62,496 nt of DNA from an uncultured Fidelibacterota bacterium (GTDB taxonomy: Bacteria; Fidelibacterota; Marinisomatia; Marinisomatales; TCS55): the NCBI GenBank assembly GCA_902581045.1, contig CACHMU010000005.1, positions 1-62,496 of the forward strand, read 5' to 3'. A program made the position numbers and the translations under genes. Positions within the stretch are counted from its first letter, which is position 1. Every line of letters begins with the position of its first letter. Of this stretch, positions 1-62,496 are shown one piece after another. The notes beneath the pieces are model-generated. The model did no database searches and had not been told where the DNA came from. It worked only from the letters and a program-made list of their open reading frames with translations.

Positions 1-259
1 TTTTCCTCCGATATCCTTTACGACGTTTTTTCTTAAAGATGATTATCTTACGATCTCTTCCATTATCTAGAACAGTTCCTGAAACTGTTGCACCATCTAT
101 ATTAGGCTCTCCAACAGTTAGTGTATTTGAGTCCTCAAGGAGAAGAACTTTCTCAAATTTAATTTTATCGCCTACATTCTTCTTAAGATTAGCAACCTTG
201 ATTTGATTACCTTTCTTAACTCTGTATTGTTTTCCTGATATAGTAACTATTGCAAACAT
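1..259 (-). CDS. rplU: 50S ribosomal protein L21 (bL21), 3' end cut by window edge
   Basis: Structural protein of the large ribosomal subunit that binds 23S rRNA. The minus strand reads from an ATG at 259 as MFAIVTISGKQYRVKKG, the usual L21 N-terminus, and continues to a basic KKRRKGYRRK stretch that matches the family RNA-binding region before it leaves the window. About 86 codons are visible of the roughly 100 expected, so the C-terminus lies upstream of position 1. It starts 26 bases after the rng stop on the same strand, so the two are probably co-transcribed; rng next to rplU is a widespread arrangement. Family identity is clear from the sequence. Confidence 0.93.
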   Translation of the reverse strand, partial: MFAIVTISGKQYRVKKGNQIKVANLKKNVGDKIKFEKVLLLEDSNTLTVGEPNIDGATVSGTVLDNGRDRKIIIFKKKRRKGYRRK

Positions 260-285
260 TTTATTATCCAAAAAAGTCGAGGAAT

Positions 286-1848
286 CTAACTCTTATCTAC
301 CTTGTGTTCAATACCTACATGTTCTATCTCTTTTTGCTCACCACTGCTATTTAAGAAACGAAATTCGTCTCGTGCGATGGAATTATTGTCTTCAATAGAA
401 ATATAAGTAAAATTTTGCCACATTAATCCTCTAAGCGCTTTTTTATTATTTTTTAAAAATTCAGCTACTTCGGGATGTAATTGAAGCTTTAATTTTAAAC
501 TCCGATGTTTTGATTTATATCTTCTGAGCCAATAATCAATTCTAGTAATTAGAGTCTCTCTTGACATAATTCTCCCAGAGCCATGACAAGTAGGACACTC
601 TTCACTCATTGAATCTAATAGACTTAATCTGATACGTTGTCGAGTCATTTCAAGTAGCCCAAAATCAGATAGTGGCGATACAGCTACTTTTGCGCGATCT
701 TTTTTTAATTCTTTTCTTAATTCATAATATATTTTTTTCTGATTTGATTCTTCACGCATATCAATAAAATCAATAACAACAAGCCCTGATAGATCTCTTA
801 GCCTTAATTGTCGGGCCACTTCTTTACAAGCTTCTAAATTAATTTTAAGTGAATTTTGTTCATGATTCTTCTTACCAACAAACCGACCGCTATTTACATC
901 TACAACTACCATTGCTTCTGTTTTTTCAATTATTAAGTATGCACCACTTTTCAGCCATACCTTTGGTTGTAATAATTTATCCAATTCATTTTCGATACCC
1001 ATACTCTCAAATAGAGATTGCTTTAACTTGTAATGTTCTAAGCGATTCGCCATATTTGGTGATATATCCTCTAGATAGATCTGGAGTTTTCGATATAGTT
1101 TTTTTGAGTCAATAACAATTTTACCAATATCAGGTGTAAAAAGATCTCTAATCACGCTTGATGCTGTTTCAAGATCTTCATATATCAAGCTTGCTTCTTT
1201 TGTGCGTTTACTTTTTGATTGTAACTTTTTCCATTTATCAATTAGGCTAGAAAAATCATTTTTGAGTAGCTCTTCACTCTTACCTTCAGCTACGGTCCTA
1301 ATTATTACTCCCATATCCTTTTCTTTTAATGAAGAAACAATCTTTTTTAACCTACGTCTTTCATATTTGTCCCATATTTTTTTTGAGATACCAATATATT
1401 TCGCATTTGGAACAAATACTAACAGACGTCCTGGCAAAGCAATTTCAGTTGTTACTCTTGGACCTTTTCCTGCAAAAGCCTCTTTAATTACTTGAACAAA
1501 AATTTCCTGTCCTGTTTTTAATTCAACACTAACATTTCCACTATTTTTTCTCTGTCGAGAATTTTTCTTTGTCTTTTTTCCGTTTGATGATTCATCATTA
1601 TCAATCTCAGATAAGTAGGCTGAATTTTCTATTTCAGAAAAGGGAAGAAATGCATTTATATCGTAGCCGATATCAACAAAAGCTGCTTGCATTCCAGGGA
1701 GGACATTCTCTACTTGTCCTTTATAAATATTACCCACCATTCGTTGCTTGTCCTGTTTTTCAACATAAACTTCGACAAGCGTACCATCCTCAATTATGGC
1801 AATGCGAGATTCTCCCATACTTTCGCTGATATAAATCTCTTTTTTCAT
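286..1848 (-). CDS. rng: Ribonuclease G (RNase E/G family)
   Basis: Single-strand-specific endoribonuclease for rRNA maturation and mRNA turnover. The 520 residues show an N-terminal S1 RNA-binding region (about residues 35-130, with a lysine-rich insertion near 90), then the catalytic core with MVVVDVNSGRFVG and GLVVIDFIDM, which carry the metal-binding aspartates of the DNase I-like subdomain. The Zn-link CPTCHGSGR follows. Length fits RNase G, because there is no long RNase E scaffold domain. The ATG is preceded by a good GGGAGA ribosome-binding site. It probably forms an operon with rplU. A foldable leader lies upstream at 1922-1970. Confidence 0.95.
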   Translation of the reverse strand: MKKEIYISESMGESRIAIIEDGTLVEVYVEKQDKQRMVGNIYKGQVENVLPGMQAAFVDIGYDINAFLPFSEIENSAYLSEIDNDESSNGKKTKKNSRQRKNSGNVSVELKTGQEIFVQVIKEAFAGKGPRVTTEIALPGRLLVFVPNAKYIGISKKIWDKYERRRLKKIVSSLKEKDMGVIIRTVAEGKSEELLKNDFSSLIDKWKKLQSKSKRTKEASLIYEDLETASSVIRDLFTPDIGKIVIDSKKLYRKLQIYLEDISPNMANRLEHYKLKQSLFESMGIENELDKLLQPKVWLKSGAYLIIEKTEAMVVVDVNSGRFVGKKNHEQNSLKINLEACKEVARQLRLRDLSGLVVIDFIDMREESNQKKIYYELRKELKKDRAKVAVSPLSDFGLLEMTRQRIRLSLLDSMSEECPTCHGSGRIMSRETLITRIDYWLRRYKSKHRSLKLKLQLHPEVAEFLKNNKKALRGLMWQNFTYISIEDNNSIARDEFRFLNSSGEQKEIEHVGIEHKVDKS

Positions 1849-1921
1849 ATTAATCTCCCAAGATTTATCAACATATTTGGGTTACTATTTTTATGAAGAT
1901 GGGTTTGAAGGAATTAAGCGG

Positions 1922-1970
1922 CCCTTCAGCCGAGATAAAACACCACAGAAAATCAGTTGTTTCTGAAGGT
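1922..1970 (-). promoter_or_regulatory. Foldable leader upstream of rng with two exclusive pairings
   Basis: About 75-125 bases upstream of the rng ATG, CCTTCAG at 1923-1929 can pair with CTGAAGG at 1963-1969. Alternatively CAGAAA at 1946-1951 can pair with TTTCTG at 1960-1965. The two pairings share bases 1963-1965, so they exclude each other, as expected of a leader that switches. No U-run follows, so transcription termination is not indicated. Function is unknown; autoregulation by RNase G or L21 is only a guess. Confidence 0.3.
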
Positions 1971-2015
1971 TAAAAACTTTATTTATTTAATTATTTAGTC
2001 TAAAATCAGACAGAT

Positions 2016-2136
2016 AAAAAATTATTTAGGATATAATACCTTCAATACATCTTCGCTATTGCGGAAAATACACAACATAGGGAATATGACCAAGGATAAT
2101 TCAACCGAAGTTAATTATTGTTTTCATATCCTAAAT
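2016..2136 (-). ncRNA. Candidate rod-shaped RNA with terminator-like U-run
   Basis: An 11-bp perfect inverted repeat, ATTTAGGATAT (2024-2034) and ATATCCTAAAT (2126-2136), encloses two more nested pairings: CAATA (2043-2047) with TATTG (2116-2120), and CTTCG (2051-2055) with CGAAG (2106-2110). Together they make a long hairpin with internal loops. On the minus strand the outer stem is followed by a T6 run (2016-2021), so a minus-strand transcript would end like an intrinsic terminator. It does not match SRP, tmRNA or RNase P signatures that I know. It could instead be part of the metH leader or a miniature inverted-repeat element. TATAAT at 2032-2037 inside it could also be the plus-strand -10 box for metH. 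Confidence 0.4.
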
Positions 2137-2156
2137 TAGTTTAATTTATACTACAA

Positions 2157-2207
2157 GTCGTGATTTGCACCCTATTGCCGCGACACAAAATAAAAGTGCT
2201 AAAAAGG
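2157..2207 (+). promoter_or_regulatory. SAM-II riboswitch aptamer upstream of metH
   Basis: The core reads TGATTT (2161-2166), then TATTGC (2173-2178), then GTGCTAAAAAGG (2196-2207). This is the conserved pattern of the SAM-II (metA-type) aptamer described from alphaproteobacteria and marine metagenomes. P1 forms between GTCG (2157-2160) and CGAC (2181-2184). The H-type pseudoknot forms between GCAC (2167-2170) and GTGC (2196-2199). It lies directly upstream of the methionine synthase gene, the expected target for S-adenosylmethionine feedback. A possible promoter -10 (TATAAT, 2032-2037) would give a leader of about 210 bases. Strand, spacing and gene context all agree. Confidence 0.85.
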
Positions 2208-2212
2208 ATTCG

Positions 2213-2242
2213 ACCCTAATCTTAGCATTAGGGTTTTTTTTT
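2213..2242 (+). terminator. Intrinsic terminator of the SAM-II expression platform
   Basis: ACCCTAAT (2213-2220), a six-base loop (2221-2226) and ATTAGGGT (2227-2234) form an 8-bp hairpin that runs into nine T residues (2234-2242). The whole structure lies between the SAM-II aptamer and the metH ATG at 2252, so it would act as an attenuator. ACCCTA occurs twice, once inside the aptamer (2169-2174) and once as the terminator 5' arm (2213-2218). The aptamer copy could therefore capture TAGGGT (2229-2234) as an antiterminator when SAM is absent. Confidence 0.85.
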
Positions 2243-2251
2243 AGAGTGAAT

Positions 2252-5200
2252 ATGATAATAAAAAAAATATTAAAAGAAAAAATATTAGTTTTTGATGGGG
2301 CCATGGGAACGATGATTCAATCCTATAATCTTGAAGAAAAAGATTTTAGGAATAAACGTTTTAAGAATCATAAAAAAGATCTTAAAGGAAATAATGATTT
2401 GTTATCTTTGACTCGGCCAGAAATAATCGGTGAAATTCATGATTTATATTTGAAGGCTGGTGCTGATATCATTGAAACTAATACCTTTAATTCAAATAAA
2501 ATTTCACAATTAGATTATGGAACTGAAGATTTTATTTATGAACTTAATTTTGAATCTGCAAAGATTGCTAAATCAATATCTTCTAGGTTTTCTGATCGCC
2601 CAAGGTTCGTTGCTGGAGCAATTGGGCCAACAAATCGTACTGCATCATTAAGTCCAGATGTTAATAATCCAGCTTATCGGAATATTACATTTGATGAATT
2701 AAGAGATGCTTACTATGAACAGGCTAAAGGATTATTTGATGGGGGGGTTGATCTTTTTCTAATCGAGACAGTTTTTGATACCTTGAATTGTAAAGCAGCA
2801 TTATTTGCTGTAGAAGAATTATTAGAGGAGAAAAATAAAAAACTACCTATCTTTGTATCTGGTACAATTACAGATGCTAGTGGTAGAACATTATCTGGAC
2901 AGACAGTTGAAGCTTTCTGGAATTCAATTCGTCATGCTAATCTTACTGCAGTAGGGTTGAATTGTGCACTTGGTGCAGAACAAATTCGTCCATGGTTAAG
3001 TGAATTATCAAATGTAGCAGATATTAATGTTTTTGTTTATCCTAATGCTGGACTCCCAAATGAATTTGGAGAATATGACCAGTCTCCTAAATCTATGGCT
3101 AAAATAATCAAGGAATTTGGAGATGATAGATTACTTAATTTGGTAGGAGGGTGTTGTGGAACAACCCCAGCTCATATTAAAGAGATTTCTGAATTAATTA
3201 GTGATATAAATCCAAGATCAGTTCCTAGAATCAATAACTTGACAAGGCTAAGTGGACTTGAACCATTAACAATGCGCTCTGACCTAAACTTTCTTAATAT
3301 AGGGGAAAGAACAAATGTTACAGGTTCCACAAAATTTAAGCGCTTAATAAAAGATGACAAGTATGAAGAAGCACTTTCTATTGCACGACAGCAAATTGAA
3401 AATGGAGCTCAGATTATTGATATTAATATGGATGAAGGTCTCCTTGATTCAGAAGATGCAATGTTAAAATTTCTTAGACTGATTGCTTCCGAGCCTGACA
3501 TTGCAAAAGTTCCGGTAATGATTGATTCATCAAAATGGTCTGTTTTAGAAGTTGGGTTAAAAAACTTACAGGGCAAGGGGATTGTTAATTCTATCTCAAT
3601 GAAAGAAGGTGAAGAAGAGTTTAAAAATCAAGCGCGACTAATAAAAAAATATGGTGCAGCAGTAATTGTAATGGCTTTTGATGAAAAAGGTCAAGCAGAT
3701 ACCTATGATAGAAAAGTTCAAATCTGTACTCGTGCTTACAAAATATTAACAGAAGAAGTTGGTGTTTCTCCTGAAGATATTATCTTTGATCCAAATATTT
3801 TTGCGGTTGCTACTGGGATTAAAGAACATAATGATTATGGCAAATCATTTATTGAAGCTGCTAGAACAATAAAGAAAACTTTACCTGATGTCCATATTAG
3901 TGGAGGGGTAAGTAACCTATCTTTTTCATTTAGAGGGAATAATGGGGTCCGAGAAGCTATGCACTCAGCTTTTTTATTTCATGCAATTCAAGCAGGTATG
4001 GATATGGGCATAGTAAATGCAGGGCAGTTAACTGTCTATGATGATATTTCACCAGATTTAAAAGAAAGAGTTGAGGATGTTTTATTTAATAGAAGAGAAG
4101 ATGCCACTGATCGATTAGTTGAAATAGCAGAAAAATATCGAGGTGTTAAGCGTACTCAAACTAAAGATTTATCTTGGAGAGATACTAATGTAGAAGAGCG
4201 CTTGAGCTATTCTTTGGTAGAAGGAATAATGGATTTTATTGATGAGGATACAGAAGAGGCGAGGCTAAAATATGATCGCCCGATAAATGTGATTGAAGAG
4301 CCTTTAATGGATGGTATGAATATTGTTGGAGATTTATTTGGGTCAGGAAAAATGTTTCTGCCCCAAGTGGTGAAATCAGCTAGAGTAATGAAAAAGGCAG
4401 TTGCGCATTTGATTCCATTTATTGAAAAAGAAAAAAAAGATTTAGGTATAGCTGGAAAATCAAATGGAAAAGTAATTATGGCGACGGTAAGGGGTGATGT
4501 TCATGATATTGGTAAGAATATTGTTGGTGTAGTATTAGCATGTAATGGATATGATATTATCGATCTTGGCGTGATGGTTCCATCGGATAAGATACTATCT
4601 AAAGCAAAAGAAGAAAATGTTGATATTATTGGTTTATCAGGACTTATTACACCAAGTTTAGAAGAAATGGTAAATATTGCAAAAGAAATGGAGCGGTTAA
4701 AGTTAAATATACCACTATTAATTGGTGGTGCGACAACAAGCAGAAAACATACTGCGGTTAAGATTGAAGAAAATTATTCAGGTCCAACTATTCATGTAAT
4801 TGATGCGTCTCGAGCAGTTGGTGTTGTAAGTAAACTGATGAATAATGAAAAAAGAAAAGATTATATCAGTGAAATTCAAAATGATTATGAAAAAATAAGA
4901 CAAGGGATTCATAAAAAAAATCTAAAACCTCGTTTATCTGTTTATGAAGCTAGATCTAGAAAATTAAATATTGATTGGAATAATTATCAGCCATTGATTC
5001 CAAAATTTAAAGGTGTAAAAGTTTTTGATTCGTATCCCTTAGATGAGTTAGAAGAATATATTGATTGGTCTCCATTTTTTCACGCTTGGGAATTAAAAGG
5101 TCTTTATCCAAAAATTCTCAATGATAAAAAATATGGTGATGAGGCACGTAAAATATTAAAAGATGGAAAAAACTTATTGAATAGGATTATTTCGGAAAAA

Positions 5201-5785
5201 ATCTTAACTGCTAAAGCAGTATTTGGTATCCATCCAGCTTACTCCCAAAATGAATCAGTTTTTACTGAGGGGGTTGAATTTAAATTTCCACGTCAAACTG
5301 TGGATAAAGGATCGGAGGAAACTAATTTCTGTTTAGCCGACTTTATAGCACCGGACAATGATTATATTGGCACATTTGCTGTTACATCTGGTCATGGTTT
5401 AAAAAATATTGTAGATGAGTTTGAAAGTCAGCAAGATGATTATAATGCCATTATGGTTAAAATATTAGCTGATAGACTTGCTGAAGCTTTAGCTGAAAGG
5501 CTTCATCAACGGGTTCGACGAGAGTTTTGGGGTTATTCTTTAAATAAAGAAATCAATATTCGAGAATTAATTAATGAACAATATCAAGGTATAAGGCCTG
5601 CCCCTGGATATCCTGCTTGTCCAAATCATGATGAGAAAGATAAAATATGGACTTTACTTGATGTAGAAAAAAACACTGGTATTTCATTAACTGAGACTCG
5701 AGCGATGAATCCAGCAGCATCAGTAAGTGGTTGGTATTTTTCCCACCCAAATTCTAGATATTTTAATGTGAGTGAAGCTGGCTAA
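2252..5785 (+). CDS. metH: Cobalamin-dependent methionine synthase
   Basis: Transfers a methyl group from 5-methyltetrahydrofolate to homocysteine through methylcobalamin. With the ATG at 2252 the protein has 1177 residues and all four MetH modules. The homocysteine/zinc barrel has Cys238 and the Cys301-Cys302 pair in GGCCGTT. The pterin domain begins at [11 protein letters not shown]. The B12 cap and Rossmann domain carry DVHDIGKN, with His751 as the cobalt ligand. The C-terminal SAM-binding reactivation domain carries [12 protein letters not shown]. The frame stays open upstream to a TTG at 2165, but those codons overlap the riboswitch and terminator, so I reject that start. Expression is likely SAM-repressed through the leader. 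Confidence 0.96.
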
Positions 5786-5831
5786 TCATTAATTTCATTA
5801 TTTACTTTTAATTGATATTAATATAATTAAG

Positions 5832-6602
5832 ATGAAATCTGATTTTGAACTTGCTAAGGACACTGCAATTAAGGCGGGTAAATTAATTTTCAAATATTTT
5901 AATACAGATTATGATATTGAAAACAAAAGTTATAATAACCCCGTAACAACAGCTGATAAAGAAGCTGATAAATTCATTAAAAATAATCTTTTAGCCACTA
6001 GAAAAAATTATGGTTGGTTGTCAGAGGAAACAAAAGACTCCCCAGATCGTTTAGAGAAAAAAAATGTTTGGATAGTTGATCCCATAGATGGAACTAAAGA
6101 ATTTATTAAAGGTGTACCAGAATTTGTTGTAAGTATAGGTTTAGTAAAAAATGGAGAGCCTATAATTGGTGTTATTTATAATCCGATAACCAAAGAAATT
6201 TTTTATGCTAAAAAAAATGGCGGATCATTTTTAAATGATAGACCAATAAAATGTGTTGCAAAAGAAAATATATCAGAGATGACATTGCTAAATAGTAGAA
6301 CAGAAACAAGAAATAAACTCTGGACTCCATACGAAAATTTTTTTTATAAATTAAAACCAAAGGGGTCAGTTGCATATAAGCTAGCCCTTGTTGCGGCAGG
6401 AAAGGCAGATGTTTTTGCGACGTTAAAACCAAAAAATGAATGGGATATTTGTGCAGCACATTGTATAATTAATGAATCTGGTGGTAAGCTCATAGATCTT
6501 CATGGTAATTCTAGACGATATAATTTAAAAAATTCAAGAATTGAGCCTGGGATTATTGCAGGTGAAAAAGATGCTGTTGAAAAAGTTTTTTCAATTATTT
6601 AA
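5832..6602 (+). CDS. cysQ: 3'(2'),5'-bisphosphate nucleotidase / inositol monophosphatase family (CysQ-like)
   Basis: Mg2+-dependent, Li+-sensitive phosphatase. CysQ members remove the 3'-phosphate of PAP/PAPS left by sulfate assimilation. The metal site is visible as E65-E66 (SEETKD), D83-P-I-D86-G-T88 and W204-D205 (EWDICAAH), all canonical for the superfamily. The 256-residue length is normal. It follows metH by 46 bases, which fits a sulfur-metabolism grouping. Specificity within the family (PAP, inositol phosphate or fructose bisphosphate) cannot be settled from motifs; the residues around DGTKEF look most like CysQ. Confidence 0.85.
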   Translation: MKSDFELAKDTAIKAGKLIFKYFNTDYDIENKSYNNPVTTADKEADKFIKNNLLATRKNYGWLSEETKDSPDRLEKKNVWIVDPIDGTKEFIKGVPEFVVSIGLVKNGEPIIGVIYNPITKEIFYAKKNGGSFLNDRPIKCVAKENISEMTLLNSRTETRNKLWTPYENFFYKLKPKGSVAYKLALVAAGKADVFATLKPKNEWDICAAHCIINESGGKLIDLHGNSRRYNLKNSRIEPGIIAGEKDAVEKVFSII

Positions 6603-6607
6603 ATGCT

Positions 6608-7243
6608 ATGAATCTAATTTCAAAAGAAATTGAACAATATTGCTTAAATCAATCTCAACCAGACACTGGTTTATTACAAGCTCTAGTTAATAAAACTTTA
6701 AAAGAAGAAGAAATTCCACAAATGCTTTCTGGACCATTAGTGGGTGGTCTACTACAACTTCTTATTAAAATTACAGGAGCAAAAAATATATTAGAGATTG
6801 GAATGTTTACTGGATATAGTACATTAAAAATGGCTGAAGCTTTACCTGAAGATGGTGAGATTCATACATGTGAACTTATGGAAAAACATGTTAAAACTGC
6901 AGAAAGCTGGTTCAATAAATCTAATGATGGTTATAAAATTACAATCCATCATGGAAGAGCAATTGATCAATTAAACTCATTTAAAATTGGCTCTTTTGAT
7001 TTAATATTTATTGATGCTGATAAAATAAATTATCCTGAGTATTATAGGAGAAGTACTACGCTATTAAAGGTTGGTGGTATTGCAGTTTTAGATAATATGC
7101 TATGGGATGGAGAAGTTTTAAATCCAAAAGATGGTAATGCAAAAGCATTAAGAGAAACAGCGGAACTAATCAAAAATAATCATAGATTAGAGTCGCTTCT
7201 TTTACCTGTTAGAGATGGTATATTGATATATAGAAAACTATAA
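6608..7243 (+). CDS. SAM-dependent O-methyltransferase, family 3 (catechol/caffeoyl-CoA type)
   Basis: Class I methyltransferase of the CCoAOMT/COMT group, which methylates small catechol-like hydroxyl groups with a divalent metal. Motif I is EIGMFTGYST at 63-72, and the metal/substrate strand is DLIFIDADK with D136 and D138. A later LDNMLWDG motif is also typical. Length (211 residues) is normal. It begins 6 bases after the CysQ-like gene and is followed 16 bases later by thyX, so it probably shares their transcript. The natural substrate is unknown. Confidence 0.85.
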   Translation: MNLISKEIEQYCLNQSQPDTGLLQALVNKTLKEEEIPQMLSGPLVGGLLQLLIKITGAKNILEIGMFTGYSTLKMAEALPEDGEIHTCELMEKHVKTAESWFNKSNDGYKITIHHGRAIDQLNSFKIGSFDLIFIDADKINYPEYYRRSTTLLKVGGIAVLDNMLWDGEVLNPKDGNAKALRETAELIKNNHRLESLLLPVRDGILIYRKL

Positions 7244-7258
7244 ATGAAAAATTGAATA

Positions 7259-8221
7259 ATGAGTGAAGTACCAAAAGACGCAATAAAATGTTTGGATAAA
7301 GGATTTGTACGTCTCGTTGATTCCATGGGTGGTGATGATGCAATTGTGCAAGCAGCTAGAGTTAGTTATGGCAAGGGTACAAGTAAAGTATCGCAAGATC
7401 GTGGCTTGATACGATACCTTATGAGGCATAGGCATACAACTCCATTTGAAATGGTTGAGTTTAAGTTTCATTGTAAGATGCCAATATTCGTAGCACGACA
7501 ATGGGTTAGACATAGAACAGCCAATATTAATGAATATTCTCTTCGATATTCAGAGGCTCGGGATGAATTTTATTATCCTGATCCCAAAAATATTGAATTT
7601 CAATCTGCTCTAAATATGCAAGGGCGAATGGGTGAAGTCCCAGATGATTTAAAACAAAAAGTAAAAGATTATTTTAAAGAAATTTCTGAAAGAAGTTTCG
7701 AAATTTATTCAGAATTAAACGATGCAGGAGTAGCGCGTGAATTAGCCAGAGCAATTTTGCCTGTGAACCTATATACAGAATGGTATTGGAAAAATGATTT
7801 ACACAATTTACTCCATTTCATTGGTTTGAGATCTGATAGCCATGCCCAATATGAGATTCGTGTTTTTTCTGATGCAATGGCTGAATCAGTTAAAGCTGCT
7901 GCACCTATTGCATGGGAAGCATATCAAGATTATGTTATTGAAGGATTACGTTTTTCAAAGATTGAACAATCTTTGCTCGAGAAAAAATTACCGAATCGAG
8001 TTATTGATGATATCAGTGAAGATTTGGCCTATCAGCTAACAGCGTCCTTGCACTTTAATAAACCTCGTGATAAAAATGATTTATTCTTACTTTATCAAAA
8101 ACAAGGTGGCTCAGATTCCAATGAGGATTTCAATTTAAAATGGAATTCTGGAGAAATTCAAATTGGAAATGTTCGCGAGCTACGTGAATTCAAAGAAAAG
8201 TTGGTAAAATTAAAAAAATAG
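7259..8221 (+). CDS. thyX: Flavin-dependent thymidylate synthase
   Basis: Makes dTMP from dUMP using methylenetetrahydrofolate and FAD/NADPH, replacing ThyA. The signature R84-H85-R86 followed by seven residues and Ser (RHRTANINEYS) is intact, and RHRHTTPFE upstream forms part of the FAD/dUMP site. At 320 residues it is longer than most ThyX proteins (about 220-250). The extra part is a C-terminal extension from roughly residue 230 whose role is unclear. It sits close to the upstream methyltransferase gene. A weak hairpin follows the stop at 8225-8238. Confidence 0.94.
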   Translation: MSEVPKDAIKCLDKGFVRLVDSMGGDDAIVQAARVSYGKGTSKVSQDRGLIRYLMRHRHTTPFEMVEFKFHCKMPIFVARQWVRHRTANINEYSLRYSEARDEFYYPDPKNIEFQSALNMQGRMGEVPDDLKQKVKDYFKEISERSFEIYSELNDAGVARELARAILPVNLYTEWYWKNDLHNLLHFIGLRSDSHAQYEIRVFSDAMAESVKAAAPIAWEAYQDYVIEGLRFSKIEQSLLEKKLPNRVIDDISEDLAYQLTASLHFNKPRDKNDLFLLYQKQGGSDSNEDFNLKWNSGEIQIGNVRELREFKEKLVKLKK

Positions 8222-8224
8222 ATC

Positions 8225-8243
8225 AAGTGCCCCCACTTTGTTT
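8225..8243 (+). terminator. Weak hairpin after thyX
   Basis: AAGTG (8225-8229), loop CCCC, CACTT (8234-8238), then TGTTT. The 5-bp stem with a short, interrupted T-run is marginal. It lies in the 61-base gap between thyX and the E1 fusion gene, where a transcript boundary is plausible. Confidence 0.3.
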
Positions 8244-8282
8244 ACTATTTATATTTAAGATTTCTAAACAATAATCCAAATA

Positions 8283-10496
8283 ATGTCTACTTTCAATCGT
8301 GCAGAAATTATAGATAATAATTTTATCACTTTGTTGAAAAATGACAAGTTACCTAAGATAAATAAAAATATAAATTTATCTCGAGCAAACACTACTTCTC
8401 CTGAGATAATTTCTATTTTTGAATCCCAAGTTTTAAGTAGGCATATGGATTTAAAAGCTCGTTTATTAAAAGATGAAGGCAAATGTTACTATACTATCGG
8501 GAGCTCAGGACATGAAGGTAATGCTGTCTTTGGAAAGATATTCCCGTATACAGATACCGCCTTTTTACATTATAGAAGTGCTCCATTTTTTATTGAAAGA
8601 TCAAAGCAAATAAATGGTACAACTCCAATTTATGATATGGCACTTTCGTTTGTGGCTTCTTCTGATGATCCTATAAGTGGAGGGCGACATAAAGTTATAG
8701 GGAGCAAATTATTAAATATTCCCCCTCAAACAAGCACGATTGCAAGTCATCTGCCTAAATCAGTTGGAATGGCATTCTCAATTGATCGCGCAAAAGACTT
8801 AAATATTTCAGATCAGAGAGCAAAATCAAGTAGTATTGTATTATGTAGTTTTGGAGATGCTAGTGTTAACCATGCTACAGCACTAAGTGCTTTTAATACT
8901 GCAAGTTGGATTACTAGTAGAGGAGGACATGTGCCAATCATATTTATCTGTGAAGATAATGGGTTAGGTATTTCAGTAAAAACAGGAGATAATTGGATAG
9001 AAGATAACTTTAAATCAAAGCCCGGGATTAATTATATAAAAATGGATGGATTAAATATTCTTGATCTTATTACTAATTCAAAAAAGGCTGAAAAAGCATG
9101 TAGAATTAATCGATCACCAATCTTTTTACATATGAAAACAGTTCGTTTAATGGGACATGCTGGATCAGATATAGAGCTTGGATATAGAGAATTACAAGAT
9201 GTTGAAGCGAATGAATTTAATGATCCACTTCTGCACTCAGCTCGGATTATAATAGAAAATAAATGTTTACCAAAAGAAGATGTTTTGAAGCTTTATGAAT
9301 TATCTAGAGATAGAGTAAATCATGTTTTTAATGAATCTACAAAACGTCCAAAATTGGTAACGAACAATGAAGTAATGTCGTCAATCACAGCTAATGACTA
9401 TTCCTCTAAAGCACCAAAACATCCATTATTAAAATTTAGAAAAAAAATGTTTGGTAAAGAATATAATAGGCTTGCTCAGCCACAGCATATGGCAAAGCTA
9501 ATTAATTATGCGCTATCTGATATAATGCTTCAGTATAAAAATACATTGATTTTTGGTGAGGATGTTGCTGAAAAAGGGGGAGTGTATAATGTTACAGCTG
9601 ATTTACAAAAACGATTTGGACCTAGACGAGTTTTTGATAGTCCTTTAGATGAGACGTCAATTATTGGTTTTGGTGCTGGATTTGCACAAAATGGCTTTAT
9701 TCCAATTCCAGAAATTCAGTTTTTGGCTTATTTCCATAATGCGGAAGATCAATTAAGAGGTGAAATAGCAACTCTACCCTTCTTCTCGAAGGGACAATTC
9801 ACAAACCCACTTGTATTGCGGATACCAGGCTTAGGATATCAAAAAGGCTTTGGGGGACACTACCATAATGATAATTCTTTGACCGTATTTAGAGATATTC
9901 CAGGTATAATCTTGGCGGTACCATCTAATGGTTATGATGCAGTTAAAATGCTTAGGACTGCTGTTCGTGAAGCATATGAAAATGGACGTGTTATCATATT
10001 TATTGAACCAATTGCACTTTATATGACCAAAAACTTGCATATGAAAAAAGATGGTAAATGGAATTTTAGATATCCTAACCCGAAAGAAGAAATTCCCTTA
10101 GGTGAAATTGCTGAATATGGTGAAGGAAGTTCTCTAACAATTATTTCATATGGAAACGGATTGTTTTTGTCTTTGCAGGCTCAAAAAGAAATTGAGCGCA
10201 AAATTAAAAAGAAAACCAAAGTAATTGACTTGAGATGGCTTTCCGATATTGATATATCAAAACTCTTCAAATCTATTGGTAAATGTCAAAATATTTTATT
10301 GGTTGATGAGTGTCGTCAAAAGGGGTGTTATTTAGAAGGTCTATATGCTTCTTTAGCAAACGAATCAAAAATACCTTTAAAGATTAAACTACATGCAGCT
10401 GATGACTCCTTTATATCTATTGGTAAAGCATCAAATGTGACGCTACCAAGTAAAGAATCAATAATTAAAAATGCCTTAGAGCTGCTTAATGAGTAA
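8283..10496 (+). CDS. Fused alpha/beta 2-oxoacid dehydrogenase E1 (branched-chain type)
   Basis: Thiamine-diphosphate E1 component of a 2-oxoacid dehydrogenase complex, with alpha and beta subunits in one 737-residue chain. The alpha half (about 1-370) has the TPP motif CSFGDASVNHATALSAFN and ICEDNGLGIS. The beta half (about 395-737) starts LINYALSDIMLQYKNTLIFG and carries FGEDVAEKGGVY and LDETSIIGFGAGFAQNG, which resemble the beta subunit of branched-chain 2-oxoisovalerate dehydrogenase. No E2 or E3 gene lies nearby. Its stop overlaps the next gene by 8 bases, implying translational coupling. Exact substrate (branched-chain 2-oxoacids versus pyruvate) is inferred. Confidence 0.85.
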   Translation: MSTFNRAEIIDNNFITLLKNDKLPKINKNINLSRANTTSPEIISIFESQVLSRHMDLKARLLKDEGKCYYTIGSSGHEGNAVFGKIFPYTDTAFLHYRSAPFFIERSKQINGTTPIYDMALSFVASSDDPISGGRHKVIGSKLLNIPPQTSTIASHLPKSVGMAFSIDRAKDLNISDQRAKSSSIVLCSFGDASVNHATALSAFNTASWITSRGGHVPIIFICEDNGLGISVKTGDNWIEDNFKSKPGINYIKMDGLNILDLITNSKKAEKACRINRSPIFLHMKTVRLMGHAGSDIELGYRELQDVEANEFNDPLLHSARIIIENKCLPKEDVLKLYELSRDRVNHVFNESTKRPKLVTNNEVMSSITANDYSSKAPKHPLLKFRKKMFGKEYNRLAQPQHMAKLINYALSDIMLQYKNTLIFGEDVAEKGGVYNVTADLQKRFGPRRVFDSPLDETSIIGFGAGFAQNGFIPIPEIQFLAYFHNAEDQLRGEIATLPFFSKGQFTNPLVLRIPGLGYQKGFGGHYHNDNSLTVFRDIPGIILAVPSNGYDAVKMLRTAVREAYENGRVIIFIEPIALYMTKNLHMKKDGKWNFRYPNPKEEIPLGEIAEYGEGSSLTIISYGNGLFLSLQAQKEIERKIKKKTKVIDLRWLSDIDISKLFKSIGKCQNILLVDECRQKGCYLEGLYASLANESKIPLKIKLHAADDSFISIGKASNVTLPSKESIIKNALELLNE

Positions 10497-11505
10497 AGAA
10501 CGGTTAGTGCTTATTTGTCCAGGTAGAGGTTCTTATACAAGAGAAACATCCAACTACTTAGTTAATAGTAATGAAGAGTTCAATTCTTTTATACAATGGA
10601 TTGATGAACAGCGCAAAATTTCAGGACGTATTTCAATAAAAGAGCTAGACTCGAAACCATTTAAAATGAAAACTCATATGCCTGGTGAAAATGCATCGCC
10701 ATTGATTTATACATCTACTCTAAATGATTTTTTATCAATTGATAAAGATAGTTATGAGATTGTTGCTATAACTGGGAATTCAATGGGTTGGTATACTGCT
10801 TTAGCCTTAGGAGGGGCAATATCGTTGCATGATGGATATCACTTAATTCAATTCATGGGCTCAATTATGGAGGAGGGTACTATTGGTGGACAAATTATTT
10901 ATCCAATTATAGATAAAGAATGGAAAATTGATTATAATTTAAAAGATAAAATTCTTTTTCTTGCTCAAAAGATGAAAGCATATATATCAATTTATTTAGG
11001 AGGATATATTGTTATTGGAGGTGAACAAATGGTTTTAGATAGATTATTAAAAAAATTACCAAAAAAAGAAAATTATCCTTTTCAACTGCCATTCCATGCT
11101 GCCTTTCATACACCGTTATTAGACCTAATTTCTGATAAAGCAAAAAAAACAATTCATAAATCAATTTTTTCTAAACCTTCAGTTCCATTAATAGATGGTT
11201 TTGGAAATCTATGGTCTCCTTTTAGCACTGATACTTCAGAATTGTATCAATATACTTTAAGTGATCAGATTACTTGTCCATATAATTTTTCTAAAGCTAT
11301 TACTGTTGCAATAAAAGAATTTTGTCCAGATAAATTAGTTCTATTAGGCCCAGGTAATACTCTAGGTGGGCCAGTGGGGCAAGTATTTATCCAAAATCAA
11401 TGGAATAGCATATATTCAAAAAAATCTTTCATTAAAACACAAAAAAAGAACCCTTATCTCATTTCAATGGGGATAAACGAACAACGTAAGTTGATTTCAA
11501 AATAA
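10489..11505 (+). CDS. Malonyl-CoA:ACP transacylase (FabD)-like acyltransferase
   Basis: The 338-residue protein has the outline of the FabD/acyltransferase alpha-beta hydrolase fold: an early LICPGRGS, a nucleophile elbow ITGNSMG with Ser98, and a downstream AFHTPLL with His206, matching the Ser-His dyad region of FabD (GHSxG and AFH). The elbow has Asn where FabD has His, so it is a divergent member. It overlaps the E1 fusion gene by 8 bases and looks translationally coupled to it. This is odd, because FabD normally sits with fatty-acid synthesis genes; a role in handling a branched acyl group is possible but unproven. Confidence 0.6.
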   Translation: MSKERLVLICPGRGSYTRETSNYLVNSNEEFNSFIQWIDEQRKISGRISIKELDSKPFKMKTHMPGENASPLIYTSTLNDFLSIDKDSYEIVAITGNSMGWYTALALGGAISLHDGYHLIQFMGSIMEEGTIGGQIIYPIIDKEWKIDYNLKDKILFLAQKMKAYISIYLGGYIVIGGEQMVLDRLLKKLPKKENYPFQLPFHAAFHTPLLDLISDKAKKTIHKSIFSKPSVPLIDGFGNLWSPFSTDTSELYQYTLSDQITCPYNFSKAITVAIKEFCPDKLVLLGPGNTLGGPVGQVFIQNQWNSIYSKKSFIKTQKKNPYLISMGINEQRKLISK

Positions 11506-11547
11506 ATAATAATAATCTGTAATTTTGATAATTAATTAAGGATAATA

Positions 11548-12717
11548 ATGAAAAACTTTGGACCTGATTATTATAATATTAGTGATTTTCTTACAGATGA
11601 AGAATTATTAATTCAGAAAACAGCATTTGATTTTGTTAAAACAGAATTTTTACCATTAATAAATGAACACTATGAAAAAGGAACTTTTCCTTTAGAGTTA
11701 ATTCCTAAATTGGGAGATTTAGGCCTTTTAGGCTCATCATTACCGCTAGAATCTGGTGGTGCAGGGGTTACTAATATTGCTTATGGTTTAATTCTTCATG
11801 AGCTTGAGCGAGGTGATTCTGGACTTAGATCTTTTGCGAGTGTACAGGGGGCGTTAGTAATGTATCCCATTCATGCGTTTGGCTCATCAGAGCAAAAAGT
11901 AAAATGGTTATCTGATTTAGGGAAGGGTATCAAAATCGGATGTTTTGGTCTAACTGAATCAAATTTTGGTTCAAATCCAGGTGGAATGGCAACGACTTGT
12001 AAAAGAGATGGAAATGAATGGATAATCAATGGTAGTAAAATGTGGATAACAAATGGTTCCATTGCAGATGTAGCTATTATATGGGCAAAAGATGAAAAAG
12101 GAGTTATTCGAGGTTTTCTATTAGAAAAAGGAATGAAAGGTTTTACCTCAAGTGATATTCATGGAAAATTAAGTTTACGTGCATCAATAACATCAGAATT
12201 ATCAATGGTAGATGTTCGAGTACCAGATAGTTCAAGATTGCCAAATATTGAAGGTCTAAAAGGTCCCTTAAGTTGTTTAACACAGGCGAGATATGGAATT
12301 GCTTGGGGTATGTTAGGGGCAGCTGCAGATTGTTATAATACGGCACTAGAATATGCGAAAGAAAGAAAACAATTTTCAAAACCGATTGCAGCATATCAAT
12401 TAACACAAGCAAAGTTAGCAGAGATGCTGACAAGAATTACTGAAGCTCAATTAATGGTTTATAGGTTAGGCCAGTTAAAAGATCAAGGTAAAATGACATT
12501 TCAGCAGGTCTCTATGGCTAAGAGGAATAATTGTGTCATAGCAAGAGATATTGCTAGAATTTCCCGAGAGATATTAGGAGGGAATGGTATAACCATTGAT
12601 TATTCACCAATCAGGCATATGGCTAATATTGAATCAGTTTATACCTATGAAGGAACTCATGAAATGCATACTCTAATAATTGGAGAAGATGCCACTGGAT
12701 TTCCATCTTACGATTAA
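11548..12717 (+). CDS. gcdH: Glutaryl-CoA dehydrogenase (acyl-CoA dehydrogenase family)
   Basis: FAD enzyme that oxidises and decarboxylates glutaryl-CoA to crotonyl-CoA in lysine and tryptophan breakdown. The 389 residues contain GLTESNFGSNPGGM in the flavin region and KMWITNGS. The C-terminal YTYEGTHEMHTLIIG is the glutaryl-CoA dehydrogenase version of the family motif, with the catalytic base near Glu368. RNNCVIARDIARISREILGG is also typical of this subgroup. The start ATG follows an AAGGATAAT ribosome-binding region. Electrons would go to EtfAB, encoded at 34552-36285. Confidence 0.88.
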   Translation: MKNFGPDYYNISDFLTDEELLIQKTAFDFVKTEFLPLINEHYEKGTFPLELIPKLGDLGLLGSSLPLESGGAGVTNIAYGLILHELERGDSGLRSFASVQGALVMYPIHAFGSSEQKVKWLSDLGKGIKIGCFGLTESNFGSNPGGMATTCKRDGNEWIINGSKMWITNGSIADVAIIWAKDEKGVIRGFLLEKGMKGFTSSDIHGKLSLRASITSELSMVDVRVPDSSRLPNIEGLKGPLSCLTQARYGIAWGMLGAAADCYNTALEYAKERKQFSKPIAAYQLTQAKLAEMLTRITEAQLMVYRLGQLKDQGKMTFQQVSMAKRNNCVIARDIARISREILGGNGITIDYSPIRHMANIESVYTYEGTHEMHTLIIGEDATGFPSYD

Positions 12718-12726
12718 TTATAATCG

Positions 12727-13893
12727 ATGTTTGAAGCTATAACGAATAAGTTTGTTCCAGAACAGCGGGACTCAAGTAAATATTATAGAAATAAAATAGG
12801 TATTTTCCAGGGATGGGTCTCAGCTTCAGTCAATTTACTATTATTTTTATTTAAGCTATTCATTGGATTAATAACTGGTGCTGTCAGTCTTATAGCTGAT
12901 GCCATACATACTCTATCAGATGTCATTACTTCACTTATTGTTATCTGGGGATTTAATCAGGCAAAAAAGCCAGCAGACGTACGTCACCCTTATGGGCATG
13001 GTAGAGCAGAATATATTGCTACATTAATTATTTCAATATTGCTTTGTGTTGCAGGAATTGAATTTATCGAAACTGCCATAGATCGTATACAAAACCCAAT
13101 ATTAATTAAATCTGATTTATGGATGGTAATTGTTCTTGGATTAACAATCATAATAAAAGAAATCACGGCTCGGTATGCTAAATTTCTTTCATCAAAAATA
13201 GCATCTGGTCTTCTTCATGCAGATGCTTGGCACCATAGAACAGATGCAATTTCCAGTTTCTTAGTAATGATCGCTTTAATTGCTGGAAACTATGGCTATC
13301 CATCTATTGATGGATGGGTAGGTTTGTTTGTTGCATTAATTTTAATTTATACTGGCTTCGATATTGCTAGGGATTCTATCGATGATTTAATTGGCACACC
13401 TCCTGATCCCTCTGAATTAGAAAATATAAGAGAAGTTGTTATTGGTGTCCCAGGCTCATTAGGTGTTCATGATATTTCGGTACATAGTTATGGTAATGAG
13501 AAATTCGTAAGTGTTCACGCCGAGATTAATGCAAAGAAAACAGCTGCAGAAGCACACGATATTTCTGAAGAGATCGAATCACGGTTAAAAAAAACGATGG
13601 GAGTTGAGCCAACAGTTCATCTTGATCCAGTTTATCCAAATAATCCCATGGTAAAAGAAATAAAGCATTTACTAACAAAAAAATATAACAATGATAATAG
13701 AATTACTGATTTTCATGATGTAAGAGTAGTGAATACTGAAAATCATCGAGTAATTCTATTTGGAATTAATGTTAGCCTTGAATTAAATAGAAAAGAGATT
13801 ATTCTTTACCAAGATGAGCTCACTAATTATCTAAAAGAAAATTTTAACAATTATGAGATAAATATTAAAATTTCTCAGCCCCATCAATTTTAA
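12727..13893 (+). CDS. Cation diffusion facilitator (CDF) metal efflux transporter
   Basis: Inner-membrane proton/divalent-cation antiporter (Zn2+, Mn2+, Fe2+ or Cd2+). Two transmembrane metal-site motifs are present: D58/H61/D65 in LIADAIHTLSD and D166/H169/D173 in LHADAWHHRTD. Because helix 2 has the HxxxD form as well as helix 5, zinc or a broad metal range is likely. About six hydrophobic segments are followed by a cytoplasmic domain (about 220-388) longer than a single CDF tail. It follows the dehydrogenase gene by 9 bases. Its stop is immediately adjacent to that of convergent birA. Confidence 0.9.
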   Translation: MFEAITNKFVPEQRDSSKYYRNKIGIFQGWVSASVNLLLFLFKLFIGLITGAVSLIADAIHTLSDVITSLIVIWGFNQAKKPADVRHPYGHGRAEYIATLIISILLCVAGIEFIETAIDRIQNPILIKSDLWMVIVLGLTIIIKEITARYAKFLSSKIASGLLHADAWHHRTDAISSFLVMIALIAGNYGYPSIDGWVGLFVALILIYTGFDIARDSIDDLIGTPPDPSELENIREVVIGVPGSLGVHDISVHSYGNEKFVSVHAEINAKKTAAEAHDISEEIESRLKKTMGVEPTVHLDPVYPNNPMVKEIKHLLTKKYNNDNRITDFHDVRVVNTENHRVILFGINVSLELNRKEIILYQDELTNYLKENFNNYEINIKISQPHQF

Positions 13894-14661
13894 TTATATA
13901 ATTTCCTGATTAATAACTTCAATATCTGATCCATCTATATTTAATATAGCAGATCCAGTCTCTCCAAGACCTTTAAATTCACCTTTCATTTTTTTTGAAC
14001 CTTGATAAAATTCAATTTCTTTATTTATATGGCAACAAGAAGATTCCCAATTATTACGAACGAAATCTATATTTTTAGGAAATTCATCAATTATAGGCTC
14101 CATTTGATTCAAGATTTCAGCTAATATTCTTTCTCTTTGATATAATTCCCCTGATTTTGAATATAATGATGTCGCTGAATTTTGAATTGATTGATTTAGT
14201 TCCTTGATTGATTCATTTATATTCAATCCAATTCCTATAACGATCTTTTTTAGAGAATTTCCTATTATTTTAGATTCACAAAGAATTCCCCCCAGTTTTT
14301 TATTATCTAAAATGAGGTCATTAGGCCATTTTAAAACAATATTTATATTAAAATTAGAGAGAGCTTTTTTAATAGATATACTGGAGATTAAAGGAATCCA
14401 TGCAATTAGTTCAGCAGGGATTGTTTTATTTATTAAAATAGAAAATGTTAGGCTTTTATTTGGTGTTGATAACCAGTCTCTATTATTTCTACCTTTACCT
14501 TTGTATTGATTATCTGTAATAACAATGGCGCCCGATTGAGCGCCATTGTTATTCAAATCCCAAGCTTCTTTATTTGTTGAGCTTAATCTTGTATAATATT
14601 CAATTTGCTGTCCTAATCTCTTGGTTTTCAGATTGGCCTGGACCAAGTTTGCAAACAGCAT
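13894..14661 (-). CDS. birA: Biotin-[acetyl-CoA-carboxylase] ligase
   Basis: Attaches biotin to carboxylase carrier domains via biotinyl-AMP. The 255-residue protein is the catalytic module without the N-terminal DNA-binding domain, so it is a class I ligase and not a repressor. The biotin/ATP loop is KGKGRNNR (54-61), a variant of GRGRRGR, followed by WLSTPNKSLTFS, KWPNDLILD (111-119) and KLGGILCE. It is encoded 6 bases after the LysM lipoprotein on the same strand. It is functionally connected to the acyl-CoA carboxylase at 25331-26953, which needs a biotinylated partner. Confidence 0.9.
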   Translation of the reverse strand: MLFANLVQANLKTKRLGQQIEYYTRLSSTNKEAWDLNNNGAQSGAIVITDNQYKGKGRNNRDWLSTPNKSLTFSILINKTIPAELIAWIPLISSISIKKALSNFNINIVLKWPNDLILDNKKLGGILCESKIIGNSLKKIVIGIGLNINESIKELNQSIQNSATSLYSKSGELYQRERILAEILNQMEPIIDEFPKNIDFVRNNWESSCCHINKEIEFYQGSKKMKGEFKGLGETGSAILNIDGSDIEVINQEII

Positions 14662-14667
14662 AATCTT

Positions 14668-15327
14668 TTATGAGTTAGGGTCCAGTTTTTCTCTAAGCTT
14701 TAAAGTCATACCAGGATCTAAGATACCTGCATTGGATTTTATTTGTTCTTCATTATCCCATAGAAGAATAATCCAAGATTTAGAATCACCATATTGCTTC
14801 CCAGCTATATTCCAGAGATTATCTCCATTCTGGACTATATAATCAAAATATTCAGGTTCAGCTGTTTTAGCATTTAGACGTTCTTTTTGAAGATTAAGAA
14901 AATTGTAAGGATAGATTCTATTTGGATTCTCACCTATATCTTCTTTATTCCACTCATAGATATATCTCCATAACTTAAAATCACCATATTCTTTTTTTGC
15001 AATTTTAATTAAAAAGTCACCTGGTTCAATCATGTATTTTTCCCATGCAAAATCTTCATAAAGAATAGGCTCAACTTTAAGTTCATCCTTAATTTCTTCT
15101 ACGATCTCTTTTTTTACGTCTGGTGCTGCTGGTCCAGAATCAGGTATATCACTATTTTCTACTTCTTCTGATGCAAATGTAACTTCTGGAGTCTCAGGCA
15201 ATTCAGCGCGATTTGACTCATCTCTATTATTTGCATCTTCAGAATCCTGTAGATTTAGTGGGGGCGCTGATTGTGAAGCACATGACATAATGAAAAAAGA
15301 TAGAAAAAGTAGATTCATTTTTTTCAT
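14668..15327 (-). CDS. LysM-domain lipoprotein
   Basis: A 219-residue envelope protein. The N-terminus is a short lipoprotein signal (lipidation Cys16 in FFIMSCASQ), then a low-complexity acidic linker (about 20-90). Two LysM-like peptidoglycan-binding units follow: 98-147 (MIEPGDFLIKIAKKEYGD) and 162-211 (YIVQNGDNLWNIAGKQYGD). The start has a strong GGGAGG ribosome-binding site. It sits between birA and the mutase gene. A periplasmic peptidoglycan-anchoring role is likely; no enzymatic domain is seen. Confidence 0.85.
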   Translation of the reverse strand: MKKMNLLFLSFFIMSCASQSAPPLNLQDSEDANNRDESNRAELPETPEVTFASEEVENSDIPDSGPAAPDVKKEIVEEIKDELKVEPILYEDFAWEKYMIEPGDFLIKIAKKEYGDFKLWRYIYEWNKEDIGENPNRIYPYNFLNLQKERLNAKTAEPEYFDYIVQNGDNLWNIAGKQYGDSKSWIILLWDNEEQIKSNAGILDPGMTLKLREKLDPNS

Positions 15328-15453
15328 AATACCTCCCTCAAAACATTAAAATTCGTTTTATATATATGTTTAACCAACAAAATTAATAATAGTTCAATAA
15401 ATAAATTGTCTTGTATTCGTAAGAAAGTAACAATAATAATGTCAATAATTCAA

Positions 15454-16950
15454 TTATCTTTGATCAAATTCCCCGAAACATTTTCGCAGGCTATCTGCAA
15501 TCTCACCTATTGTACATTGTGATCGAACTGCATTAATGATATGTGGCATTAAATTATCATTAGAGTTCGCGACATCATTAAGCTTACTTAATTTTGATTT
15601 AACATCATTATTATCTCTATTTTTTTTCAATTCATGAACTTTTTTAATTTGATCAGAAGTTAATTTTTCATCAATTTTTTGGAGATTTTCAATCTTTTTT
15701 TCTTCTTCTTTTTCAATAAAGCTATTTACACCAACTATTTTTTGTTTTTTATTATCGATTTTCTGTTGATATATATAAGCACTTTCAGCTATTTGATTTT
15801 GAATCCAACCTTTTTCAATAGCTTCGATTGACCCACCTAAGTTATCGACTTCATCTATTATAGCTTGTGTTTCTATTTCTAGTTGATCAGTTAGTTCCTC
15901 AATAACCTCACTTCCTGCCAAAGGATCTACAAAGTTTGTTATTCCTGATTCATGAGCGATAATTTGCTGGGTTCTAAGGGCTATAGTTGCAGAATGATCT
16001 GTTGGTAGAGCCAGTGCCTCATCAAATGAATTCGTATGCAATGATTGTGTACCACCTAAAACAGCTGATAATGCCTGCAATGTAGTTCTAACAATATTAT
16101 TTTCTGCTTGTTGTGCAGATAGAGTAGATCCACCCGTTTGGCAATGGAATCGACATTGCATTGCTTTTTCATTTTTTGCTCCAAATCTATTTTTCATGAT
16201 TTTTGCCCATAATCTTCTGGCTACTCTAAATTTGGCTATTTCTGTTAAAAGATCATTATGAGCATTAAAGAAAAAAGAGATATTTGGACCAAAATTATCT
16301 ATTTTTAATCCAGAATTAAGAGCGGCTTCTACATAAGCAATTGCATTGGAGAATGTGAAAGCTAATTCTTGGGCAGCAGTTGAGCCGGCTTCACGAATAT
16401 GATACCCGGATATTGAGATTGTATTCCATTTAGGAACATGATCAGAGCAGAATTCAAATATATCTGTTATAAGGCGAATAGATGGCTTAATAGGAAAAAT
16501 ATATGTTCCGCGTGCAATGTATTCTTTAAGGATATCATTTTGGATTGTTCCTTTAAGCTTATTTGATTTAATATTATTTTTTTCAGCTGTTACAATATAC
16601 ATGGCTAAAAGAATAGCTGCTGTTGAATTTATGGTCATTGATGTTGACACTTGATCCAATGAAATATTTTTAAATAATGTTTCCATATCTAAGATTGAAC
16701 TTATAGGTACGCCTACTTTACCTACTTCACCATTTGCCATTGAATGATCTGAGTCATACCCTATTTGAGTAGGTAGATCAAATGCAACTGATAATCCAGA
16801 AACACCCTTACTTAACAATAATTGATATCTTTCATTTGATTGTTTTGCTGAGGTGAATCCAGCATATTGACGCATAGTCCAAAGTTTTTTTTGGTACATA
16901 TTAGGATAGATACCTCTTGTAAAGGGATATTTACCAGCTTTTTCACTCAT
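15454..16950 (-). CDS. Methylmalonyl-CoA mutase, large (catalytic barrel) subunit without B12 domain
   Basis: Interconverts methylmalonyl-CoA and succinyl-CoA using adenosylcobalamin. The 498 residues cover only the substrate barrel: YPFTRGIYPNMY, TMRQYAGF (the Tyr favours methylmalonyl-CoA over isobutyryl-CoA mutase), VAFDLPTQIGYDSDH and GGTQSLHTNSFDEALALP. The C-terminal cobalamin domain with DxHxxG is absent, so a separate small subunit must be encoded outside the window, as in two-subunit mutases of archaea and many bacteria. A lysine/glutamate-rich coiled stretch near 395-465 is the family linker. It is encoded 14 bases after the DnaJ-like gene. Confidence 0.92.
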   Translation of the reverse strand: MSEKAGKYPFTRGIYPNMYQKKLWTMRQYAGFTSAKQSNERYQLLLSKGVSGLSVAFDLPTQIGYDSDHSMANGEVGKVGVPISSILDMETLFKNISLDQVSTSMTINSTAAILLAMYIVTAEKNNIKSNKLKGTIQNDILKEYIARGTYIFPIKPSIRLITDIFEFCSDHVPKWNTISISGYHIREAGSTAAQELAFTFSNAIAYVEAALNSGLKIDNFGPNISFFFNAHNDLLTEIAKFRVARRLWAKIMKNRFGAKNEKAMQCRFHCQTGGSTLSAQQAENNIVRTTLQALSAVLGGTQSLHTNSFDEALALPTDHSATIALRTQQIIAHESGITNFVDPLAGSEVIEELTDQLEIETQAIIDEVDNLGGSIEAIEKGWIQNQIAESAYIYQQKIDNKKQKIVGVNSFIEKEEEKKIENLQKIDEKLTSDQIKKVHELKKNRDNNDVKSKLSKLNDVANSNDNLMPHIINAVRSQCTIGEIADSLRKCFGEFDQR

Positions 16951-16964
16951 GATTTATTGAACCC

Positions 16965-17696
16965 TTATATTTTTCGTTCTTTTTTAATGCTTTGATATGC
17001 ATCATTTACTGATTTGAATTTTTCTTCTGCAATGTTCTTCAGTTCATCTCCTAGATGACTTACTTTGTCTGGGTGATATTTAATTGCCATTTTTCTATAG
17101 GCTTTTTTTACTTCGTCATCAGTTGAATTAGGATCAATTTCCAAAATATTATAATCGGAAAGAGTATCATGAACAAACATGGCTTTAATTGAATTAAAAT
17201 CATGTTTATTGATATTTAAATACCCACTTATAGTTCCGAGAAGATTGATTTCACTAGTATCTATTTGACCATCTGAATTTGAGAGTCCAAAAAGAATATG
17301 AACTAATTCTAATCTGCTTGGATGATCCATTGAGCGAACAATTTGTTTGCAAACATCTCGAAGAGGATAATCTTGTTTAATTATATCTTTAAACAAGATC
17401 ATAAAATTTCTCACTTCATTTTGAGAAAATTGTTTAGATAAAAAATTTTTAACAAAATTTAATTCTGATTTCAACATTTTATTATCTGCTTTCATTACAG
17501 CTCCAAATAGAACTAATAAGCATACAATAAAGTCACCTGGTTGTGTTTGTGGATATTGTCTTCTTTGATAACTTGAACCATAACTATTCATTGATTGGCC
17601 AGTAATTCCAGCCAATGAATAACCAACGATAGCTCCAATTGGTCCACCTAAAACCCAACCAAGGCCACCCCATAATATTTTTTTCCCGACGCTCAA
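16965..17696 (-). CDS. DjlA-like co-chaperone: TerB-like domain plus C-terminal J domain
   Basis: Predicted membrane-associated DnaK co-chaperone. Residues 8-30 form a glycine-rich hydrophobic segment (WGGLGWVLGGPIGAIVGYSL) as in DjlA proteins. Residues 55-170 look like a TerB helical domain. Residues 182-240 are a J domain with HPD at 208-210. The start is TTG at 17696, directly after an in-frame TAG; it is favoured because the glycine-rich N-terminus is conserved in this family and no ATG precedes residue 36. It is divergent from the gene at 17779 with only 82 bases between. Confidence 0.85.
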   Translation of the reverse strand: MSVGKKILWGGLGWVLGGPIGAIVGYSLAGITGQSMNSYGSSYQRRQYPQTQPGDFIVCLLVLFGAVMKADNKMLKSELNFVKNFLSKQFSQNEVRNFMILFKDIIKQDYPLRDVCKQIVRSMDHPSRLELVHILFGLSNSDGQIDTSEINLLGTISGYLNINKHDFNSIKAMFVHDTLSDYNILEIDPNSTDDEVKKAYRKMAIKYHPDKVSHLGDELKNIAEEKFKSVNDAYQSIKKERKI

Positions 17697-17778
17697 CTAA
17701 TTTTTCCTTTCATCCATTGAGAAGTTAACACAATTTTCAGTCCGATTAGAACGTTGAACAATTAACATTAGTATCAAT

Positions 17779-18330
17779 TTGGAAGAATCAAAAGTAACAC
17801 AGGCTGCTCTTTGGTGGCATCGGTTTCGTAATCGAAAGAAAGTTGGAAATAAAAGTTTAGGTTTTTCAAATAAAGGTAAAGGCCCTAAAAGTTTTTTAAT
17901 TATTCTTCCTGACCACTCAACGGAAGCAGATTTAGCTAGCCGTTTTATTTTATCAATGAAAAATGCGTTAGGTCCATATCGAGCAAAACAAATAAAAATT
18001 TTAGGCAATTCAGTTGTAGGCAATTTATTAGAAATTAATAAATTTAAGGATTTTATTCTTTATACAGAGGAGGATTTAAACAAATTGGGTTTGCCAGATA
18101 AAGAACTAATATTGGAATGCAATCAAATTGAAGTGGATGCTGTTTTGGATTTAAATCAAGATTTTTCTCCTATTTGTGCAACTTTGTGTGCTGAAATTAT
18201 TGCCCCCATAAAATTAGGTTTTTATAGCGCACAAGGAGAAGATTATTATAATGTTATGGTTAGGAGAACTGGTGAAGAATTGGCAGAGAGCGGATTTAAG
18301 GAAATATTTCAAATTATAGGAATTGGATGA
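17779..18330 (+). CDS. Hypothetical protein, possibly glycosyltransferase-9-like fold (DUF6913-like)
   Basis: No confident function. The 183 residues include a hydrophobic strand KSFLIILPDHSTEADLAS, then VDAVLDLNQDFSPICATLCAEIIAPIKLGFYS and a terminal DYYNVMV. This pattern recalls a short protein of Bacteroidota (DUF6913, from memory) that looks like a reduced heptosyltransferase-type domain. The only usable start after the upstream in-frame stop (17755-17757) is TTG at 17779 or an ATT/ATC codon; no ATG is available. It overlaps the next gene by 4 bases and so is probably translationally coupled to the sugar-nucleotide enzyme. Confidence 0.55.
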   Translation: MEESKVTQAALWWHRFRNRKKVGNKSLGFSNKGKGPKSFLIILPDHSTEADLASRFILSMKNALGPYRAKQIKILGNSVVGNLLEINKFKDFILYTEEDLNKLGLPDKELILECNQIEVDAVLDLNQDFSPICATLCAEIIAPIKLGFYSAQGEDYYNVMVRRTGEELAESGFKEIFQIIGIG

Positions 18331-19532
18331 ATATTTATATATTTGAAGATCAAAAATCTCTTAATTTTGAGCCAATATCACTAACTAGGCCGGTATTTGA
18401 TATTAGAATTGGTTCAGAGACTTTTTTAGAAAGAATTCAATTTTTATTTCCTGATTCGGATATAAATCTTTTCGTTAGAAAAGAGCTTGAGGATCTTACG
18501 AAAAATATGTACCCAAATTTTGAAGTTAATCCTGAATCAGTCAATGAAGGATTGTGGTTATTAGGGAATGTTATTTGGGAACCAGATAATTTATCTCATC
18601 TAACAGAGGGAAATTATATTCATTACTCCAAAGATAATTTTGTTGCTGCCAATCTAACAAGTAATCAAGGGAAACAGTGGCTAAAGAATGGTGGCCCAAC
18701 GCATACTATCCCAGAAGCAGAAAATAAAAATAATATAGAAGTGGGATATTGCGAGTTTTTATGGGAAATAATTGAAAAGATACCGGATACAATTAGTTAC
18801 GAATCAACTTTTTTTAAGAATAGCAAAAGTAACTTAAAAGATTTTAGTCAATTGAGAATTGATACAGAAAATATTTTTGCTAAAAAATGTTTTATTCAGA
18901 AAAGTGTATTTTTTGATACTAGCAAAGGTCCCATTTTAATTGAAAATGGTGCGGAAATTAATGGACCATCTTATCTACAAGGACCACTATATCTAGGGTC
19001 AAATACAATAGTTGAGCCATTAACAAAAATTAAAAACTCTGTAATTGGCCCTTTATGTAAAATTGGTGGTGAGATAGATACAGTTATTATTCAATCTAAT
19101 ACAAATAAGGTTCATGAAGGTCACCTGGGAGACGCATTTCTTGGGGAGTGGGTAAACTTGGGAGCAGGTACCATAAATAGTAACTTAAAGAATAATTATG
19201 AATCAGTAAAAGTTCATATAAATTATCAAAGTGTAGATACTGGTAAAATACATGTTGGATGTTTTATAGGAGACCATGTTAAAACAGCAATTGGTACATT
19301 AATTAATTCTGGAACAGTAATTGGACCTGGTACAATGATTGCGACTGATGGTTTTTTCCCTAAAACAATTAAACCGTTTACTTGGTTTGTGAAAGGGAAA
19401 CATCATAAAGTGGATTTTGAAAAATTTATTAAAACTGCGGAAATTGTAAAGAATAGACGAGGACAAAAACTACTTGATATAGAAAAGCAATTACTAAAAA
19501 AAATAAAAATTAATTGTAAAAGTAAAAAGTAA
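18327..19532 (+). CDS. GlmU-like UDP-GlcNAc pyrophosphorylase / acetyltransferase
   Basis: Resembles the alternative GlmU family of Bacteroidota, a fused nucleotidyltransferase and left-handed beta-helix protein proposed to make UDP-N-acetylglucosamine for peptidoglycan. The N-terminus MNIYIFEDQKSLNFEPISLTRPVFDIRIG is characteristic. Hexapeptide-like repeats run from about residue 195 to 345 (GPILIENGAEINGPSYLQG, GPLCKIGGEIDTV and WVNLGAGTINSNLKN). Length (401) fits that family. The start overlaps the preceding gene by 4 bases, indicating coupling. The specific sugar is inferred from the family. Confidence 0.8.
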   Translation: MNIYIFEDQKSLNFEPISLTRPVFDIRIGSETFLERIQFLFPDSDINLFVRKELEDLTKNMYPNFEVNPESVNEGLWLLGNVIWEPDNLSHLTEGNYIHYSKDNFVAANLTSNQGKQWLKNGGPTHTIPEAENKNNIEVGYCEFLWEIIEKIPDTISYESTFFKNSKSNLKDFSQLRIDTENIFAKKCFIQKSVFFDTSKGPILIENGAEINGPSYLQGPLYLGSNTIVEPLTKIKNSVIGPLCKIGGEIDTVIIQSNTNKVHEGHLGDAFLGEWVNLGAGTINSNLKNNYESVKVHINYQSVDTGKIHVGCFIGDHVKTAIGTLINSGTVIGPGTMIATDGFFPKTIKPFTWFVKGKHHKVDFEKFIKTAEIVKNRRGQKLLDIEKQLLKKIKINCKSKK

Positions 19533-19588
19533 TTGACGAACTATTTATCGCCAACTATATTCGTTCCCTATTTTAGAGGAAAAATTTA

Positions 19589-19996
19589 ATGCTAGAAGGT
19601 ATAATCTGTCCCGCATGTGAAGCGCCCTTAGAAGAAGTAGATATTCGAGAATCGCTAACATGTAAAAATTGTAAAACGGATCTCCAAGATCGTCGATTTT
19701 TAGATTTCCTTGAATTTTTAATGGCGAATGGAATGGTGGAAGATTTAGACTTTTTTGATCAAAAAGTATATAGTGAGGATGTAGAAAGATTGGAGCCTGA
19801 TGATGAAGAAGATGTAGATCCTAATGATTTTGAGAAGAAAAAGGATATTTTCAGTTTGTATGAATCTGAAATGGAAATGTATAAACAAAAAGCAGAAGAT
19901 GAAGAAATAAAAGGTTATGAAGATTTTGAAGGTATTGAAGAAGAATGGCAAGATTTTAATAAAAGAGGCTCAAAAAAATCGGATAGTGAGAAATAA
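19589..19996 (+). CDS. Small acidic zinc-ribbon protein, function unknown
   Basis: The 135 residues begin with two CxxC knuckles (CPACEAPLEEVDIRESLTC then CKNC), a rubredoxin/zinc-ribbon-like site expected to bind one Zn2+. The rest is very rich in Asp and Glu with a few lysines and looks helical or disordered. The ATG has a GAGGAAAA ribosome-binding site. It ends 2 bases before the DUF3467 gene, so the two are co-translated. Such ribbon-plus-acidic-tail proteins sometimes bind RNA polymerase or ribosomes, but nothing here proves it. Confidence 0.7.
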   Translation: MLEGIICPACEAPLEEVDIRESLTCKNCKTDLQDRRFLDFLEFLMANGMVEDLDFFDQKVYSEDVERLEPDDEEDVDPNDFEKKKDIFSLYESEMEMYKQKAEDEEIKGYEDFEGIEEEWQDFNKRGSKKSDSEK

Positions 19997-19998
19997 TT

Positions 19999-20319
19999 AT
20001 GAAAGAAGATAAAAACGTACAGCAGATTAATATTGAACTAAATCAGGAAATTAGTGAGGGAGAATATGCTAATTTTGTTGTTGTCACACATTCGCCAGCT
20101 GAATTTGTAATGGATTTCACAAAAATTTTACCAGGAGTAACCAAGGCAAGAGTTCATTCTAGAGTGATTATGGCTCCTCAGCATGCTAAAGCATTCCTAG
20201 CGGCGCTAGGCGACAATATTAAAAGATTTGAAAAATCAAATGGAGAAATAGCTCCTCCAGAAAATGATGGTTTTGGGGATTATCCATTAAATCCACGGGA
20301 TGGTTCTTTACCAAATTAA
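19999..20319 (+). CDS. DUF3467 family protein
   Basis: A 106-residue protein matching the DUF3467 pattern: SEGEYANFVVVTHSPAEFVMDF, then LPGVTKARVHSRVIMAPQHAKAFLAALGDNI. Biochemical function of the family is unknown; it is cytosolic with no signal sequence. It is coupled to the zinc-ribbon gene upstream (2-base gap). Its stop overlaps by 4 bases the stop of the convergent PAP2 gene. Confidence 0.85.
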   Translation: MKEDKNVQQINIELNQEISEGEYANFVVVTHSPAEFVMDFTKILPGVTKARVHSRVIMAPQHAKAFLAALGDNIKRFEKSNGEIAPPENDGFGDYPLNPRDGSLPN

Positions 20320-20891
20320 TAGATTACCCATTTACTGCCTTTTTTTATTTCCCTCATTTTAATTATTACCCATAGGCTTAAAACTGACCATGCAAGCCCG
20401 TATCCTAATAAACCTCCAAATATTATATCGGCAGGGTAATGAACTCCTACATATACTCGACTAAATGCAACTAAAGTGGCGATTGTAAAATATAATCTTT
20501 TATTTTTTGGATAAAAATATGATAAAATAACTGCCGCAGAAAAAATGTTAGCTGCATGAGATGAAACAAAACCGTATTTTCCTCCTTTACCCATAAGTAT
20601 TCGAATTCCCTCAAACATTTCATGACTAGGTCTTAAGCGAGCAAAAAAAGGTTTTAAAATTTGAGCAGAAGAAAAATCTGCTAATGAAACAGCTAAAATT
20701 AAAATTACCGATGTAATTTGACCTCGCCGACCGCCTTTTAATGAAAGGTATAAAATTAAACATATTATAGGTATCGCCCATATATCTTGATCAGTAATAA
20801 TTGGCATTATTAGATCAAATAATGGATTTGCAGTGGTTGAGTTAAAAAACCTAAACACAGTTTTATCGAGAGAAATTAAATTTTCTAACAT
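20316..20891 (-). CDS. PAP2-family membrane phosphatase
   Basis: Integral membrane phosphatase of the PAP2 superfamily (phosphatidic acid or undecaprenyl-pyrophosphate phosphatase type). The three motifs are present: K80-PFFARL-R87-P88; S110-S111-H112; and R145-VYVGV-H151-YPA-D155. About five hydrophobic helices are visible in 191 residues. Substrate cannot be assigned; undecaprenyl-pyrophosphate recycling or lipid A dephosphorylation are common roles. It is a single gene facing the DUF3467 gene tail-to-tail with a 4-base overlap. Confidence 0.88.
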   Translation of the reverse strand: MLENLISLDKTVFRFFNSTTANPLFDLIMPIITDQDIWAIPIICLILYLSLKGGRRGQITSVILILAVSLADFSSAQILKPFFARLRPSHEMFEGIRILMGKGGKYGFVSSHAANIFSAAVILSYFYPKNKRLYFTIATLVAFSRVYVGVHYPADIIFGGLLGYGLAWSVLSLWVIIKMREIKKGSKWVIY

Positions 20892-20916
20892 TGTTTTTTA
20901 ATAAAAGAAAAAATAC

Positions 20917-20946
20917 TTGACCAAGGCTGAAGGAAGAGATAAGTTG
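20917..20946 (+). promoter_or_regulatory. Candidate promoter for the small RNA at 20955
   Basis: TTGACC (20917-20922) is close to the -35 consensus. TAAGTT (20941-20946), 18 bases later, is a weak -10. Initiation would fall near 20953-20957, just before the outer stem of the structured RNA. The placement supports an independent transcript, but the -10 match is poor. Confidence 0.35.
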
Positions 20947-20954
20947 TTAGTAGA

Positions 20955-21030
20955 TTTTGTAGGACCGTAGTTTAAGGAAGACTGGTTGTTCCCCCGCTCC
21001 CAGGATTCCAGCGGTCCTGCTTTTTTTATA
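20955..21030 (+). ncRNA. Candidate structured small RNA with intrinsic terminator
   Basis: Unusually GC-rich for this genome. The outer stem GTAGGACCGT (20960-20969) pairs over 10 bp with GCGGTCCTGC (21012-21021) and is followed by T7 (21022-21028), a classic terminator end. Inside, GGAA (20977-20980) pairs with TTCC (21007-21010). A GA/GA internal loop (20981-20982 with 21005-21006) could form tandem sheared pairs. CTGG (20983-20986) pairs with CCAG (21001-21004). The apical loop holds CCCCCG (20992-20997), complementary to CGGGGG at 21032-21037 just past the T-run. I found no SRP, 6S, tRNA or tmRNA signature. The rest of the 442-base spacer holds only one possible small gene. Confidence 0.55.
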
Positions 21031-21068
21031 CGGGGGCATACTTTTTGTTTAAATCTATACATTAATTA

Positions 21069-21170
21069 TTATTTTCTTCGTTCTATATACCTTTTTATAG
21101 ACCATAATAAAACAATAGTACCAACAAAAAAAAGTATATTGCCAATTATAATTGATGTTAATGAACTCAT
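21069..21170 (-). CDS. Possible 33-residue single-pass membrane protein
   Basis: A short frame starts at the ATG at 21170. It begins MSSLTSIIIGNILFFVG, continues with a hydrophobic stretch TIVLLWSIKRY and ends ERRK. That is one transmembrane helix with a positive C-terminal tail, the layout of many small inner-membrane regulators. The ribosome-binding site is weak, and AT-rich DNA can produce such frames by chance. It lies alone in the spacer, antisense to the downstream operon. No function can be assigned. Confidence 0.3.
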   Translation of the reverse strand: MSSLTSIIIGNILFFVGTIVLLWSIKRYIERRK

Positions 21171-21333
21171 AATGAAATATAATTATTATTATATATCTAT
21201 TACTAGATTTGAGAATTAAAAATACAATATTTTTAGGATATATCATTATTCAGGGGAAGTTCTTTATTAAACTTGAATCAATTAATTAAATGAAAAAGTC
21301 AGATTATAACTATTAAAAAGCCAATTAATAATA

Positions 21334-22656
21334 ATGACATTTAGATTCGATAAAGATCAAAAAATAACAGGAAAAATCATGGAATCACTTAAATCTCAGT
21401 TAAGTGAAATAAATACTGGTTCCAGTCGGCCATCCAATTTTGATTTTGGGGAAATATCAAAGGTTGGTGTTCTGGGGTCAGGATTAATGGGACACGGTAT
21501 TGCTTATGTAAGTGCCTTCGCAGGTATGGATGTTATAATGACTGACTCGTCACAAGATATTGCAAATCGTGGTTTAGATAGGATTAATGGAATTATCGAG
21601 CAGGGTTTAAAACGCAAAGCTCTTGATTTAGAAAAGAAAGAAAATATCTTAAATAGGATAGAACCAACTGATGATTATAATAAGTTGAATGGTTGTGATC
21701 TAATCATAGAAGCAGTTTTTGAAAATAGAGAATTAAAAGCTAAAGTGACTAGAAAAGCAGAAAAGTTTTTAAAATCTAATGGGATATTTGCTTCTAATAC
21801 TTCTTCCATTCCTATTTCAAAATTAGCTAAACAATCTATTCATCCTGATAAATTTATTGGAATTCACTTTTTTTCACCAGTACATAAAATGAAATTAGTC
21901 GAAATTATTAATGGTGAGAAGACGTCTGAGAAAACCTTAGCAAAAGCATTTGACTATGTTCTCCAAATTGGTAAAGTACCAATAGTTGTTAATGATAGCG
22001 TGGGGTTTTATACCTCAAGAGTATTTGAGCGATATACTTGTGAAGGCATGGGGCTAGTTGCAGAGGGAAACTCCGCTGAATCAATTGAGATGGCAGGTGT
22101 AAAAGCCGGATTCCCAGTGGGCCCATTAGCTGTTGTTGATGAGATCAATATTGGTTTAGCTGCAAATATTAGGAATCAATCAAAGATTAATTTAAAAACT
22201 GAAGGTAAAGAATTATCCAGTGGACCATGGGATAGAGTTATTGACTTTATGGTTGATGAAGTCAGACGTACTGGTCGTGCAGAAGGCGCAGGCTTTTATG
22301 AATATCCTAAGTCCAAAGAAAAATATCTGTGGCCAGATCTTAATAAATATTTTCCCATATCAAAAAACCCATTATCTGATGACAAAATAATTGAACGATA
22401 TTATTTTTCTCAAGCAATTGAAACAATTCGATGCTATGAAGAAAATGTACTTAGATCTGTAGCTGAAGCAAATATAGGAAGTATACTTGGATGGGGATTT
22501 CCAGCATTTAAAGGTGGAACGCTCCAATTCGTAAATGATTATGGAATAAAAGATTTTAGGATAAGAGCAGAAGAATTATCGAATATTTATGGAGAAAGAT
22601 TTTATCCTCCCAAATTATTAGATAAAATGATCGCTAAAGGGGAGACTTTTAAGTAG
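21334..22656 (+). CDS. 3-hydroxyacyl-CoA dehydrogenase (NAD+)
   Basis: Oxidises 3-hydroxyacyl-CoA to 3-ketoacyl-CoA in beta-oxidation. After a 45-residue N-terminal stretch, the Rossmann motif VGVLGSGLMGHGIAY appears. The catalytic region follows with ASNTSSIPISKLA, FIGIHFFSPVHKMKLVEII, the conserved FYTSRVFERY and a second C-terminal dimerisation domain. The 440-residue length matches the dehydrogenase part of FadB/FadJ without the hydratase module. It is the first gene of an eight-gene catabolic operon (21334-29928), followed after 1 base by a MaoC-like gene. A later ATG at residue 16 is an alternative start. Confidence 0.9.
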   Translation: MTFRFDKDQKITGKIMESLKSQLSEINTGSSRPSNFDFGEISKVGVLGSGLMGHGIAYVSAFAGMDVIMTDSSQDIANRGLDRINGIIEQGLKRKALDLEKKENILNRIEPTDDYNKLNGCDLIIEAVFENRELKAKVTRKAEKFLKSNGIFASNTSSIPISKLAKQSIHPDKFIGIHFFSPVHKMKLVEIINGEKTSEKTLAKAFDYVLQIGKVPIVVNDSVGFYTSRVFERYTCEGMGLVAEGNSAESIEMAGVKAGFPVGPLAVVDEINIGLAANIRNQSKINLKTEGKELSSGPWDRVIDFMVDEVRRTGRAEGAGFYEYPKSKEKYLWPDLNKYFPISKNPLSDDKIIERYYFSQAIETIRCYEENVLRSVAEANIGSILGWGFPAFKGGTLQFVNDYGIKDFRIRAEELSNIYGERFYPPKLLDKMIAKGETFK

Positions 22657-22657
22657 T

Positions 22658-23104
22658 ATGCAAAATAAACTTGATCGTTCATTCATTGGCAAAAAATATA
22701 ATCCTTTAATATTTAAAGTAACTGAGGAAAGAATAAAGCTTTTTTCAAAGGCAACTGGTCAAACTGATCCACTCTATTACGATACAGATTTTGCAAAAAG
22801 GAAAGGACATCCTTCATTGCTCGCACCGCCAACATTTTTAACAACTGTTGCATATGAGCAGGAAGACCCCTATAAATATGTTAGGGACTTAAATATAGAT
22901 ATGGGAAAATTTCTTCATGCTAACCAGGAATATTCATATTTTTTGTCAGTTTATGCTGGTGATACAATAACAATGCATCAAGAAATAGGCGATATTTTTG
23001 ATAAAAAGGATGGTCAACTTCAATTTATTGTTTTTAAATCAACTTATTATAATCAAAATGAAAAAATTGTTGCTAAGGCGAAATCAACATTGGTAGTTAT
23101 ATAA
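22658..23104 (+). CDS. MaoC-like dehydratase N-terminal domain protein (probably non-catalytic subunit)
   Basis: Hot-dog fold protein of 148 residues. The N-terminal SFIGKKYNPLIFKVTEERIKLFSKATGQTDPLYYD and HPSLLAPPTFLTTVAYEQ are typical of MaoC/FAS1-type dehydratase N-terminal domains. In the position of the hydratase Asp-His pair it has TDPLYYD, with no histidine, so it probably lacks its own active site. The next gene encodes a MaoC domain with an intact motif, which suggests a heterodimer like mycobacterial HadA-HadB. It is tightly packed in the operon. Confidence 0.82.
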   Translation: MQNKLDRSFIGKKYNPLIFKVTEERIKLFSKATGQTDPLYYDTDFAKRKGHPSLLAPPTFLTTVAYEQEDPYKYVRDLNIDMGKFLHANQEYSYFLSVYAGDTITMHQEIGDIFDKKDGQLQFIVFKSTYYNQNEKIVAKAKSTLVVI

Positions 23105-23108
23105 AATA

Positions 23109-23528
23109 ATGTTATGGAATTATAAGACTAGCAAAGTTGGAGATGAAATTCCATCTTTAAAAATAGACCCTCTTAATCTTTCCGATTTGATTTTATACGC
23201 AAAAGCATCTGGTGATCATAATCAAATACATACTGATTTAGATTTTGCAAAAAAATCTGGTTTACCAAATGTTATTGCTCATGGAATGCTAGTAATGTCT
23301 TTTTTAGGTAGGATGTTGACCAATGCAGTACCTCACTCAAATATTGTTAATTTTAGTGTCCAGTTCTCAAATATGACGTATTTGGATCAGGCTCTTCAAT
23401 GCTCAGGGAAAGTAATAGAAAGAAGTTGCGTTGATGATAAAGAAGTTATTTCTGTTAAATTAATTGTAAAAGATATGGTTGGTCAAAAAAAGTTAATTGG
23501 TCAATCTTCAATAAATATTGATATATAA
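23109..23528 (+). CDS. MaoC-family (R)-hydratase/dehydratase, catalytic subunit
   Basis: Hot-dog fold enoyl-CoA hydratase of 139 residues. The hydratase motif SGDHNQIHTDLDFAKKSGLPNVIAHGM provides D36 and H41 (DxxxxH) plus the HGM loop. It is expected to interconvert enoyl-CoA and (R)-3-hydroxyacyl-CoA, probably as a heterodimer with the upstream partner that lacks the histidine. It begins 4 bases after that gene and overlaps the next (AtuA-like) gene by one base. Confidence 0.86.
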   Translation: MLWNYKTSKVGDEIPSLKIDPLNLSDLILYAKASGDHNQIHTDLDFAKKSGLPNVIAHGMLVMSFLGRMLTNAVPHSNIVNFSVQFSNMTYLDQALQCSGKVIERSCVDDKEVISVKLIVKDMVGQKKLIGQSSINIDI

Positions 23529-25318
23529 TGAAAAATGATAAAAAAGTTAGAATAGGATGTGCATCTGCTTTTTGGGGAGATACTTCAACGGCAGCAGAGC
23601 AACTGGTCTATTCTGGGAATTTAGATTATTTAGTTTTTGATTTTCTTGCTGAAGTCACTATGTCAATATTAGCAGGCGCAAAGATAAAAAATTCTAATAT
23701 GGGATATACACCGGATTTTATTAGCCAAATAGCTCCGCTTTTAACTGAAATTAAAGATAAAAAAATAAAAGTAATTACTAATGCGGGTGGAATTAACCTA
23801 GAAGCTTGTAGAGATGCTCTTAAGTCTGAGGCAGAAAAATTAGATATTAACTTAAAAATTGCTCTGGTTCATGGAGATAATATTTTAGATCGTAAGCAAG
23901 AATTGCAAAACATGAGGATACAAGATATTGATAATAATGAGCACCTACCGGATGAAATTGTTAGTATGAATGGATATTTAGGTGCTAAACCTATTCAAGA
24001 AGCTCTATGCAATGAAGCTGATATTGTCATTACAGGTCGTTGTGTTGATACTGCTCTTGTATTAGGCCCTCTTATGCATGAATTTAATTGGAGCATAACC
24101 GATTATGATTTATTAGCAGCAGGTAGCTTAGCTGGGCATATTATTGAATGTGGTGCTCAATGTACAGGCGGAAATTATACAGATTGGCATTTGGTCAATG
24201 AATTTGAAAACATAGGTTTTCCTATAGTTGAGGTACAAAAAAGTGGAGATTTTATTGTTACAAAGCCAGATGAAACAGGAGGTATGGTAAGTTTTGGTAC
24301 AGTAGCAGAACAATTTCTTTATGAGATTGGAGATCCTAATGCATATATATTACCCGATGTTGTCTGCGATTTCTCTCAAGTTAAAATAAAAGAAATTGGT
24401 CAGGATCAAGTTTTAGTATCTGGTTCAAAAGGATTGGCTCCTAGTAGCAGTTATAAAGTTTCTACAACATATAAAGATGGATTCCGAGTAGCAGCAACAT
24501 TAGTTATCGGAGGGAAGAATGCGTTAAAAAAATCAAAAATTGTGAGTAAGGCAATTTTGTCAAAAACAAATAGAATCCTAGAACAAAAGGGGATCAAAAA
24601 AATTGAAAAGACTTCGATTTCCATTTTAGGAACTGATTCCATTTATGGTGAAAAAGAACGTGCAGTTGATTCAAGAGAAGTTGTTCTCAGAATAATGGCT
24701 ATTCATAAAATAAAAGAAGCTCTTGTTATTTTTTCCCGTGAAATAGCGCAAGCCTCAACAGGAATGGTCTCAGGTGTAATAAACTTTTTAGGTGGAAGAC
24801 CTTCTGTTTCATCATCGATAAAACTATATTCATTTTTATTGGAAAAATCATTTTTTGAAATTAAGCTGGATATTGATGGAGAAATGACACCAGTTAATAT
24901 TGAACTAGATGGATCCTACAAATACAATCACTTAGAAAGTAACAGAATAATCTATGAAGAATTTGAAACTGACTTTAGTGTGCCATTGCAACAGCTTGCG
25001 TTTGCACGAAGTGGTGACAAAGGTAACCATGCAAATATTGGTGTCATTGCTAGGAAGCCTAATTATTTACCCTATATTCGCAATGGCTTGAAACCAGAAA
25101 TTATTGCTGATTATTTTTCACATTTGTTAAATGGGGAAATAAATATATGGGATGTTCCTGGAATTTATGGGTTAAATATTTTACTTAAAGATTCATTAGG
25201 TGGAGGTGGAATGTCCAGTTTAAGAATTGACCCGCAAGGAAAAGCTTATGCGCAGCAACTTTTAGAAATACCAATACCAATAAAAAGGGAAATTTTAGAT
25301 CAAGAAGAAAAGAAATGA
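23528..25318 (+). CDS. AtuA-like acyclic terpene utilisation family protein (DUF1446)
   Basis: The 596-residue protein begins KKVRIGCASAFWGDTSTAAEQL and contains DYLVFDFLAEVTMSILA and VITGRCVDTALVLGPL, the DUF1446/AtuA core. It ends with an AtuA-like ferredoxin-fold domain (about 490-590, with ARSGDKGNHANIGVIARKP). AtuA is essential for citronellol/geraniol degradation in Pseudomonas but its reaction is unresolved. Here it sits directly before an acyl-CoA carboxylase beta subunit, the same pairing as in atu and related leucine-type clusters. Confidence 0.87.
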   Translation: MKNDKKVRIGCASAFWGDTSTAAEQLVYSGNLDYLVFDFLAEVTMSILAGAKIKNSNMGYTPDFISQIAPLLTEIKDKKIKVITNAGGINLEACRDALKSEAEKLDINLKIALVHGDNILDRKQELQNMRIQDIDNNEHLPDEIVSMNGYLGAKPIQEALCNEADIVITGRCVDTALVLGPLMHEFNWSITDYDLLAAGSLAGHIIECGAQCTGGNYTDWHLVNEFENIGFPIVEVQKSGDFIVTKPDETGGMVSFGTVAEQFLYEIGDPNAYILPDVVCDFSQVKIKEIGQDQVLVSGSKGLAPSSSYKVSTTYKDGFRVAATLVIGGKNALKKSKIVSKAILSKTNRILEQKGIKKIEKTSISILGTDSIYGEKERAVDSREVVLRIMAIHKIKEALVIFSREIAQASTGMVSGVINFLGGRPSVSSSIKLYSFLLEKSFFEIKLDIDGEMTPVNIELDGSYKYNHLESNRIIYEEFETDFSVPLQQLAFARSGDKGNHANIGVIARKPNYLPYIRNGLKPEIIADYFSHLLNGEINIWDVPGIYGLNILLKDSLGGGGMSSLRIDPQGKAYAQQLLEIPIPIKREILDQEEKK

Positions 25319-25330
25319 ATAGGAAAGAAG

Positions 25331-26953
25331 ATGTCTATATTTAATTCAAAAGTTGATTCAGAATCAAGTCAGTTTATTCAAAATAGAGATGATATGTTAA
25401 ACCTTATTGAAAAAAGAAAAGATATATTAGATCGTTCTAGAAAAAAATCTGATGAAAAAAAATCTCGATTTCAAGAGCGTGGGCAATTAAGTCCTAGAGA
25501 AAGATTAAATGCATTAATTGATCCTGATTCTGAATTTTTAGATTTGTACAGTATGGCAAATTATTTGGTTCAAGATCCAGATCCAGATACGAGTATTCCT
25601 GGCGCAAATATGATAGCAGGCATTGGATTTGTGAATGGTATTCGTTGTATGATATTAGTTGATGATAGCGGTATTAGCGCTGGGGCTGCAACTGACAAGA
25701 CAATTGGTAAGGCATTGGGATGCATTGATATTGCCATGAAACAAAAATTGCCTTTTGTTCATCTAGTTGAAAGTGCTGGAATTAATTTGCTGAATTATAC
25801 GGTTGAATTTTGGGCAAATTTTGGAGCTGTTTTTTATGGAAAAGCACGCTTAAGTGCAGCAGGAATTCCTACAATAGCTGTTTTACATGGGATGTCTACA
25901 GCAGGAGGTGCTTATCATACTGGGATGAGTGATTATGTTGTTGGAGTAAAAAATAATGGTATGGCTGCTTTGGCAGGCTCAGCTTTATTAAAAGCAGCTA
26001 CCGGTGAAGATTCAAGCAATGAAGAATTAGGTGGTGCAGAAATGCATTCAGTCATTACTGGATTAGTAGAATATTTAGCAAATGATGATTTGGAGGCAAT
26101 AAATATTACCAGAGATTTAGTTAACAAACTTAACTGGCAAGACTCTGGCAAAGAAGATAAGTCAATTAAATTTAAAGATCCGAAATACAATATAGATGAA
26201 GTTCCAGGCATCGTTCCAATTGATTATAAACGTGGTTATGATATTAGAGAAGTCATCGCAAGGATTGTGGATGGATCAGAGTTTTTGGAATTAAAGCCTC
26301 GCTTTGGAATAACCATGGTTTGTGTTCAAGCAGAAATTGAAGGACAGAGATGTGGTATATTAGCAAATAATGGACCAATTGATAATCAGGGCGCAAATAA
26401 AGCAGCTCAATTTATTCAGCTATGTGACCAAATAGATATACCATTAATTTTCTTAAATAATGTAACTGGTTACATGGTTGGAAAAAAATATGAACAAGCA
26501 GGGATGATCAAACATGGTTCAAAAATGATTCAGGCTGTATCAAATGCTAAAGTCCCTAAAATATCAATTTTTATGGGTGCCAGCTTTGGTGCTGCAAATT
26601 ATGGAATGTGTGGATATGGATATAATCCTGATTTTCTTTTTTCATGGCCTAATGCAAAAATAGGTGTTATGGGGGGAAGGCAAGCAGCATCAACCATGAG
26701 ACAAGTGATAGAGGGATCGGCAAAAAGAAAAAATGAAGAATTAGATCAGCAAAAATTAGAACATAAAGAAAAACAAATGATTGAACATTATGATAAACAA
26801 TCTGATATCTTTTATGTGTCTGGATGCTTGCTTGATCAAGGTATTATTGATCCGCGTGATACTAGAAAAGTTCTTAGTTTTAGTTTAAAAACATTTAGTG
26901 AAGCTAAGGATCGAATACTTAAGCCTAATAGCTTCGGTATTGCTCGCATGTAA
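25331..26953 (+). CDS. Acyl-CoA carboxylase beta (carboxyltransferase) subunit
   Basis: Carboxyltransferase half of a biotin-dependent acyl-CoA carboxylase, resembling methylcrotonyl-CoA/geranyl-CoA carboxylase beta (540 residues). Visible motifs are KKSRFQERGQLSPRERLNAL, GMSTAGGAYHTGMSDYVVGV, ILANNGPIDNQGANKAAQFI and the terminal GIIDPRDTRKVLSFSL. A charged helix (about 455-480) precedes the C-terminus. No biotin carboxylase/carrier alpha subunit lies in the window, so it must come from elsewhere. It is encoded 12 bases after the AtuA-like gene. Confidence 0.9.
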   Translation: MSIFNSKVDSESSQFIQNRDDMLNLIEKRKDILDRSRKKSDEKKSRFQERGQLSPRERLNALIDPDSEFLDLYSMANYLVQDPDPDTSIPGANMIAGIGFVNGIRCMILVDDSGISAGAATDKTIGKALGCIDIAMKQKLPFVHLVESAGINLLNYTVEFWANFGAVFYGKARLSAAGIPTIAVLHGMSTAGGAYHTGMSDYVVGVKNNGMAALAGSALLKAATGEDSSNEELGGAEMHSVITGLVEYLANDDLEAINITRDLVNKLNWQDSGKEDKSIKFKDPKYNIDEVPGIVPIDYKRGYDIREVIARIVDGSEFLELKPRFGITMVCVQAEIEGQRCGILANNGPIDNQGANKAAQFIQLCDQIDIPLIFLNNVTGYMVGKKYEQAGMIKHGSKMIQAVSNAKVPKISIFMGASFGAANYGMCGYGYNPDFLFSWPNAKIGVMGGRQAASTMRQVIEGSAKRKNEELDQQKLEHKEKQMIEHYDKQSDIFYVSGCLLDQGIIDPRDTRKVLSFSLKTFSEAKDRILKPNSFGIARM

Positions 26954-26975
26954 TGAATAAGATTAAGGAGATCTT

Positions 26976-27776
26976 ATGGCACAATTGCCACAAACAAAAC
27001 ATTCAATAATTGAACTAGAAAACAGTTGGTTAACTTTTTGGTTTAATCGGCCTAAAAAAAGAAATGCACTATCAGATGATTTAATTAAAGATATTCAAAA
27101 TATCTTAACAGCTATTAAAGATGACAGGTCAATTCGGGGAATCATTTTTCGGGGTAAGGGAGGCATTTTCTGTGCCGGAGCAGATTTAGATGGATTAAAA
27201 AAAATCTCTTCTGCCGGTGATGAAGCTTATACAATCTCTTTAGAAATGAGTAAGCAATTTGGAGAAGTATTTAAAATGATTAGTAAGGCCCCTCAGTTTA
27301 CTATTTCAATTGTTGAAGGAGCAGCAATGGCTGGAGCCTTTGGAATCGCATGCGCAAGTGATTTATTAGTTTCTATGTCTGATGCCCGCTACGCTTTGAC
27401 CGAAACCAGGATAGGATTAACTCCTGCACAAATTACTCCTTACGTATTGAATCGTATGGGATATGCAACAGCCCGGAAAATGTTATTGTTGGGTAATCTT
27501 ATAAATGGGAAAGAGGGCTATGATATGGGGTTAGTTGATTATTTAGTAAATGATGAAACAGAAATAAGTGATGTGATATCTGGGATTAAGAAACAAGTAC
27601 ATCAATGTGCCCCTAATGCTATAGCTATTACAAAAGAAATTTTATCAAATAATGATCAAATTGATTCTGAACGTGCTGCTGAGATGTTCTCTAGTTGTAT
27701 TGTTAGTGAAGAAGGCAGGGAAGGAATCGCATCATTTTTCGAGAAAAGAAAACCATATTGGGCAAGAGAGGAATAG
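26976..27776 (+). CDS. Enoyl-CoA hydratase/isomerase (crotonase family)
   Basis: Crotonase-fold enzyme of 266 residues. The oxyanion-hole loops are FCAGADLDGL and EGAAMAGAFGIACASDL. YALTETRIGLTPAQITPYV supplies the acid/base glutamate (ETRIGL). In this operon, a role like isohexenylglutaconyl-CoA or methylglutaconyl-CoA hydratase (AtuE/LiuC type) is plausible, acting on the product of the carboxylase. A clear AAGGAGATC ribosome-binding site precedes the ATG. It is followed 1 base later by an acyl-CoA dehydrogenase gene. Confidence 0.87.
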   Translation: MAQLPQTKHSIIELENSWLTFWFNRPKKRNALSDDLIKDIQNILTAIKDDRSIRGIIFRGKGGIFCAGADLDGLKKISSAGDEAYTISLEMSKQFGEVFKMISKAPQFTISIVEGAAMAGAFGIACASDLLVSMSDARYALTETRIGLTPAQITPYVLNRMGYATARKMLLLGNLINGKEGYDMGLVDYLVNDETEISDVISGIKKQVHQCAPNAIAITKEILSNNDQIDSERAAEMFSSCIVSEEGREGIASFFEKRKPYWAREE

Positions 27777-27777
27777 T

Positions 27778-28929
27778 ATGAAATTTACTGAAGAACATAA
27801 ATCATTATCAGAAACAGTAAAAAAATTCTCAGAAAATGAGATTAAGCCGTTTGCTGAAGAATGGGAAGAGAATAAGATTTTCCCTGCTCATGATTTGTTT
27901 AAAAAGATGGGCGATTTAGATTTACTAGGTATTACGAAAAGCACCGAAGTAGGTGGAATGGATTTGGATTATAGTTTTGGAATGGTTTTTGCCGAAGCCT
28001 TGGGATATGCGGCTGACTTAGGCGTAATCACTGCAATAGGCGTTCAGACAGATATGGCAACCCCAGCTTTAGATCGATATGGCAGTTCAGAATTAAAAAA
28101 AGAATTTTTAAAACCAAGTGTAAGTGGCGATTTTGTTTCTGCCGTTGCAGTTAGTGAAGCAGGGGGAGGATCAGATGTGGCTGCATTAAAAACAAATGCG
28201 CGTAAGGATGGTGATGACTATATAATCAATGGTGATAAAATGTGGATCACTAATGCTACTCAAGCAGATTATTTTTGTACGTTAGTCAATACGAGCAATG
28301 AAAATGGTCCACATAATAATAAATCTCTAGTGATCATTCCATCAAATGCTAAGGGAGTTAGTATAGGAGATAAGATAGATAAATTAGGGCAGCTTACTTC
28401 TGATACCGCACCAGTTTATTTCGATGACGTGCGCATTCCCCAGCGATTTCGCATTGGATCCGAAGGCGAGGGCTTCAAACTTCAGATGCAACAATTCCAA
28501 GAAGAAAGAATTTTTATGTCTGTTAGCTGTTTAGTTATGCTTGACCAATGTGTCTCTCAAACAATTGAATATTGTAAAGATAGACAAGCCTTTGGCAAAC
28601 CAATCCTATTTAATCAGGCTATTCATTTTAGATTAGCAGAGCTGCAAACAGAGATAGAAGCATTACGAGCATTGGTTTACAGAGCATGTGAAAATTTAGT
28701 TGATGATCAAGATGTTACATATCTTGCTTCTATGGCAAAATTGAAAAGTGGCAGATTAATTCGTGAAGTATCGGATGTTTGTTTACAATTTTGGGGCGGA
28801 ATGGGTTTTACCTGGGAGAATTATGTATCAAAAGTGTATAGAGATGGTAGGTTGAATTCTATTGGAGGTGGTGCTGATGAAATTATGCTAAAGATTATAT
28901 GTAAACATATGGGTACATTACCCAAATAA
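27778..28929 (+). CDS. Acyl-CoA dehydrogenase, citronellyl-CoA dehydrogenase-like
   Basis: FAD-dependent dehydrogenase of 383 residues starting MKFTEEHKSLSETVKKF. The flavin region AVSEAGGGSDVAALKTNARK and DGDDYIINGDKMWITNA are clear. The C-terminal segment has IGGGADEIMLKIICKHMG where short-chain enzymes have YEGTxEI, so the catalytic base is probably the Glu in FQEERIF as in isovaleryl/long-chain types. That pattern recalls AtuD (citronellyl-CoA dehydrogenase). The frame stays open upstream into the hydratase gene, but the ATG at 27778, one base after the previous stop, is the sensible start. Electrons go to EtfAB. Confidence 0.88.
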   Translation: MKFTEEHKSLSETVKKFSENEIKPFAEEWEENKIFPAHDLFKKMGDLDLLGITKSTEVGGMDLDYSFGMVFAEALGYAADLGVITAIGVQTDMATPALDRYGSSELKKEFLKPSVSGDFVSAVAVSEAGGGSDVAALKTNARKDGDDYIINGDKMWITNATQADYFCTLVNTSNENGPHNNKSLVIIPSNAKGVSIGDKIDKLGQLTSDTAPVYFDDVRIPQRFRIGSEGEGFKLQMQQFQEERIFMSVSCLVMLDQCVSQTIEYCKDRQAFGKPILFNQAIHFRLAELQTEIEALRALVYRACENLVDDQDVTYLASMAKLKSGRLIREVSDVCLQFWGGMGFTWENYVSKVYRDGRLNSIGGGADEIMLKIICKHMGTLPK

Positions 28930-28932
28930 TTG

Positions 28933-29928
28933 ATGGATTCTTTGTTTAAAGCATTTACGGTTTTTGAGAATGAAGATGGTTCGTTTAAAAGTGAAATCAT
29001 TTCAAAAAGCATTGATGATCTTCCACCTGGCGATGTTTTAGTTCGCGTTGATTTTTCCTCACTAAATTATAAAGATGCACTATCAGCAACTGGGAATAAG
29101 GGCGTAACAAAAAAATATCCACATACACCGGGTATAGATGCTGTAGGCACAGTTGAAGATACTAGCCATTCTTCTTTCAAAATTGGAGATCAGGTGATTG
29201 TTTCTGGATATGATATGGGCCAGAATACTGCGGGTGGATTTGGAGAATACATTCGTGTCCCTCGAGAATGGGTTGCATTAATGCCTGAGGGTCTAACAAA
29301 AAAAGAATCTATAATTTTAGGTACAGCAGGTATGACAGCTGGTTTATCGTTACGTGAACTCCAGAAAAAGAATGGAATTGAAGGTAAGTTGGCTATAGTG
29401 ACTGGTGCTACAGGCGGCGTCGGTTGTTTAGCAGTTAAATTATTATCCCAATTAGGTGCAGATGTCACTGCTGTTACTGGCAAAGTTGACTCAGAAGATT
29501 TTTTAAAATCAATAGGTGCAGTTGAAGTAATAAATCGAGAACAATTAGCTGAAAATTTTCATCAACCCCTTGCAAGTGGTAAGTGGGATATTGGAGTTGA
29601 TGTTGTTGGCGGTGAAATGCTAGCTGGACTTATGACATGTCTTCAATTAGGAGGATCAGTTGCGTGTTGTGGACTTGTCGGAGGTTCAACAATCGAAACT
29701 ACTATTTTCCCTTATATTTTAAGAGGGAATAGCCTTATCGGGATTGATTCAGGAAACATTCCTATATCTGAGAAAGAAGAAATTTGGATGTTATTTGCCA
29801 ATGAATGGAAAATCGAGCTTAATGATTTATCAAGAACAATTACTTTAAATGAATTAGATCACGAGATTGAATCCATTCTTAAAGGTGGTCAAGTAGGGCG
29901 AGTTATAGTTTCGTTAGGTGAAAAGTAG
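28933..29928 (+). CDS. YhdH/AcuI-type acrylyl-CoA reductase (NADPH), MDR family
   Basis: Medium-chain dehydrogenase/reductase of the YhdH/YhfP group, whose characterised member AcuI reduces acryloyl-CoA to propionyl-CoA. The 331 residues contain YKDALSATGNKGVTKKYPHT, PGIDAVGTV, the nucleotide-binding TGATGGVGCLAVKLLSQLG and GSVACCGLVGG. There are no structural zinc cysteines, as expected. The ATG at 28933 is preceded by an in-frame TTG and has little spacing from the previous stop. It is last in the operon. Its product propionyl-CoA would feed the methylmalonyl-CoA route. Confidence 0.84.
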   Translation: MDSLFKAFTVFENEDGSFKSEIISKSIDDLPPGDVLVRVDFSSLNYKDALSATGNKGVTKKYPHTPGIDAVGTVEDTSHSSFKIGDQVIVSGYDMGQNTAGGFGEYIRVPREWVALMPEGLTKKESIILGTAGMTAGLSLRELQKKNGIEGKLAIVTGATGGVGCLAVKLLSQLGADVTAVTGKVDSEDFLKSIGAVEVINREQLAENFHQPLASGKWDIGVDVVGGEMLAGLMTCLQLGGSVACCGLVGGSTIETTIFPYILRGNSLIGIDSGNIPISEKEEIWMLFANEWKIELNDLSRTITLNELDHEIESILKGGQVGRVIVSLGEK

Positions 29929-29944
29929 TAACGATTTAATTACT

Positions 29945-32872
29945 TTAAAATCTAGCGTTCAATTTTAAAGTGATATGACGGCCAAGTTTAGGGCCACCAA
30001 TAATTTCTCGATGTATATCATCATTAAGATTATTAATATTTAACAATAGGTCATATTTCTCTGAAAACTTATATCCAACCATCGTATCAAAAACTAGATA
30101 TTGATCTATAATTCCATAATGTACACCAGCTGCCCATTCAAACTCAGGGATATATCTAAAGCCTAAATTCCCATGAAACCCTTTTGAGGCATTATATGCA
30201 ATCTTTGCATTGACTTTAAATTTAGGTGCATTAACAGGATCGTAAGACCGAGTTAAAAAATTCCAAAATCTAGTTTTTCCTAATAAAGAAAAATTTACAT
30301 CTAAGGTTGTTTTAGGAGTAATAAATGCATATAAACTAGCATCCATTCCCCACAGATCAACTTGGCCATAATTAATATTGGTTAGCATGAGGTTTACAGG
30401 ATTGTCAAAATCAGTTTCATCATCAGTCCACCAGGCACCTAGTGTATCACCAGCTGCAATATCTAGTTTTGTGCCATTCCGCTGATCAACTGGTTTTGAC
30501 CACCATCCAGATGGAATTGTAGAATTCCACTTAGAAGAGCCATAAGCAATATAGTAATATCCCGGGATACCATCACCACCATCCTTAATGCCACTATGTT
30601 CTGAAGTTGGTATGAAGCCCAATATCTTGGGATCAGGGTTATCAACTGTGTAGAATCCATCTGATGTATCTATTACAACAGGTGTTACCCAGGTTAGGTC
30701 ACTAACGAAATCACTATATGTGCTATAATAAAGGTCAAAGGATGCACGCATTCTTTTTCCTATGAAACCTGCATAACCAAATTCATAAGTCCAAACTTCT
30801 TCAGAGCGTACTGGTTTAATTTTAGTATAATCTTCTGCATTCACAAATTGTCCCGATCTTCCTAAAACAGCAGGAATATAAAGAGCCGAACCTTTTGGCA
30901 TGTCTGCCCATCTAAATTCTGAGGTTGATCCAGCACGGACATCAAACATCATAAGATCACCAGATGCATTGCGCTTAAAAGTAAATCCATCTTTATTGCC
31001 ACGAGCATAAACTGGGAATACAGAATATTGGGCAGCTAATACTTCCAGATACAATCCTTGAGAAGAAGGAGTATTAAATGCACGTGCAGCTGTTAGGCGA
31101 AAGGTTTGGTTGTCTGATGGTTTATATAACAATCCAACTTTAGGTGAAATTTGTGGAAAATATTCCATTGTCTCACCTGACAATGGATCTTTTAAGAACT
31201 TAATCCCACCATCCTCTTGTTGTCCACTATGAAGATCAACTCGGCCTGAAAGTATTAGTTGAAATTTATCATTTAGTTTGGATTGACTTTGAGCATAGAG
31301 ACCGAATTCATTGGTTATAAGTAATTCATCCCATTCATCAACCTTTCCATCACCATCATTATCTTTTCCATCGCTACCAAAGCTGATCGGATTTCGTCCT
31401 GGTTTTCCATCAGGAAGAATTGTTCCAAATGTTTCAGGCATTGTTCGCTGGTAGTCTCCACCCCAGATAAATTTTGTATTCAAAAAATTGAAATCCAAGT
31501 TATGTTGAAATTGAAAATGGAAAAATTTTGAATGATCTGTTACAATCCCCCCTGTACGCATATTCCTAGTATCTCCAGATAGAGAAGTATTGATATACGC
31601 TTGTGCAAACCAGTTCTTATAGACCCATCTTGCTTGATAGAATTGATAGATCCAGTCATCTGCTAAATATCTGCCAATCCCTGTTATATTGATATTTGTT
31701 GCCTGAGCGAATCCATAATTCAAGCTTATAAAGTGCTCAGGTGAAAAATTATAGTCGGTTCTAATATCAAAACGTGTATTATTTATTTTGAAATGGGGAA
31801 TATCATCAATCCCATCATTGTCCCTATCTTTGACTTTATTATCGCTAGCTAGATATGTTGTATCAACAGTTCCATCACCGTCTCGATCAACTTTAATATC
31901 CCAACCATCCCACCATGCAAGTCCATCGTCAAAATAATCATCTAATTTATCTCCGTCAAGATCATCTAGCCATTGTTTGTAATGTGCTTTCTTTTCATCT
32001 TCTTCAATATATTCCCAATCATCAGCATTAAATTGTACAAAAGACATCTTGTAGCCCATATTTCCAATTGTTCCAGCATGTCGCACTTGAGCTTTGGCGA
32101 AGTTTCTTGTACCACCGGTTACTCCAACAACAGTTCCTTTAGAGTCTTGAGGTCGTTTTGAAATAATATTGACAACACCTGCATGAGCATTGGGTCCATA
32201 GAGTGAAGAAGACGGACCTAGAACTACTTCAATCTGACTTACATCATCTGATGTTAATGGAATAACATTATAGGCAATTAATCGCAAAGAAGGAACATTC
32301 GCCATTCTTCCATCAGTAAGTGTTAGTAATCGGCTGCTAAAGCTTGAATTAAAGCCCCTAGCGCTAAGATTGTAGCTATCAAGACCGGATGCTGTAAAAT
32401 CAACTCCTTTAATATTCTTAAAATAATCCCCTAAGTTTGGGTTACTTGCATTACGAATTTTCAACTCAGAGATCACAGAAATAGCTGCAGGTGCATCCGT
32501 GATTTTCTCACGTTTTCCACGACTTGCTGTTACGATGTATTCATCTAGCTGAATAGCAGAAATTGTTAACTTTGCATCAAAAGTCGACGTTTCGGATGAT
32601 ATATCCAATGTAGTTTTAAAGTCACTATATCCAATATAAGAAATTTTTATTTCATACGTTCCTGGAGGTATACCTTCGATAAAATAATTACCACTGGCAT
32701 CAGTTGCACCGCCAGTATTAAGCCCATTTCCCTCAATAATAACATTTGCGCCAATTAAAGGATCACCACTATCAGAATCTGTGATTTTTCCAGTTAAGTC
32801 AATGTTTTGTGCAAACATTACAGAAAAACTGAAAAGAAAAATCAAATGTATTTTTGTTATATTATTTTTCAT
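29945..32872 (-). CDS. TonB-dependent outer-membrane receptor with calcium-type acidic repeats
   Basis: Outer-membrane active-transport receptor, 975 residues. A signal peptide (1-22, ending MFAQ) precedes a carboxypeptidase-regulatory-like domain (about 24-112, IDLTGKITDSDSGDPLIGANVIIEG). The plug (about 115-240) includes ASRGKREKITDAPAAISVIS and VLGPSSSLYGPNAHAGVVNI, then the beta-barrel. Between about 300 and 360, and near 500, it carries acidic repeats such as DRDGDGTVD, DRDNDGIDD and DNDGDGKVDE, like thrombospondin type 3/EF-like Ca2+ loops. It lies downstream of a lipoprotein gene on the same strand, a receptor-lipoprotein pair. The ATG lacks a clear ribosome-binding site. Confidence 0.93.
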   Translation of the reverse strand: MKNNITKIHLIFLFSFSVMFAQNIDLTGKITDSDSGDPLIGANVIIEGNGLNTGGATDASGNYFIEGIPPGTYEIKISYIGYSDFKTTLDISSETSTFDAKLTISAIQLDEYIVTASRGKREKITDAPAAISVISELKIRNASNPNLGDYFKNIKGVDFTASGLDSYNLSARGFNSSFSSRLLTLTDGRMANVPSLRLIAYNVIPLTSDDVSQIEVVLGPSSSLYGPNAHAGVVNIISKRPQDSKGTVVGVTGGTRNFAKAQVRHAGTIGNMGYKMSFVQFNADDWEYIEEDEKKAHYKQWLDDLDGDKLDDYFDDGLAWWDGWDIKVDRDGDGTVDTTYLASDNKVKDRDNDGIDDIPHFKINNTRFDIRTDYNFSPEHFISLNYGFAQATNINITGIGRYLADDWIYQFYQARWVYKNWFAQAYINTSLSGDTRNMRTGGIVTDHSKFFHFQFQHNLDFNFLNTKFIWGGDYQRTMPETFGTILPDGKPGRNPISFGSDGKDNDGDGKVDEWDELLITNEFGLYAQSQSKLNDKFQLILSGRVDLHSGQQEDGGIKFLKDPLSGETMEYFPQISPKVGLLYKPSDNQTFRLTAARAFNTPSSQGLYLEVLAAQYSVFPVYARGNKDGFTFKRNASGDLMMFDVRAGSTSEFRWADMPKGSALYIPAVLGRSGQFVNAEDYTKIKPVRSEEVWTYEFGYAGFIGKRMRASFDLYYSTYSDFVSDLTWVTPVVIDTSDGFYTVDNPDPKILGFIPTSEHSGIKDGGDGIPGYYYIAYGSSKWNSTIPSGWWSKPVDQRNGTKLDIAAGDTLGAWWTDDETDFDNPVNLMLTNINYGQVDLWGMDASLYAFITPKTTLDVNFSLLGKTRFWNFLTRSYDPVNAPKFKVNAKIAYNASKGFHGNLGFRYIPEFEWAAGVHYGIIDQYLVFDTMVGYKFSEKYDLLLNINNLNDDIHREIIGGPKLGRHITLKLNARF

Positions 32873-32882
32873 GTTTAATAAA

Positions 32883-32912
32883 ATAGGGATGGTTATTACT
32901 AACCATCCCTAT
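32883..32912 (-). terminator. 12-bp hairpin between lipoprotein and TonB receptor genes
   Basis: ATAGGGATGGTT (32883-32894) and AACCATCCCTAT (32901-32912) pair perfectly around a 6-base loop. On the minus strand the stem is followed by TTTATT and, 10 bases later, by the receptor ATG. The T-run is short. It could be a partial terminator that lowers receptor expression relative to the lipoprotein, or an mRNA-stabilising stem. Confidence 0.5.
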
Positions 32913-32969
32913 TTATTTTGAACGAAACACTTATAAAGTGTAAAAGATTATTTAGTATCTCTTAACTTT

Positions 32970-34283
32970 TTAATCGTGATCATGATCATGATCTTCAACT
33001 TCAGTCCAATCTGAATTGAAGAAAATAGTTTCATTTACAGGCATACATAAACCTTGGATTTGATACATCATTTTTCCACCAGCAGTCCATGCAGCAAGCT
33101 TCCAATCAGCTCCACTATCATTTTTATATTTGAATTTTGTAGGGTCAGTTCCATCTCCAAGATCAGTAAGGGCTGAATAAGGAATACCAAAACCAGTTTT
33201 TGCATCATTGCCAGCTTGTATGTTAGCGAGCATATACATAAATAAATCTGCTCCAGTAGGTATTTTTTCTTCAGCATTATCCGCTACACCATCACCATCA
33301 TCATCTTTTCCATTAGATCCAGATCCATCTAGATCTGTCAAAGGATTTTTTGTGTCAGCAATTCTAGCTTTAAGCTCACCAAGAACATTTAGTGCATAAA
33401 AAGTTAGAAAGCCACCCCAAGGTGCTAATGCAGCTTGCATAATATAACCTTCACTAGAGGCATCAGTCTTTGCAGCGGGGTCGTAACCACCTGCAGCATT
33501 TAATGGAAGACCATCAATACCAGTAATCACTCTTTTATCTTCTTCCATTTTTGTATCCCATGTCTTACCAGGCTTCACTTGCGCAAATAGTTCATCATGA
33601 CTATCCCGATCTGTGAATTGAAGGTTGAATGTTGCAGGATCGACTTCACGATTTACAGTGAATTTTCCATCCGCGAATGGAGGTAAAACTTGATCAATAT
33701 CAACTACAGGAGCAAGTTCAAATGCGCCAGTTTCATAATTAGCAAACCAGTCTCCAGTATCATTGATCTGAGGAGGTGGAAGCATTAAGTATGTTTTACA
33801 CTTATCTGGATCCAATCGTAAAGAAGGATAGGTTCCTTTAACAGTATAAGTACCTTTTGTGGTAGCTGATTTACTATCAAGTAGATCTACTTTCATTTGA
33901 ATACCCGCAAGCTTAAGGGCGGCTGCGTCAAATACTGCTTCTCTAGGGAATCCAGGAGCATCACCACCAGGTAAAAAAGTAGTTAGTGTCTGCGCGGTTG
34001 CTGCGACAACATATTCTGGAGTAATTGCTACTCCAGCTTGCTGTAAGGCAGCACCAAAAGCGGCAGCATCTTTCCAATTAGCAACCAATGGGTACTTATC
34101 AGCTGTATTCTTTACACCTGTTTTGTTAATAATTTTACGGTTGTATGTTCCTTTTAATCCAGTTAGATCCCATAAGCCAACAGCATCTCCTAGATTTGGA
34201 GAGTTGTCCTCATCTTCACAGGCAGTAAACATTATCATACCACCTAAAAAGATTGACAGACCTTTAATTAATTTCGATTTCAT
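32970..34283 (-). CDS. Outer-membrane lipoprotein with His-Asp tail, partner of the TonB receptor
   Basis: With the ATG at 34283 (strong GAGGAG ribosome-binding site) the protein has 437 residues. It starts with a lipoprotein signal, lipidation Cys22 in MIMFTACEDED. The frame is open 17 codons further upstream, but the lipobox and ribosome-binding site fix this start. Tandem EF-like acidic text appears near 335-360 (DLDGSGSNGKDDDGDGVAD). The C-terminus ends EDHDHDHD, a metal-chelating tail. No enzymatic domain is recognised. It is transcribed before the TonB receptor and probably forms its surface lid or substrate-binding partner. Confidence 0.75.
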   Translation of the reverse strand: MKSKLIKGLSIFLGGMIMFTACEDEDNSPNLGDAVGLWDLTGLKGTYNRKIINKTGVKNTADKYPLVANWKDAAAFGAALQQAGVAITPEYVVAATAQTLTTFLPGGDAPGFPREAVFDAAALKLAGIQMKVDLLDSKSATTKGTYTVKGTYPSLRLDPDKCKTYLMLPPPQINDTGDWFANYETGAFELAPVVDIDQVLPPFADGKFTVNREVDPATFNLQFTDRDSHDELFAQVKPGKTWDTKMEEDKRVITGIDGLPLNAAGGYDPAAKTDASSEGYIMQAALAPWGGFLTFYALNVLGELKARIADTKNPLTDLDGSGSNGKDDDGDGVADNAEEKIPTGADLFMYMLANIQAGNDAKTGFGIPYSALTDLGDGTDPTKFKYKNDSGADWKLAAWTAGGKMMYQIQGLCMPVNETIFFNSDWTEVEDHDHDHD

Positions 34284-34551
34284 ATAAACTCCTCGGTTTA
34301 AGTGTTTTCGTTCTTTTTTACTAGAATTGTACAAAATTTTCCAGAATGAAAACTAATTCTAGGCTAGGAAGTTATATATATATATGTTGGAATTAATAGT
34401 TTTTTTTGCAATTTATTACTTAATAGATATTTTGGCATTTGATTTGAATTGAGATTGTTTTTTAATAAATTTTTCCCGTTATTAATTACAATAAAAACAA
34501 TAGACCTTTTCCCCATTTTTAATAAAAGAAATTGAAGGTAAAATTTAGATT

Positions 34552-35313
34552 ATGAAGATTGCTGTTCTAATCAAGCAAGTTCCTGGTTCCGATTCTTCAT
34601 TACCGATCCAAAATGATGCATCTTGGATCAATGAAGAAGCTATTACATATGTAATGAATGAAAGTGACAATTATGCTTTGGAAGAAGCTTTACAAATTCG
34701 TGAACAAAATGGCAATGGGGAGGTTGTTGTTATTAGCCTTGGTCCTGACCGTGTCCAAAAAGTTATTAGAGAAGGGTTAGCGAAAGGAGCAGATAGAGGA
34801 ATTCAAATAAATGTCGACTCTGTAGGCGCAGTTGACCCTTTAGTAAATGCATCTTTAATAGCTGACGCCATAAAAGAGGAAAAATTTGATATTGTTTTTT
34901 CAGGTCTCCAATCTGATGATCTAGGTATGGGACAAACTGGAATCATTCTGGGCGAAATGCTTGGTATGTCTACGGCATCATTGGTAATGGAAACTGAAAT
35001 ATCTGATGGGCGAATTAAAGTTAAAAGAGAATTAGAAGCAGGCTACTTTCAATGGGTTACAATGGATCTTCCCTCTAGCATTACAATTCAATCTGGTTTG
35101 AATACTCCTAGATATCCATCGTTGAAAGGAATTATGGGAGCTAAGAAAAAAGAAATAAATGTATTAACACCTGAAGTAGGTCAATCAAAGCAATCGATGG
35201 AGAAAGTTTATATTCCACAGAGTGATAAACAAACAGTTATGATTGATGGTTCTGCAGATCAAATTGTAGAAAAATTAGTTGAAACTTTTCGCAATGATAT
35301 TAAGGTGATATAG
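34552..35313 (+). CDS. etfB: Electron transfer flavoprotein beta subunit
   Basis: Beta subunit of the ETF heterodimer that collects electrons from acyl-CoA dehydrogenases; it binds the AMP/second nucleotide. The start MKIAVLIKQVPGSDSSLPI, SDNYALEEALQIRE, GLQSDDLGMGQTG and LPSSITIQSGLNTPRYPSLKGIMGAKKKEI are typical. Length is 253 residues. It is immediately followed by etfA with no gap. Upstream (34284-34551) is a 268-base divergent spacer containing a short (TA)n run; I saw no convincing operator in it. Confidence 0.94.
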   Translation: MKIAVLIKQVPGSDSSLPIQNDASWINEEAITYVMNESDNYALEEALQIREQNGNGEVVVISLGPDRVQKVIREGLAKGADRGIQINVDSVGAVDPLVNASLIADAIKEEKFDIVFSGLQSDDLGMGQTGIILGEMLGMSTASLVMETEISDGRIKVKRELEAGYFQWVTMDLPSSITIQSGLNTPRYPSLKGIMGAKKKEINVLTPEVGQSKQSMEKVYIPQSDKQTVMIDGSADQIVEKLVETFRNDIKVI

Positions 35314-36285
35314 ATGGATATTTTAATTGTAATTGAAGATAATAATAGTAAAATACATCGTATGGGATTAGAGTCCATTGCTGCGGCCCAATCAATTTCA
35401 AAGGATAAAGGATTTTCAATCGGTGTTTTAGTTATGGGGGGTAATGCTGAGGGATTATCGACTGAAGTATCAAAGTATGATGTAAGTGAAGTCCTAAAGT
35501 TAAATAATGATATAATTTCAAGTTATAGCTCTGACGGTTATGCTGAAGCAGTTAAGCAGGTTATTGAGCAGGAAAACCCCAAATATGTTTTTTTTGGACA
35601 CACATATCAAGTTAGGGATTACGTTCCAAAAATTAGCGCAAAATTGATGAAACCATTTTTAGTGGATAACGTTTCAATCAATAAAGATGGAGAAAAATTT
35701 ATTTTTACAAAGCAAATGTTCAATGCGAAACTTTATTCTGATATGGTTGCAAAGGATAATGGACCATTGTTAATCAGTTTTCAATCAGCAGCCTTTTCGG
35801 CAGACAATGCTCAATCTGGCTCTGCAAGTATTAGAGATATTTCAGTTGATATAGACTCATCAATGATCAAGACTGAATCTGATGAGCCATTTCAAGAAGA
35901 AGCAGGTGGGATGGATTTGACTGCCGCAGAAGTAATTGTATCTATTGGTAGAGGAATTGGTAAAGAAGAAAATATTCCAATGGCACAAGATTTAGCTAAA
36001 GCTATTGGTGGTGAACTTGCTTCTTCAAGGCCGGTTGTTGACTCTGGCTGGCTTTCTGCTCCCCATCAAATTGGTAGTTCTGGTCAGTCTGTTTCACCTA
36101 AAATGTATTTGGCATTAGGTATCTCTGGTGCAATTCAGCATGTTGTTGGCATGAAAGGATCCAAAAATATTGTAGCGATCAATAAGGATCCAGAAGCGCC
36201 AATTTTTGAAATTGCAGATTATGGTGTAGTTGGAGATGTGGTAGAGATCATCCCAAAACTTTCTGAAGCACTTAAAGAAAATTAA
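35314..36285 (+). CDS. etfA: Electron transfer flavoprotein alpha subunit
   Basis: FAD-binding alpha subunit of ETF, 323 residues. The C-terminal FAD domain contains ASSRPVVDSGWLSAPHQIG, GQSVSPKMYLALGISGAIQH, KNIVAINKDPEAPIFEIADY and GVVGD, all family hallmarks. The N-terminal domain has the usual alternating hydrophobic layout. It abuts etfB and is followed 6 bases later by a membrane FeS oxidoreductase gene that probably accepts its electrons. Confidence 0.95.
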   Translation: MDILIVIEDNNSKIHRMGLESIAAAQSISKDKGFSIGVLVMGGNAEGLSTEVSKYDVSEVLKLNNDIISSYSSDGYAEAVKQVIEQENPKYVFFGHTYQVRDYVPKISAKLMKPFLVDNVSINKDGEKFIFTKQMFNAKLYSDMVAKDNGPLLISFQSAAFSADNAQSGSASIRDISVDIDSSMIKTESDEPFQEEAGGMDLTAAEVIVSIGRGIGKEENIPMAQDLAKAIGGELASSRPVVDSGWLSAPHQIGSSGQSVSPKMYLALGISGAIQHVVGMKGSKNIVAINKDPEAPIFEIADYGVVGDVVEIIPKLSEALKEN

Positions 36286-36291
36286 TCCATA

Positions 36292-38154
36292 ATGGCCAAG
36301 TTTCAATTCACAGGTATTGAACAATCAATACTTGCTATCACTATTATTATTACTCTTGGCTCATTCATTTATGAAGTTTGGCGCCGTTTGCGAATAGTTC
36401 TTAAAGGAAGAGACTCATTACCCTTTGATCATTTTGGCGCAAGAGCATGGCGTGTATTTAAGGAAGTATTCTTACATGAAAAGGTAATTAAAGATCGTTT
36501 TTGGCCAGGGTTGATGCATGCCTTAGTCTTCTGGGGATTTATAGTTTTTGGTTTGGTCACTATTGATCATTTTGCAATTGGATTTGGTCACCCATTAATG
36601 AATGAGCAAGTACATAGGTATTACAGCTATATTGTAATTCCATTTTCTATTTTTGTACTGTTTGGAATTGGCTCATTAACTTATCGTCGATTTATATCTA
36701 GACCAAAAGCATTAGGTAAAATCTCCCCAACATCAGGTCTGGTTGCATTTTTTATTTCAGTACTTATGATTACATATTTATTGGGGGAAACAGATCTTGA
36801 TCCGATGGTATGGCGGATAAATTGGTGGATTCATTCTCTAATTATTTTAGCTTTTTTATTTTTAATTCCAAGATCAAAACATTTGCATTTGGTTTTGTCT
36901 CCAATCAATATTTTCTTTAAACCTTTTCAGCTTCCTGAGCATACAGCAGTTAACATTGATCTAGAAGGATCTGAAGATGAATTAGATACAATGTTATCAG
37001 ATTTAACTCAAATGACAAAAAATCAAACGTTAGATGTTTTTTCATGTGTGGAATGTGGCCGTTGTATCGATGTATGTCCCGCAAATAGAGGAGGGGGTCT
37101 CCTTGATCCAAAGAATCATTTTATTTTAGACCTACGTGAACCGCTTCTTAAAAAAGGTAATGTAGATGTATTATCAGAAATCAATGTTGAAGCAGGCTGG
37201 GAGTGTACAACCTGTCAGGCGTGCACTGAAGTTTGTCCAGTTGGAAATCATGTTGAAAAGTCAGATGAAATTCGTCGCCTGGAAGTTTTAGTTGAGGGCA
37301 AGGTTCCCCAAGAGTATCAAAAGTTATTTATGAATTTGCAAGAGTCTGGAAATACTGAAGGGCGTAGCGATAGTCCTCTAGCTGAAAGGCTTCCAACTTA
37401 CACTCCGGACAAAGAATATGTTTTATGGCTAGGCTGTTTTGCTCGTTATGAGCTTGATCCTAATTTCACTAAATCTGTTGAGAATTTTGCAAATATTTTA
37501 GACGTTGCTGGCATCACTTATGGTGTTCTTCAGAAGGAACATTGTTCAGGTGATCCTGCTAACCGATTAGGTGATAAATTGACCTACAACATGTTACGTG
37601 AGCATAATATGGAACTGTTAAAAGAGGCAACGAAAGTGGTTACACTTTGCCCTCATTGTGCATTGAATTTGGAAAAAGAATACTCAAAATATTCAAAGGT
37701 GAATTATGATGTCTCACATCATACGCAAGTGATTGCTGAATTAATTGAAGAAGGTCGTATTGAAGTCAAAAAAGGATCAAATGGAAAAGTTACCTATCAT
37801 GATCCATGTAACTTATCAAGAATGCTTGATGAAGTTGACGCTCCTAGAGTTGCTATTAATGCAGCGACTGATGATTTCTTTGAATTGGAAGAATCCGGAA
37901 GAAATACATTATGCTGTGGAGCTGGTGGGGGTTTATGGTGGAAAAAAGAAACAAAAGGAAGAACACATCTTGTTCGTGCTGAGCAGGTTGTTGATTCAAG
38001 TGCTGATACAGTTGTTACTGGCTGCAATTTTTGTTATGGGATGATGAATCAAGGTTTAAAGCCCTTAACACCTGAAGGTCGTTCGGAAATTCAAGTAAAA
38101 GATGTAGCTGATATTGTAGTTGAGAATATGGTTAGTAAAACCCATAGTAAATGA
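36292..38154 (+). CDS. Membrane HdrD-like FeS oxidoreductase (probable ETF:quinone oxidoreductase)
   Basis: A 620-residue protein with an N-terminal membrane domain of about five helices (about 10-205, NarI-like, with several histidines as potential haem ligands). A two-cluster ferredoxin domain follows (C252-x2-C255-x2-C258-x3-C262 in SCVECGRCIDVCP, and CTTCQACTEVCP). Two CCG cysteine-rich domains complete it (YHDPCNLSRM then TLCCGAGGG and TGCNFCYGMM). This is the architecture of the membrane oxidoreductases placed beside etfAB in Geobacter, Syntrophomonas and many other bacteria (EMO). It would pass electrons from reduced ETF to menaquinone. Confidence 0.88.
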   Translation: MAKFQFTGIEQSILAITIIITLGSFIYEVWRRLRIVLKGRDSLPFDHFGARAWRVFKEVFLHEKVIKDRFWPGLMHALVFWGFIVFGLVTIDHFAIGFGHPLMNEQVHRYYSYIVIPFSIFVLFGIGSLTYRRFISRPKALGKISPTSGLVAFFISVLMITYLLGETDLDPMVWRINWWIHSLIILAFLFLIPRSKHLHLVLSPINIFFKPFQLPEHTAVNIDLEGSEDELDTMLSDLTQMTKNQTLDVFSCVECGRCIDVCPANRGGGLLDPKNHFILDLREPLLKKGNVDVLSEINVEAGWECTTCQACTEVCPVGNHVEKSDEIRRLEVLVEGKVPQEYQKLFMNLQESGNTEGRSDSPLAERLPTYTPDKEYVLWLGCFARYELDPNFTKSVENFANILDVAGITYGVLQKEHCSGDPANRLGDKLTYNMLREHNMELLKEATKVVTLCPHCALNLEKEYSKYSKVNYDVSHHTQVIAELIEEGRIEVKKGSNGKVTYHDPCNLSRMLDEVDAPRVAINAATDDFFELEESGRNTLCCGAGGGLWWKKETKGRTHLVRAEQVVDSSADTVVTGCNFCYGMMNQGLKPLTPEGRSEIQVKDVADIVVENMVSKTHSK

Positions 38155-38213
38155 TTAAAATCGCCGGTCATAAAAAGTTAAGTAATTACATAATAAATGA
38201 ATATATAAATAAG

Positions 38214-40634
38214 ATGCGGAAATATATTTTATTACTATTTTTAACTTCTATTTCATTTGCAGATGAATCAAAGTCACGCGGAATCGTAGATGATTACACT
38301 AAATTAAAAGAAAAAATCTACACAAGTACGCGTACAGATACTCCACCAGTTATTGATGGGAATCTAGATGATAAAGCTTGGAGCAATGCAGTCTTATTAG
38401 ATGATTTTTTACAGTTTGAACCATACAATTTGATTGCACCAACAGTTCGTACAGAAGTGCGAATATTATATGATGATGATAACATATATGTTGCCTTTAA
38501 TAACTTTGACCCAAACCCAGAAAAGATCATGGTCCGTAGAGCTCGTCGTGATGACTGGAGAGCAGGTTTTGATTTTAATTCAGACTGGGTTGGTATCGGT
38601 ATTGATTCTCGAAATGATGATAAAACTGGTTTTTGGTTTGCGGTAAATGCCGCTGAGGTCCAAGTAGATGTGGCCATTTCAGGTGATGGATATGGTGGAT
38701 TTGATGGAACATGGAATGCAGTTTGGGATAGCAAAGTTTCATTTCATGATAAAGGATGGTCAGCGGAAATAAGAATTCCATTTAATGTATTTCCATATAG
38801 CAAAGATAGTGTTCAAGAATGGGGCACTTCAATACAAAGAGGTTATTTTAGCAATCAAGAAGAAATGCACTGGCCAGGGCGTCCTAAGGGAGTACGCGGA
38901 ATTGTACCTCACTATGGTGTATTAAAGGGAATTGAAAATATTCCCCAACCAAGAAATATTGAATTAGTACCTTATTTGTTAGGGGGGCAAACAAAAAAAG
39001 ATGAAAATGAGAGCGTACAAAATGTTGGTATGGATGCAAGATACAATCTTAATTCTAATACAACATTGAATATGACTTTTAATCCAGACTTTGGTCAAGT
39101 GGAAGCAGACCCTTCTGTCTTAAATTTATCAGCTTTTGAAACTCGTTTGAATGAAAGAAGACCTTTTTTCGTTCAGGGCGCAAATTTTTTTAAAAGCAGA
39201 TTAAATCTTTTTAATTCACGAAGAATTGGTAAAAGACCTGGTTATTACAAACCTGAATCAGGTTCAATCATAGATAAACCAAATGAAACAACAATTCTTG
39301 GTGCAGCCAAAATTCTTGGTGAAACATCATCGGGATTAAAATATGGTGTTATCAATGCCATCACAGATAGAGAATATGGAACATTAGAAGATGAAGTTAA
39401 TGGAGAGACTCAAAGAAAGAAATTCTTGATTGAGCCATACACAAATTATTTTGTTGGGCGACTTGAAAAACCAGTTGTAAATGAACTATCAACTATTGGT
39501 TTTATGGCAACTGATCTTCGCCGCCAAAATGAATCTGGTAATTCGAGTGTTATCAATGCTGATTGGAATTTAAAATTAATAGAAAATAAACTTTCGTTTA
39601 CAGGACAGTTCGCAAATTCAATCAGATCTGATCAATCAGGACATGCTGGTCGTTTTATTTTAGGTTATAGGGATCCGGTTTGGTGGGATGTCAATTGGTG
39701 GAGTGGTTATAAAAATAAAAACTTTGATGTAAGTGATATGGGATATCAGGAAAAAAATAATAATTGGTATTCTGGATTAAGGGGTGCAATTAGACGTGAT
39801 TATCCAAAAGGATATTTTTTAAATCAACGATTAGAATTAAAGCTTAATATAGGTGGACGAGGCAAAGATGATCGAGGTGGAGCTTTACTTACTAGAAAGA
39901 ATATTGAATTAGAACAAGATAACGACTTTTTAAATTATTGGGGGATTGGATGGTCAATCTCTGCTGCAGGGGAGGTCTTTGAAGATGATGATATTTATCG
40001 AGATTCAAGAGCCGTTATTATTAAAGATGAAGCTTGGAAGTCATTTCAATTATGGTTTAGGACTGATAGACGTAAAAGAGTTGTCCTACGACCTTCATTT
40101 AATTATGATGAAGGTAGTTTACGCGGTCCTGGTAGAAGGTATGGTTTAGAAATATCATTGAGACCTACGGATTTCATCAATTTTTCTTTAAAAACATCTA
40201 AGGAACACAAGCCAGGTTCAATGCAATGGGTTGGTATTGTTGAAGATGAAAATGGACCTAATATTATATATTCCAACGTATTACGTAAGCAAACCAATAC
40301 AGAGCTCAGATTGAATATTGCCTTTTCATCAAAAATGACTTTTGAAGCTTATTATCAACCGTTTAAAGTTGAAATGGATTACGAAGATTATAATCGTTTA
40401 GTTAGAGAAAAATCTTTTGACTTGGAGCCTTATAATTATGGCAAAGACAAAGATTTTAAGATAGATAATCGTGTAGGTACTTTTGTATTTAGATGGGAAT
40501 ATTTACCAGGAAGTCTGATTTATGCCGTATATAACCTGAATGATAATAATTACTACTCTTATCAAGATGGTATATGGAATCCATCACAATCGAATTCATT
40601 ATTTATTAAGATTGATCGTTTCTTCCAGCTTTAA
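38214..40634 (+). CDS. CBM9-like N-terminal domain plus outer-membrane beta-barrel (DUF5916 type)
   Basis: An exported 806-residue protein. The ATG at 38214 begins a signal peptide (MRKYILLLFLTSISFADES). The frame is open from an ATG at 38151 that overlaps the previous stop, but the later start makes a proper signal. Residues about 35-240 form a family 9 carbohydrate-binding-like beta-sandwich (PPVIDGNLDDKAWSNA and AGFDFNSDWVGIGIDSRND). The remainder has alternating aromatic/polar strands of a barrel ending in a C-terminal Phe-x-x-Leu. It is common in FCB bacteria; ligand unknown. It probably shares the etf transcript. Confidence 0.82.
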   Translation: MRKYILLLFLTSISFADESKSRGIVDDYTKLKEKIYTSTRTDTPPVIDGNLDDKAWSNAVLLDDFLQFEPYNLIAPTVRTEVRILYDDDNIYVAFNNFDPNPEKIMVRRARRDDWRAGFDFNSDWVGIGIDSRNDDKTGFWFAVNAAEVQVDVAISGDGYGGFDGTWNAVWDSKVSFHDKGWSAEIRIPFNVFPYSKDSVQEWGTSIQRGYFSNQEEMHWPGRPKGVRGIVPHYGVLKGIENIPQPRNIELVPYLLGGQTKKDENESVQNVGMDARYNLNSNTTLNMTFNPDFGQVEADPSVLNLSAFETRLNERRPFFVQGANFFKSRLNLFNSRRIGKRPGYYKPESGSIIDKPNETTILGAAKILGETSSGLKYGVINAITDREYGTLEDEVNGETQRKKFLIEPYTNYFVGRLEKPVVNELSTIGFMATDLRRQNESGNSSVINADWNLKLIENKLSFTGQFANSIRSDQSGHAGRFILGYRDPVWWDVNWWSGYKNKNFDVSDMGYQEKNNNWYSGLRGAIRRDYPKGYFLNQRLELKLNIGGRGKDDRGGALLTRKNIELEQDNDFLNYWGIGWSISAAGEVFEDDDIYRDSRAVIIKDEAWKSFQLWFRTDRRKRVVLRPSFNYDEGSLRGPGRRYGLEISLRPTDFINFSLKTSKEHKPGSMQWVGIVEDENGPNIIYSNVLRKQTNTELRLNIAFSSKMTFEAYYQPFKVEMDYEDYNRLVREKSFDLEPYNYGKDKDFKIDNRVGTFVFRWEYLPGSLIYAVYNLNDNNYYSYQDGIWNPSQSNSLFIKIDRFFQL

Positions 40635-40639
40635 ATAGC

Positions 40640-41449
40640 TTAGTCTATACTTTTCATTTGTTTTCCTGTAGCTTTATTATCTATCATAACAATTTCTGAT
40701 AATATACTAAGAGCTATTTGTTCTGGTGTTTTCGCATTAAAATCTAATCCGACAGGAGAATGAAGATTTTTTATTTCAGAATTTGAAACATTATTCTCTA
40801 GCAAAAATTTCTTTATAAGGTCTGCCTTTTTTTGACTTGCAATAACACCAACATAAGGTATTCCCTTTTTAATTGCATCGAGTGATATTTTGTCATCATC
40901 ACTATGATGAGTAGCTAGTATAAAATAATTTATTTTTTCATCTATTTCTCCAACCTTTAAAACCTCAGTGATAATTTTATCAGCATCTGGATAAAGTTGT
41001 TGATTACTCTTAGAAGAATGAATATTCTCTTTAGAAGTGTGAATAATTATTTTAAAGTTTAGTAGTTTAGCCATACTACATAAAACCTCAACGATTCGAC
41101 CTTCACCTCTAACTAAAATAGTCGAATCAGTCATATGAGGTTCAACAATTACTGACATATTTCCTCCACATGGAATACCCATTGAAATAGTATCACTATT
41201 AAGATCAATATCAACTGTTTTAGGTATTCCAATAATTAAAGTTTCAATAGCTACATCTGAAACTGTGTTTTCAATACAGCCACCACCAATGTAGCCCATT
41301 ATTCTTTGACCTTTTTCATCAAATATTGCTTTGTCTCCAACTCGAGCGGATGAAGAACCTGTCACACTAATAACTGTAGCTATAGCATAGGGTTTTTCAT
41401 TCTTTTCAAGCCTTAAAGCTTCTTTTAATAAATTTTTATATTTAGACAT
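40640..41449 (-). CDS. XdhC/CoxI family molybdoenzyme maturation protein
   Basis: Chaperone that binds Mo cofactor and helps sulfurate it for insertion into xanthine dehydrogenase-family enzymes. The 269-residue protein has the N-terminal XdhC_CoxI domain (KPYAIATVISVTGSSSARVG and GYIGGGCIENTV) and the C-terminal Rossmann domain (YFILATHHSDDD and VGVIASQKKADLIKKFLLE). The ATG at 41449 overlaps the MocA stop by 8 bases; an in-frame TTG two codons earlier is less likely. No intact Mo-hydroxylase gene lies nearby, only a fossil at 42072-42155. Confidence 0.87.
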   Translation of the reverse strand: MSKYKNLLKEALRLEKNEKPYAIATVISVTGSSSARVGDKAIFDEKGQRIMGYIGGGCIENTVSDVAIETLIIGIPKTVDIDLNSDTISMGIPCGGNMSVIVEPHMTDSTILVRGEGRIVEVLCSMAKLLNFKIIIHTSKENIHSSKSNQQLYPDADKIITEVLKVGEIDEKINYFILATHHSDDDKISLDAIKKGIPYVGVIASQKKADLIKKFLLENNVSNSEIKNLHSPVGLDFNAKTPEQIALSILSEIVMIDNKATGKQMKSID

Positions 41450-42044
41450 TATCAATTTTCATTGATACTAAGTCAGAATAATCATCTTTAGTATCGCAAT
41501 CAAAAATAATTTCTGATGAATCTATAGGAACGCCAATAGAACTTTTTCTGTTTTTATAGATTATATTTTTGCAACCTTTATCCCCATTTAAATGAAGAAT
41601 TTCATCAAAAAATTTTCTTGGGAAAATTACTGGATTTGCTTGCTTTCCCAAATAATCTGCATAAATAATTTTATTACCATTATTATTTAAAAAAACTTGG
41701 TGCAATTTATTAATTGTTTTCACTGTTACAAGTGGCATGTCACCTAAAACAATCATATTACCATCAATATTATTCGGTAATGATGATATAGCTTTATTTA
41801 TTGATGTAGCCATACCCCTAGACCAGTCTTCATTATAGACAATTTTATCTATTGATTTAGGCAATGATTCAACTACTTTTTTATTTTCAAAACCTGTAAC
41901 AACAAATACGGGTTTTAAATAAGAATCAATTATTGTTTTACATACAACATTGATTAATGTATCATCCTGAAATGGTAATAATAATTTGTTATCACCCATT
42001 CTTTGTGAGGAACCCGCAGCAAGAATTGTTGCAGAAATATTCAA
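41442..42044 (-). CDS. mocA: MocA-like molybdenum cofactor cytidylyltransferase
   Basis: MobA/MocA nucleotidyltransferase of 200 residues that adds CMP to molybdopterin for xanthine-dehydrogenase-type enzymes. Motifs are ATILAAGSSQRMGDNKLLLPF (nucleotide loop), WSRGMATSINKA, MIVLGDMPLV, ANPVIFPRKFFDEI and NGDKGCKNII, all typical of MocA. It overlaps xdhC (8 bases). It begins 27 bases after the stop of the Mo-hydroxylase remnant, so the ancestral order was enzyme-mocA-xdhC. Confidence 0.86.
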   Translation of the reverse strand: MNISATILAAGSSQRMGDNKLLLPFQDDTLINVVCKTIIDSYLKPVFVVTGFENKKVVESLPKSIDKIVYNEDWSRGMATSINKAISSLPNNIDGNMIVLGDMPLVTVKTINKLHQVFLNNNGNKIIYADYLGKQANPVIFPRKFFDEILHLNGDKGCKNIIYKNRKSSIGVPIDSSEIIFDCDTKDDYSDLVSMKIDNV

Positions 42045-42071
42045 ACTAGTTTCTTAGACTATATATAGAAT

Positions 42072-42155
42072 TTATACTTTTAGATCTTTTGATTTTATTG
42101 GGAGTTCTCGAATTCTTTTTCCCGTAGCATCGTAGCATATAGATAAACTAATTTG
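42072..42155 (-). pseudogene. C-terminal fossil of a xanthine dehydrogenase-family Mo-subunit
   Basis: On the minus strand one frame, entered from inside the dCMP deaminase stop region and lacking any ATG, reads SICYDATGKRIRELPIKSK and then DLKV before TAA at 42072-42074. The D-ATGKRIRELP-like ending is what molybdopterin-binding large subunits of xanthine dehydrogenase/CoxL type carry at their C-terminus. It lies directly upstream of mocA and xdhC, whose products serve exactly such an enzyme. An in-frame TAG about 4 codons before it bounds it. I interpret it as the tail left after deletion of the enzyme gene. At about 26 codons, chance similarity cannot be fully excluded. Confidence 0.6.
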
Positions 42156-42576
42156 ATAAATCTATAAGTTCAATACCTAAAGCAGAAGCGTGGGTTAGAA
42201 TTCTTTCGTCCCGATAGAATTCTCCAAAATAAATTTTGTTGATTCCTGAATTTGCAATCATTTTAAAACAATCATAGCAGGGAGAAGCTGTTACAAAAAT
42301 TTCACTATCATCAATACGAATTCCATGGCGTGCAGCTTGAACAATTGCGTTTGCTTCCGCATGTATCGTTTTAACACAATGTGTGTTTTCCATTTCATGC
42401 CCAACATCATCGCAGTGATCCAATCCTTTGATTGACCCGTTATAGCCAGTAGATAAAATCGTTTTTTCACGAACAATTACAGCCCCAACATGTTTTCTAT
42501 CGCATGTAGATCGGGTTGCAACCTCTTCAGCAATATTCATAAAATATTTTTCCCAACTGACTCGGTCTTTTGTCAA
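42148..42576 (-). CDS. dCMP deaminase (ComEB-like)
   Basis: Zinc-dependent deoxycytidylate deaminase producing dUMP, the substrate of the ThyX encoded at 7259-8221. The 142 residues show the zinc motifs HAEANAIVQAARHG and SPCYDCFKMIANSG, plus the family N-terminus SWEKYFMNIAEEVATRSTCDRKHVGAVIV. The start is TTG at 42576; no earlier ATG exists and the N-terminal SWEKYFM is conserved. It is encoded 2 bases after the DUF2480-like gene, at the distal end of the SUF-containing gene string. Its stop overlaps the Mo-enzyme fossil. Confidence 0.9.
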   Translation of the reverse strand: MTKDRVSWEKYFMNIAEEVATRSTCDRKHVGAVIVREKTILSTGYNGSIKGLDHCDDVGHEMENTHCVKTIHAEANAIVQAARHGIRIDDSEIFVTASPCYDCFKMIANSGINKIYFGEFYRDERILTHASALGIELIDLSN

Positions 42577-42578
42577 AA

Positions 42579-42830
42579 TTATTTATCCTCTCTTACAAAT
42601 ATTTTTACAGCAGATCGTAATTCACCAAAATAAATTCTTTGAACGTATTGAGATAACTCTGCAGTTAAAATTAGATATGCCCAAGTTGGAATTGGGACTT
42701 CCGAGCAACCCTTTATAAGAACTCGTTTATCACTATATTGTGACCAATCTATGTCAGCGACCTTCTGGCGGAAAATCTTTTCCCTAAGGATTCCATCATC
42801 TAAAAAATCATTAAGAAAAATAGTTTCCAT
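42579..42830 (-). CDS. DUF2480-like protein, half-length
   Basis: An 83-residue protein whose KRVLIKGCSEVPIPTWAYLIL followed by QRIYFGELRSAVKIF resembles the repeated unit of DUF2480 proteins of Bacteroidota. Those are about 165 residues long with two such units. Only one unit is present here, and it is complete at both ends. The Cys in KGCS is retained. Function unknown. It sits directly (0-base gap) after an 87-residue unknown gene and 2 bases before the dCMP deaminase gene. Confidence 0.6.
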   Translation of the reverse strand: METIFLNDFLDDGILREKIFRQKVADIDWSQYSDKRVLIKGCSEVPIPTWAYLILTAELSQYVQRIYFGELRSAVKIFVREDK

Positions 42831-43094
42831 TTAATTTTTAATCTTATCTGTAGACATATACACCGTTTTATTATCGCCCATGAAGTAGTGGTAGTCTAAA
42901 ATACCGTACCCTTCAATATTTCTGGTTGGACAATCAGGAAGGCAGGGTTTCCCATTACTTTGGTGACGAACCATATCTAATAATTTTTCATCAGTTTCAG
43001 TTGCTCCAGCAACTAGCTCTTCATCTGTTTCAACATACCATCTCATAGTTACCAGATATCTATATTTTTTTTGTTCATTTCCATTATCACTCAT
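42831..43094 (-). CDS. Small hypothetical protein with a CxxxC motif
   Basis: An 87-residue cytosolic protein, not recognised. It has a basic/aromatic start (KKYRYLVTMRWYVETDEELV), a central PCLPDCPT with two cysteines, and GYGILDYHYFMGDNKTVYMS. The ATG at 43094 has an excellent AGGAGG ribosome-binding site; an in-frame TTG two codons earlier is rejected for that reason. It follows sufS by 50 bases. Position at the end of the SUF string and the conserved-looking cysteine pair hint at a metal or redox role, which is speculation. Confidence 0.6.
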   Translation of the reverse strand: MSDNGNEQKKYRYLVTMRWYVETDEELVAGATETDEKLLDMVRHQSNGKPCLPDCPTRNIEGYGILDYHYFMGDNKTVYMSTDKIKN

Positions 43095-43144
43095 TATCAA
43101 CCTCCTTTATAGACTTTAATTAATGGGTTAAAAGTAAGCAAAAA

Positions 43145-44356
43145 TTACTTGAAGATGTCCGCTGTTTTTTTAATGCTATCTCCAAGTTTTTCAATATCAT
43201 TTTTCGTATTATAAATGTAGAAGCTTGCACGCGCTGTAGCGTTGATTCCTAATCTATTCATAATTGGCTGTGTACAGTGATGGCCAGCACGGATACAGAT
43301 ACCATCTGTATCCAAGAATTTTGCGAGATCATGCGGATGAACATTTTTAACATTAAATGGAATAACCGCACCGCGTATTTCTGGATTACCATATAAAACT
43401 ATATTCTCATTTTGAGAAAGAATTTCTAATCCATACTTAAGTAATCCTTGCTCATGCTGATGAATATTTTCAATGCCAATTTTCTCTATATAATCAATTG
43501 CAGCGCCTAAGCCAATTACCTGTGCGATATTTGGAGTTCCTGCCTCAAATTTCCAGGGAACATCATTCCATGTAGATTTCTCCATAGTTACGGTATTGAT
43601 CATTTCACCGCCACCCATGAATGGATCCATTTTTTCCAAGATAGTTTTTCTACCTATTAATACACCTACACCAGTTGGTCCTAGCATTTTATGTCCTGAA
43701 AATGCATAGAAGTCACATCCTAAATTTTCAATATCTACTTTCATATGTGGAACAGCTTGTGCTCCATCAATAACTGTAATGGCACCAACTTTTTTAGCTT
43801 CATCAATAATTTTATTTATTGGATTGATTGTTCCAAAAACATTTGACTGATGTGATACACTAATAATTTTTGTTTTAGATAAAATCTTCTTTTCTAATGA
43901 TTCCAATTCAAGTGTTCCATCATTATTTAACAAGATATAATCAAGTGAAGTGTTTGATCTAGAACTCAATAATTGCCAAGGAACAAGATTACTATGATGT
44001 TCCATTTCTGTTATAAGTATATGATCATCGTTGCTAAGATTTTTTGTGCCCCAGGCATAAGCAATCAAATTAATTGACTCTGTTGTACCGCTTGAGAAAA
44101 TAATATTATGAGAATCAGGGACATTCATGAATTGTCTTACTTTTTCACGGACACTTTCATATTTGTCCGTGGCTTTTTCTCCTATTTCGTAAAGCGCTCG
44201 ATGAATATTAGCTGAATATGAATCATAATATGATGAAACGGAATCAATTACTGATTGTGGCTTTTGACTAGTGGAGGCAGAATCGAGATAAATAAAGTTT
44301 TTTTCTTTTGACTTAAAGATGGGAAAGTCATTTTTAATATCTTTTACATCTAGCAC
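43145..44356 (-). CDS. sufS: SufS cysteine desulfurase
   Basis: PLP enzyme that removes sulfur from cysteine for Fe-S assembly, activated by SufE. The 403 residues include FIYLDSASTSQKPQSVIDS, TEMEHHSNLVPWQLL, the PLP lysine in AFSGHKMLGPTGVG and the catalytic cysteine loop GICIRAGHHCTQPIM, a group II (SufS) signature. The start is GTG at 44356, which shares a base with the stop of the upstream DUF59 gene. It is the last core gene of the SUF operon. Confidence 0.95.
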   Translation of the reverse strand: MLDVKDIKNDFPIFKSKEKNFIYLDSASTSQKPQSVIDSVSSYYDSYSANIHRALYEIGEKATDKYESVREKVRQFMNVPDSHNIIFSSGTTESINLIAYAWGTKNLSNDDHILITEMEHHSNLVPWQLLSSRSNTSLDYILLNNDGTLELESLEKKILSKTKIISVSHQSNVFGTINPINKIIDEAKKVGAITVIDGAQAVPHMKVDIENLGCDFYAFSGHKMLGPTGVGVLIGRKTILEKMDPFMGGGEMINTVTMEKSTWNDVPWKFEAGTPNIAQVIGLGAAIDYIEKIGIENIHQHEQGLLKYGLEILSQNENIVLYGNPEIRGAVIPFNVKNVHPHDLAKFLDTDGICIRAGHHCTQPIMNRLGINATARASFYIYNTKNDIEKLGDSIKKTADIFK

Positions 44357-44910
44357 TATAGCATACCTAATTGGAGTCGAGCCGCTTCATTGATCATTTC
44401 ACGATCCCATGGTGGATCCCAAACAAGTTCTACAGTAACTTTATTTGATCCAGGTACACCTTCAATTTTTTGTTTTACTTCTGTTGCTATCATATCTCCC
44501 ATACCACAGCCTGGGGCAGTAAGCGTCATTTTCACATCTACGTCAGAGCCACCATCCTTATTTTCAGTTATTTTACAGGAATATATAAGACCAAGGTCAA
44601 CCACATTAACAGGGATTTCTGGATCATAGCAAGTTTTCATTGCTTCCCACACTGCTTTTTCATTGATACTTCCATCTGTATTTGTTTCTTCTAGCCAAGG
44701 TTGAACTTCAGGTATTTTCCCTATTGCATCTGCATCGCTACCTTCAATTCGAACTAAATTCCCACGAATCATAATAGTATAACTTCCACCTAGAGCTTGG
44801 GTTATATGTCCTTCTTCACCTTTTTTCAGGGTAATTTTATTTCCAAAAGGAATAAGTGTTGCTTCGCAATCGCGTTCTAAGATTACTTGTTCATCAATAT
44901 CTGAATACAT
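44356..44910 (-). CDS. sufT: SufT-like DUF59 (MIP18) Fe-S maturation protein with N-terminal extension
   Basis: A 184-residue auxiliary Fe-S maturation factor. The C-terminal DUF59 domain (about 85-184) contains CYDPEIPVNVVDLGLIYSC, LTAPGCGMGDMIATEV and ELVWDPPWDREMINEAARLQLGML. The N-terminal 80 residues carry a beta-rich segment (KITLKKGEEGHITQALGGSY) typical of the long SufT form. It lies between sufE and sufS. A second, shorter DUF59 protein is encoded at 49189-49563. Confidence 0.87.
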   Translation of the reverse strand: MYSDIDEQVILERDCEATLIPFGNKITLKKGEEGHITQALGGSYTIMIRGNLVRIEGSDADAIGKIPEVQPWLEETNTDGSINEKAVWEAMKTCYDPEIPVNVVDLGLIYSCKITENKDGGSDVDVKMTLTAPGCGMGDMIATEVKQKIEGVPGSNKVTVELVWDPPWDREMINEAARLQLGML

Positions 44911-44913
44911 ATT

Positions 44914-45324
44914 TTAATCCAATAACTCACTTTGAATTTTACTTATAGCATTACTGAAGCCATTTGTTCTTTGACTGCTTATAGAACGCCCTAAACCAAC
45001 AGAGTCAAGAAATTGGCTACCATCTATTTCTAATATTTCCTCTTTTGTGTGATTATTAAATGACCTCTCTATTAAAGATAAAAGACCTCTTACAATCATT
45101 GCATCCGAATCTGTTCTAAAAAAATATTTTTCACCATTTATTTTGCGAGTAACCCAAGCTTGAGAAGTACATCCATGGATACGATTGATCTCATTTTTTT
45201 CTTGATCATCTAAACCCTCTAGATCTTTTGCGAGATCAACCAAAAATACGTATTTATCTCTAGGGTCACTAAATACGGAAAATTCATCTTTTATAACATT
45301 AAGTGTTTCAACTATACTAGGCAT
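44914..45324 (-). CDS. sufE: SufE sulfur acceptor protein
   Basis: Accepts persulfide sulfur from SufS and relays it to SufBCD. The 136-residue protein carries the acceptor cysteine C52 in IHGCTSQAWV and the family tail AMIVRGLLSLIERSFNNHTKEEI. The ATG at 45324 overlaps the sufD stop by 8 bases; a TTG one codon earlier is in frame but less likely. Within the operon order sufA-B-C-D-E-T-S it sits where expected. Confidence 0.93.
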   Translation of the reverse strand: MPSIVETLNVIKDEFSVFSDPRDKYVFLVDLAKDLEGLDDQEKNEINRIHGCTSQAWVTRKINGEKYFFRTDSDAMIVRGLLSLIERSFNNHTKEEILEIDGSQFLDSVGLGRSISSQRTNGFSNAISKIQSELLD

Positions 45325-46603
45325 CAATTAGAACTTCCTCGATCCAATTTGTAACTTTAGTATTAATATAATTTTTTACATCTTCGTTATTTATTTGTTC
45401 AACAATATCTTTTGCAAAGCCGTTGATAATTAACTCAATAGATTTTGATTTGCTTATTCCCCTTGATTGCAGATAGAATAGTGCTTCAGAGTCAATTTGA
45501 CCAGTGGTGGATCCATGTGAACATTTTACATCTTCAGAATATATCTCAAGTTGAGGGTTAGTATTCATAATCGCATCGGAACTCAATAGAAGGTTTTTAT
45601 TTGCTTGATCAGCATCAGTATGCTGTGTGTTTTCTTTAACGACCACTTTCCCATTGAATACACCTGATGATCTATCAGATAAGATATATTTAAATAACTG
45701 CTCGCTTTGGCAAGCATTATGAAAATGATCAATAATTATATGTTGATCATGATGTTGGTCATTTTTAATTGTTGAGAGGCCATTAATAGTTGCATAACCA
45801 CCCTTATTATTAAAAGCTAAATTTATATTATGGCGAAATAATTTACTTCCAGATGATGTAGATACTGAATTTAGTTGGCTATCAGAATTAAGAATATAAT
45901 TTGTTGAGGCGATATGATTTGCTAGCGCGTCATCCTCTTCAATTCGAAAATGGCATAGTTTTGCATTATCCTCTAAAATAACATTTGAAACAGGATTAAT
46001 AAAATAAGCTAGTTCTGTTGAACCTTTATAGTGTTCAATAATTGTTGCTTCTGAATTTTTTCCAAGTTGGAAAATAAATCTTGGGTGATTCATAAGTGGG
46101 TTTAAAATATCTATTGTACTATATATCACTTGTATTGGCTTATCAATAACCGTATTTGAATCAAGTGCAATACAAATGCCTGAATTCATCATTGATGTAT
46201 TCAAAGCACTGAATGGATTTAAGTTATTATTATCTATATATAGCTCTTTGTTTGATTGAAAATGATCAATACCGGTTGATATAGATATTGATTCCGGTAT
46301 TTCAGACAAATCTTTTTGATAATGACCATTAACTATATATATAAGATAAGAATTAGGAATTCGTCCCGATATATTTTCAGGTATTTGAGGTAAATCTTTT
46401 GATTGTGATAATCTAAAATTTATTTTTTTTAGCGATGAAAAATCTGTGAATTGCCACTCTTCCCACTGTTTTGTAGGAAGGCCAAGACTCTTGAATTGAT
46501 CAAACGCCTTTGATCGTAACTTACGTAGCTCAGGATCTTCGTTAGGCCAATAAGCTAATAGATTATCAAATTGTTTTTGAAATTGTTTTATTTCTCTAGC
46601 CAA
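45317..46603 (-). CDS. sufD: SufD scaffold subunit
   Basis: Beta-helical scaffold protein that forms SufBC2D with SufB and SufC. The 428 residues have the SufD N-terminus (LRKLRSKAFDQFKSLGLPTK, then QWEEWQFTDFSSL) and the C-terminal VKCSHGSTTGQIDSEALFYL, with the conserved His region, followed by RGISKSKSIELIINGFAKDI. The start is TTG at 46603, inside the end of sufC (16-base overlap); no in-frame ATG is near and the N-terminus is needed for the family match. Confidence 0.93.
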   Translation of the reverse strand: MAREIKQFQKQFDNLLAYWPNEDPELRKLRSKAFDQFKSLGLPTKQWEEWQFTDFSSLKKINFRLSQSKDLPQIPENISGRIPNSYLIYIVNGHYQKDLSEIPESISISTGIDHFQSNKELYIDNNNLNPFSALNTSMMNSGICIALDSNTVIDKPIQVIYSTIDILNPLMNHPRFIFQLGKNSEATIIEHYKGSTELAYFINPVSNVILEDNAKLCHFRIEEDDALANHIASTNYILNSDSQLNSVSTSSGSKLFRHNINLAFNNKGGYATINGLSTIKNDQHHDQHIIIDHFHNACQSEQLFKYILSDRSSGVFNGKVVVKENTQHTDADQANKNLLLSSDAIMNTNPQLEIYSEDVKCSHGSTTGQIDSEALFYLQSRGISKSKSIELIINGFAKDIVEQINNEDVKNYINTKVTNWIEEVLIDA

Positions 46604-47328
46604 GAATAACCTTTTTCTTCTAACTGATTAGCAAGTGAAATATCACCAGATTTAACAATTTTTCCGTCAATTAATACATGAATATAATCGGGATGCATAT
46701 ACTCAAGTAGGCGTTGGTAGTGAGTAATCGCCAAAAATGATCTGGTCTCAGTTCTAAAGTTATTAACACCTTCCGCAATAGTTTTTAATGCATCAATATC
46801 TAGTCCAGAATCAGTTTCATCAAGTATAGATAATTCAGGTTCTAGTGTAAGCATTTGTAAGATTTCATTTCTTTTTTTCTCTCCGCCTGAAAATCCATCA
46901 TTCACTGCTCTGCTTAAATATGATTCATCTAAATTTACCAATTTTACTTTTTCACGAATTAATCTCATAAAGTCAGAAGCATTGATTTCACTTTTACCCT
47001 GATGTTTTAGTTTCGCATTAAGAGCTGCTCTTAAAAAGTAAGCATTGTTTACACCGGGAATTGATACAGGATATTGAAATGACATGAAAATTCCCGCCAA
47101 AGCACGATCCTCAATAGACATTTCGAGTAGATTATTTCCATTATATGTTATTGAGCCTTTAGTTACTAAAAAATTATCACGACCAGTGATTATGTTAGCA
47201 AGGGTACTTTTCCCAGAACCATTTCGTCCCATTATTGCATGTAATTCACCAGGCTTTATGGAAAGATTAATTCCTTTCAAAATTTCCTTTCCATCAACGC
47301 TAGCATGTATATTTTTAATTATTAACAT
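46588..47328 (-). CDS. sufC: SufC ATPase
   Basis: ABC-type ATPase that drives the SufBCD scaffold. The 246 residues show Walker A GRNGSGKST (34-42), the unusual SufC signature FSGGEKKRNEILQML, Walker B with LSILDETDSGLDIDALKTIAEG, and the H-loop ITHYQRLLEYMHPDYIHVL. It is normal in length and position between sufB and sufD. Confidence 0.96.
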   Translation of the reverse strand: MLIIKNIHASVDGKEILKGINLSIKPGELHAIMGRNGSGKSTLANIITGRDNFLVTKGSITYNGNNLLEMSIEDRALAGIFMSFQYPVSIPGVNNAYFLRAALNAKLKHQGKSEINASDFMRLIREKVKLVNLDESYLSRAVNDGFSGGEKKRNEILQMLTLEPELSILDETDSGLDIDALKTIAEGVNNFRTETRSFLAITHYQRLLEYMHPDYIHVLIDGKIVKSGDISLANQLEEKGYSWLEK

Positions 47329-47370
47329 TCGAAGTGTGTAATTATGATTAATAAAATTAAACGAATAATT

Positions 47371-48819
47371 TTATCCCACTGCGCCCTCCAGACTTACTTC
47401 CATTAACTTTTGAGCTTCAACAGCAAATTCCATTGGAAGTTCATTGAAGACATCTTTGCAGAATCCGTTAACGATTAGTGATACTGCATCTTCTGTAGAG
47501 ATTCCGCGTTGATTACAATAGAATAATTGATCTTCGCCTATTTTTGATGTTGATGCTTCATGCTCCATTTGAGCTGATGGATTTCTAACATCAATATAAG
47601 GAAATGTATGGGCACCACAATTTTCACCAATTAAAATAGAGTCACACTGAGAGAAATTTCTAGCATTATCAGCATTCTTCATTATTTTTACGCCACCTCG
47701 GTATGTATTTTGTCCTTTACCAGCCGAGATTCCCTTAGATATAATTGTACTTTTTGTATTTTTTCCAAGGTGTATCATTTTTGTTCCAGTATCAGCTTGT
47801 TGAAAATTATTTGATAGGGCTACTGAGTAAAATTCTCCAATGGAATTATTTCCTTTTAATATACAACTTGGATATTTCCATGTAAGAGCAGATCCCGTTT
47901 CTACTTGGGTCCAAGAAATTTTTGAGTTATCACCTAAACAGGTTCCGCGTTTAGTAACAAAATTATAGATACCTCCTTTGCCAGTTTTTGGGTTACCCGG
48001 GTACCAATTTTGTACTGTAGAATATTTTATTTCCGCATTTTTATGTGCCACCAGTTCAACAACTGCAGCATGAAGCTGATTCTCGTCTCTCATCGGGGCA
48101 GTGCATCCTTCCAAATAGCTTACATGACTACCTTCTTCAGCAACAATTAGGGTTCTTTCAAATTGTCCTGTTTTTGCAGCATTAATTCTAAAATAAGTTG
48201 ATAGCTCCATTGGGCATCTAACATTTTTTGGGATATAAACAAAACTACCATCGCTGAACACGGCTGAATTAAGTGCAGCAAAATAATTATCAGTAGTAGG
48301 GACAACACTTCCTAAGTATTTTTTTATAATATCTGGATGCTTTTGTACGGCTTCAGAAAAAGAACAAAAAATAACACCATGTTTTTCGAGTTCTTCTTTA
48401 AAAGTCGTGGTAACTGATACGCTATCAAATACTGCATCAACAGCGACATTAGAAAGTAATTTTTGTTCTTCTAATGGTATTCCTAATTTATTGTAAGTCT
48501 CTAATAATTCTGGATCTACCTCATCTAAACTCTTGAGTTTTTCTTTTTGCTTTGGTGCGGCATAATATGATATAGCCTGGAAATCAATATCATCATAATT
48601 TAATTTAGACCAATCAGGCTCATCCATTTTTAGCCATTGCTTATAAGCTTTTAATCTCCAATCCAATAGCCATTCGGGTTCCTGTTTTTTTGATGATATA
48701 ATTTTTATTACATCTTCATTTAAACCAGGTGGAATTTTTTCTTGATCTATATCTGTAGTAAAGCCATACTCATATTCTTGGCTTATTGCCGAATCAATAA
48801 TACTCTGATTGTTTTTCAT
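47371..48819 (-). CDS. sufB: SufB scaffold subunit
   Basis: Fe-S cluster scaffold core subunit. With the ATG at 48819 it has 482 residues. Motifs include [77 protein letters not shown] and the terminal [20 protein letters not shown]. The frame is open 17 codons upstream into sufA, but those residues are not SufB-like and the ATG at 48819 gives the usual start. Confidence 0.96.
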
Positions 48820-48826
48820 ATTTGCT

Positions 48827-49189
48827 CTATACTGAAAAAGAAGTCCCGCAACCGCAAGTGCGTTCGGCATTTGGATTCACAATTTTGAATCCTCCATTAA
48901 GGATATCATTTGAGAAATCAATCTCAATTCCTTTAAGATATAAATAACTTTTTAAATCGCAAAATATTTTCATTCCTTGACTATTAAAAACTTTGTCGAA
49001 TTCTTTTTGTTCTTTTTCAAATGACATATCGTAATTCATTCCTGAACAACCACCAGTAGTGACTGTCATTCTAAGGCCAAAACCTTTTTTACCTTCGGCT
49101 GCCATAACAGCAGCTAAACGTTCAGCCGCCTTTTTAGACATTGTAATTCCAGCATCAAATATTTCTTTAGTATTAGTTTGTTTTTCCAT
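48827..49189 (-). CDS. sufA: A-type Fe-S carrier (SufA/IscA/HesB family)
   Basis: A 120-residue Fe-S carrier with the three conserved cysteines: C48 in [14 protein letters not shown] and C112/C114 in [10 protein letters not shown]. The ATG at 49189 shares one base with the stop of the preceding DUF59 gene (TAATG arrangement), showing translational coupling. An in-frame GTG three codons upstream is less likely. It sits second in the SUF operon after the DUF59 gene. Confidence 0.93.
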
Positions 49190-49563
49190 TATTCCCACTC
49201 TGTATTAATTGTAGGTTCTTTTCTCTCTTGAGGGCTAGATAAATTTATTCCAAGTTTTTCTTTGGCTTCATCTGTGATCATTTCTGGATTCCATGGCGGA
49301 TCAAAAGTTACTTCAACAAAAGCTTGATTTATTTCATCAAGATTTTCAAGTTTATTCTTTATATCATTTGCCATTTGTTCACCCATGGTACAGCCAGGTG
49401 TGGTCAATGACATAACAATATTGACATCTGATTTGGTTTCATCATAAGACTCTTGGGTTTGAATACTATAGATTAGTCCTAGGTTCCATAAATCCACTGG
49501 AAGTTCGGGATCATAGCATTGTTTGAGTATTTCAATGATTTGATTTTCTTGAACTTGTGACAT
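49189..49563 (-). CDS. DUF59 (MIP18-like) Fe-S maturation protein, short form
   Basis: A 124-residue DUF59 protein: CYDPELPVDLWNLGLIYSI, MSLTTPGCTMGEQMANDI and VTFDPPWNPEMITDEAKEKL. It is the single-domain form, with PGC carrying the conserved cysteine. It lies directly downstream of the Rrf2 regulator (0-base gap) and is coupled to sufA. Together with the longer SufT it makes two DUF59 paralogues within one operon. Confidence 0.88.
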   Translation of the reverse strand: MSQVQENQIIEILKQCYDPELPVDLWNLGLIYSIQTQESYDETKSDVNIVMSLTTPGCTMGEQMANDIKNKLENLDEINQAFVEVTFDPPWNPEMITDEAKEKLGINLSSPQERKEPTINTEWE

Positions 49564-49962
49564 TTATTGTGTTATCTCTTGTAGTGTCATTTGAGAAAAC
49601 ATATCCCTCATATTATTATTTATTCTTTGTATGGGGACCCTGATATTGCAATTTGAAATCTGTACACATTCTGAATCAAAATAACAGTCCATCATTCCTA
49701 GTGGCCCTTCAAGTTTTTCAAAAAAATCTTTCAAGGAGATCTTTTTAAGATTAGCTGCTATTTTATAACCACCCGTTGGGCCATGAACTGCCTTAACAAT
49801 TCCCTCTCTTGACATCTGCTGCAATGTTTTTGCTAGTAGTTGTTTTGGAATTCCATATTGTGCGGCAATTTCTTTAGCGCTAGTTAGACCAATATCATTT
49901 TTGGATTGCATATGTCGTAATGCGATCAATGCATATTCTACTTTGCGTGTAATATTTAGCAT
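49564..49962 (-). CDS. Rrf2-family Fe-S-sensing regulator (IscR/SufR-like)
   Basis: A 132-residue winged-helix transcription regulator. The HTH region includes KVEYALIALRHMQSK and AQYGIPKQLLAKTLQQMSREG, followed by VHGPTGGYKIA. Three cysteines at 93, 99 and 105 (C-x5-C-x5-C) reproduce the cluster-ligand spacing of E. coli IscR (92, 98, 104), so it probably carries a [2Fe-2S] cluster. It is first in the SUF operon and is expected to control it. An inverted repeat at 50013-50043 is a candidate operator. Confidence 0.9.
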   Translation of the reverse strand: MLNITRKVEYALIALRHMQSKNDIGLTSAKEIAAQYGIPKQLLAKTLQQMSREGIVKAVHGPTGGYKIAANLKKISLKDFFEKLEGPLGMMDCYFDSECVQISNCNIRVPIQRINNNMRDMFSQMTLQEITQ

Positions 49963-50012
49963 AAACTTATACCTAATAAAAAATTACAATTAATTTTATA
50001 TAGGCCACAACG

Positions 50013-50043
50013 ATTATATACGACAAAAATTATCGTATATAAT
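50013..50043 (-). promoter_or_regulatory. Candidate operator of the SUF operon
   Basis: ATTATATACGA (50013-50023) and TCGTATATAAT (50033-50043) form an 11-bp perfect inverted repeat with a 9-base spacer. It is centred about 65 bases upstream of the Rrf2 gene ATG, and the repeat contains a TATAAT-like -10. It lacks a U-run and its arms are AT-rich, so a protein-binding dyad is more likely than a terminator for selD, whose stop lies next to it. Confidence 0.5.
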
Positions 50044-51093
50044 TTAATCTACTATAATATATTTATCTCTATATGATGAAAGGATTCCAATTTGTTTTGA
50101 TTCGAATCCAGTAGCTTCTGTGCATTGTTTTGCATATTCTGTTGCGTTTGATTGTGGCAAAGCAACGAGTAATCCGCCTGAAGTTTGTGCATCTGATAGC
50201 AAGAGTTTTTCAGTATTATTTAGCTGCTTTGAAAAATCAACAAAATCAGAAATATATTCAAGATTTCGTTTTGTTCCTCCGGAAATATTTCCATTACTTG
50301 CCAATGTTGAAATACCATTTAGAAATGGAATACTATCAAATTTTATTTTGGCTGATACTTTACTTGCTTTACACAGTTCATAAAGGTGGCCAAGTAGCCC
50401 AAAGCCTGTTATGTCTGTGGATGCATTAACAGAAAATTCATGCATTAATTCTCCAGCAAAAGAATTGAGTGTTTTCATACAGTTGATCGCCTCATTAATC
50501 ATTTTTTCTGAAGCCTCTCCATTTTTTATGGCTGTTGAAATAATTCCAGATCCTAATGGTTTTGTAAGTACTAAGGCATCTCCCTCTTTTGCTTCAGAGT
50601 TTTTGATCAATTTTGATTTTTGAACTTCACCACTTACAACTAAACCATATTTAGGTTCTTTATCATCAATACTATGTCCACCAACTATAGGTATACCAGC
50701 TTCTTCAGCTTTATCTGAACCACCTTTAAGAATAGCTGATAAAATATCTTTTGATAATTCATCAATGGGGAAACCAACAATATTTAATGCAAAAAGAGGT
50801 TTCGCGCCCATTGCATATATATCTGACAATGCATTGGCCGCAGCTATTTGCCCAAATTGATATGGATCATCTACTATAGGCGTAAAAAAATCTACACTTT
50901 GAACTATAAATTTGTCACCATCCAATGCAATTACTGCAGCATCATCAGATTCATCGAATCCTACAATAACATTATCTTTAAATTTTGAATTAATATTACT
51001 CAGAACCTGAGAAAGGTCTTTAGGACCAATTTTACAAGCTCAACCAGCTCCATGAGAATAGTGAGTTAGTTTAATTTTATCTAATTTTGACAT
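50044..51093 (-). CDS. selD: Selenophosphate synthetase, a selenoprotein with in-frame TGA
   Basis: Makes selenophosphate from selenide and ATP, the selenium donor for selenocysteine and selenouridine. The gene starts at the ATG at 51093 and reads KLTHYSHGAG, then TGA at 51040-51042, then ACKIGP. Residue 18 is therefore selenocysteine at the catalytic position that is Cys17 in E. coli SelD, followed by Lys21 (Lys20 in E. coli). Reading through gives 349 residues, the normal length, with GFDESDDAAVIALDGDKFIVQSVDFFTP and the C-terminal AIRS domain intact. Starting after the TGA would remove the whole active site. A candidate bacterial SECIS hairpin follows the TGA. The gene is divergent from korA. 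Confidence 0.93.
50999..51027 (-). promoter_or_regulatory. Candidate bacterial SECIS element in selD
   Basis: Downstream of the TGA, on the coding strand, GGTC-CTAAA-GACC (51027 to 51015) and then CTCAG-GTT-CTGAG (51011 to 50999) form two small hairpins. The second has a 5-bp stem with GTT in the loop, about 30 bases after the TGA. That is within the range expected for bacterial SECIS apical loops, which usually contain G and U. Both hairpins lie within coding sequence. Confidence 0.5.
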
Positions 51094-51134
51094 AGCATAA
51101 ATTTAAATCCTTAAAATGATGTTATTAAGCGATT

Positions 51135-51185
51135 CTGCAATGAATAAAAAAACCCTCACAATCACTTTGGTTTCAGTTCATTCAG
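51135..51185 (+). other. Irregular hairpin in the selD/korA intergenic region
   Basis: Three nested pairings, CTG/CAG (51135-51137 with 51183-51185), AATGAA/TTCATT (51139-51144 with 51177-51182) and AAACC/GGTTT (51150-51154 with 51169-51173), make a 14-bp interrupted stem. It lies about 70 bases upstream of the korA ATG and 40 bases upstream of the selD ATG. It could be a leader structure for either gene or a protein-binding dyad. Confidence 0.3.
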
Positions 51186-51252
51186 ATAGCTAAATTCCAA
51201 ATCTGAAATTGTAAAAAAATAAATTTTAATCATTTATAATTAAGGAATATTA

Positions 51253-53097
51253 ATGAGTAAAACCACAAAACAAGTTGATGAAGTTGTTATTCGGTTTGCA
51301 GGTGATTCAGGAGATGGTATGCAGCTTACAGGGGGCAGGTTTACAGAAACAACTGCTATTGTTGGAAATGATTTAAGTACACTACCTGATTTTCCAGCTG
51401 AAATTAGAGCTCCGGCTGGCTCGCTTGCTGGTGTAAGTGCGTTTCAAATCAAATTTAGTTCAAAAGATATTCATACTCCTGGAGATGCACCTGATATTTT
51501 GGTTGCAATGAACCCTGCAGCGCTAAAAGCTCACCAAACAGAAATCTTACCAGGTGGAACAATAATATGTAATGCAAATGCTTTTACTCCAAAAAATTTA
51601 AAGTTAGCTGGTTATGAGACTAATCCATTGGAAGACAAAACTTTAGAGGATCACTATACTGTATATTCAGTTGAAATGAGTAAAATGGTTGCTTTAGCAT
51701 CTGAAGACCTTGGTCTTTCTTCTAAGATTGTAGATAGAACAAAAAACTTTTTTGCACTTGGTCTATTATTTTGGATTTATGATAGGCCTACGCAACCTAC
51801 CAAGGATTGGTTAGCAATAAAATTTGCTAAGAAACCTGAGATTGTTGAAGCAAATGTCAGAGCTATGGATGCAGGATATAATTATGGTGAAACAACAGAA
51901 ATTTTTACTACACGCTATACTGTAGATAAAGCAAGTTTGCCACCTGGAACTTATCGGAATGTTGTAGGAAACTATGCATTATCAATGGGTTTAGCCGCAG
52001 CAGCTGAAAAGTCAAAATTAAATTTATTTTATGGTGGATATCCCATTACCCCAGCAAGTGATATTCTACATACTTTATCTGCATGGAAACATTTAGGAAT
52101 TAAAACGTTCCAAGCAGAAGATGAGATTGCAGGAATTACTGCTGTACTTGGTGCAGCTTTTACTGGAAGTTTGGGCGTAACTGCTACATCTGGTCCAGGA
52201 ATTGCTCTAAAAGGAGAGGCTATGGGTCTAGCTGTGATTGCTGAATTGCCAATAGTTGTGGTTAATGTTCAGAGAGGTGGCCCTAGTACTGGTTTGCCGA
52301 CCAAGACCGAACAATCTGATTTACTACAAGCTATGTATGGAAGAAATGGTGAGGCACCTATGCCTGTTATTGCATCATCTACACCTGGTGATTGCTTCTA
52401 CGCTGCTTATGAGGCATGTAGAATTGCGATAAAATATATGACCCCAGTAGTACTTTTAACAGATGGCTATCTTGCAAATGGTTCTGAACCTTGGCAAGTA
52501 CCTGTTTTAAAAGATCTGCCACCAATCGATATAAAATTCGCGGATAAATCCTCTATAGTTGATGGCCAATTCATGCCTTATTTAAGAAATAAAAAAACAT
52601 TGGCACGACCTTGGGCTATCCCAGGTATGAAAGGTTTAGAGCATAGGATAGGTGGTATAGAAAAAGAAGATGTGACAGGAAATGTAAGTTATGATCCTGA
52701 AAACCATCATCATATGGTTGAAACACGTGCAAAAAAAGTTGAAACGATTGCAGACGAGTTTGGTAAATCTGAGATTTTTGGTAACAAAAGTGGTGATTTG
52801 TTGATTTTAAGTTGGGGTGGAACAAAAGGCGCATGTAGATCTGCAGTAGAAGCACTTCAGGCAAAAAAGAAAAAAGTAAGTCACTTGCACATTCGATGGA
52901 TCAATCCATTGCCTAAAGACTTAGGTGAAATATTGATCAAATTTAAGAATGTTCTTATGCCTGAAATAAACTATGGTCAACTAAGTAAAATTATTAGAGC
53001 TGAATATCTTGTAGATATCAAAGGATTAAATTTAGTTCGTGGCAAACCAATTAGTTCTGCGGATATTCAAGAAGAAGCAAATTCATTAATAGGATAA
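51253..53097 (+). CDS. korA: 2-oxoglutarate:ferredoxin oxidoreductase, fused gamma-alpha subunit
   Basis: Subunit of the TPP- and Fe-S-dependent 2-oxoacid oxidoreductase that makes succinyl-CoA and reduced ferredoxin (or runs in reverse in CO2 fixation). The 614 residues start with the gamma domain (about 8-190, VIRFAGDSGDGMQLTGGRFT and PDFPAEIRAPAGSLAGVSAF). They continue with the alpha domain (about 235-610, GGYPITPASDILH, AEDEIAGITAVLGAAFTG and NVQRGGPSTGLPTKTEQSDL). An AAGGAA ribosome-binding site precedes the ATG. It pairs with korB 3 bases later. Confidence 0.94.
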   Translation: MSKTTKQVDEVVIRFAGDSGDGMQLTGGRFTETTAIVGNDLSTLPDFPAEIRAPAGSLAGVSAFQIKFSSKDIHTPGDAPDILVAMNPAALKAHQTEILPGGTIICNANAFTPKNLKLAGYETNPLEDKTLEDHYTVYSVEMSKMVALASEDLGLSSKIVDRTKNFFALGLLFWIYDRPTQPTKDWLAIKFAKKPEIVEANVRAMDAGYNYGETTEIFTTRYTVDKASLPPGTYRNVVGNYALSMGLAAAAEKSKLNLFYGGYPITPASDILHTLSAWKHLGIKTFQAEDEIAGITAVLGAAFTGSLGVTATSGPGIALKGEAMGLAVIAELPIVVVNVQRGGPSTGLPTKTEQSDLLQAMYGRNGEAPMPVIASSTPGDCFYAAYEACRIAIKYMTPVVLLTDGYLANGSEPWQVPVLKDLPPIDIKFADKSSIVDGQFMPYLRNKKTLARPWAIPGMKGLEHRIGGIEKEDVTGNVSYDPENHHHMVETRAKKVETIADEFGKSEIFGNKSGDLLILSWGGTKGACRSAVEALQAKKKKVSHLHIRWINPLPKDLGEILIKFKNVLMPEINYGQLSKIIRAEYLVDIKGLNLVRGKPISSADIQEEANSLIG

Positions 53098-53100
53098 AAA

Positions 53101-54120
53101 ATGGCTGAAACAAAAACAACAAAAACATATACTAGACAAGATTTTACATCAGATCAAGCTGTTCGATGGTGTCCTGGGTGTGGCGATTATGCAATTTTAG
53201 CACAAACTCAGAAGGTTTTTCCTGACCTAGGTGTTGATAAAGAAAATTTCGTATTTATTTCAGGAATTGGTTGCTCAAGCCGTTTCCCTTATTATATGGA
53301 CACATATGGATTTCATACTATTCACGGGCGCGCTCCGGCAATCGCATCTGGTGTGAAACTTGCAAATCCAGAGCTTTCTGTTTGGGTTGTTACTGGAGAT
53401 GGGGATGGACTTTCAATCGGTGGAAATCATACTATTCACCTTTTGCGTAGAAATTTAGATATCAACGTAATGCTTTTTAATAATCGTATATATGGATTGA
53501 CAAAAGGTCAATATTCTCCAACATCAGAAGTTGGAAAGGTTACAAAATCAACTCCAATGGGTTCACTAGATCGACCATTTAATCCGTTAACACTTTCTTT
53601 AGGGGCTGGCGCTACATTTGTTTCTAGAACTATTGATAAAGAGACAAAACATTTACAAGATATGATTAAAAGATCTCATAACCATAAAGGAACATCATTT
53701 ATGGAGATCTATCAAAATTGTAATATCTTTAATGATGGTGCATTCTCTCCTTTGACCGATAGGGAGACCAAGTTAGAAACAGTCCTTTGGCTAGAAAACA
53801 ATAGTCCAATGATTTTTGGTGCTGAAAAAAATAAAGGTATTCGGTTAGAGGGCAATACTCCAAAAGTAATAGAAATTGGGGATAAATGGTCAATAGATGA
53901 TGTCCTTGTACATGATGAATCTGACTATGTTATAGCATCATTACTTTCAAATATGACTTATAATCCTGACTTTCCAGATCCTGTTGGTGTTTTATATGCT
54001 GTTGAGGATACTACATATGAAGATATGATGATAGATCAGTTAAATGAGGCCGTCAAGAAAAAGGATAAAGGCTCGATTCAGGACATTATTAATTCAGGTG
54101 ATACTTGGGTGGTTAAATAA
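53101..54120 (+). CDS. korB: 2-oxoglutarate:ferredoxin oxidoreductase beta subunit
   Basis: TPP-binding beta subunit, 339 residues. Cysteines for the [4Fe-4S] cluster lie in RWCPGCGDYAIL and GIGCSSRFPYY. The TPP motif is VVTGDGDGLSIGGNH followed by LFNNRIYGLTKGQYSPTSE. It starts 3 bases after korA and is followed 12 bases later by fumarase. No separate delta ferredoxin subunit is nearby, as in the two-subunit KorAB type. Confidence 0.94.
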   Translation: MAETKTTKTYTRQDFTSDQAVRWCPGCGDYAILAQTQKVFPDLGVDKENFVFISGIGCSSRFPYYMDTYGFHTIHGRAPAIASGVKLANPELSVWVVTGDGDGLSIGGNHTIHLLRRNLDINVMLFNNRIYGLTKGQYSPTSEVGKVTKSTPMGSLDRPFNPLTLSLGAGATFVSRTIDKETKHLQDMIKRSHNHKGTSFMEIYQNCNIFNDGAFSPLTDRETKLETVLWLENNSPMIFGAEKNKGIRLEGNTPKVIEIGDKWSIDDVLVHDESDYVIASLLSNMTYNPDFPDPVGVLYAVEDTTYEDMMIDQLNEAVKKKDKGSIQDIINSGDTWVVK

Positions 54121-54132
54121 CTAATATTATAA

Positions 54133-55527
54133 ATGGGCTATCGCAAAGAAAAAGATAGTATGGGCGAATTGGAGGTACCAGAGGATCGGTACTATGGAGC
54201 CCAAACACAAAGGTCTTTAGAAAATTTCAAAATTGGTGGTGAGCGTTTTCAGCGTGAGCTTATTCGTGCTTATGGTATAATAAAAAAAGCTGCAGCAAAA
54301 GTTAATTCAGAAGCAGGTAGGCTTGATAAAAAAATTGCAGATGCTATTTCTAACGCATCAGATGAAGTAATTGATGGAAAGTTAGATGATCATTTCCCAC
54401 TTGTTATCTGGCAGACAGGCTCCGGTACTCAATCAAATATGAATTTTAATGAAGTTATTTCTAATAGAGCTATAGAAATGCTTGGAGGTGTGCTTGGGTC
54501 TAAAGATCCTGTGCATCCAAATGACCATGTAAATATGTCTCAATCAACAAATGATACTTTCCCAACTGCAATTAATATTGCTGCCGTTGAGTCAACAACA
54601 CATAAGTTGATTCCAGAATTAGAAAAACTGAGACAAAGCTTTGATTCTAAATCCAAAGAATTTGATTCAATAATCAAGCTTGGACGTACTCATTTGCAGG
54701 ATGCTACACCGCTGAGTTTAGGACAAGAGTTCTCAGGTTATACTTCTGCATTAGAGCATGGGATAAAAAGAATTAATAATGCTCTAAAGAGTTGTTATGA
54801 ATTAGCCATTGGTGGTACTGCTGTTGGTACTGGAATTAATTCTTTTGAAGGCTATGCTGAGGCTACAGCAAACGAAATTTCATCTATTACTGATTTACCA
54901 TTTAAAACAGCGCAGAATAAATTTGAAGCGCTTGGTGGCCAAGATTGCATTGTTGACCTTTCTGGAGCACTAAAAACTGTGTCAGGTTCTTTATTTAAAA
55001 TTGCAAATGATATACGTTGGTTAGCAAGTGGGCCAAGATCCGGTATAGGTGAAATATTGATTCCATCAAATGAACCTGGGTCATCGATTATGCCAGGAAA
55101 AGTCAATCCTACACAATGTGAAGCAATGACAATGGTTTGTGCACAAGTTATGGGAAATGATACTACAATAATGGTTGCTGGAGCCAGTGGTAATTTTGAG
55201 CTTAATGTTTATAGGCCCGTTATTGCCTACAATATTTTACAATCGATACGAATATTAAGTGATGCTATAAATTCATTTAGGACAAATTGTGTTGATGGAA
55301 TTGAAGCAAACGAAGAAAAGATTAATACTAACCTTTATAATTCTCTTATGCTAATAACTGCTTTAAACTCTCATATCGGATATGATAAAGCTGCTGAAGT
55401 TGCCAAAAAAGCATATGAGGATAATTCATCACTGAAGGAAGCCATAATTGAATTGGGATATATGAGTGGTGAAGATTTTGATAAATTCGTGAAACCTGAA
55501 GAAATGGTTAAACCATCCAAAAAATAA
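54133..55527 (+). CDS. fumC: Class II fumarate hydratase
   Basis: Iron-independent fumarase converting fumarate to malate in the TCA cycle, 464 residues. The superfamily signature [15 protein letters not shown] is at about 315-329. [36 protein letters not shown] and [20 protein letters not shown] are diagnostic of FumC. It is in an operon-like row with korA and korB, which places two TCA steps together. Confidence 0.95.
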
Positions 55528-55614
55528 TTTAGATCGATTTTTATTATAATTAAGTTAGTTAACTATAAAAAAATTCCTACCTTTAATGAGTTAGGTAGTT
55601 AGTTAAATTTCATT

Positions 55615-57747
55615 ATGGCTTTTGAACTATCTACAGTCTCTTTACGAAAATATCTTAAGAGCGCAATTGTTTCGGTATTAACATTTTTATTTTTAATTGT
55701 TTCATATATTTTATATTTATCGCAAGATCTACCTTCTCTTGATCAACTAGAAAATTATGACCCAGACCTTGTAACTAGAATTTATTCAGCTGATGGGGAA
55801 ATCCTTGATGAACTGTTTTTAGAAAAACGAATTTTTGTTGATCTAGACCAAATCCCTAACAATATGAAAAACGCAACTATTGCATCCGAAGATCGTCGCT
55901 TTTATAATCATTGGGGAATCGATTCAAGAAGTATTGTCCGAGCGATTGTAATAAATATTATTAGCTTGGGTTATGAACAGGGATTTAGTTCTTTAACTCA
56001 ACAAGTAGCAAGAACGTTATATGATACAATTGGGTTCAAAAAGACTATAATTCGAAAGATCAAAGAAATTATAACTGCTATCCAAATTGAAAGAACATAT
56101 ACGAAAGATGAAATTCTTGAAATGTATTTGAACAATGTCCATTTTGGACATGGTACATATGGTGTTCAGGCTGCAGCGAAAAGATATTTTGGAAAAGATG
56201 CAGTTCAATTAACTTTAGGTGAATCTGCAATGCTTGTTGGGATTTTACCTGCTCCAGCTAGATATTCTCCAATTAACCATCCAGAACGAGCTCATTATAA
56301 AAGGAATGTGGTATTACGTGTAATGCGTGATGAAAAATTTATCACTAAAGATATTTATTCTGAAGCCCGTGTTATCGAAGCAGAAAATGTATCAAGGGAC
56401 CAAGCTAAAGGTAAAGCACCATATTTTACTGAATTTATTCGTCGAACTATGGAAAAAGAAGATGATCGTCTTGGAGTTAATATATATAGAGACGGTTTAA
56501 AAATTTATACGACACTCGATACCAGATTACAAACTATTGCTGAAAAAGCATTAATGGATGCTATTAAACGAAATCAAGAAAAACTAAATCAACGCCTATT
56601 TAATGATCAGGAAGAATTCTCAAAATTAGCATATCTTAGTATTTTTTCTGAGGATACTGTAAAAATGATGATGCAGGGCGACTCAACTCTCTACAAAGAT
56701 TTACGGAACAAACTTTTAGTCCAAGGTGCTTTTGTCGCACTAGACCCAGAGACTGGCGCAATACTTGCAATGATAGGAGGTAGGCCAGATTATCATGATC
56801 AGTACAATAGAGCAGTTCAAGCAAAACGCCAACCAGGATCTGTATTTAAACCAATCGTTTATACTACGGCTATTGATAATGGTTACCCTGTATCAAAACA
56901 ATTATTAAATCAGCCACTAGTTCTTCGTGTCTTAAATGCAGCTGGTGAATGGGAGAAATGGATGCCACGGAATTATGATGGAACCACTAGCGGTTTGACA
57001 ACCCTTAGAGAAGGCATTCGAAAATCAATTAATTTGGTTGCTGTAAGAGTGGTTAAAGAGCTTGTTCCTGCCGGTGAAGTAAGATCAATGGCAAAACGAA
57101 TGGGTATTACAACGGATATACGTGCAGTAGATGCAATAGCGCTTGGGACATCAGAAGTTTATCTGATCGATGTTGTAAATGCATACTCTGCATTTGCAAA
57201 CAAAGGTGTTCTAAGTCAGCCTTTTGGAATAACAAAGGTTGAGGATAGATATGGTAATATAATAAAGGAATATGAACCAATTAGAGAGGAAGTATTAAGA
57301 GAAGAATCTGCTTATGTTATGACCTCTATGTTGCAAACTGTTATGGATGCTGGAACAGGAGGGAGTGCAAGATGGCGACATAATTTTTATCATCCAGCAG
57401 GTGGAAAGACAGGTACAACGCAAAATTGGACCGATGCCTGGTTTGTTGGATTCTCAAAACAATTAGCAGCAGGCGTATGGATCGGTGTAGATGATCCTGT
57501 AGTAAGCTTGGGCACCAGTCAAGATGGATCAAGAGCAGCTCTCCCAGCATGGGCAAAGTTTATGGCAGGAGCTCATGATACCCTTAGATTAAAACGACAA
57601 AAATTTGATAGACCAGATAAAGTCATAGATGTTGAAATCTGCGCGATCACAAAAGATTTGCCAACAAATCTATGTGAAGTTGAAACAGAAATTTTTATAA
57701 AAGATACCGAACCTACGAGAATATGTAAGGTTCATCGTCGAAATTAG
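55615..57747 (+). CDS. mrcA: Class A penicillin-binding protein (PBP1A-like), bifunctional
   Basis: Inner-membrane peptidoglycan synthase with glycosyltransferase and transpeptidase activity, 710 residues. A transmembrane anchor lies at about 18-36. The GT51 domain (about 60-230) has E92 in ASEDRRFYNHWGID and SSLTQQVARTL. The transpeptidase domain has S409 in KRQPGSVFKPIVY, a SINLVAVR (SxN) motif, and KTG at 598-600. The short C-terminal tail contains three cysteines (ICAITKDLPTNLCEVE and a later ICKVH). Its stop overlaps that of convergent deoA by 4 bases. Confidence 0.94.
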   Translation: MAFELSTVSLRKYLKSAIVSVLTFLFLIVSYILYLSQDLPSLDQLENYDPDLVTRIYSADGEILDELFLEKRIFVDLDQIPNNMKNATIASEDRRFYNHWGIDSRSIVRAIVINIISLGYEQGFSSLTQQVARTLYDTIGFKKTIIRKIKEIITAIQIERTYTKDEILEMYLNNVHFGHGTYGVQAAAKRYFGKDAVQLTLGESAMLVGILPAPARYSPINHPERAHYKRNVVLRVMRDEKFITKDIYSEARVIEAENVSRDQAKGKAPYFTEFIRRTMEKEDDRLGVNIYRDGLKIYTTLDTRLQTIAEKALMDAIKRNQEKLNQRLFNDQEEFSKLAYLSIFSEDTVKMMMQGDSTLYKDLRNKLLVQGAFVALDPETGAILAMIGGRPDYHDQYNRAVQAKRQPGSVFKPIVYTTAIDNGYPVSKQLLNQPLVLRVLNAAGEWEKWMPRNYDGTTSGLTTLREGIRKSINLVAVRVVKELVPAGEVRSMAKRMGITTDIRAVDAIALGTSEVYLIDVVNAYSAFANKGVLSQPFGITKVEDRYGNIIKEYEPIREEVLREESAYVMTSMLQTVMDAGTGGSARWRHNFYHPAGGKTGTTQNWTDAWFVGFSKQLAAGVWIGVDDPVVSLGTSQDGSRAALPAWAKFMAGAHDTLRLKRQKFDRPDKVIDVEICAITKDLPTNLCEVETEIFIKDTEPTRICKVHRRN

Positions 57748-59036
57748 TTATATGATTGATAAAATAATTTAGTGTAATTCTTATTATCACCGATTATAAT
57801 TGAATCACTAAGTAATTCAATTGTTGAATCAAGTTTACTTTTATTTGAATTAAAACATCGAAAAACTGGATCTCCTTTTTTTACTTCATCACCAACTTTC
57901 CTAATGAACTCAATGCCCCCAGTTGCGTCAAGTTGAGTTAATTTTGATTTCTGACCACATCCTAATTCAACAGTAGCCCAGCCAATTTTTAAAGTATCCA
58001 TTGATTCTATATATCCATTTTCTTTAGCCGTAATATTTTCTTCAAAAAGAGGTTGAATAAATTTATCAAGATTATTTAAATCTCCTCCTTGTAAATCAAC
58101 CATTTGCTCAAACTTTTGAAACGCTTTACCAGAATTGATCAAATTTTCTTGAATTGAAATAGCAGTGGCTTGATCATTTGTTATTCCACTTTGAATAATA
58201 AGTTTGCTTCCTAGTTCATAAACTACTTTCATAAGATCTTTTGATCCATTGCCCTTTAAGGCTGCTATAGACTCTTGAACCTCACACCACATTCCAGCGG
58301 TTCTACCTAGCGGTTGATCCATTCCCGAATATACTATATCAATAGTTAAACCAAATGATTCACCAACACTTTGAAGCGCTCTGCCAAGGCTTTTGCCTTG
58401 GTCTAGGCTTTTCATAAATGCTCCATTACCAATTTTAATATCAAGGACCAAGCCTTTAATTCCTTCTGCAATTTTTTTACTCAAAATTGATCCGCATATA
58501 AGTGGGACAGAATCAATAGTATTTGTTTGATGTCTTAATGCATACATTCTTCTATCTGCTGGACATATCGTTTCTGTTTGAGACATAATGCAAATACCAA
58601 TCTTCTCTACATTGTTTTTAAAATCATTAATTGATAAACTTGTTTTGAAATTTGGTATAGTCTCTAGCTTATCAATTGTGCCTCCAGTATGTCCAAGTCC
58701 CCTACCTGCTAACATAGGTATTGCTAATCCAGCAGCAGCCATTACTGGACCAAGAATAAGTGAAACTTTGTCGCCAACTCCTCCTGTAGAATGTTTATCT
58801 GCTACATAAATATCACTATCTGTGAATTCTATTTTTTCGCCAGAATCTAACATCACCTTTGTAAATGAAATTGTTTCATCATTAGTCATACCATGAGTAT
58901 GAACAGCTCTTAAAAATGAGATCATTAAATCATCATCAAATTCATTATTTAAGTAATGGTTAATAAAATATTCTAGATCTGAGCTGGGAATTATATTCCC
59001 TTTTTCTTTACTCTGAATGATTTCCTTTGGGTTCAT
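57744..59036 (-). CDS. deoA: Thymidine/pyrimidine-nucleoside phosphorylase
   Basis: Phosphorolysis of thymidine (or uridine) to base and (deoxy)ribose-1-phosphate, for nucleoside salvage. The 430 residues contain DKHSTGGVGDKVSLILGPVM, AGRGLGHTGGTIDKLE and the C-terminal PYNP domain (LGCGQKSKLTQLDATGGIEF). The start at 59036 lies 29 bases inside the end of the LptF/G gene, so the two are coupled. Specificity between thymidine and uridine cannot be decided by eye. Confidence 0.93.
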   Translation of the reverse strand: MNPKEIIQSKEKGNIIPSSDLEYFINHYLNNEFDDDLMISFLRAVHTHGMTNDETISFTKVMLDSGEKIEFTDSDIYVADKHSTGGVGDKVSLILGPVMAAAGLAIPMLAGRGLGHTGGTIDKLETIPNFKTSLSINDFKNNVEKIGICIMSQTETICPADRRMYALRHQTNTIDSVPLICGSILSKKIAEGIKGLVLDIKIGNGAFMKSLDQGKSLGRALQSVGESFGLTIDIVYSGMDQPLGRTAGMWCEVQESIAALKGNGSKDLMKVVYELGSKLIIQSGITNDQATAISIQENLINSGKAFQKFEQMVDLQGGDLNNLDKFIQPLFEENITAKENGYIESMDTLKIGWATVELGCGQKSKLTQLDATGGIEFIRKVGDEVKKGDPVFRCFNSNKSKLDSTIELLSDSIIIGDNKNYTKLFYQSYN

Positions 59037-60405
59037 TTTTTTTCTTTTTAAAACGTTTAAAAATATTTAATTCAAAACGCAAGGGTGGTTGCTCTCGGAC
59101 TGTATGTATCATAAGATAAGTTGCTATTATTAAAAGGATAATATTTGGTGACCATACACCAACCATAGGTGTAAGAATAGTACGGTCAGCCAGATCCTCA
59201 CCGCCTATCATTAGAATGTAATAAATGAGAAAGAACCCAAATGATAATCCAGTTGCTATTGTAAATCCCCCTTTTCTAAATAAAACTCCTAAAGAAGCAC
59301 CTGTCATAATAAATAGAATACTAGCTACGGGTAGAGAAAATTTCTTATGGAGTTCAACATTATATTTGTTACTAGACTTGGCATAACTCCTTAGCAAATT
59401 ATATTCATTTGTTAATTGTCTAGAGACAACATCAATATCTTTTTCTTTTCTATATATTACATCTCCGCTATTTGATGTATCAGCGCTAAATGCATTTTTA
59501 TAATTTTCTAATAGTAATTGTGATGCCTCTAGTGAAGGAGGAACTAAACTATCCATACCTGTTCTAATCAATGCTCTTCCAATCCGACCTTTTACAATAT
59601 CGAGTCTATCATTAATACTTTTTCTTTTCTCTAGTATCATTGCAATTGTCATTTCTCTATCTGAACGACTAGTAGTATCTCTTCGATTTAAGAAAAGATC
59701 ATCAGCTGGTATAGTGATTTTGTGTTTGTCGAATTCAATTCGACGATAGTTACCATAATCATTAAGATCAAGCTCATGGATTTCTCCATCATAAAGATCT
59801 AAAATTATAGCATCATCAATTGTAGAGAGCTGTCCTGTTTTAGAATGAATACTTGTTTGGGACTCATTAATACCTTTACTAAATATTCGGACGTCTTTTA
59901 AAACATCACCTTCTTTATCTTTAATTATCATACTATAACTTGGAAGATCATCCATGAAATAACCTGGTTCAATATTAAGATCTGGACGTTTTCGATAAAT
60001 ATCACCTGAAAGCATCCTAGCTTTAAAATTCATTTCAGGCATTATAAATGAATTAAATAAAATAAGAATTATTGAGATTAAGAGACCCATAACTAAAGCT
60101 GGTCGGACGATTGTTGTAAAGCTAATTCCAGAAGCTCTCATTGCAGTAATTTCATTATCCTCTGAGAATTGGCCAAATGCCATCAGTGCCGCTACGAGTA
60201 CAGCCATAGGAACTGCCAGGGCACTTATCCATCCAAGGTTAAGAAATAGATATTCAAAAATAGTTCCTATATCTAGGTCCTTACCAATAAACCGATCGAT
60301 TGCCCTTAATAGGAATTGAGTAAACAATACGAACACAATTATTATTAGAGAAAAAATAAACGGCATAAATAGCTGTTTAAGTATATATCTAGTTAATAGG
60401 CGCAT
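59008..60405 (-). CDS. LptF/LptG family LPS-transport permease (YjgP/YjgQ)
   Basis: Inner-membrane permease of the LptB2FG LPS exporter. The 465 residues have three N-terminal membrane helices (LLTRYILKQLFMPFIFSLII; ISALAVPMAVLVAALMAFG; VMGLLISIILILFNSFIMPE), a large periplasmic beta-jellyroll-like domain (about 125-345) and three C-terminal helices. FGQFSEDNEITAMRASGISF is the family motif. Whether it is LptF or LptG is unclear. It implies an LPS-bearing, diderm cell. The end overlaps deoA by 29 bases. Confidence 0.92.
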   Translation of the reverse strand: MRLLTRYILKQLFMPFIFSLIIIVFVLFTQFLLRAIDRFIGKDLDIGTIFEYLFLNLGWISALAVPMAVLVAALMAFGQFSEDNEITAMRASGISFTTIVRPALVMGLLISIILILFNSFIMPEMNFKARMLSGDIYRKRPDLNIEPGYFMDDLPSYSMIIKDKEGDVLKDVRIFSKGINESQTSIHSKTGQLSTIDDAIILDLYDGEIHELDLNDYGNYRRIEFDKHKITIPADDLFLNRRDTTSRSDREMTIAMILEKRKSINDRLDIVKGRIGRALIRTGMDSLVPPSLEASQLLLENYKNAFSADTSNSGDVIYRKEKDIDVVSRQLTNEYNLLRSYAKSSNKYNVELHKKFSLPVASILFIMTGASLGVLFRKGGFTIATGLSFGFFLIYYILMIGGEDLADRTILTPMVGVWSPNIILLIIATYLMIHTVREQPPLRFELNIFKRFKKKKNEPKGNHSE

Positions 60406-60552
60406 AGGAAAAATTACAATACTTACCTTTTATTATTACCATCTTGAATGGAAAATCGGATAAAGTGTTCCTAATAAATTTATTTTCGTTTAATTTATTT
60501 AAAACCAGTAATTTGGGCGGCTTCAAATTATTAAATTTTTTGAAGTATATAT

Positions 60553-60627
60553 GGTGGGTGTAGCTCAGCTGGTTAGAGCACCTGGTTGTGGCCCAGGAGG
60601 CCGTGGGTTCAAGTCCCATCACTCACC
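60553..60627 (+). tRNA. tRNA-His (GTG)
   Basis: Cloverleaf with an acceptor of GTGGGTG against CACTCAC plus the extra 5' G (60553) opposite discriminator C (60627), the tRNA-His hallmark. The anticodon loop is TTGTGGC (anticodon GTG), with D arm GCTC...GAGC, anticodon stem CCTGG/CCAGG, and T arm GTGGG-TTCAAGT-CCCAT. CCA is not encoded in full. It is 24 bases upstream of tRNA-Pro. Confidence 0.96.
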
Positions 60628-60651
60628 CACTGTGAGTTAGAAAGAAATTTT

Positions 60652-60726
60652 CGGGGTGTGGCGCAGTCCGGTTAGCGCACCTGCTTTGGGAGCAGGGGGT
60701 CGGAGGTTCGAATCCTCTCACCCCGA
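60652..60726 (+). tRNA. tRNA-Pro (TGG)
   Basis: Acceptor CGGGGTG pairs with CACCCCG, and A is the discriminator at 60726. The D arm is GCGC...GCGC, the anticodon stem-loop is CCTGC-TTTGGGA-GCAGG (anticodon TGG), and the T arm is CGGAGG-TTCGAAT-CCTCT. It follows tRNA-His, probably in one transcript, and is followed by an intrinsic terminator at 60735. The 3' end could be an integration site for the downstream element. Confidence 0.96.
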
Positions 60727-60734
60727 CTAAAGAA

Positions 60735-60770
60735 AAGCTCTGTTTCTCTGACGAGAGACGGGGCTTTTTT
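60735..60770 (+). terminator. Intrinsic terminator of the tRNA operon
   Basis: AAGCTCTGTTTCTC (60735-60748) pairs, with several G-U wobbles, with GAGAGACGGGGCTT (60753-60766) around a 4-base loop, and T6 runs to 60770. It is positioned 9 bases after tRNA-Pro. Confidence 0.9.
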
Positions 60771-60800
60771 GCTTTATAACACTTTCTCCAAGTTGATTAA

Positions 60801-60854
60801 GAAAGTAGCAGAAAGTAGCATATTTTGCTACCCTAATGCTACCAATATGCTACC
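60801..60854 (-). repeat. Iteron-like array of GGTAGCA / TGCTACC motifs
   Basis: GAAAGTAGCA occurs twice in tandem (60801-60810 and 60811-60820). TGCTACC occurs three times with exactly 11-base spacing (60826, 60837, 60848). On the minus strand this is three GGTAGCA direct repeats at helical period followed by two inverted ones. The array fills the space just after the stop of the RepL-like gene at 60860. The layout resembles replication iterons or recombinase arm sites. Confidence 0.65.
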
Positions 60855-60859
60855 CTTTT

Positions 60860-61378
60860 TCACCAATTCAAGTTTTCAATTCTCTTAAACGACTTAATAT
60901 CTTTTAAGTCAGCCTTATTGATATATTTCTCCAGATGAGGATCTTCTTTCATCATTCTAATAATAATATCAGTATGGTAGAAGTGAGATCTACTGGCAAA
61001 AGTGGGATTTACATAATACCCATCATCAAACTTAAATATTCCTTTAACATGATGCAGTCTGGAGTAAAATGATGTGATTGTACGCTCTGAAACTCCAATA
61101 ATTGCTGCCATATCTTTATGTTTTAGTGGTTTAGGCGTTCTGCCTACATGGATATACGCTAGTCGATTAGTCTGCCATTCCAAGTTATCATACAATTTGC
61201 TAAGGTTTCCAATTCCCCCTCTATTCAGAGTGTTTATTGCCCGCTCTTCCACCTTTATAAATTTTGTTTTCAATTTTATACATTTTGGGAGGTTTATCGC
61301 TTTATCTGGAAGTGATTTTTCTTCACCTGTTTCCGTGTTAACCAAGGATCGACACGCAATAAATTGCGTCTTTTTCAC
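60860..61378 (-). CDS. RepL-like replication/HTH protein
   Basis: A 172-residue protein that resembles plasmid RepL-type replication initiators in layout: an early LVNTETGEEKS, a helical middle, a winged HTH (PLKHKDMAAIIGVSERTITSFYSRLHHVKGIFKF) and a GYYVNPTFASRS hairpin. The similarity is by eye and modest; a phage or plasmid HTH regulator is the alternative. The start is GTG at 61378 with a GCAGG ribosome-binding site; no ATG is available. An array of iteron-like repeats sits at its 3' side and a large palindrome lies 207 bases upstream. Setting and start codons differ from the chromosomal genes before the tRNAs. Confidence 0.55.
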   Translation of the reverse strand: MKKTQFIACRSLVNTETGEEKSLPDKAINLPKCIKLKTKFIKVEERAINTLNRGGIGNLSKLYDNLEWQTNRLAYIHVGRTPKPLKHKDMAAIIGVSERTITSFYSRLHHVKGIFKFDDGYYVNPTFASRSHFYHTDIIIRMMKEDPHLEKYINKADLKDIKSFKRIENLNW

Positions 61379-61584
61379 CCTAAAACCTGCAATTTATTTC
61401 GTACTAATATACCCCTATGTGCATATATATTGAGAGTTAAGCATGAGTAAACCATCTTAAGTCTTAAATAGCATCCTATATGGAGCATTTGTATTCAATT
61501 CATTATTCATTTCAAATTTTCATTAACGGCCTTTGGGGCCATATGAAAATTCTTAATAATTACTGGAATTAATGGCAATAGTGA

Positions 61585-61612
61585 GGGAATATATAGGGAA
61601 TATATTCCCTAT
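61585..61612 (-). promoter_or_regulatory. 20-bp perfect palindrome with an adjacent half-site repeat
   Basis: ATAGGGAATATATTCCCTAT (61593-61612) is a perfect palindrome, and GGGAATATATA at 61585-61595 repeats one half next to it. With no loop and no T-run, it looks like an operator or replication-protein site more than a terminator. It lies 7 bases beyond the stop of the 191-residue gene and upstream of the RepL-like gene, on the minus strand. The spacer 61379-61584 otherwise holds only a GGCC...GGCC mini-hairpin. Confidence 0.6.
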
Positions 61613-61619
61613 GAAGAGG

Positions 61620-62195
61620 CTAGTCTACGGTACCTGAAGACTTCGCTTTATGATAGGCATTTTGTAATGACTTAGCTGTAAATCGTCTATTATTTTGTTG
61701 CATATTTCTTGCTGCCCATCGATATGCATCCATGTAAGTGGAAAAATCGCCGTCTTCTTTGCGAGTTCTCATATCGTCAGCAATTGCCCAGAGAGCATTA
61801 CTTGAATTAGTGATTTCATCTGCATCAGGTATAAACTCTAATGGATCAGGTATTGAAAGATTATTTTGTATGAACCATTCTTTATATCTTGAAATCACAT
61901 TATTCAGATGCTGAACGCGCAGTGTAAGTTTTGGACTTTCAAAATCATCTCTATCTATTTCAGTTTGATATTCTTGACGCATTGAATATGCTGTGCAATA
62001 GCTATTAGTGTTCTCGTCAGGGATGTTTATTTCTCCTGGGTTGATATCTATGTAATCGCTAGAACCATCTTCTGATCTAGACACAATTCTTGTTTCTCCA
62101 CTATCACCATCTATGGAGAGGATCAGGGTCTTTACGAGCCCCTGATCCGTAGGACTATCATATAAATAAAATTGAAATTGTGAAAGGTCTGTCAC
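61620..62195 (-). CDS. Hypothetical protein in the accessory tail
   Basis: Not recognised. The 191 residues are acidic: an N-terminal beta-rich stretch (FQFYLYDSPTDQGLVKTLIL, then SIDGDSGETRIVSR), a middle region (YKEWFIQNNLSIPDPLEFIP) and a helical, more basic C-terminus (RWAARNMQQNNRRFTAKSLQ). There are no transmembrane segments or known motifs. The start is GTG at 62195 with no clear ribosome-binding site, so the true N-terminus is uncertain. Its neighbours suggest it belongs to the same mobile element as the RepL-like gene. Confidence 0.5.
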   Translation of the reverse strand: MTDLSQFQFYLYDSPTDQGLVKTLILSIDGDSGETRIVSRSEDGSSDYIDINPGEINIPDENTNSYCTAYSMRQEYQTEIDRDDFESPKLTLRVQHLNNVISRYKEWFIQNNLSIPDPLEFIPDADEITNSSNALWAIADDMRTRKEDGDFSTYMDAYRWAARNMQQNNRRFTAKSLQNAYHKAKSSGTVD

Positions 62196-62496
62196 TTATA
62201 TGACCCAGAGGCGTTTCATACAGGAAATTACAAAAAATTTCACAACAATGTGTGTACGCTTTATTATATCAACCCTACCCCCGTCCTTTTTGGTTGGTGG
62301 GTTGGAAATTAGGTTGAGTTTAAGTTTTTCAGTTGAGTTGAAAAAGTTGTCGCACATTCGCTCCACATTGATTGGGGATGTGTAGCGTGTGCTACGTATA
62401 TAGTATAGCTAGGCCAGTATAGGCCATCATCATCTGATTATTTTATTCGCCTTACTCTCTTTATGCTCACGGACTCTGAAAAAGTATTATAAATCC
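62196..62496. other. Non-coding end of window with GTAGC inverted repeat
   Basis: No convincing gene. It contains GTAGC-GTGT-GCTAC (62382-62395), which includes the same TGCTAC core as the array at 60801-60854. It also has a CCAACC-like/GGTTGG-rich stretch near 62268-62306. No tRNA or integrase is visible before the window ends. Confidence 0.4.

Follow-up and report, generated by a model that had tools for sequence, protein, structure and literature searches.

Does the selD gene of an uncultured Fidelibacterota bacterium encode a selenoprotein, or is the in-frame TGA near its 5' end an error, a reassigned codon or a triplet upstream of the true start? The gene is located on a stretch of 62,496 nucleotides, here called the window, which belongs to a genome assembly of 943 kb in 48 contigs with an estimated completeness of 58.5%. 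The reading frame and the fate of the TGA in related genomes, the elements required for selenocysteine (Sec) insertion, the distribution of SelD within the phylum and the genes surrounding selD are considered below; coordinates are collected in Table 1.

The selD reading frame and its in-frame TGA

Translation of the minus-strand frame 50044-51093 with TGA read as U yields a protein of 349 residues, which starts with MSKLDKIKLTHYSHGAGUACKIGP. The frame contains a single internal TGA at codon 18 (51042-51040), embedded in the motif SHGAG-U-ACKIGP, and continues for 331 codons up to a normal stop at 50046-50044. The product matches the SelD profile TIGR00476 with 415.5 bits (cut-off 125) over profile positions 1-310 of 311 and NF002098 with 395 bits (cut-off 299), and in the alignment with SelD of E. 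coli (PDB 3U0O), U18 and K21 correspond to Cys17 and Lys20, respectively. The first-pass annotation had described an ATG at 51093, a TGA at the catalytic residue, 331 further codons and an active-site lysine three residues after the Sec, all of which were recovered by retranslation and alignment. It had also predicted that automated annotation would truncate the gene near 50925. Indeed, ORF calling with translation table 11 shortens selD to 50044..50925, and the catalytic N-terminus of SelD is missed by this standard procedure.

The TGA is highly conserved. Among the best 80 loci in a collection of around 85,000 species genomes, 79 carry TGA at codon 18, and the lone exception, a Saliterribacillus sequence, has a Cys codon. 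A comparison with 60 relatives of the window's genome showed exactly one TGA in every full-length SelD match except for a fused protein, and TGA is present in 91 of 109 SelD matches phylum-wide. The part of the gene following the TGA is under purifying selection, with dN/dS values of about 0.16 and 0.15 in comparison with two homologs of the same genus (Nei-Gojobori method with Jukes-Cantor correction).

These data bear on three rival explanations. A sequencing or assembly error, which the first-pass annotation had named as a possible refutation, or a decayed gene might be suspected in an incomplete assembly of 48 contigs; however, the same TGA recurs in the 79 other assemblies and 91 phylum-wide matches and the codons past it are constrained (dN/dS around 0.15), so selD is neither an error nor a pseudogene, and the probability of either is practically nil. 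A general reassignment of TGA, for instance to Trp or Gly, could be read from the fact that only two of the 39 long ORFs of the window end in TGA. On the contig carrying selA and selB, however, TGA terminates four of 13 and one of four long ORFs, and its use as a normal stop of other genes, there and in the window, thus speaks against a genome-wide reassignment. In addition, selA, selB and a SECIS-like hairpin are present, and all internal TGAs found are located at known Sec or catalytic Cys positions, which makes reassignment just as negligible. Slightly less negligible, yet still very improbable, is a translation start further downstream: the 293-aa frame obtained by standard ORF calling, starting with TTG at 50925, would produce a SelD without the Sec loop. 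Against this stands the motif SHG(A/S)GUACK, which is kept around the TGA in nearly all Fidelibacterota relatives, and the N-terminal loop contains the catalytic Cys/Sec and Lys residues of SelD according to the alignment and the established biochemistry of the enzyme. Sequence comparison makes it almost certain that selD of the window is a genuine selenoprotein gene.

Few prokaryotic selenoproteins are as widespread as SelD (PMC13188914), and in a reference set from 2015, Sec was encoded by 19% of the SelD genes (PMC4561486). The protein described here belongs to this already well-known selenoprotein family, and its novelty is low. It resembles the Sec-SelD/SPS2 proteins of Pasteurellales, Methanococcales and many marine bacteria (PMC4561486, PMC2398784) in family, length, the single catalytic Sec, the Lys three residues further on and a SECIS-like hairpin within the coding sequence. 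No mechanistic difference to these proteins is apparent; what sets the phylum apart is that Sec is near-universal in stand-alone SelD. The E. coli enzyme is a member of the same TIGR00476 family, but has Cys instead of Sec and lacks the in-frame UGA.

Table 1. Location of selD, neighboring elements and related loci in other contigs and genomes
Feature	Position or locus	Strand	Remarks
selD, selenide water dikinase	50044..51093	-	349 aa, predicted Sec at residue 18; ATG 51093-51091, stop 50046-50044
In-frame TGA, predicted Sec18 codon	51040..51042	-	homologous to Cys17 of E. coli SelD
Lys21 codon (AAA)	51031..51033	-	equivalent to active-site Lys20 of E. coli SelD
Small upstream hairpin, GGUC-CUAAA-GACC	51015..51027	-	abuts the predicted bSECIS; conserved, without covariation support
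Predicted bSECIS hairpin	50996..51014	-	core CUCAG[GUU]CUGAG (51011-50999); loop 33 nt past the UGA; stem extended to 8 pairs in relatives
Perfect 11-bp inverted repeat (ATTATATACGA-N9-TCGTATATAAT)	50013..50043	.	between selD and rrf2
Rrf2-family regulator	49564..49962	-	first gene downstream of selD
suf cluster sufT-iscA-sufB-sufC-sufD-sufE-sufT-sufS	43145..49563	-	neighbor of selD
Further selenoprotein genes	L160 (G000:C20 TGA 8388), L161 (G000:C7 TGA 43213), L162 (G000:C23 TGA 6179)		two Sec-peroxiredoxins and one Rdx/SelW-like CxxU protein
Fusion examples, 700-748 aa	L164:1019-3250 (G058:C50); L185-L192, L194		several Fidelibacterota families
SelD-less g22 genomes	G050, G060, G087, G110, G122, G123, G126, G131, G136, G138, G141		streamlined genus, same order

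The predicted recoding hairpin and the Sec machinery

In E. coli fdhF, the bSECIS is a stem-loop located past the UGA with G-U at the tip of the loop. The hairpin predicted downstream of the selD UGA shares both characteristics; in contrast to fdhF, the distance from the UGA to its loop is 33 nt, close to the upper end of what is usual for bSECIS loops, and a second small hairpin is placed in between. Evidence for this element comes from an ungapped alignment of 54 relatives, in which stem columns 29-36 pair with columns 40-47 around a GUN triloop. Changes on both sides of the stem occur in five of the eight pairs and in 32 cells, compared with a mean of 12.9 in shuffled alignments and 3 to 24 in slid controls, and 85% of the cells pair, whereas the slid controls reach at most 48%. 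A GUN hairpin at +33 is present in 56 of 71 Sec-SelD genes; after synonymous codon replacement in these genes (200 replicates), which allows for coding constraint, it occurred in 28.5 genes on average and in 37 at most. The +33 GUN hairpin was not found in the two Cys versions of SelD examined. In three other selenoprotein genes of the window's genome, short hairpins with GUU or GUA follow the UGA at a distance of 17 to 22 nt. Rfam scans returned no match to a SECIS family at the selD site and when the window is folded as a single sequence, the minimum-energy structure has a pairing other than the GUU hairpin; the case for the hairpin therefore rests on comparison. Given the G in the first loop positions and the covariation, the hairpin at 51014-50996 is a predicted bSECIS-type element, and it is situated inside the interval 50990-51045 that had been proposed for a bSECIS search. 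In this minimum-energy structure, the UGA-adjacent GAGCUUG pairs with CAGGUUC; the pairing showed weak covariation (six double-change cells), and the distal hairpin was preferred. The GGUC/GACC hairpin was also considered as a functional element; it is conserved, but no compensating changes were seen, and it was therefore not retained as a candidate.

The first-pass annotation had further expected selA, selB and selC elsewhere in the genome. This holds for selA (507 bits, cut-off 268) and selB (347 bits, cut-off 242), which are adjacent on contig 10, whereas no tRNA-Sec was detected in the assembly (58.5% complete); candidates for it proved to be tRNA-Leu and tRNA-Glu. A genome of the same genus (G002) possesses a tRNA-Sec with the anticodon UCA, and the region syntenic to the DNA surrounding it is absent from the window's assembly. 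In another genome of the genus, the contig stops around 70 bp short of the tRNA-Sec position, and a tRNA-Sec match exceeding the curated cut-off was obtained in 48 of 61 genomes. We infer that the tRNA-Sec gene of the window's organism lies in the missing part of its genome. Further selenium-related genes are present in the same genome: in two AhpC/TSA peroxiredoxin genes, TGA occupies the peroxidatic position (TPG-U-T), an Rdx/SelW-like protein contains the motif CNSU (CxxU, TGA read as U), and SelU (YbbB; TIGR03167, 318.8 bits, cut-off 219.75) is encoded as well. The adjacent selA and selB genes, the other Sec genes and SelU thus indicate that the organism has both the Sec and the selenouridine trait. 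None of the 31 Rdx matches from 30 genomes lacks the TGA.

From these components, the following mechanism can be proposed. SelB bound to the downstream hairpin (loop GUU at +33) would deliver Sec-tRNA(Sec), which SelA would produce from selenophosphate, to UGA18 of selD, thereby inserting Sec at residue 18. The full-length protein of 349 aa would then synthesize selenophosphate using Sec18, to which a catalytic role is ascribed by homology, and Lys21 in a flexible N-terminal loop. Selenophosphate would feed Sec synthesis via SelA and probably also the formation of 2-selenouridine in tRNAs via SelU. Since Sec18 would itself be made from selenophosphate, SelD would depend on its own product, which would establish a positive loop.

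Distribution of Sec- and Cys-containing SelD in Fidelibacterota

The first-pass annotation had placed the Sec-containing SelD in an FCB-type marine lineage; the nearest records are assigned to Candidatus Neomarinimicrobiota/Marinimicrobia. This group, formerly SAR406, is now named Fidelibacterota (PMC11652737). None of the papers searched describes the selenoproteins of Fidelibacterota. In one study, three SAR406 single-cell genomes are listed as carrying an orphan SelD (PMC5029168). Because a Sec-requiring SelD cannot work without Sec decoding, these listings probably represent incomplete genomes of ordinary Sec users. The same study proposed partner genes for orphan SelD; two of these types, a cysteine desulfurase-like gene and an ABC ATPase, would match SufS and SufC, respectively, which are encoded within ten genes of selD here.

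To survey the distribution of SelD, 139 genomes from across the phylum were used, with a completeness of at least 85% in almost all cases. SelD is encoded in 106 of them, with 109 matches in total. In genus g22, whose genomes comprise about 0.8-1.0 Mb, none of the 11 listed genomes has a SelD match, and SelA over the cut-off was not found in either of the two g22 genomes checked; the Sec trait appears to have been lost during genome reduction in this genus. With these results, a large phylum of uncultured ocean bacteria can be firmly counted among the Sec users.

The matches with and without TGA differ in their architecture. All 91 TGA-containing matches are frames of stand-alone size (up to 423 codons), whereas all 17 SelD frames of 700-748 aa are devoid of TGA, as is one further match truncated at the end of its contig. 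Of the long frames, ten were read and five were scanned; in each, an N-terminal NifS/IscS-like cysteine desulfurase is joined to a SelD part whose active site has Cys. SelA over the cut-off is present in 17 of the 18 genomes having a SelD match without TGA. One genome (G058) carries both a Cys-containing fusion and a stand-alone Sec-SelD. The SelD parts of 11 sampled non-TGA sequences, one of them the sequence cut by the contig end, form one group with support of 100/99 and one change on the tree, and the cysteine desulfurase-SelD fusion of Fidelibacterota is, according to this phylogeny, of single origin.

Earlier work had described few NifS-SelD fusions and had found that extended SelDs are nearly always of the Cys form (PMC4561486, PMC2398784); the split in Fidelibacterota therefore extends a known pattern. 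The N-terminal desulfurase of the NifS-SelD fusion of Geobacter sp. FRC-32 (PMC4561486, PMC2398784) is also found in the fusions of other Fidelibacterota; however, Sec in the Geobacter protein contrasts with Cys in the Fidelibacterota fusions examined, and selD of the window is unfused. It could be speculated that the active-site residue follows the architecture, with Sec in stand-alone and Cys in fused SelD, which would suggest that Sec captures scarce free selenide and that the hand-over by a fused or neighboring Suf-type desulfurase removes this need. We consider this idea rather unlikely, and the matches behind the association share ancestry and represent few independent events. The occurrence of Sec in stand-alone and of Cys in desulfurase-fused SelD offers a natural comparison for the role of Sec in SelD. 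This contrast, the Sec assignment at the phylum level and the probable correction of the orphan-SelD listings are the parts of the analysis with lasting value.

Genomic neighborhood of selD

Downstream of selD, an Rrf2 regulator gene and the suf genes for Fe-S cluster formation lie on the same strand, and korAB is oriented divergently. In 45 relatives with at least 2.5 kb of downstream flank (nearly all Fidelibacterota), suf or rrf2 genes are found within 2 kb downstream of selD on the same strand in 32 cases, and within 300 bp in 27. Between selD and rrf2, the sequence TACGA-N9-TCGTA is conserved in many relatives; in some of these, both arms are altered in a matching way (TATCCGA/TCGGATA in L101 and L104). 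The palindrome at 50013-50043 is thus probably the operator of the rrf2-suf genes with Rrf2 as the regulator. Its position between selD and rrf2 argues against a simple co-transcription of selD and suf, and the assumption that they form one operon is weakened accordingly.

A functional coupling of selD to suf, in which SufS serves as the selenium donor and expression is coordinated, would be compatible with the Sec-SelD explanation. It is favored by the position of selD immediately before rrf2/suf, in the same orientation, in the 32 of 45 relatives, by the persistence of this linkage where the internal order of the suf genes is altered (L102, L112 and L113, in which selD still lies upstream) and by the occurrence of desulfurase-SelD fusions in the same phylum. 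Moreover, in E. coli, the selenium needed to make selenophosphate is provided by NifS-like proteins (Lacourciere et al. 2000, as cited in PMC4561486), and by analogy, it is plausible that SufS supplies selenium to SelD. However, the divergent korAB-fumC neighbors are equally conserved on the other side, so the linkage of selD and suf may be plain synteny; the operator-like palindrome suggests a separate suf promoter, and the genome has other cysteine desulfurase-like genes. Coupling is possible, but doubtful.

In several relatives, an additional gene is inserted between korA and selD. L075:7166-7969, L084:7198-8001 and L112:7060-7878 encode a protein of about 267 aa, which has no family assignment. 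L087:5995-7962 and L106:5955-7922 encode a protein of about 655 aa, which may resemble ion channels of the CASTOR/POLLUX type.
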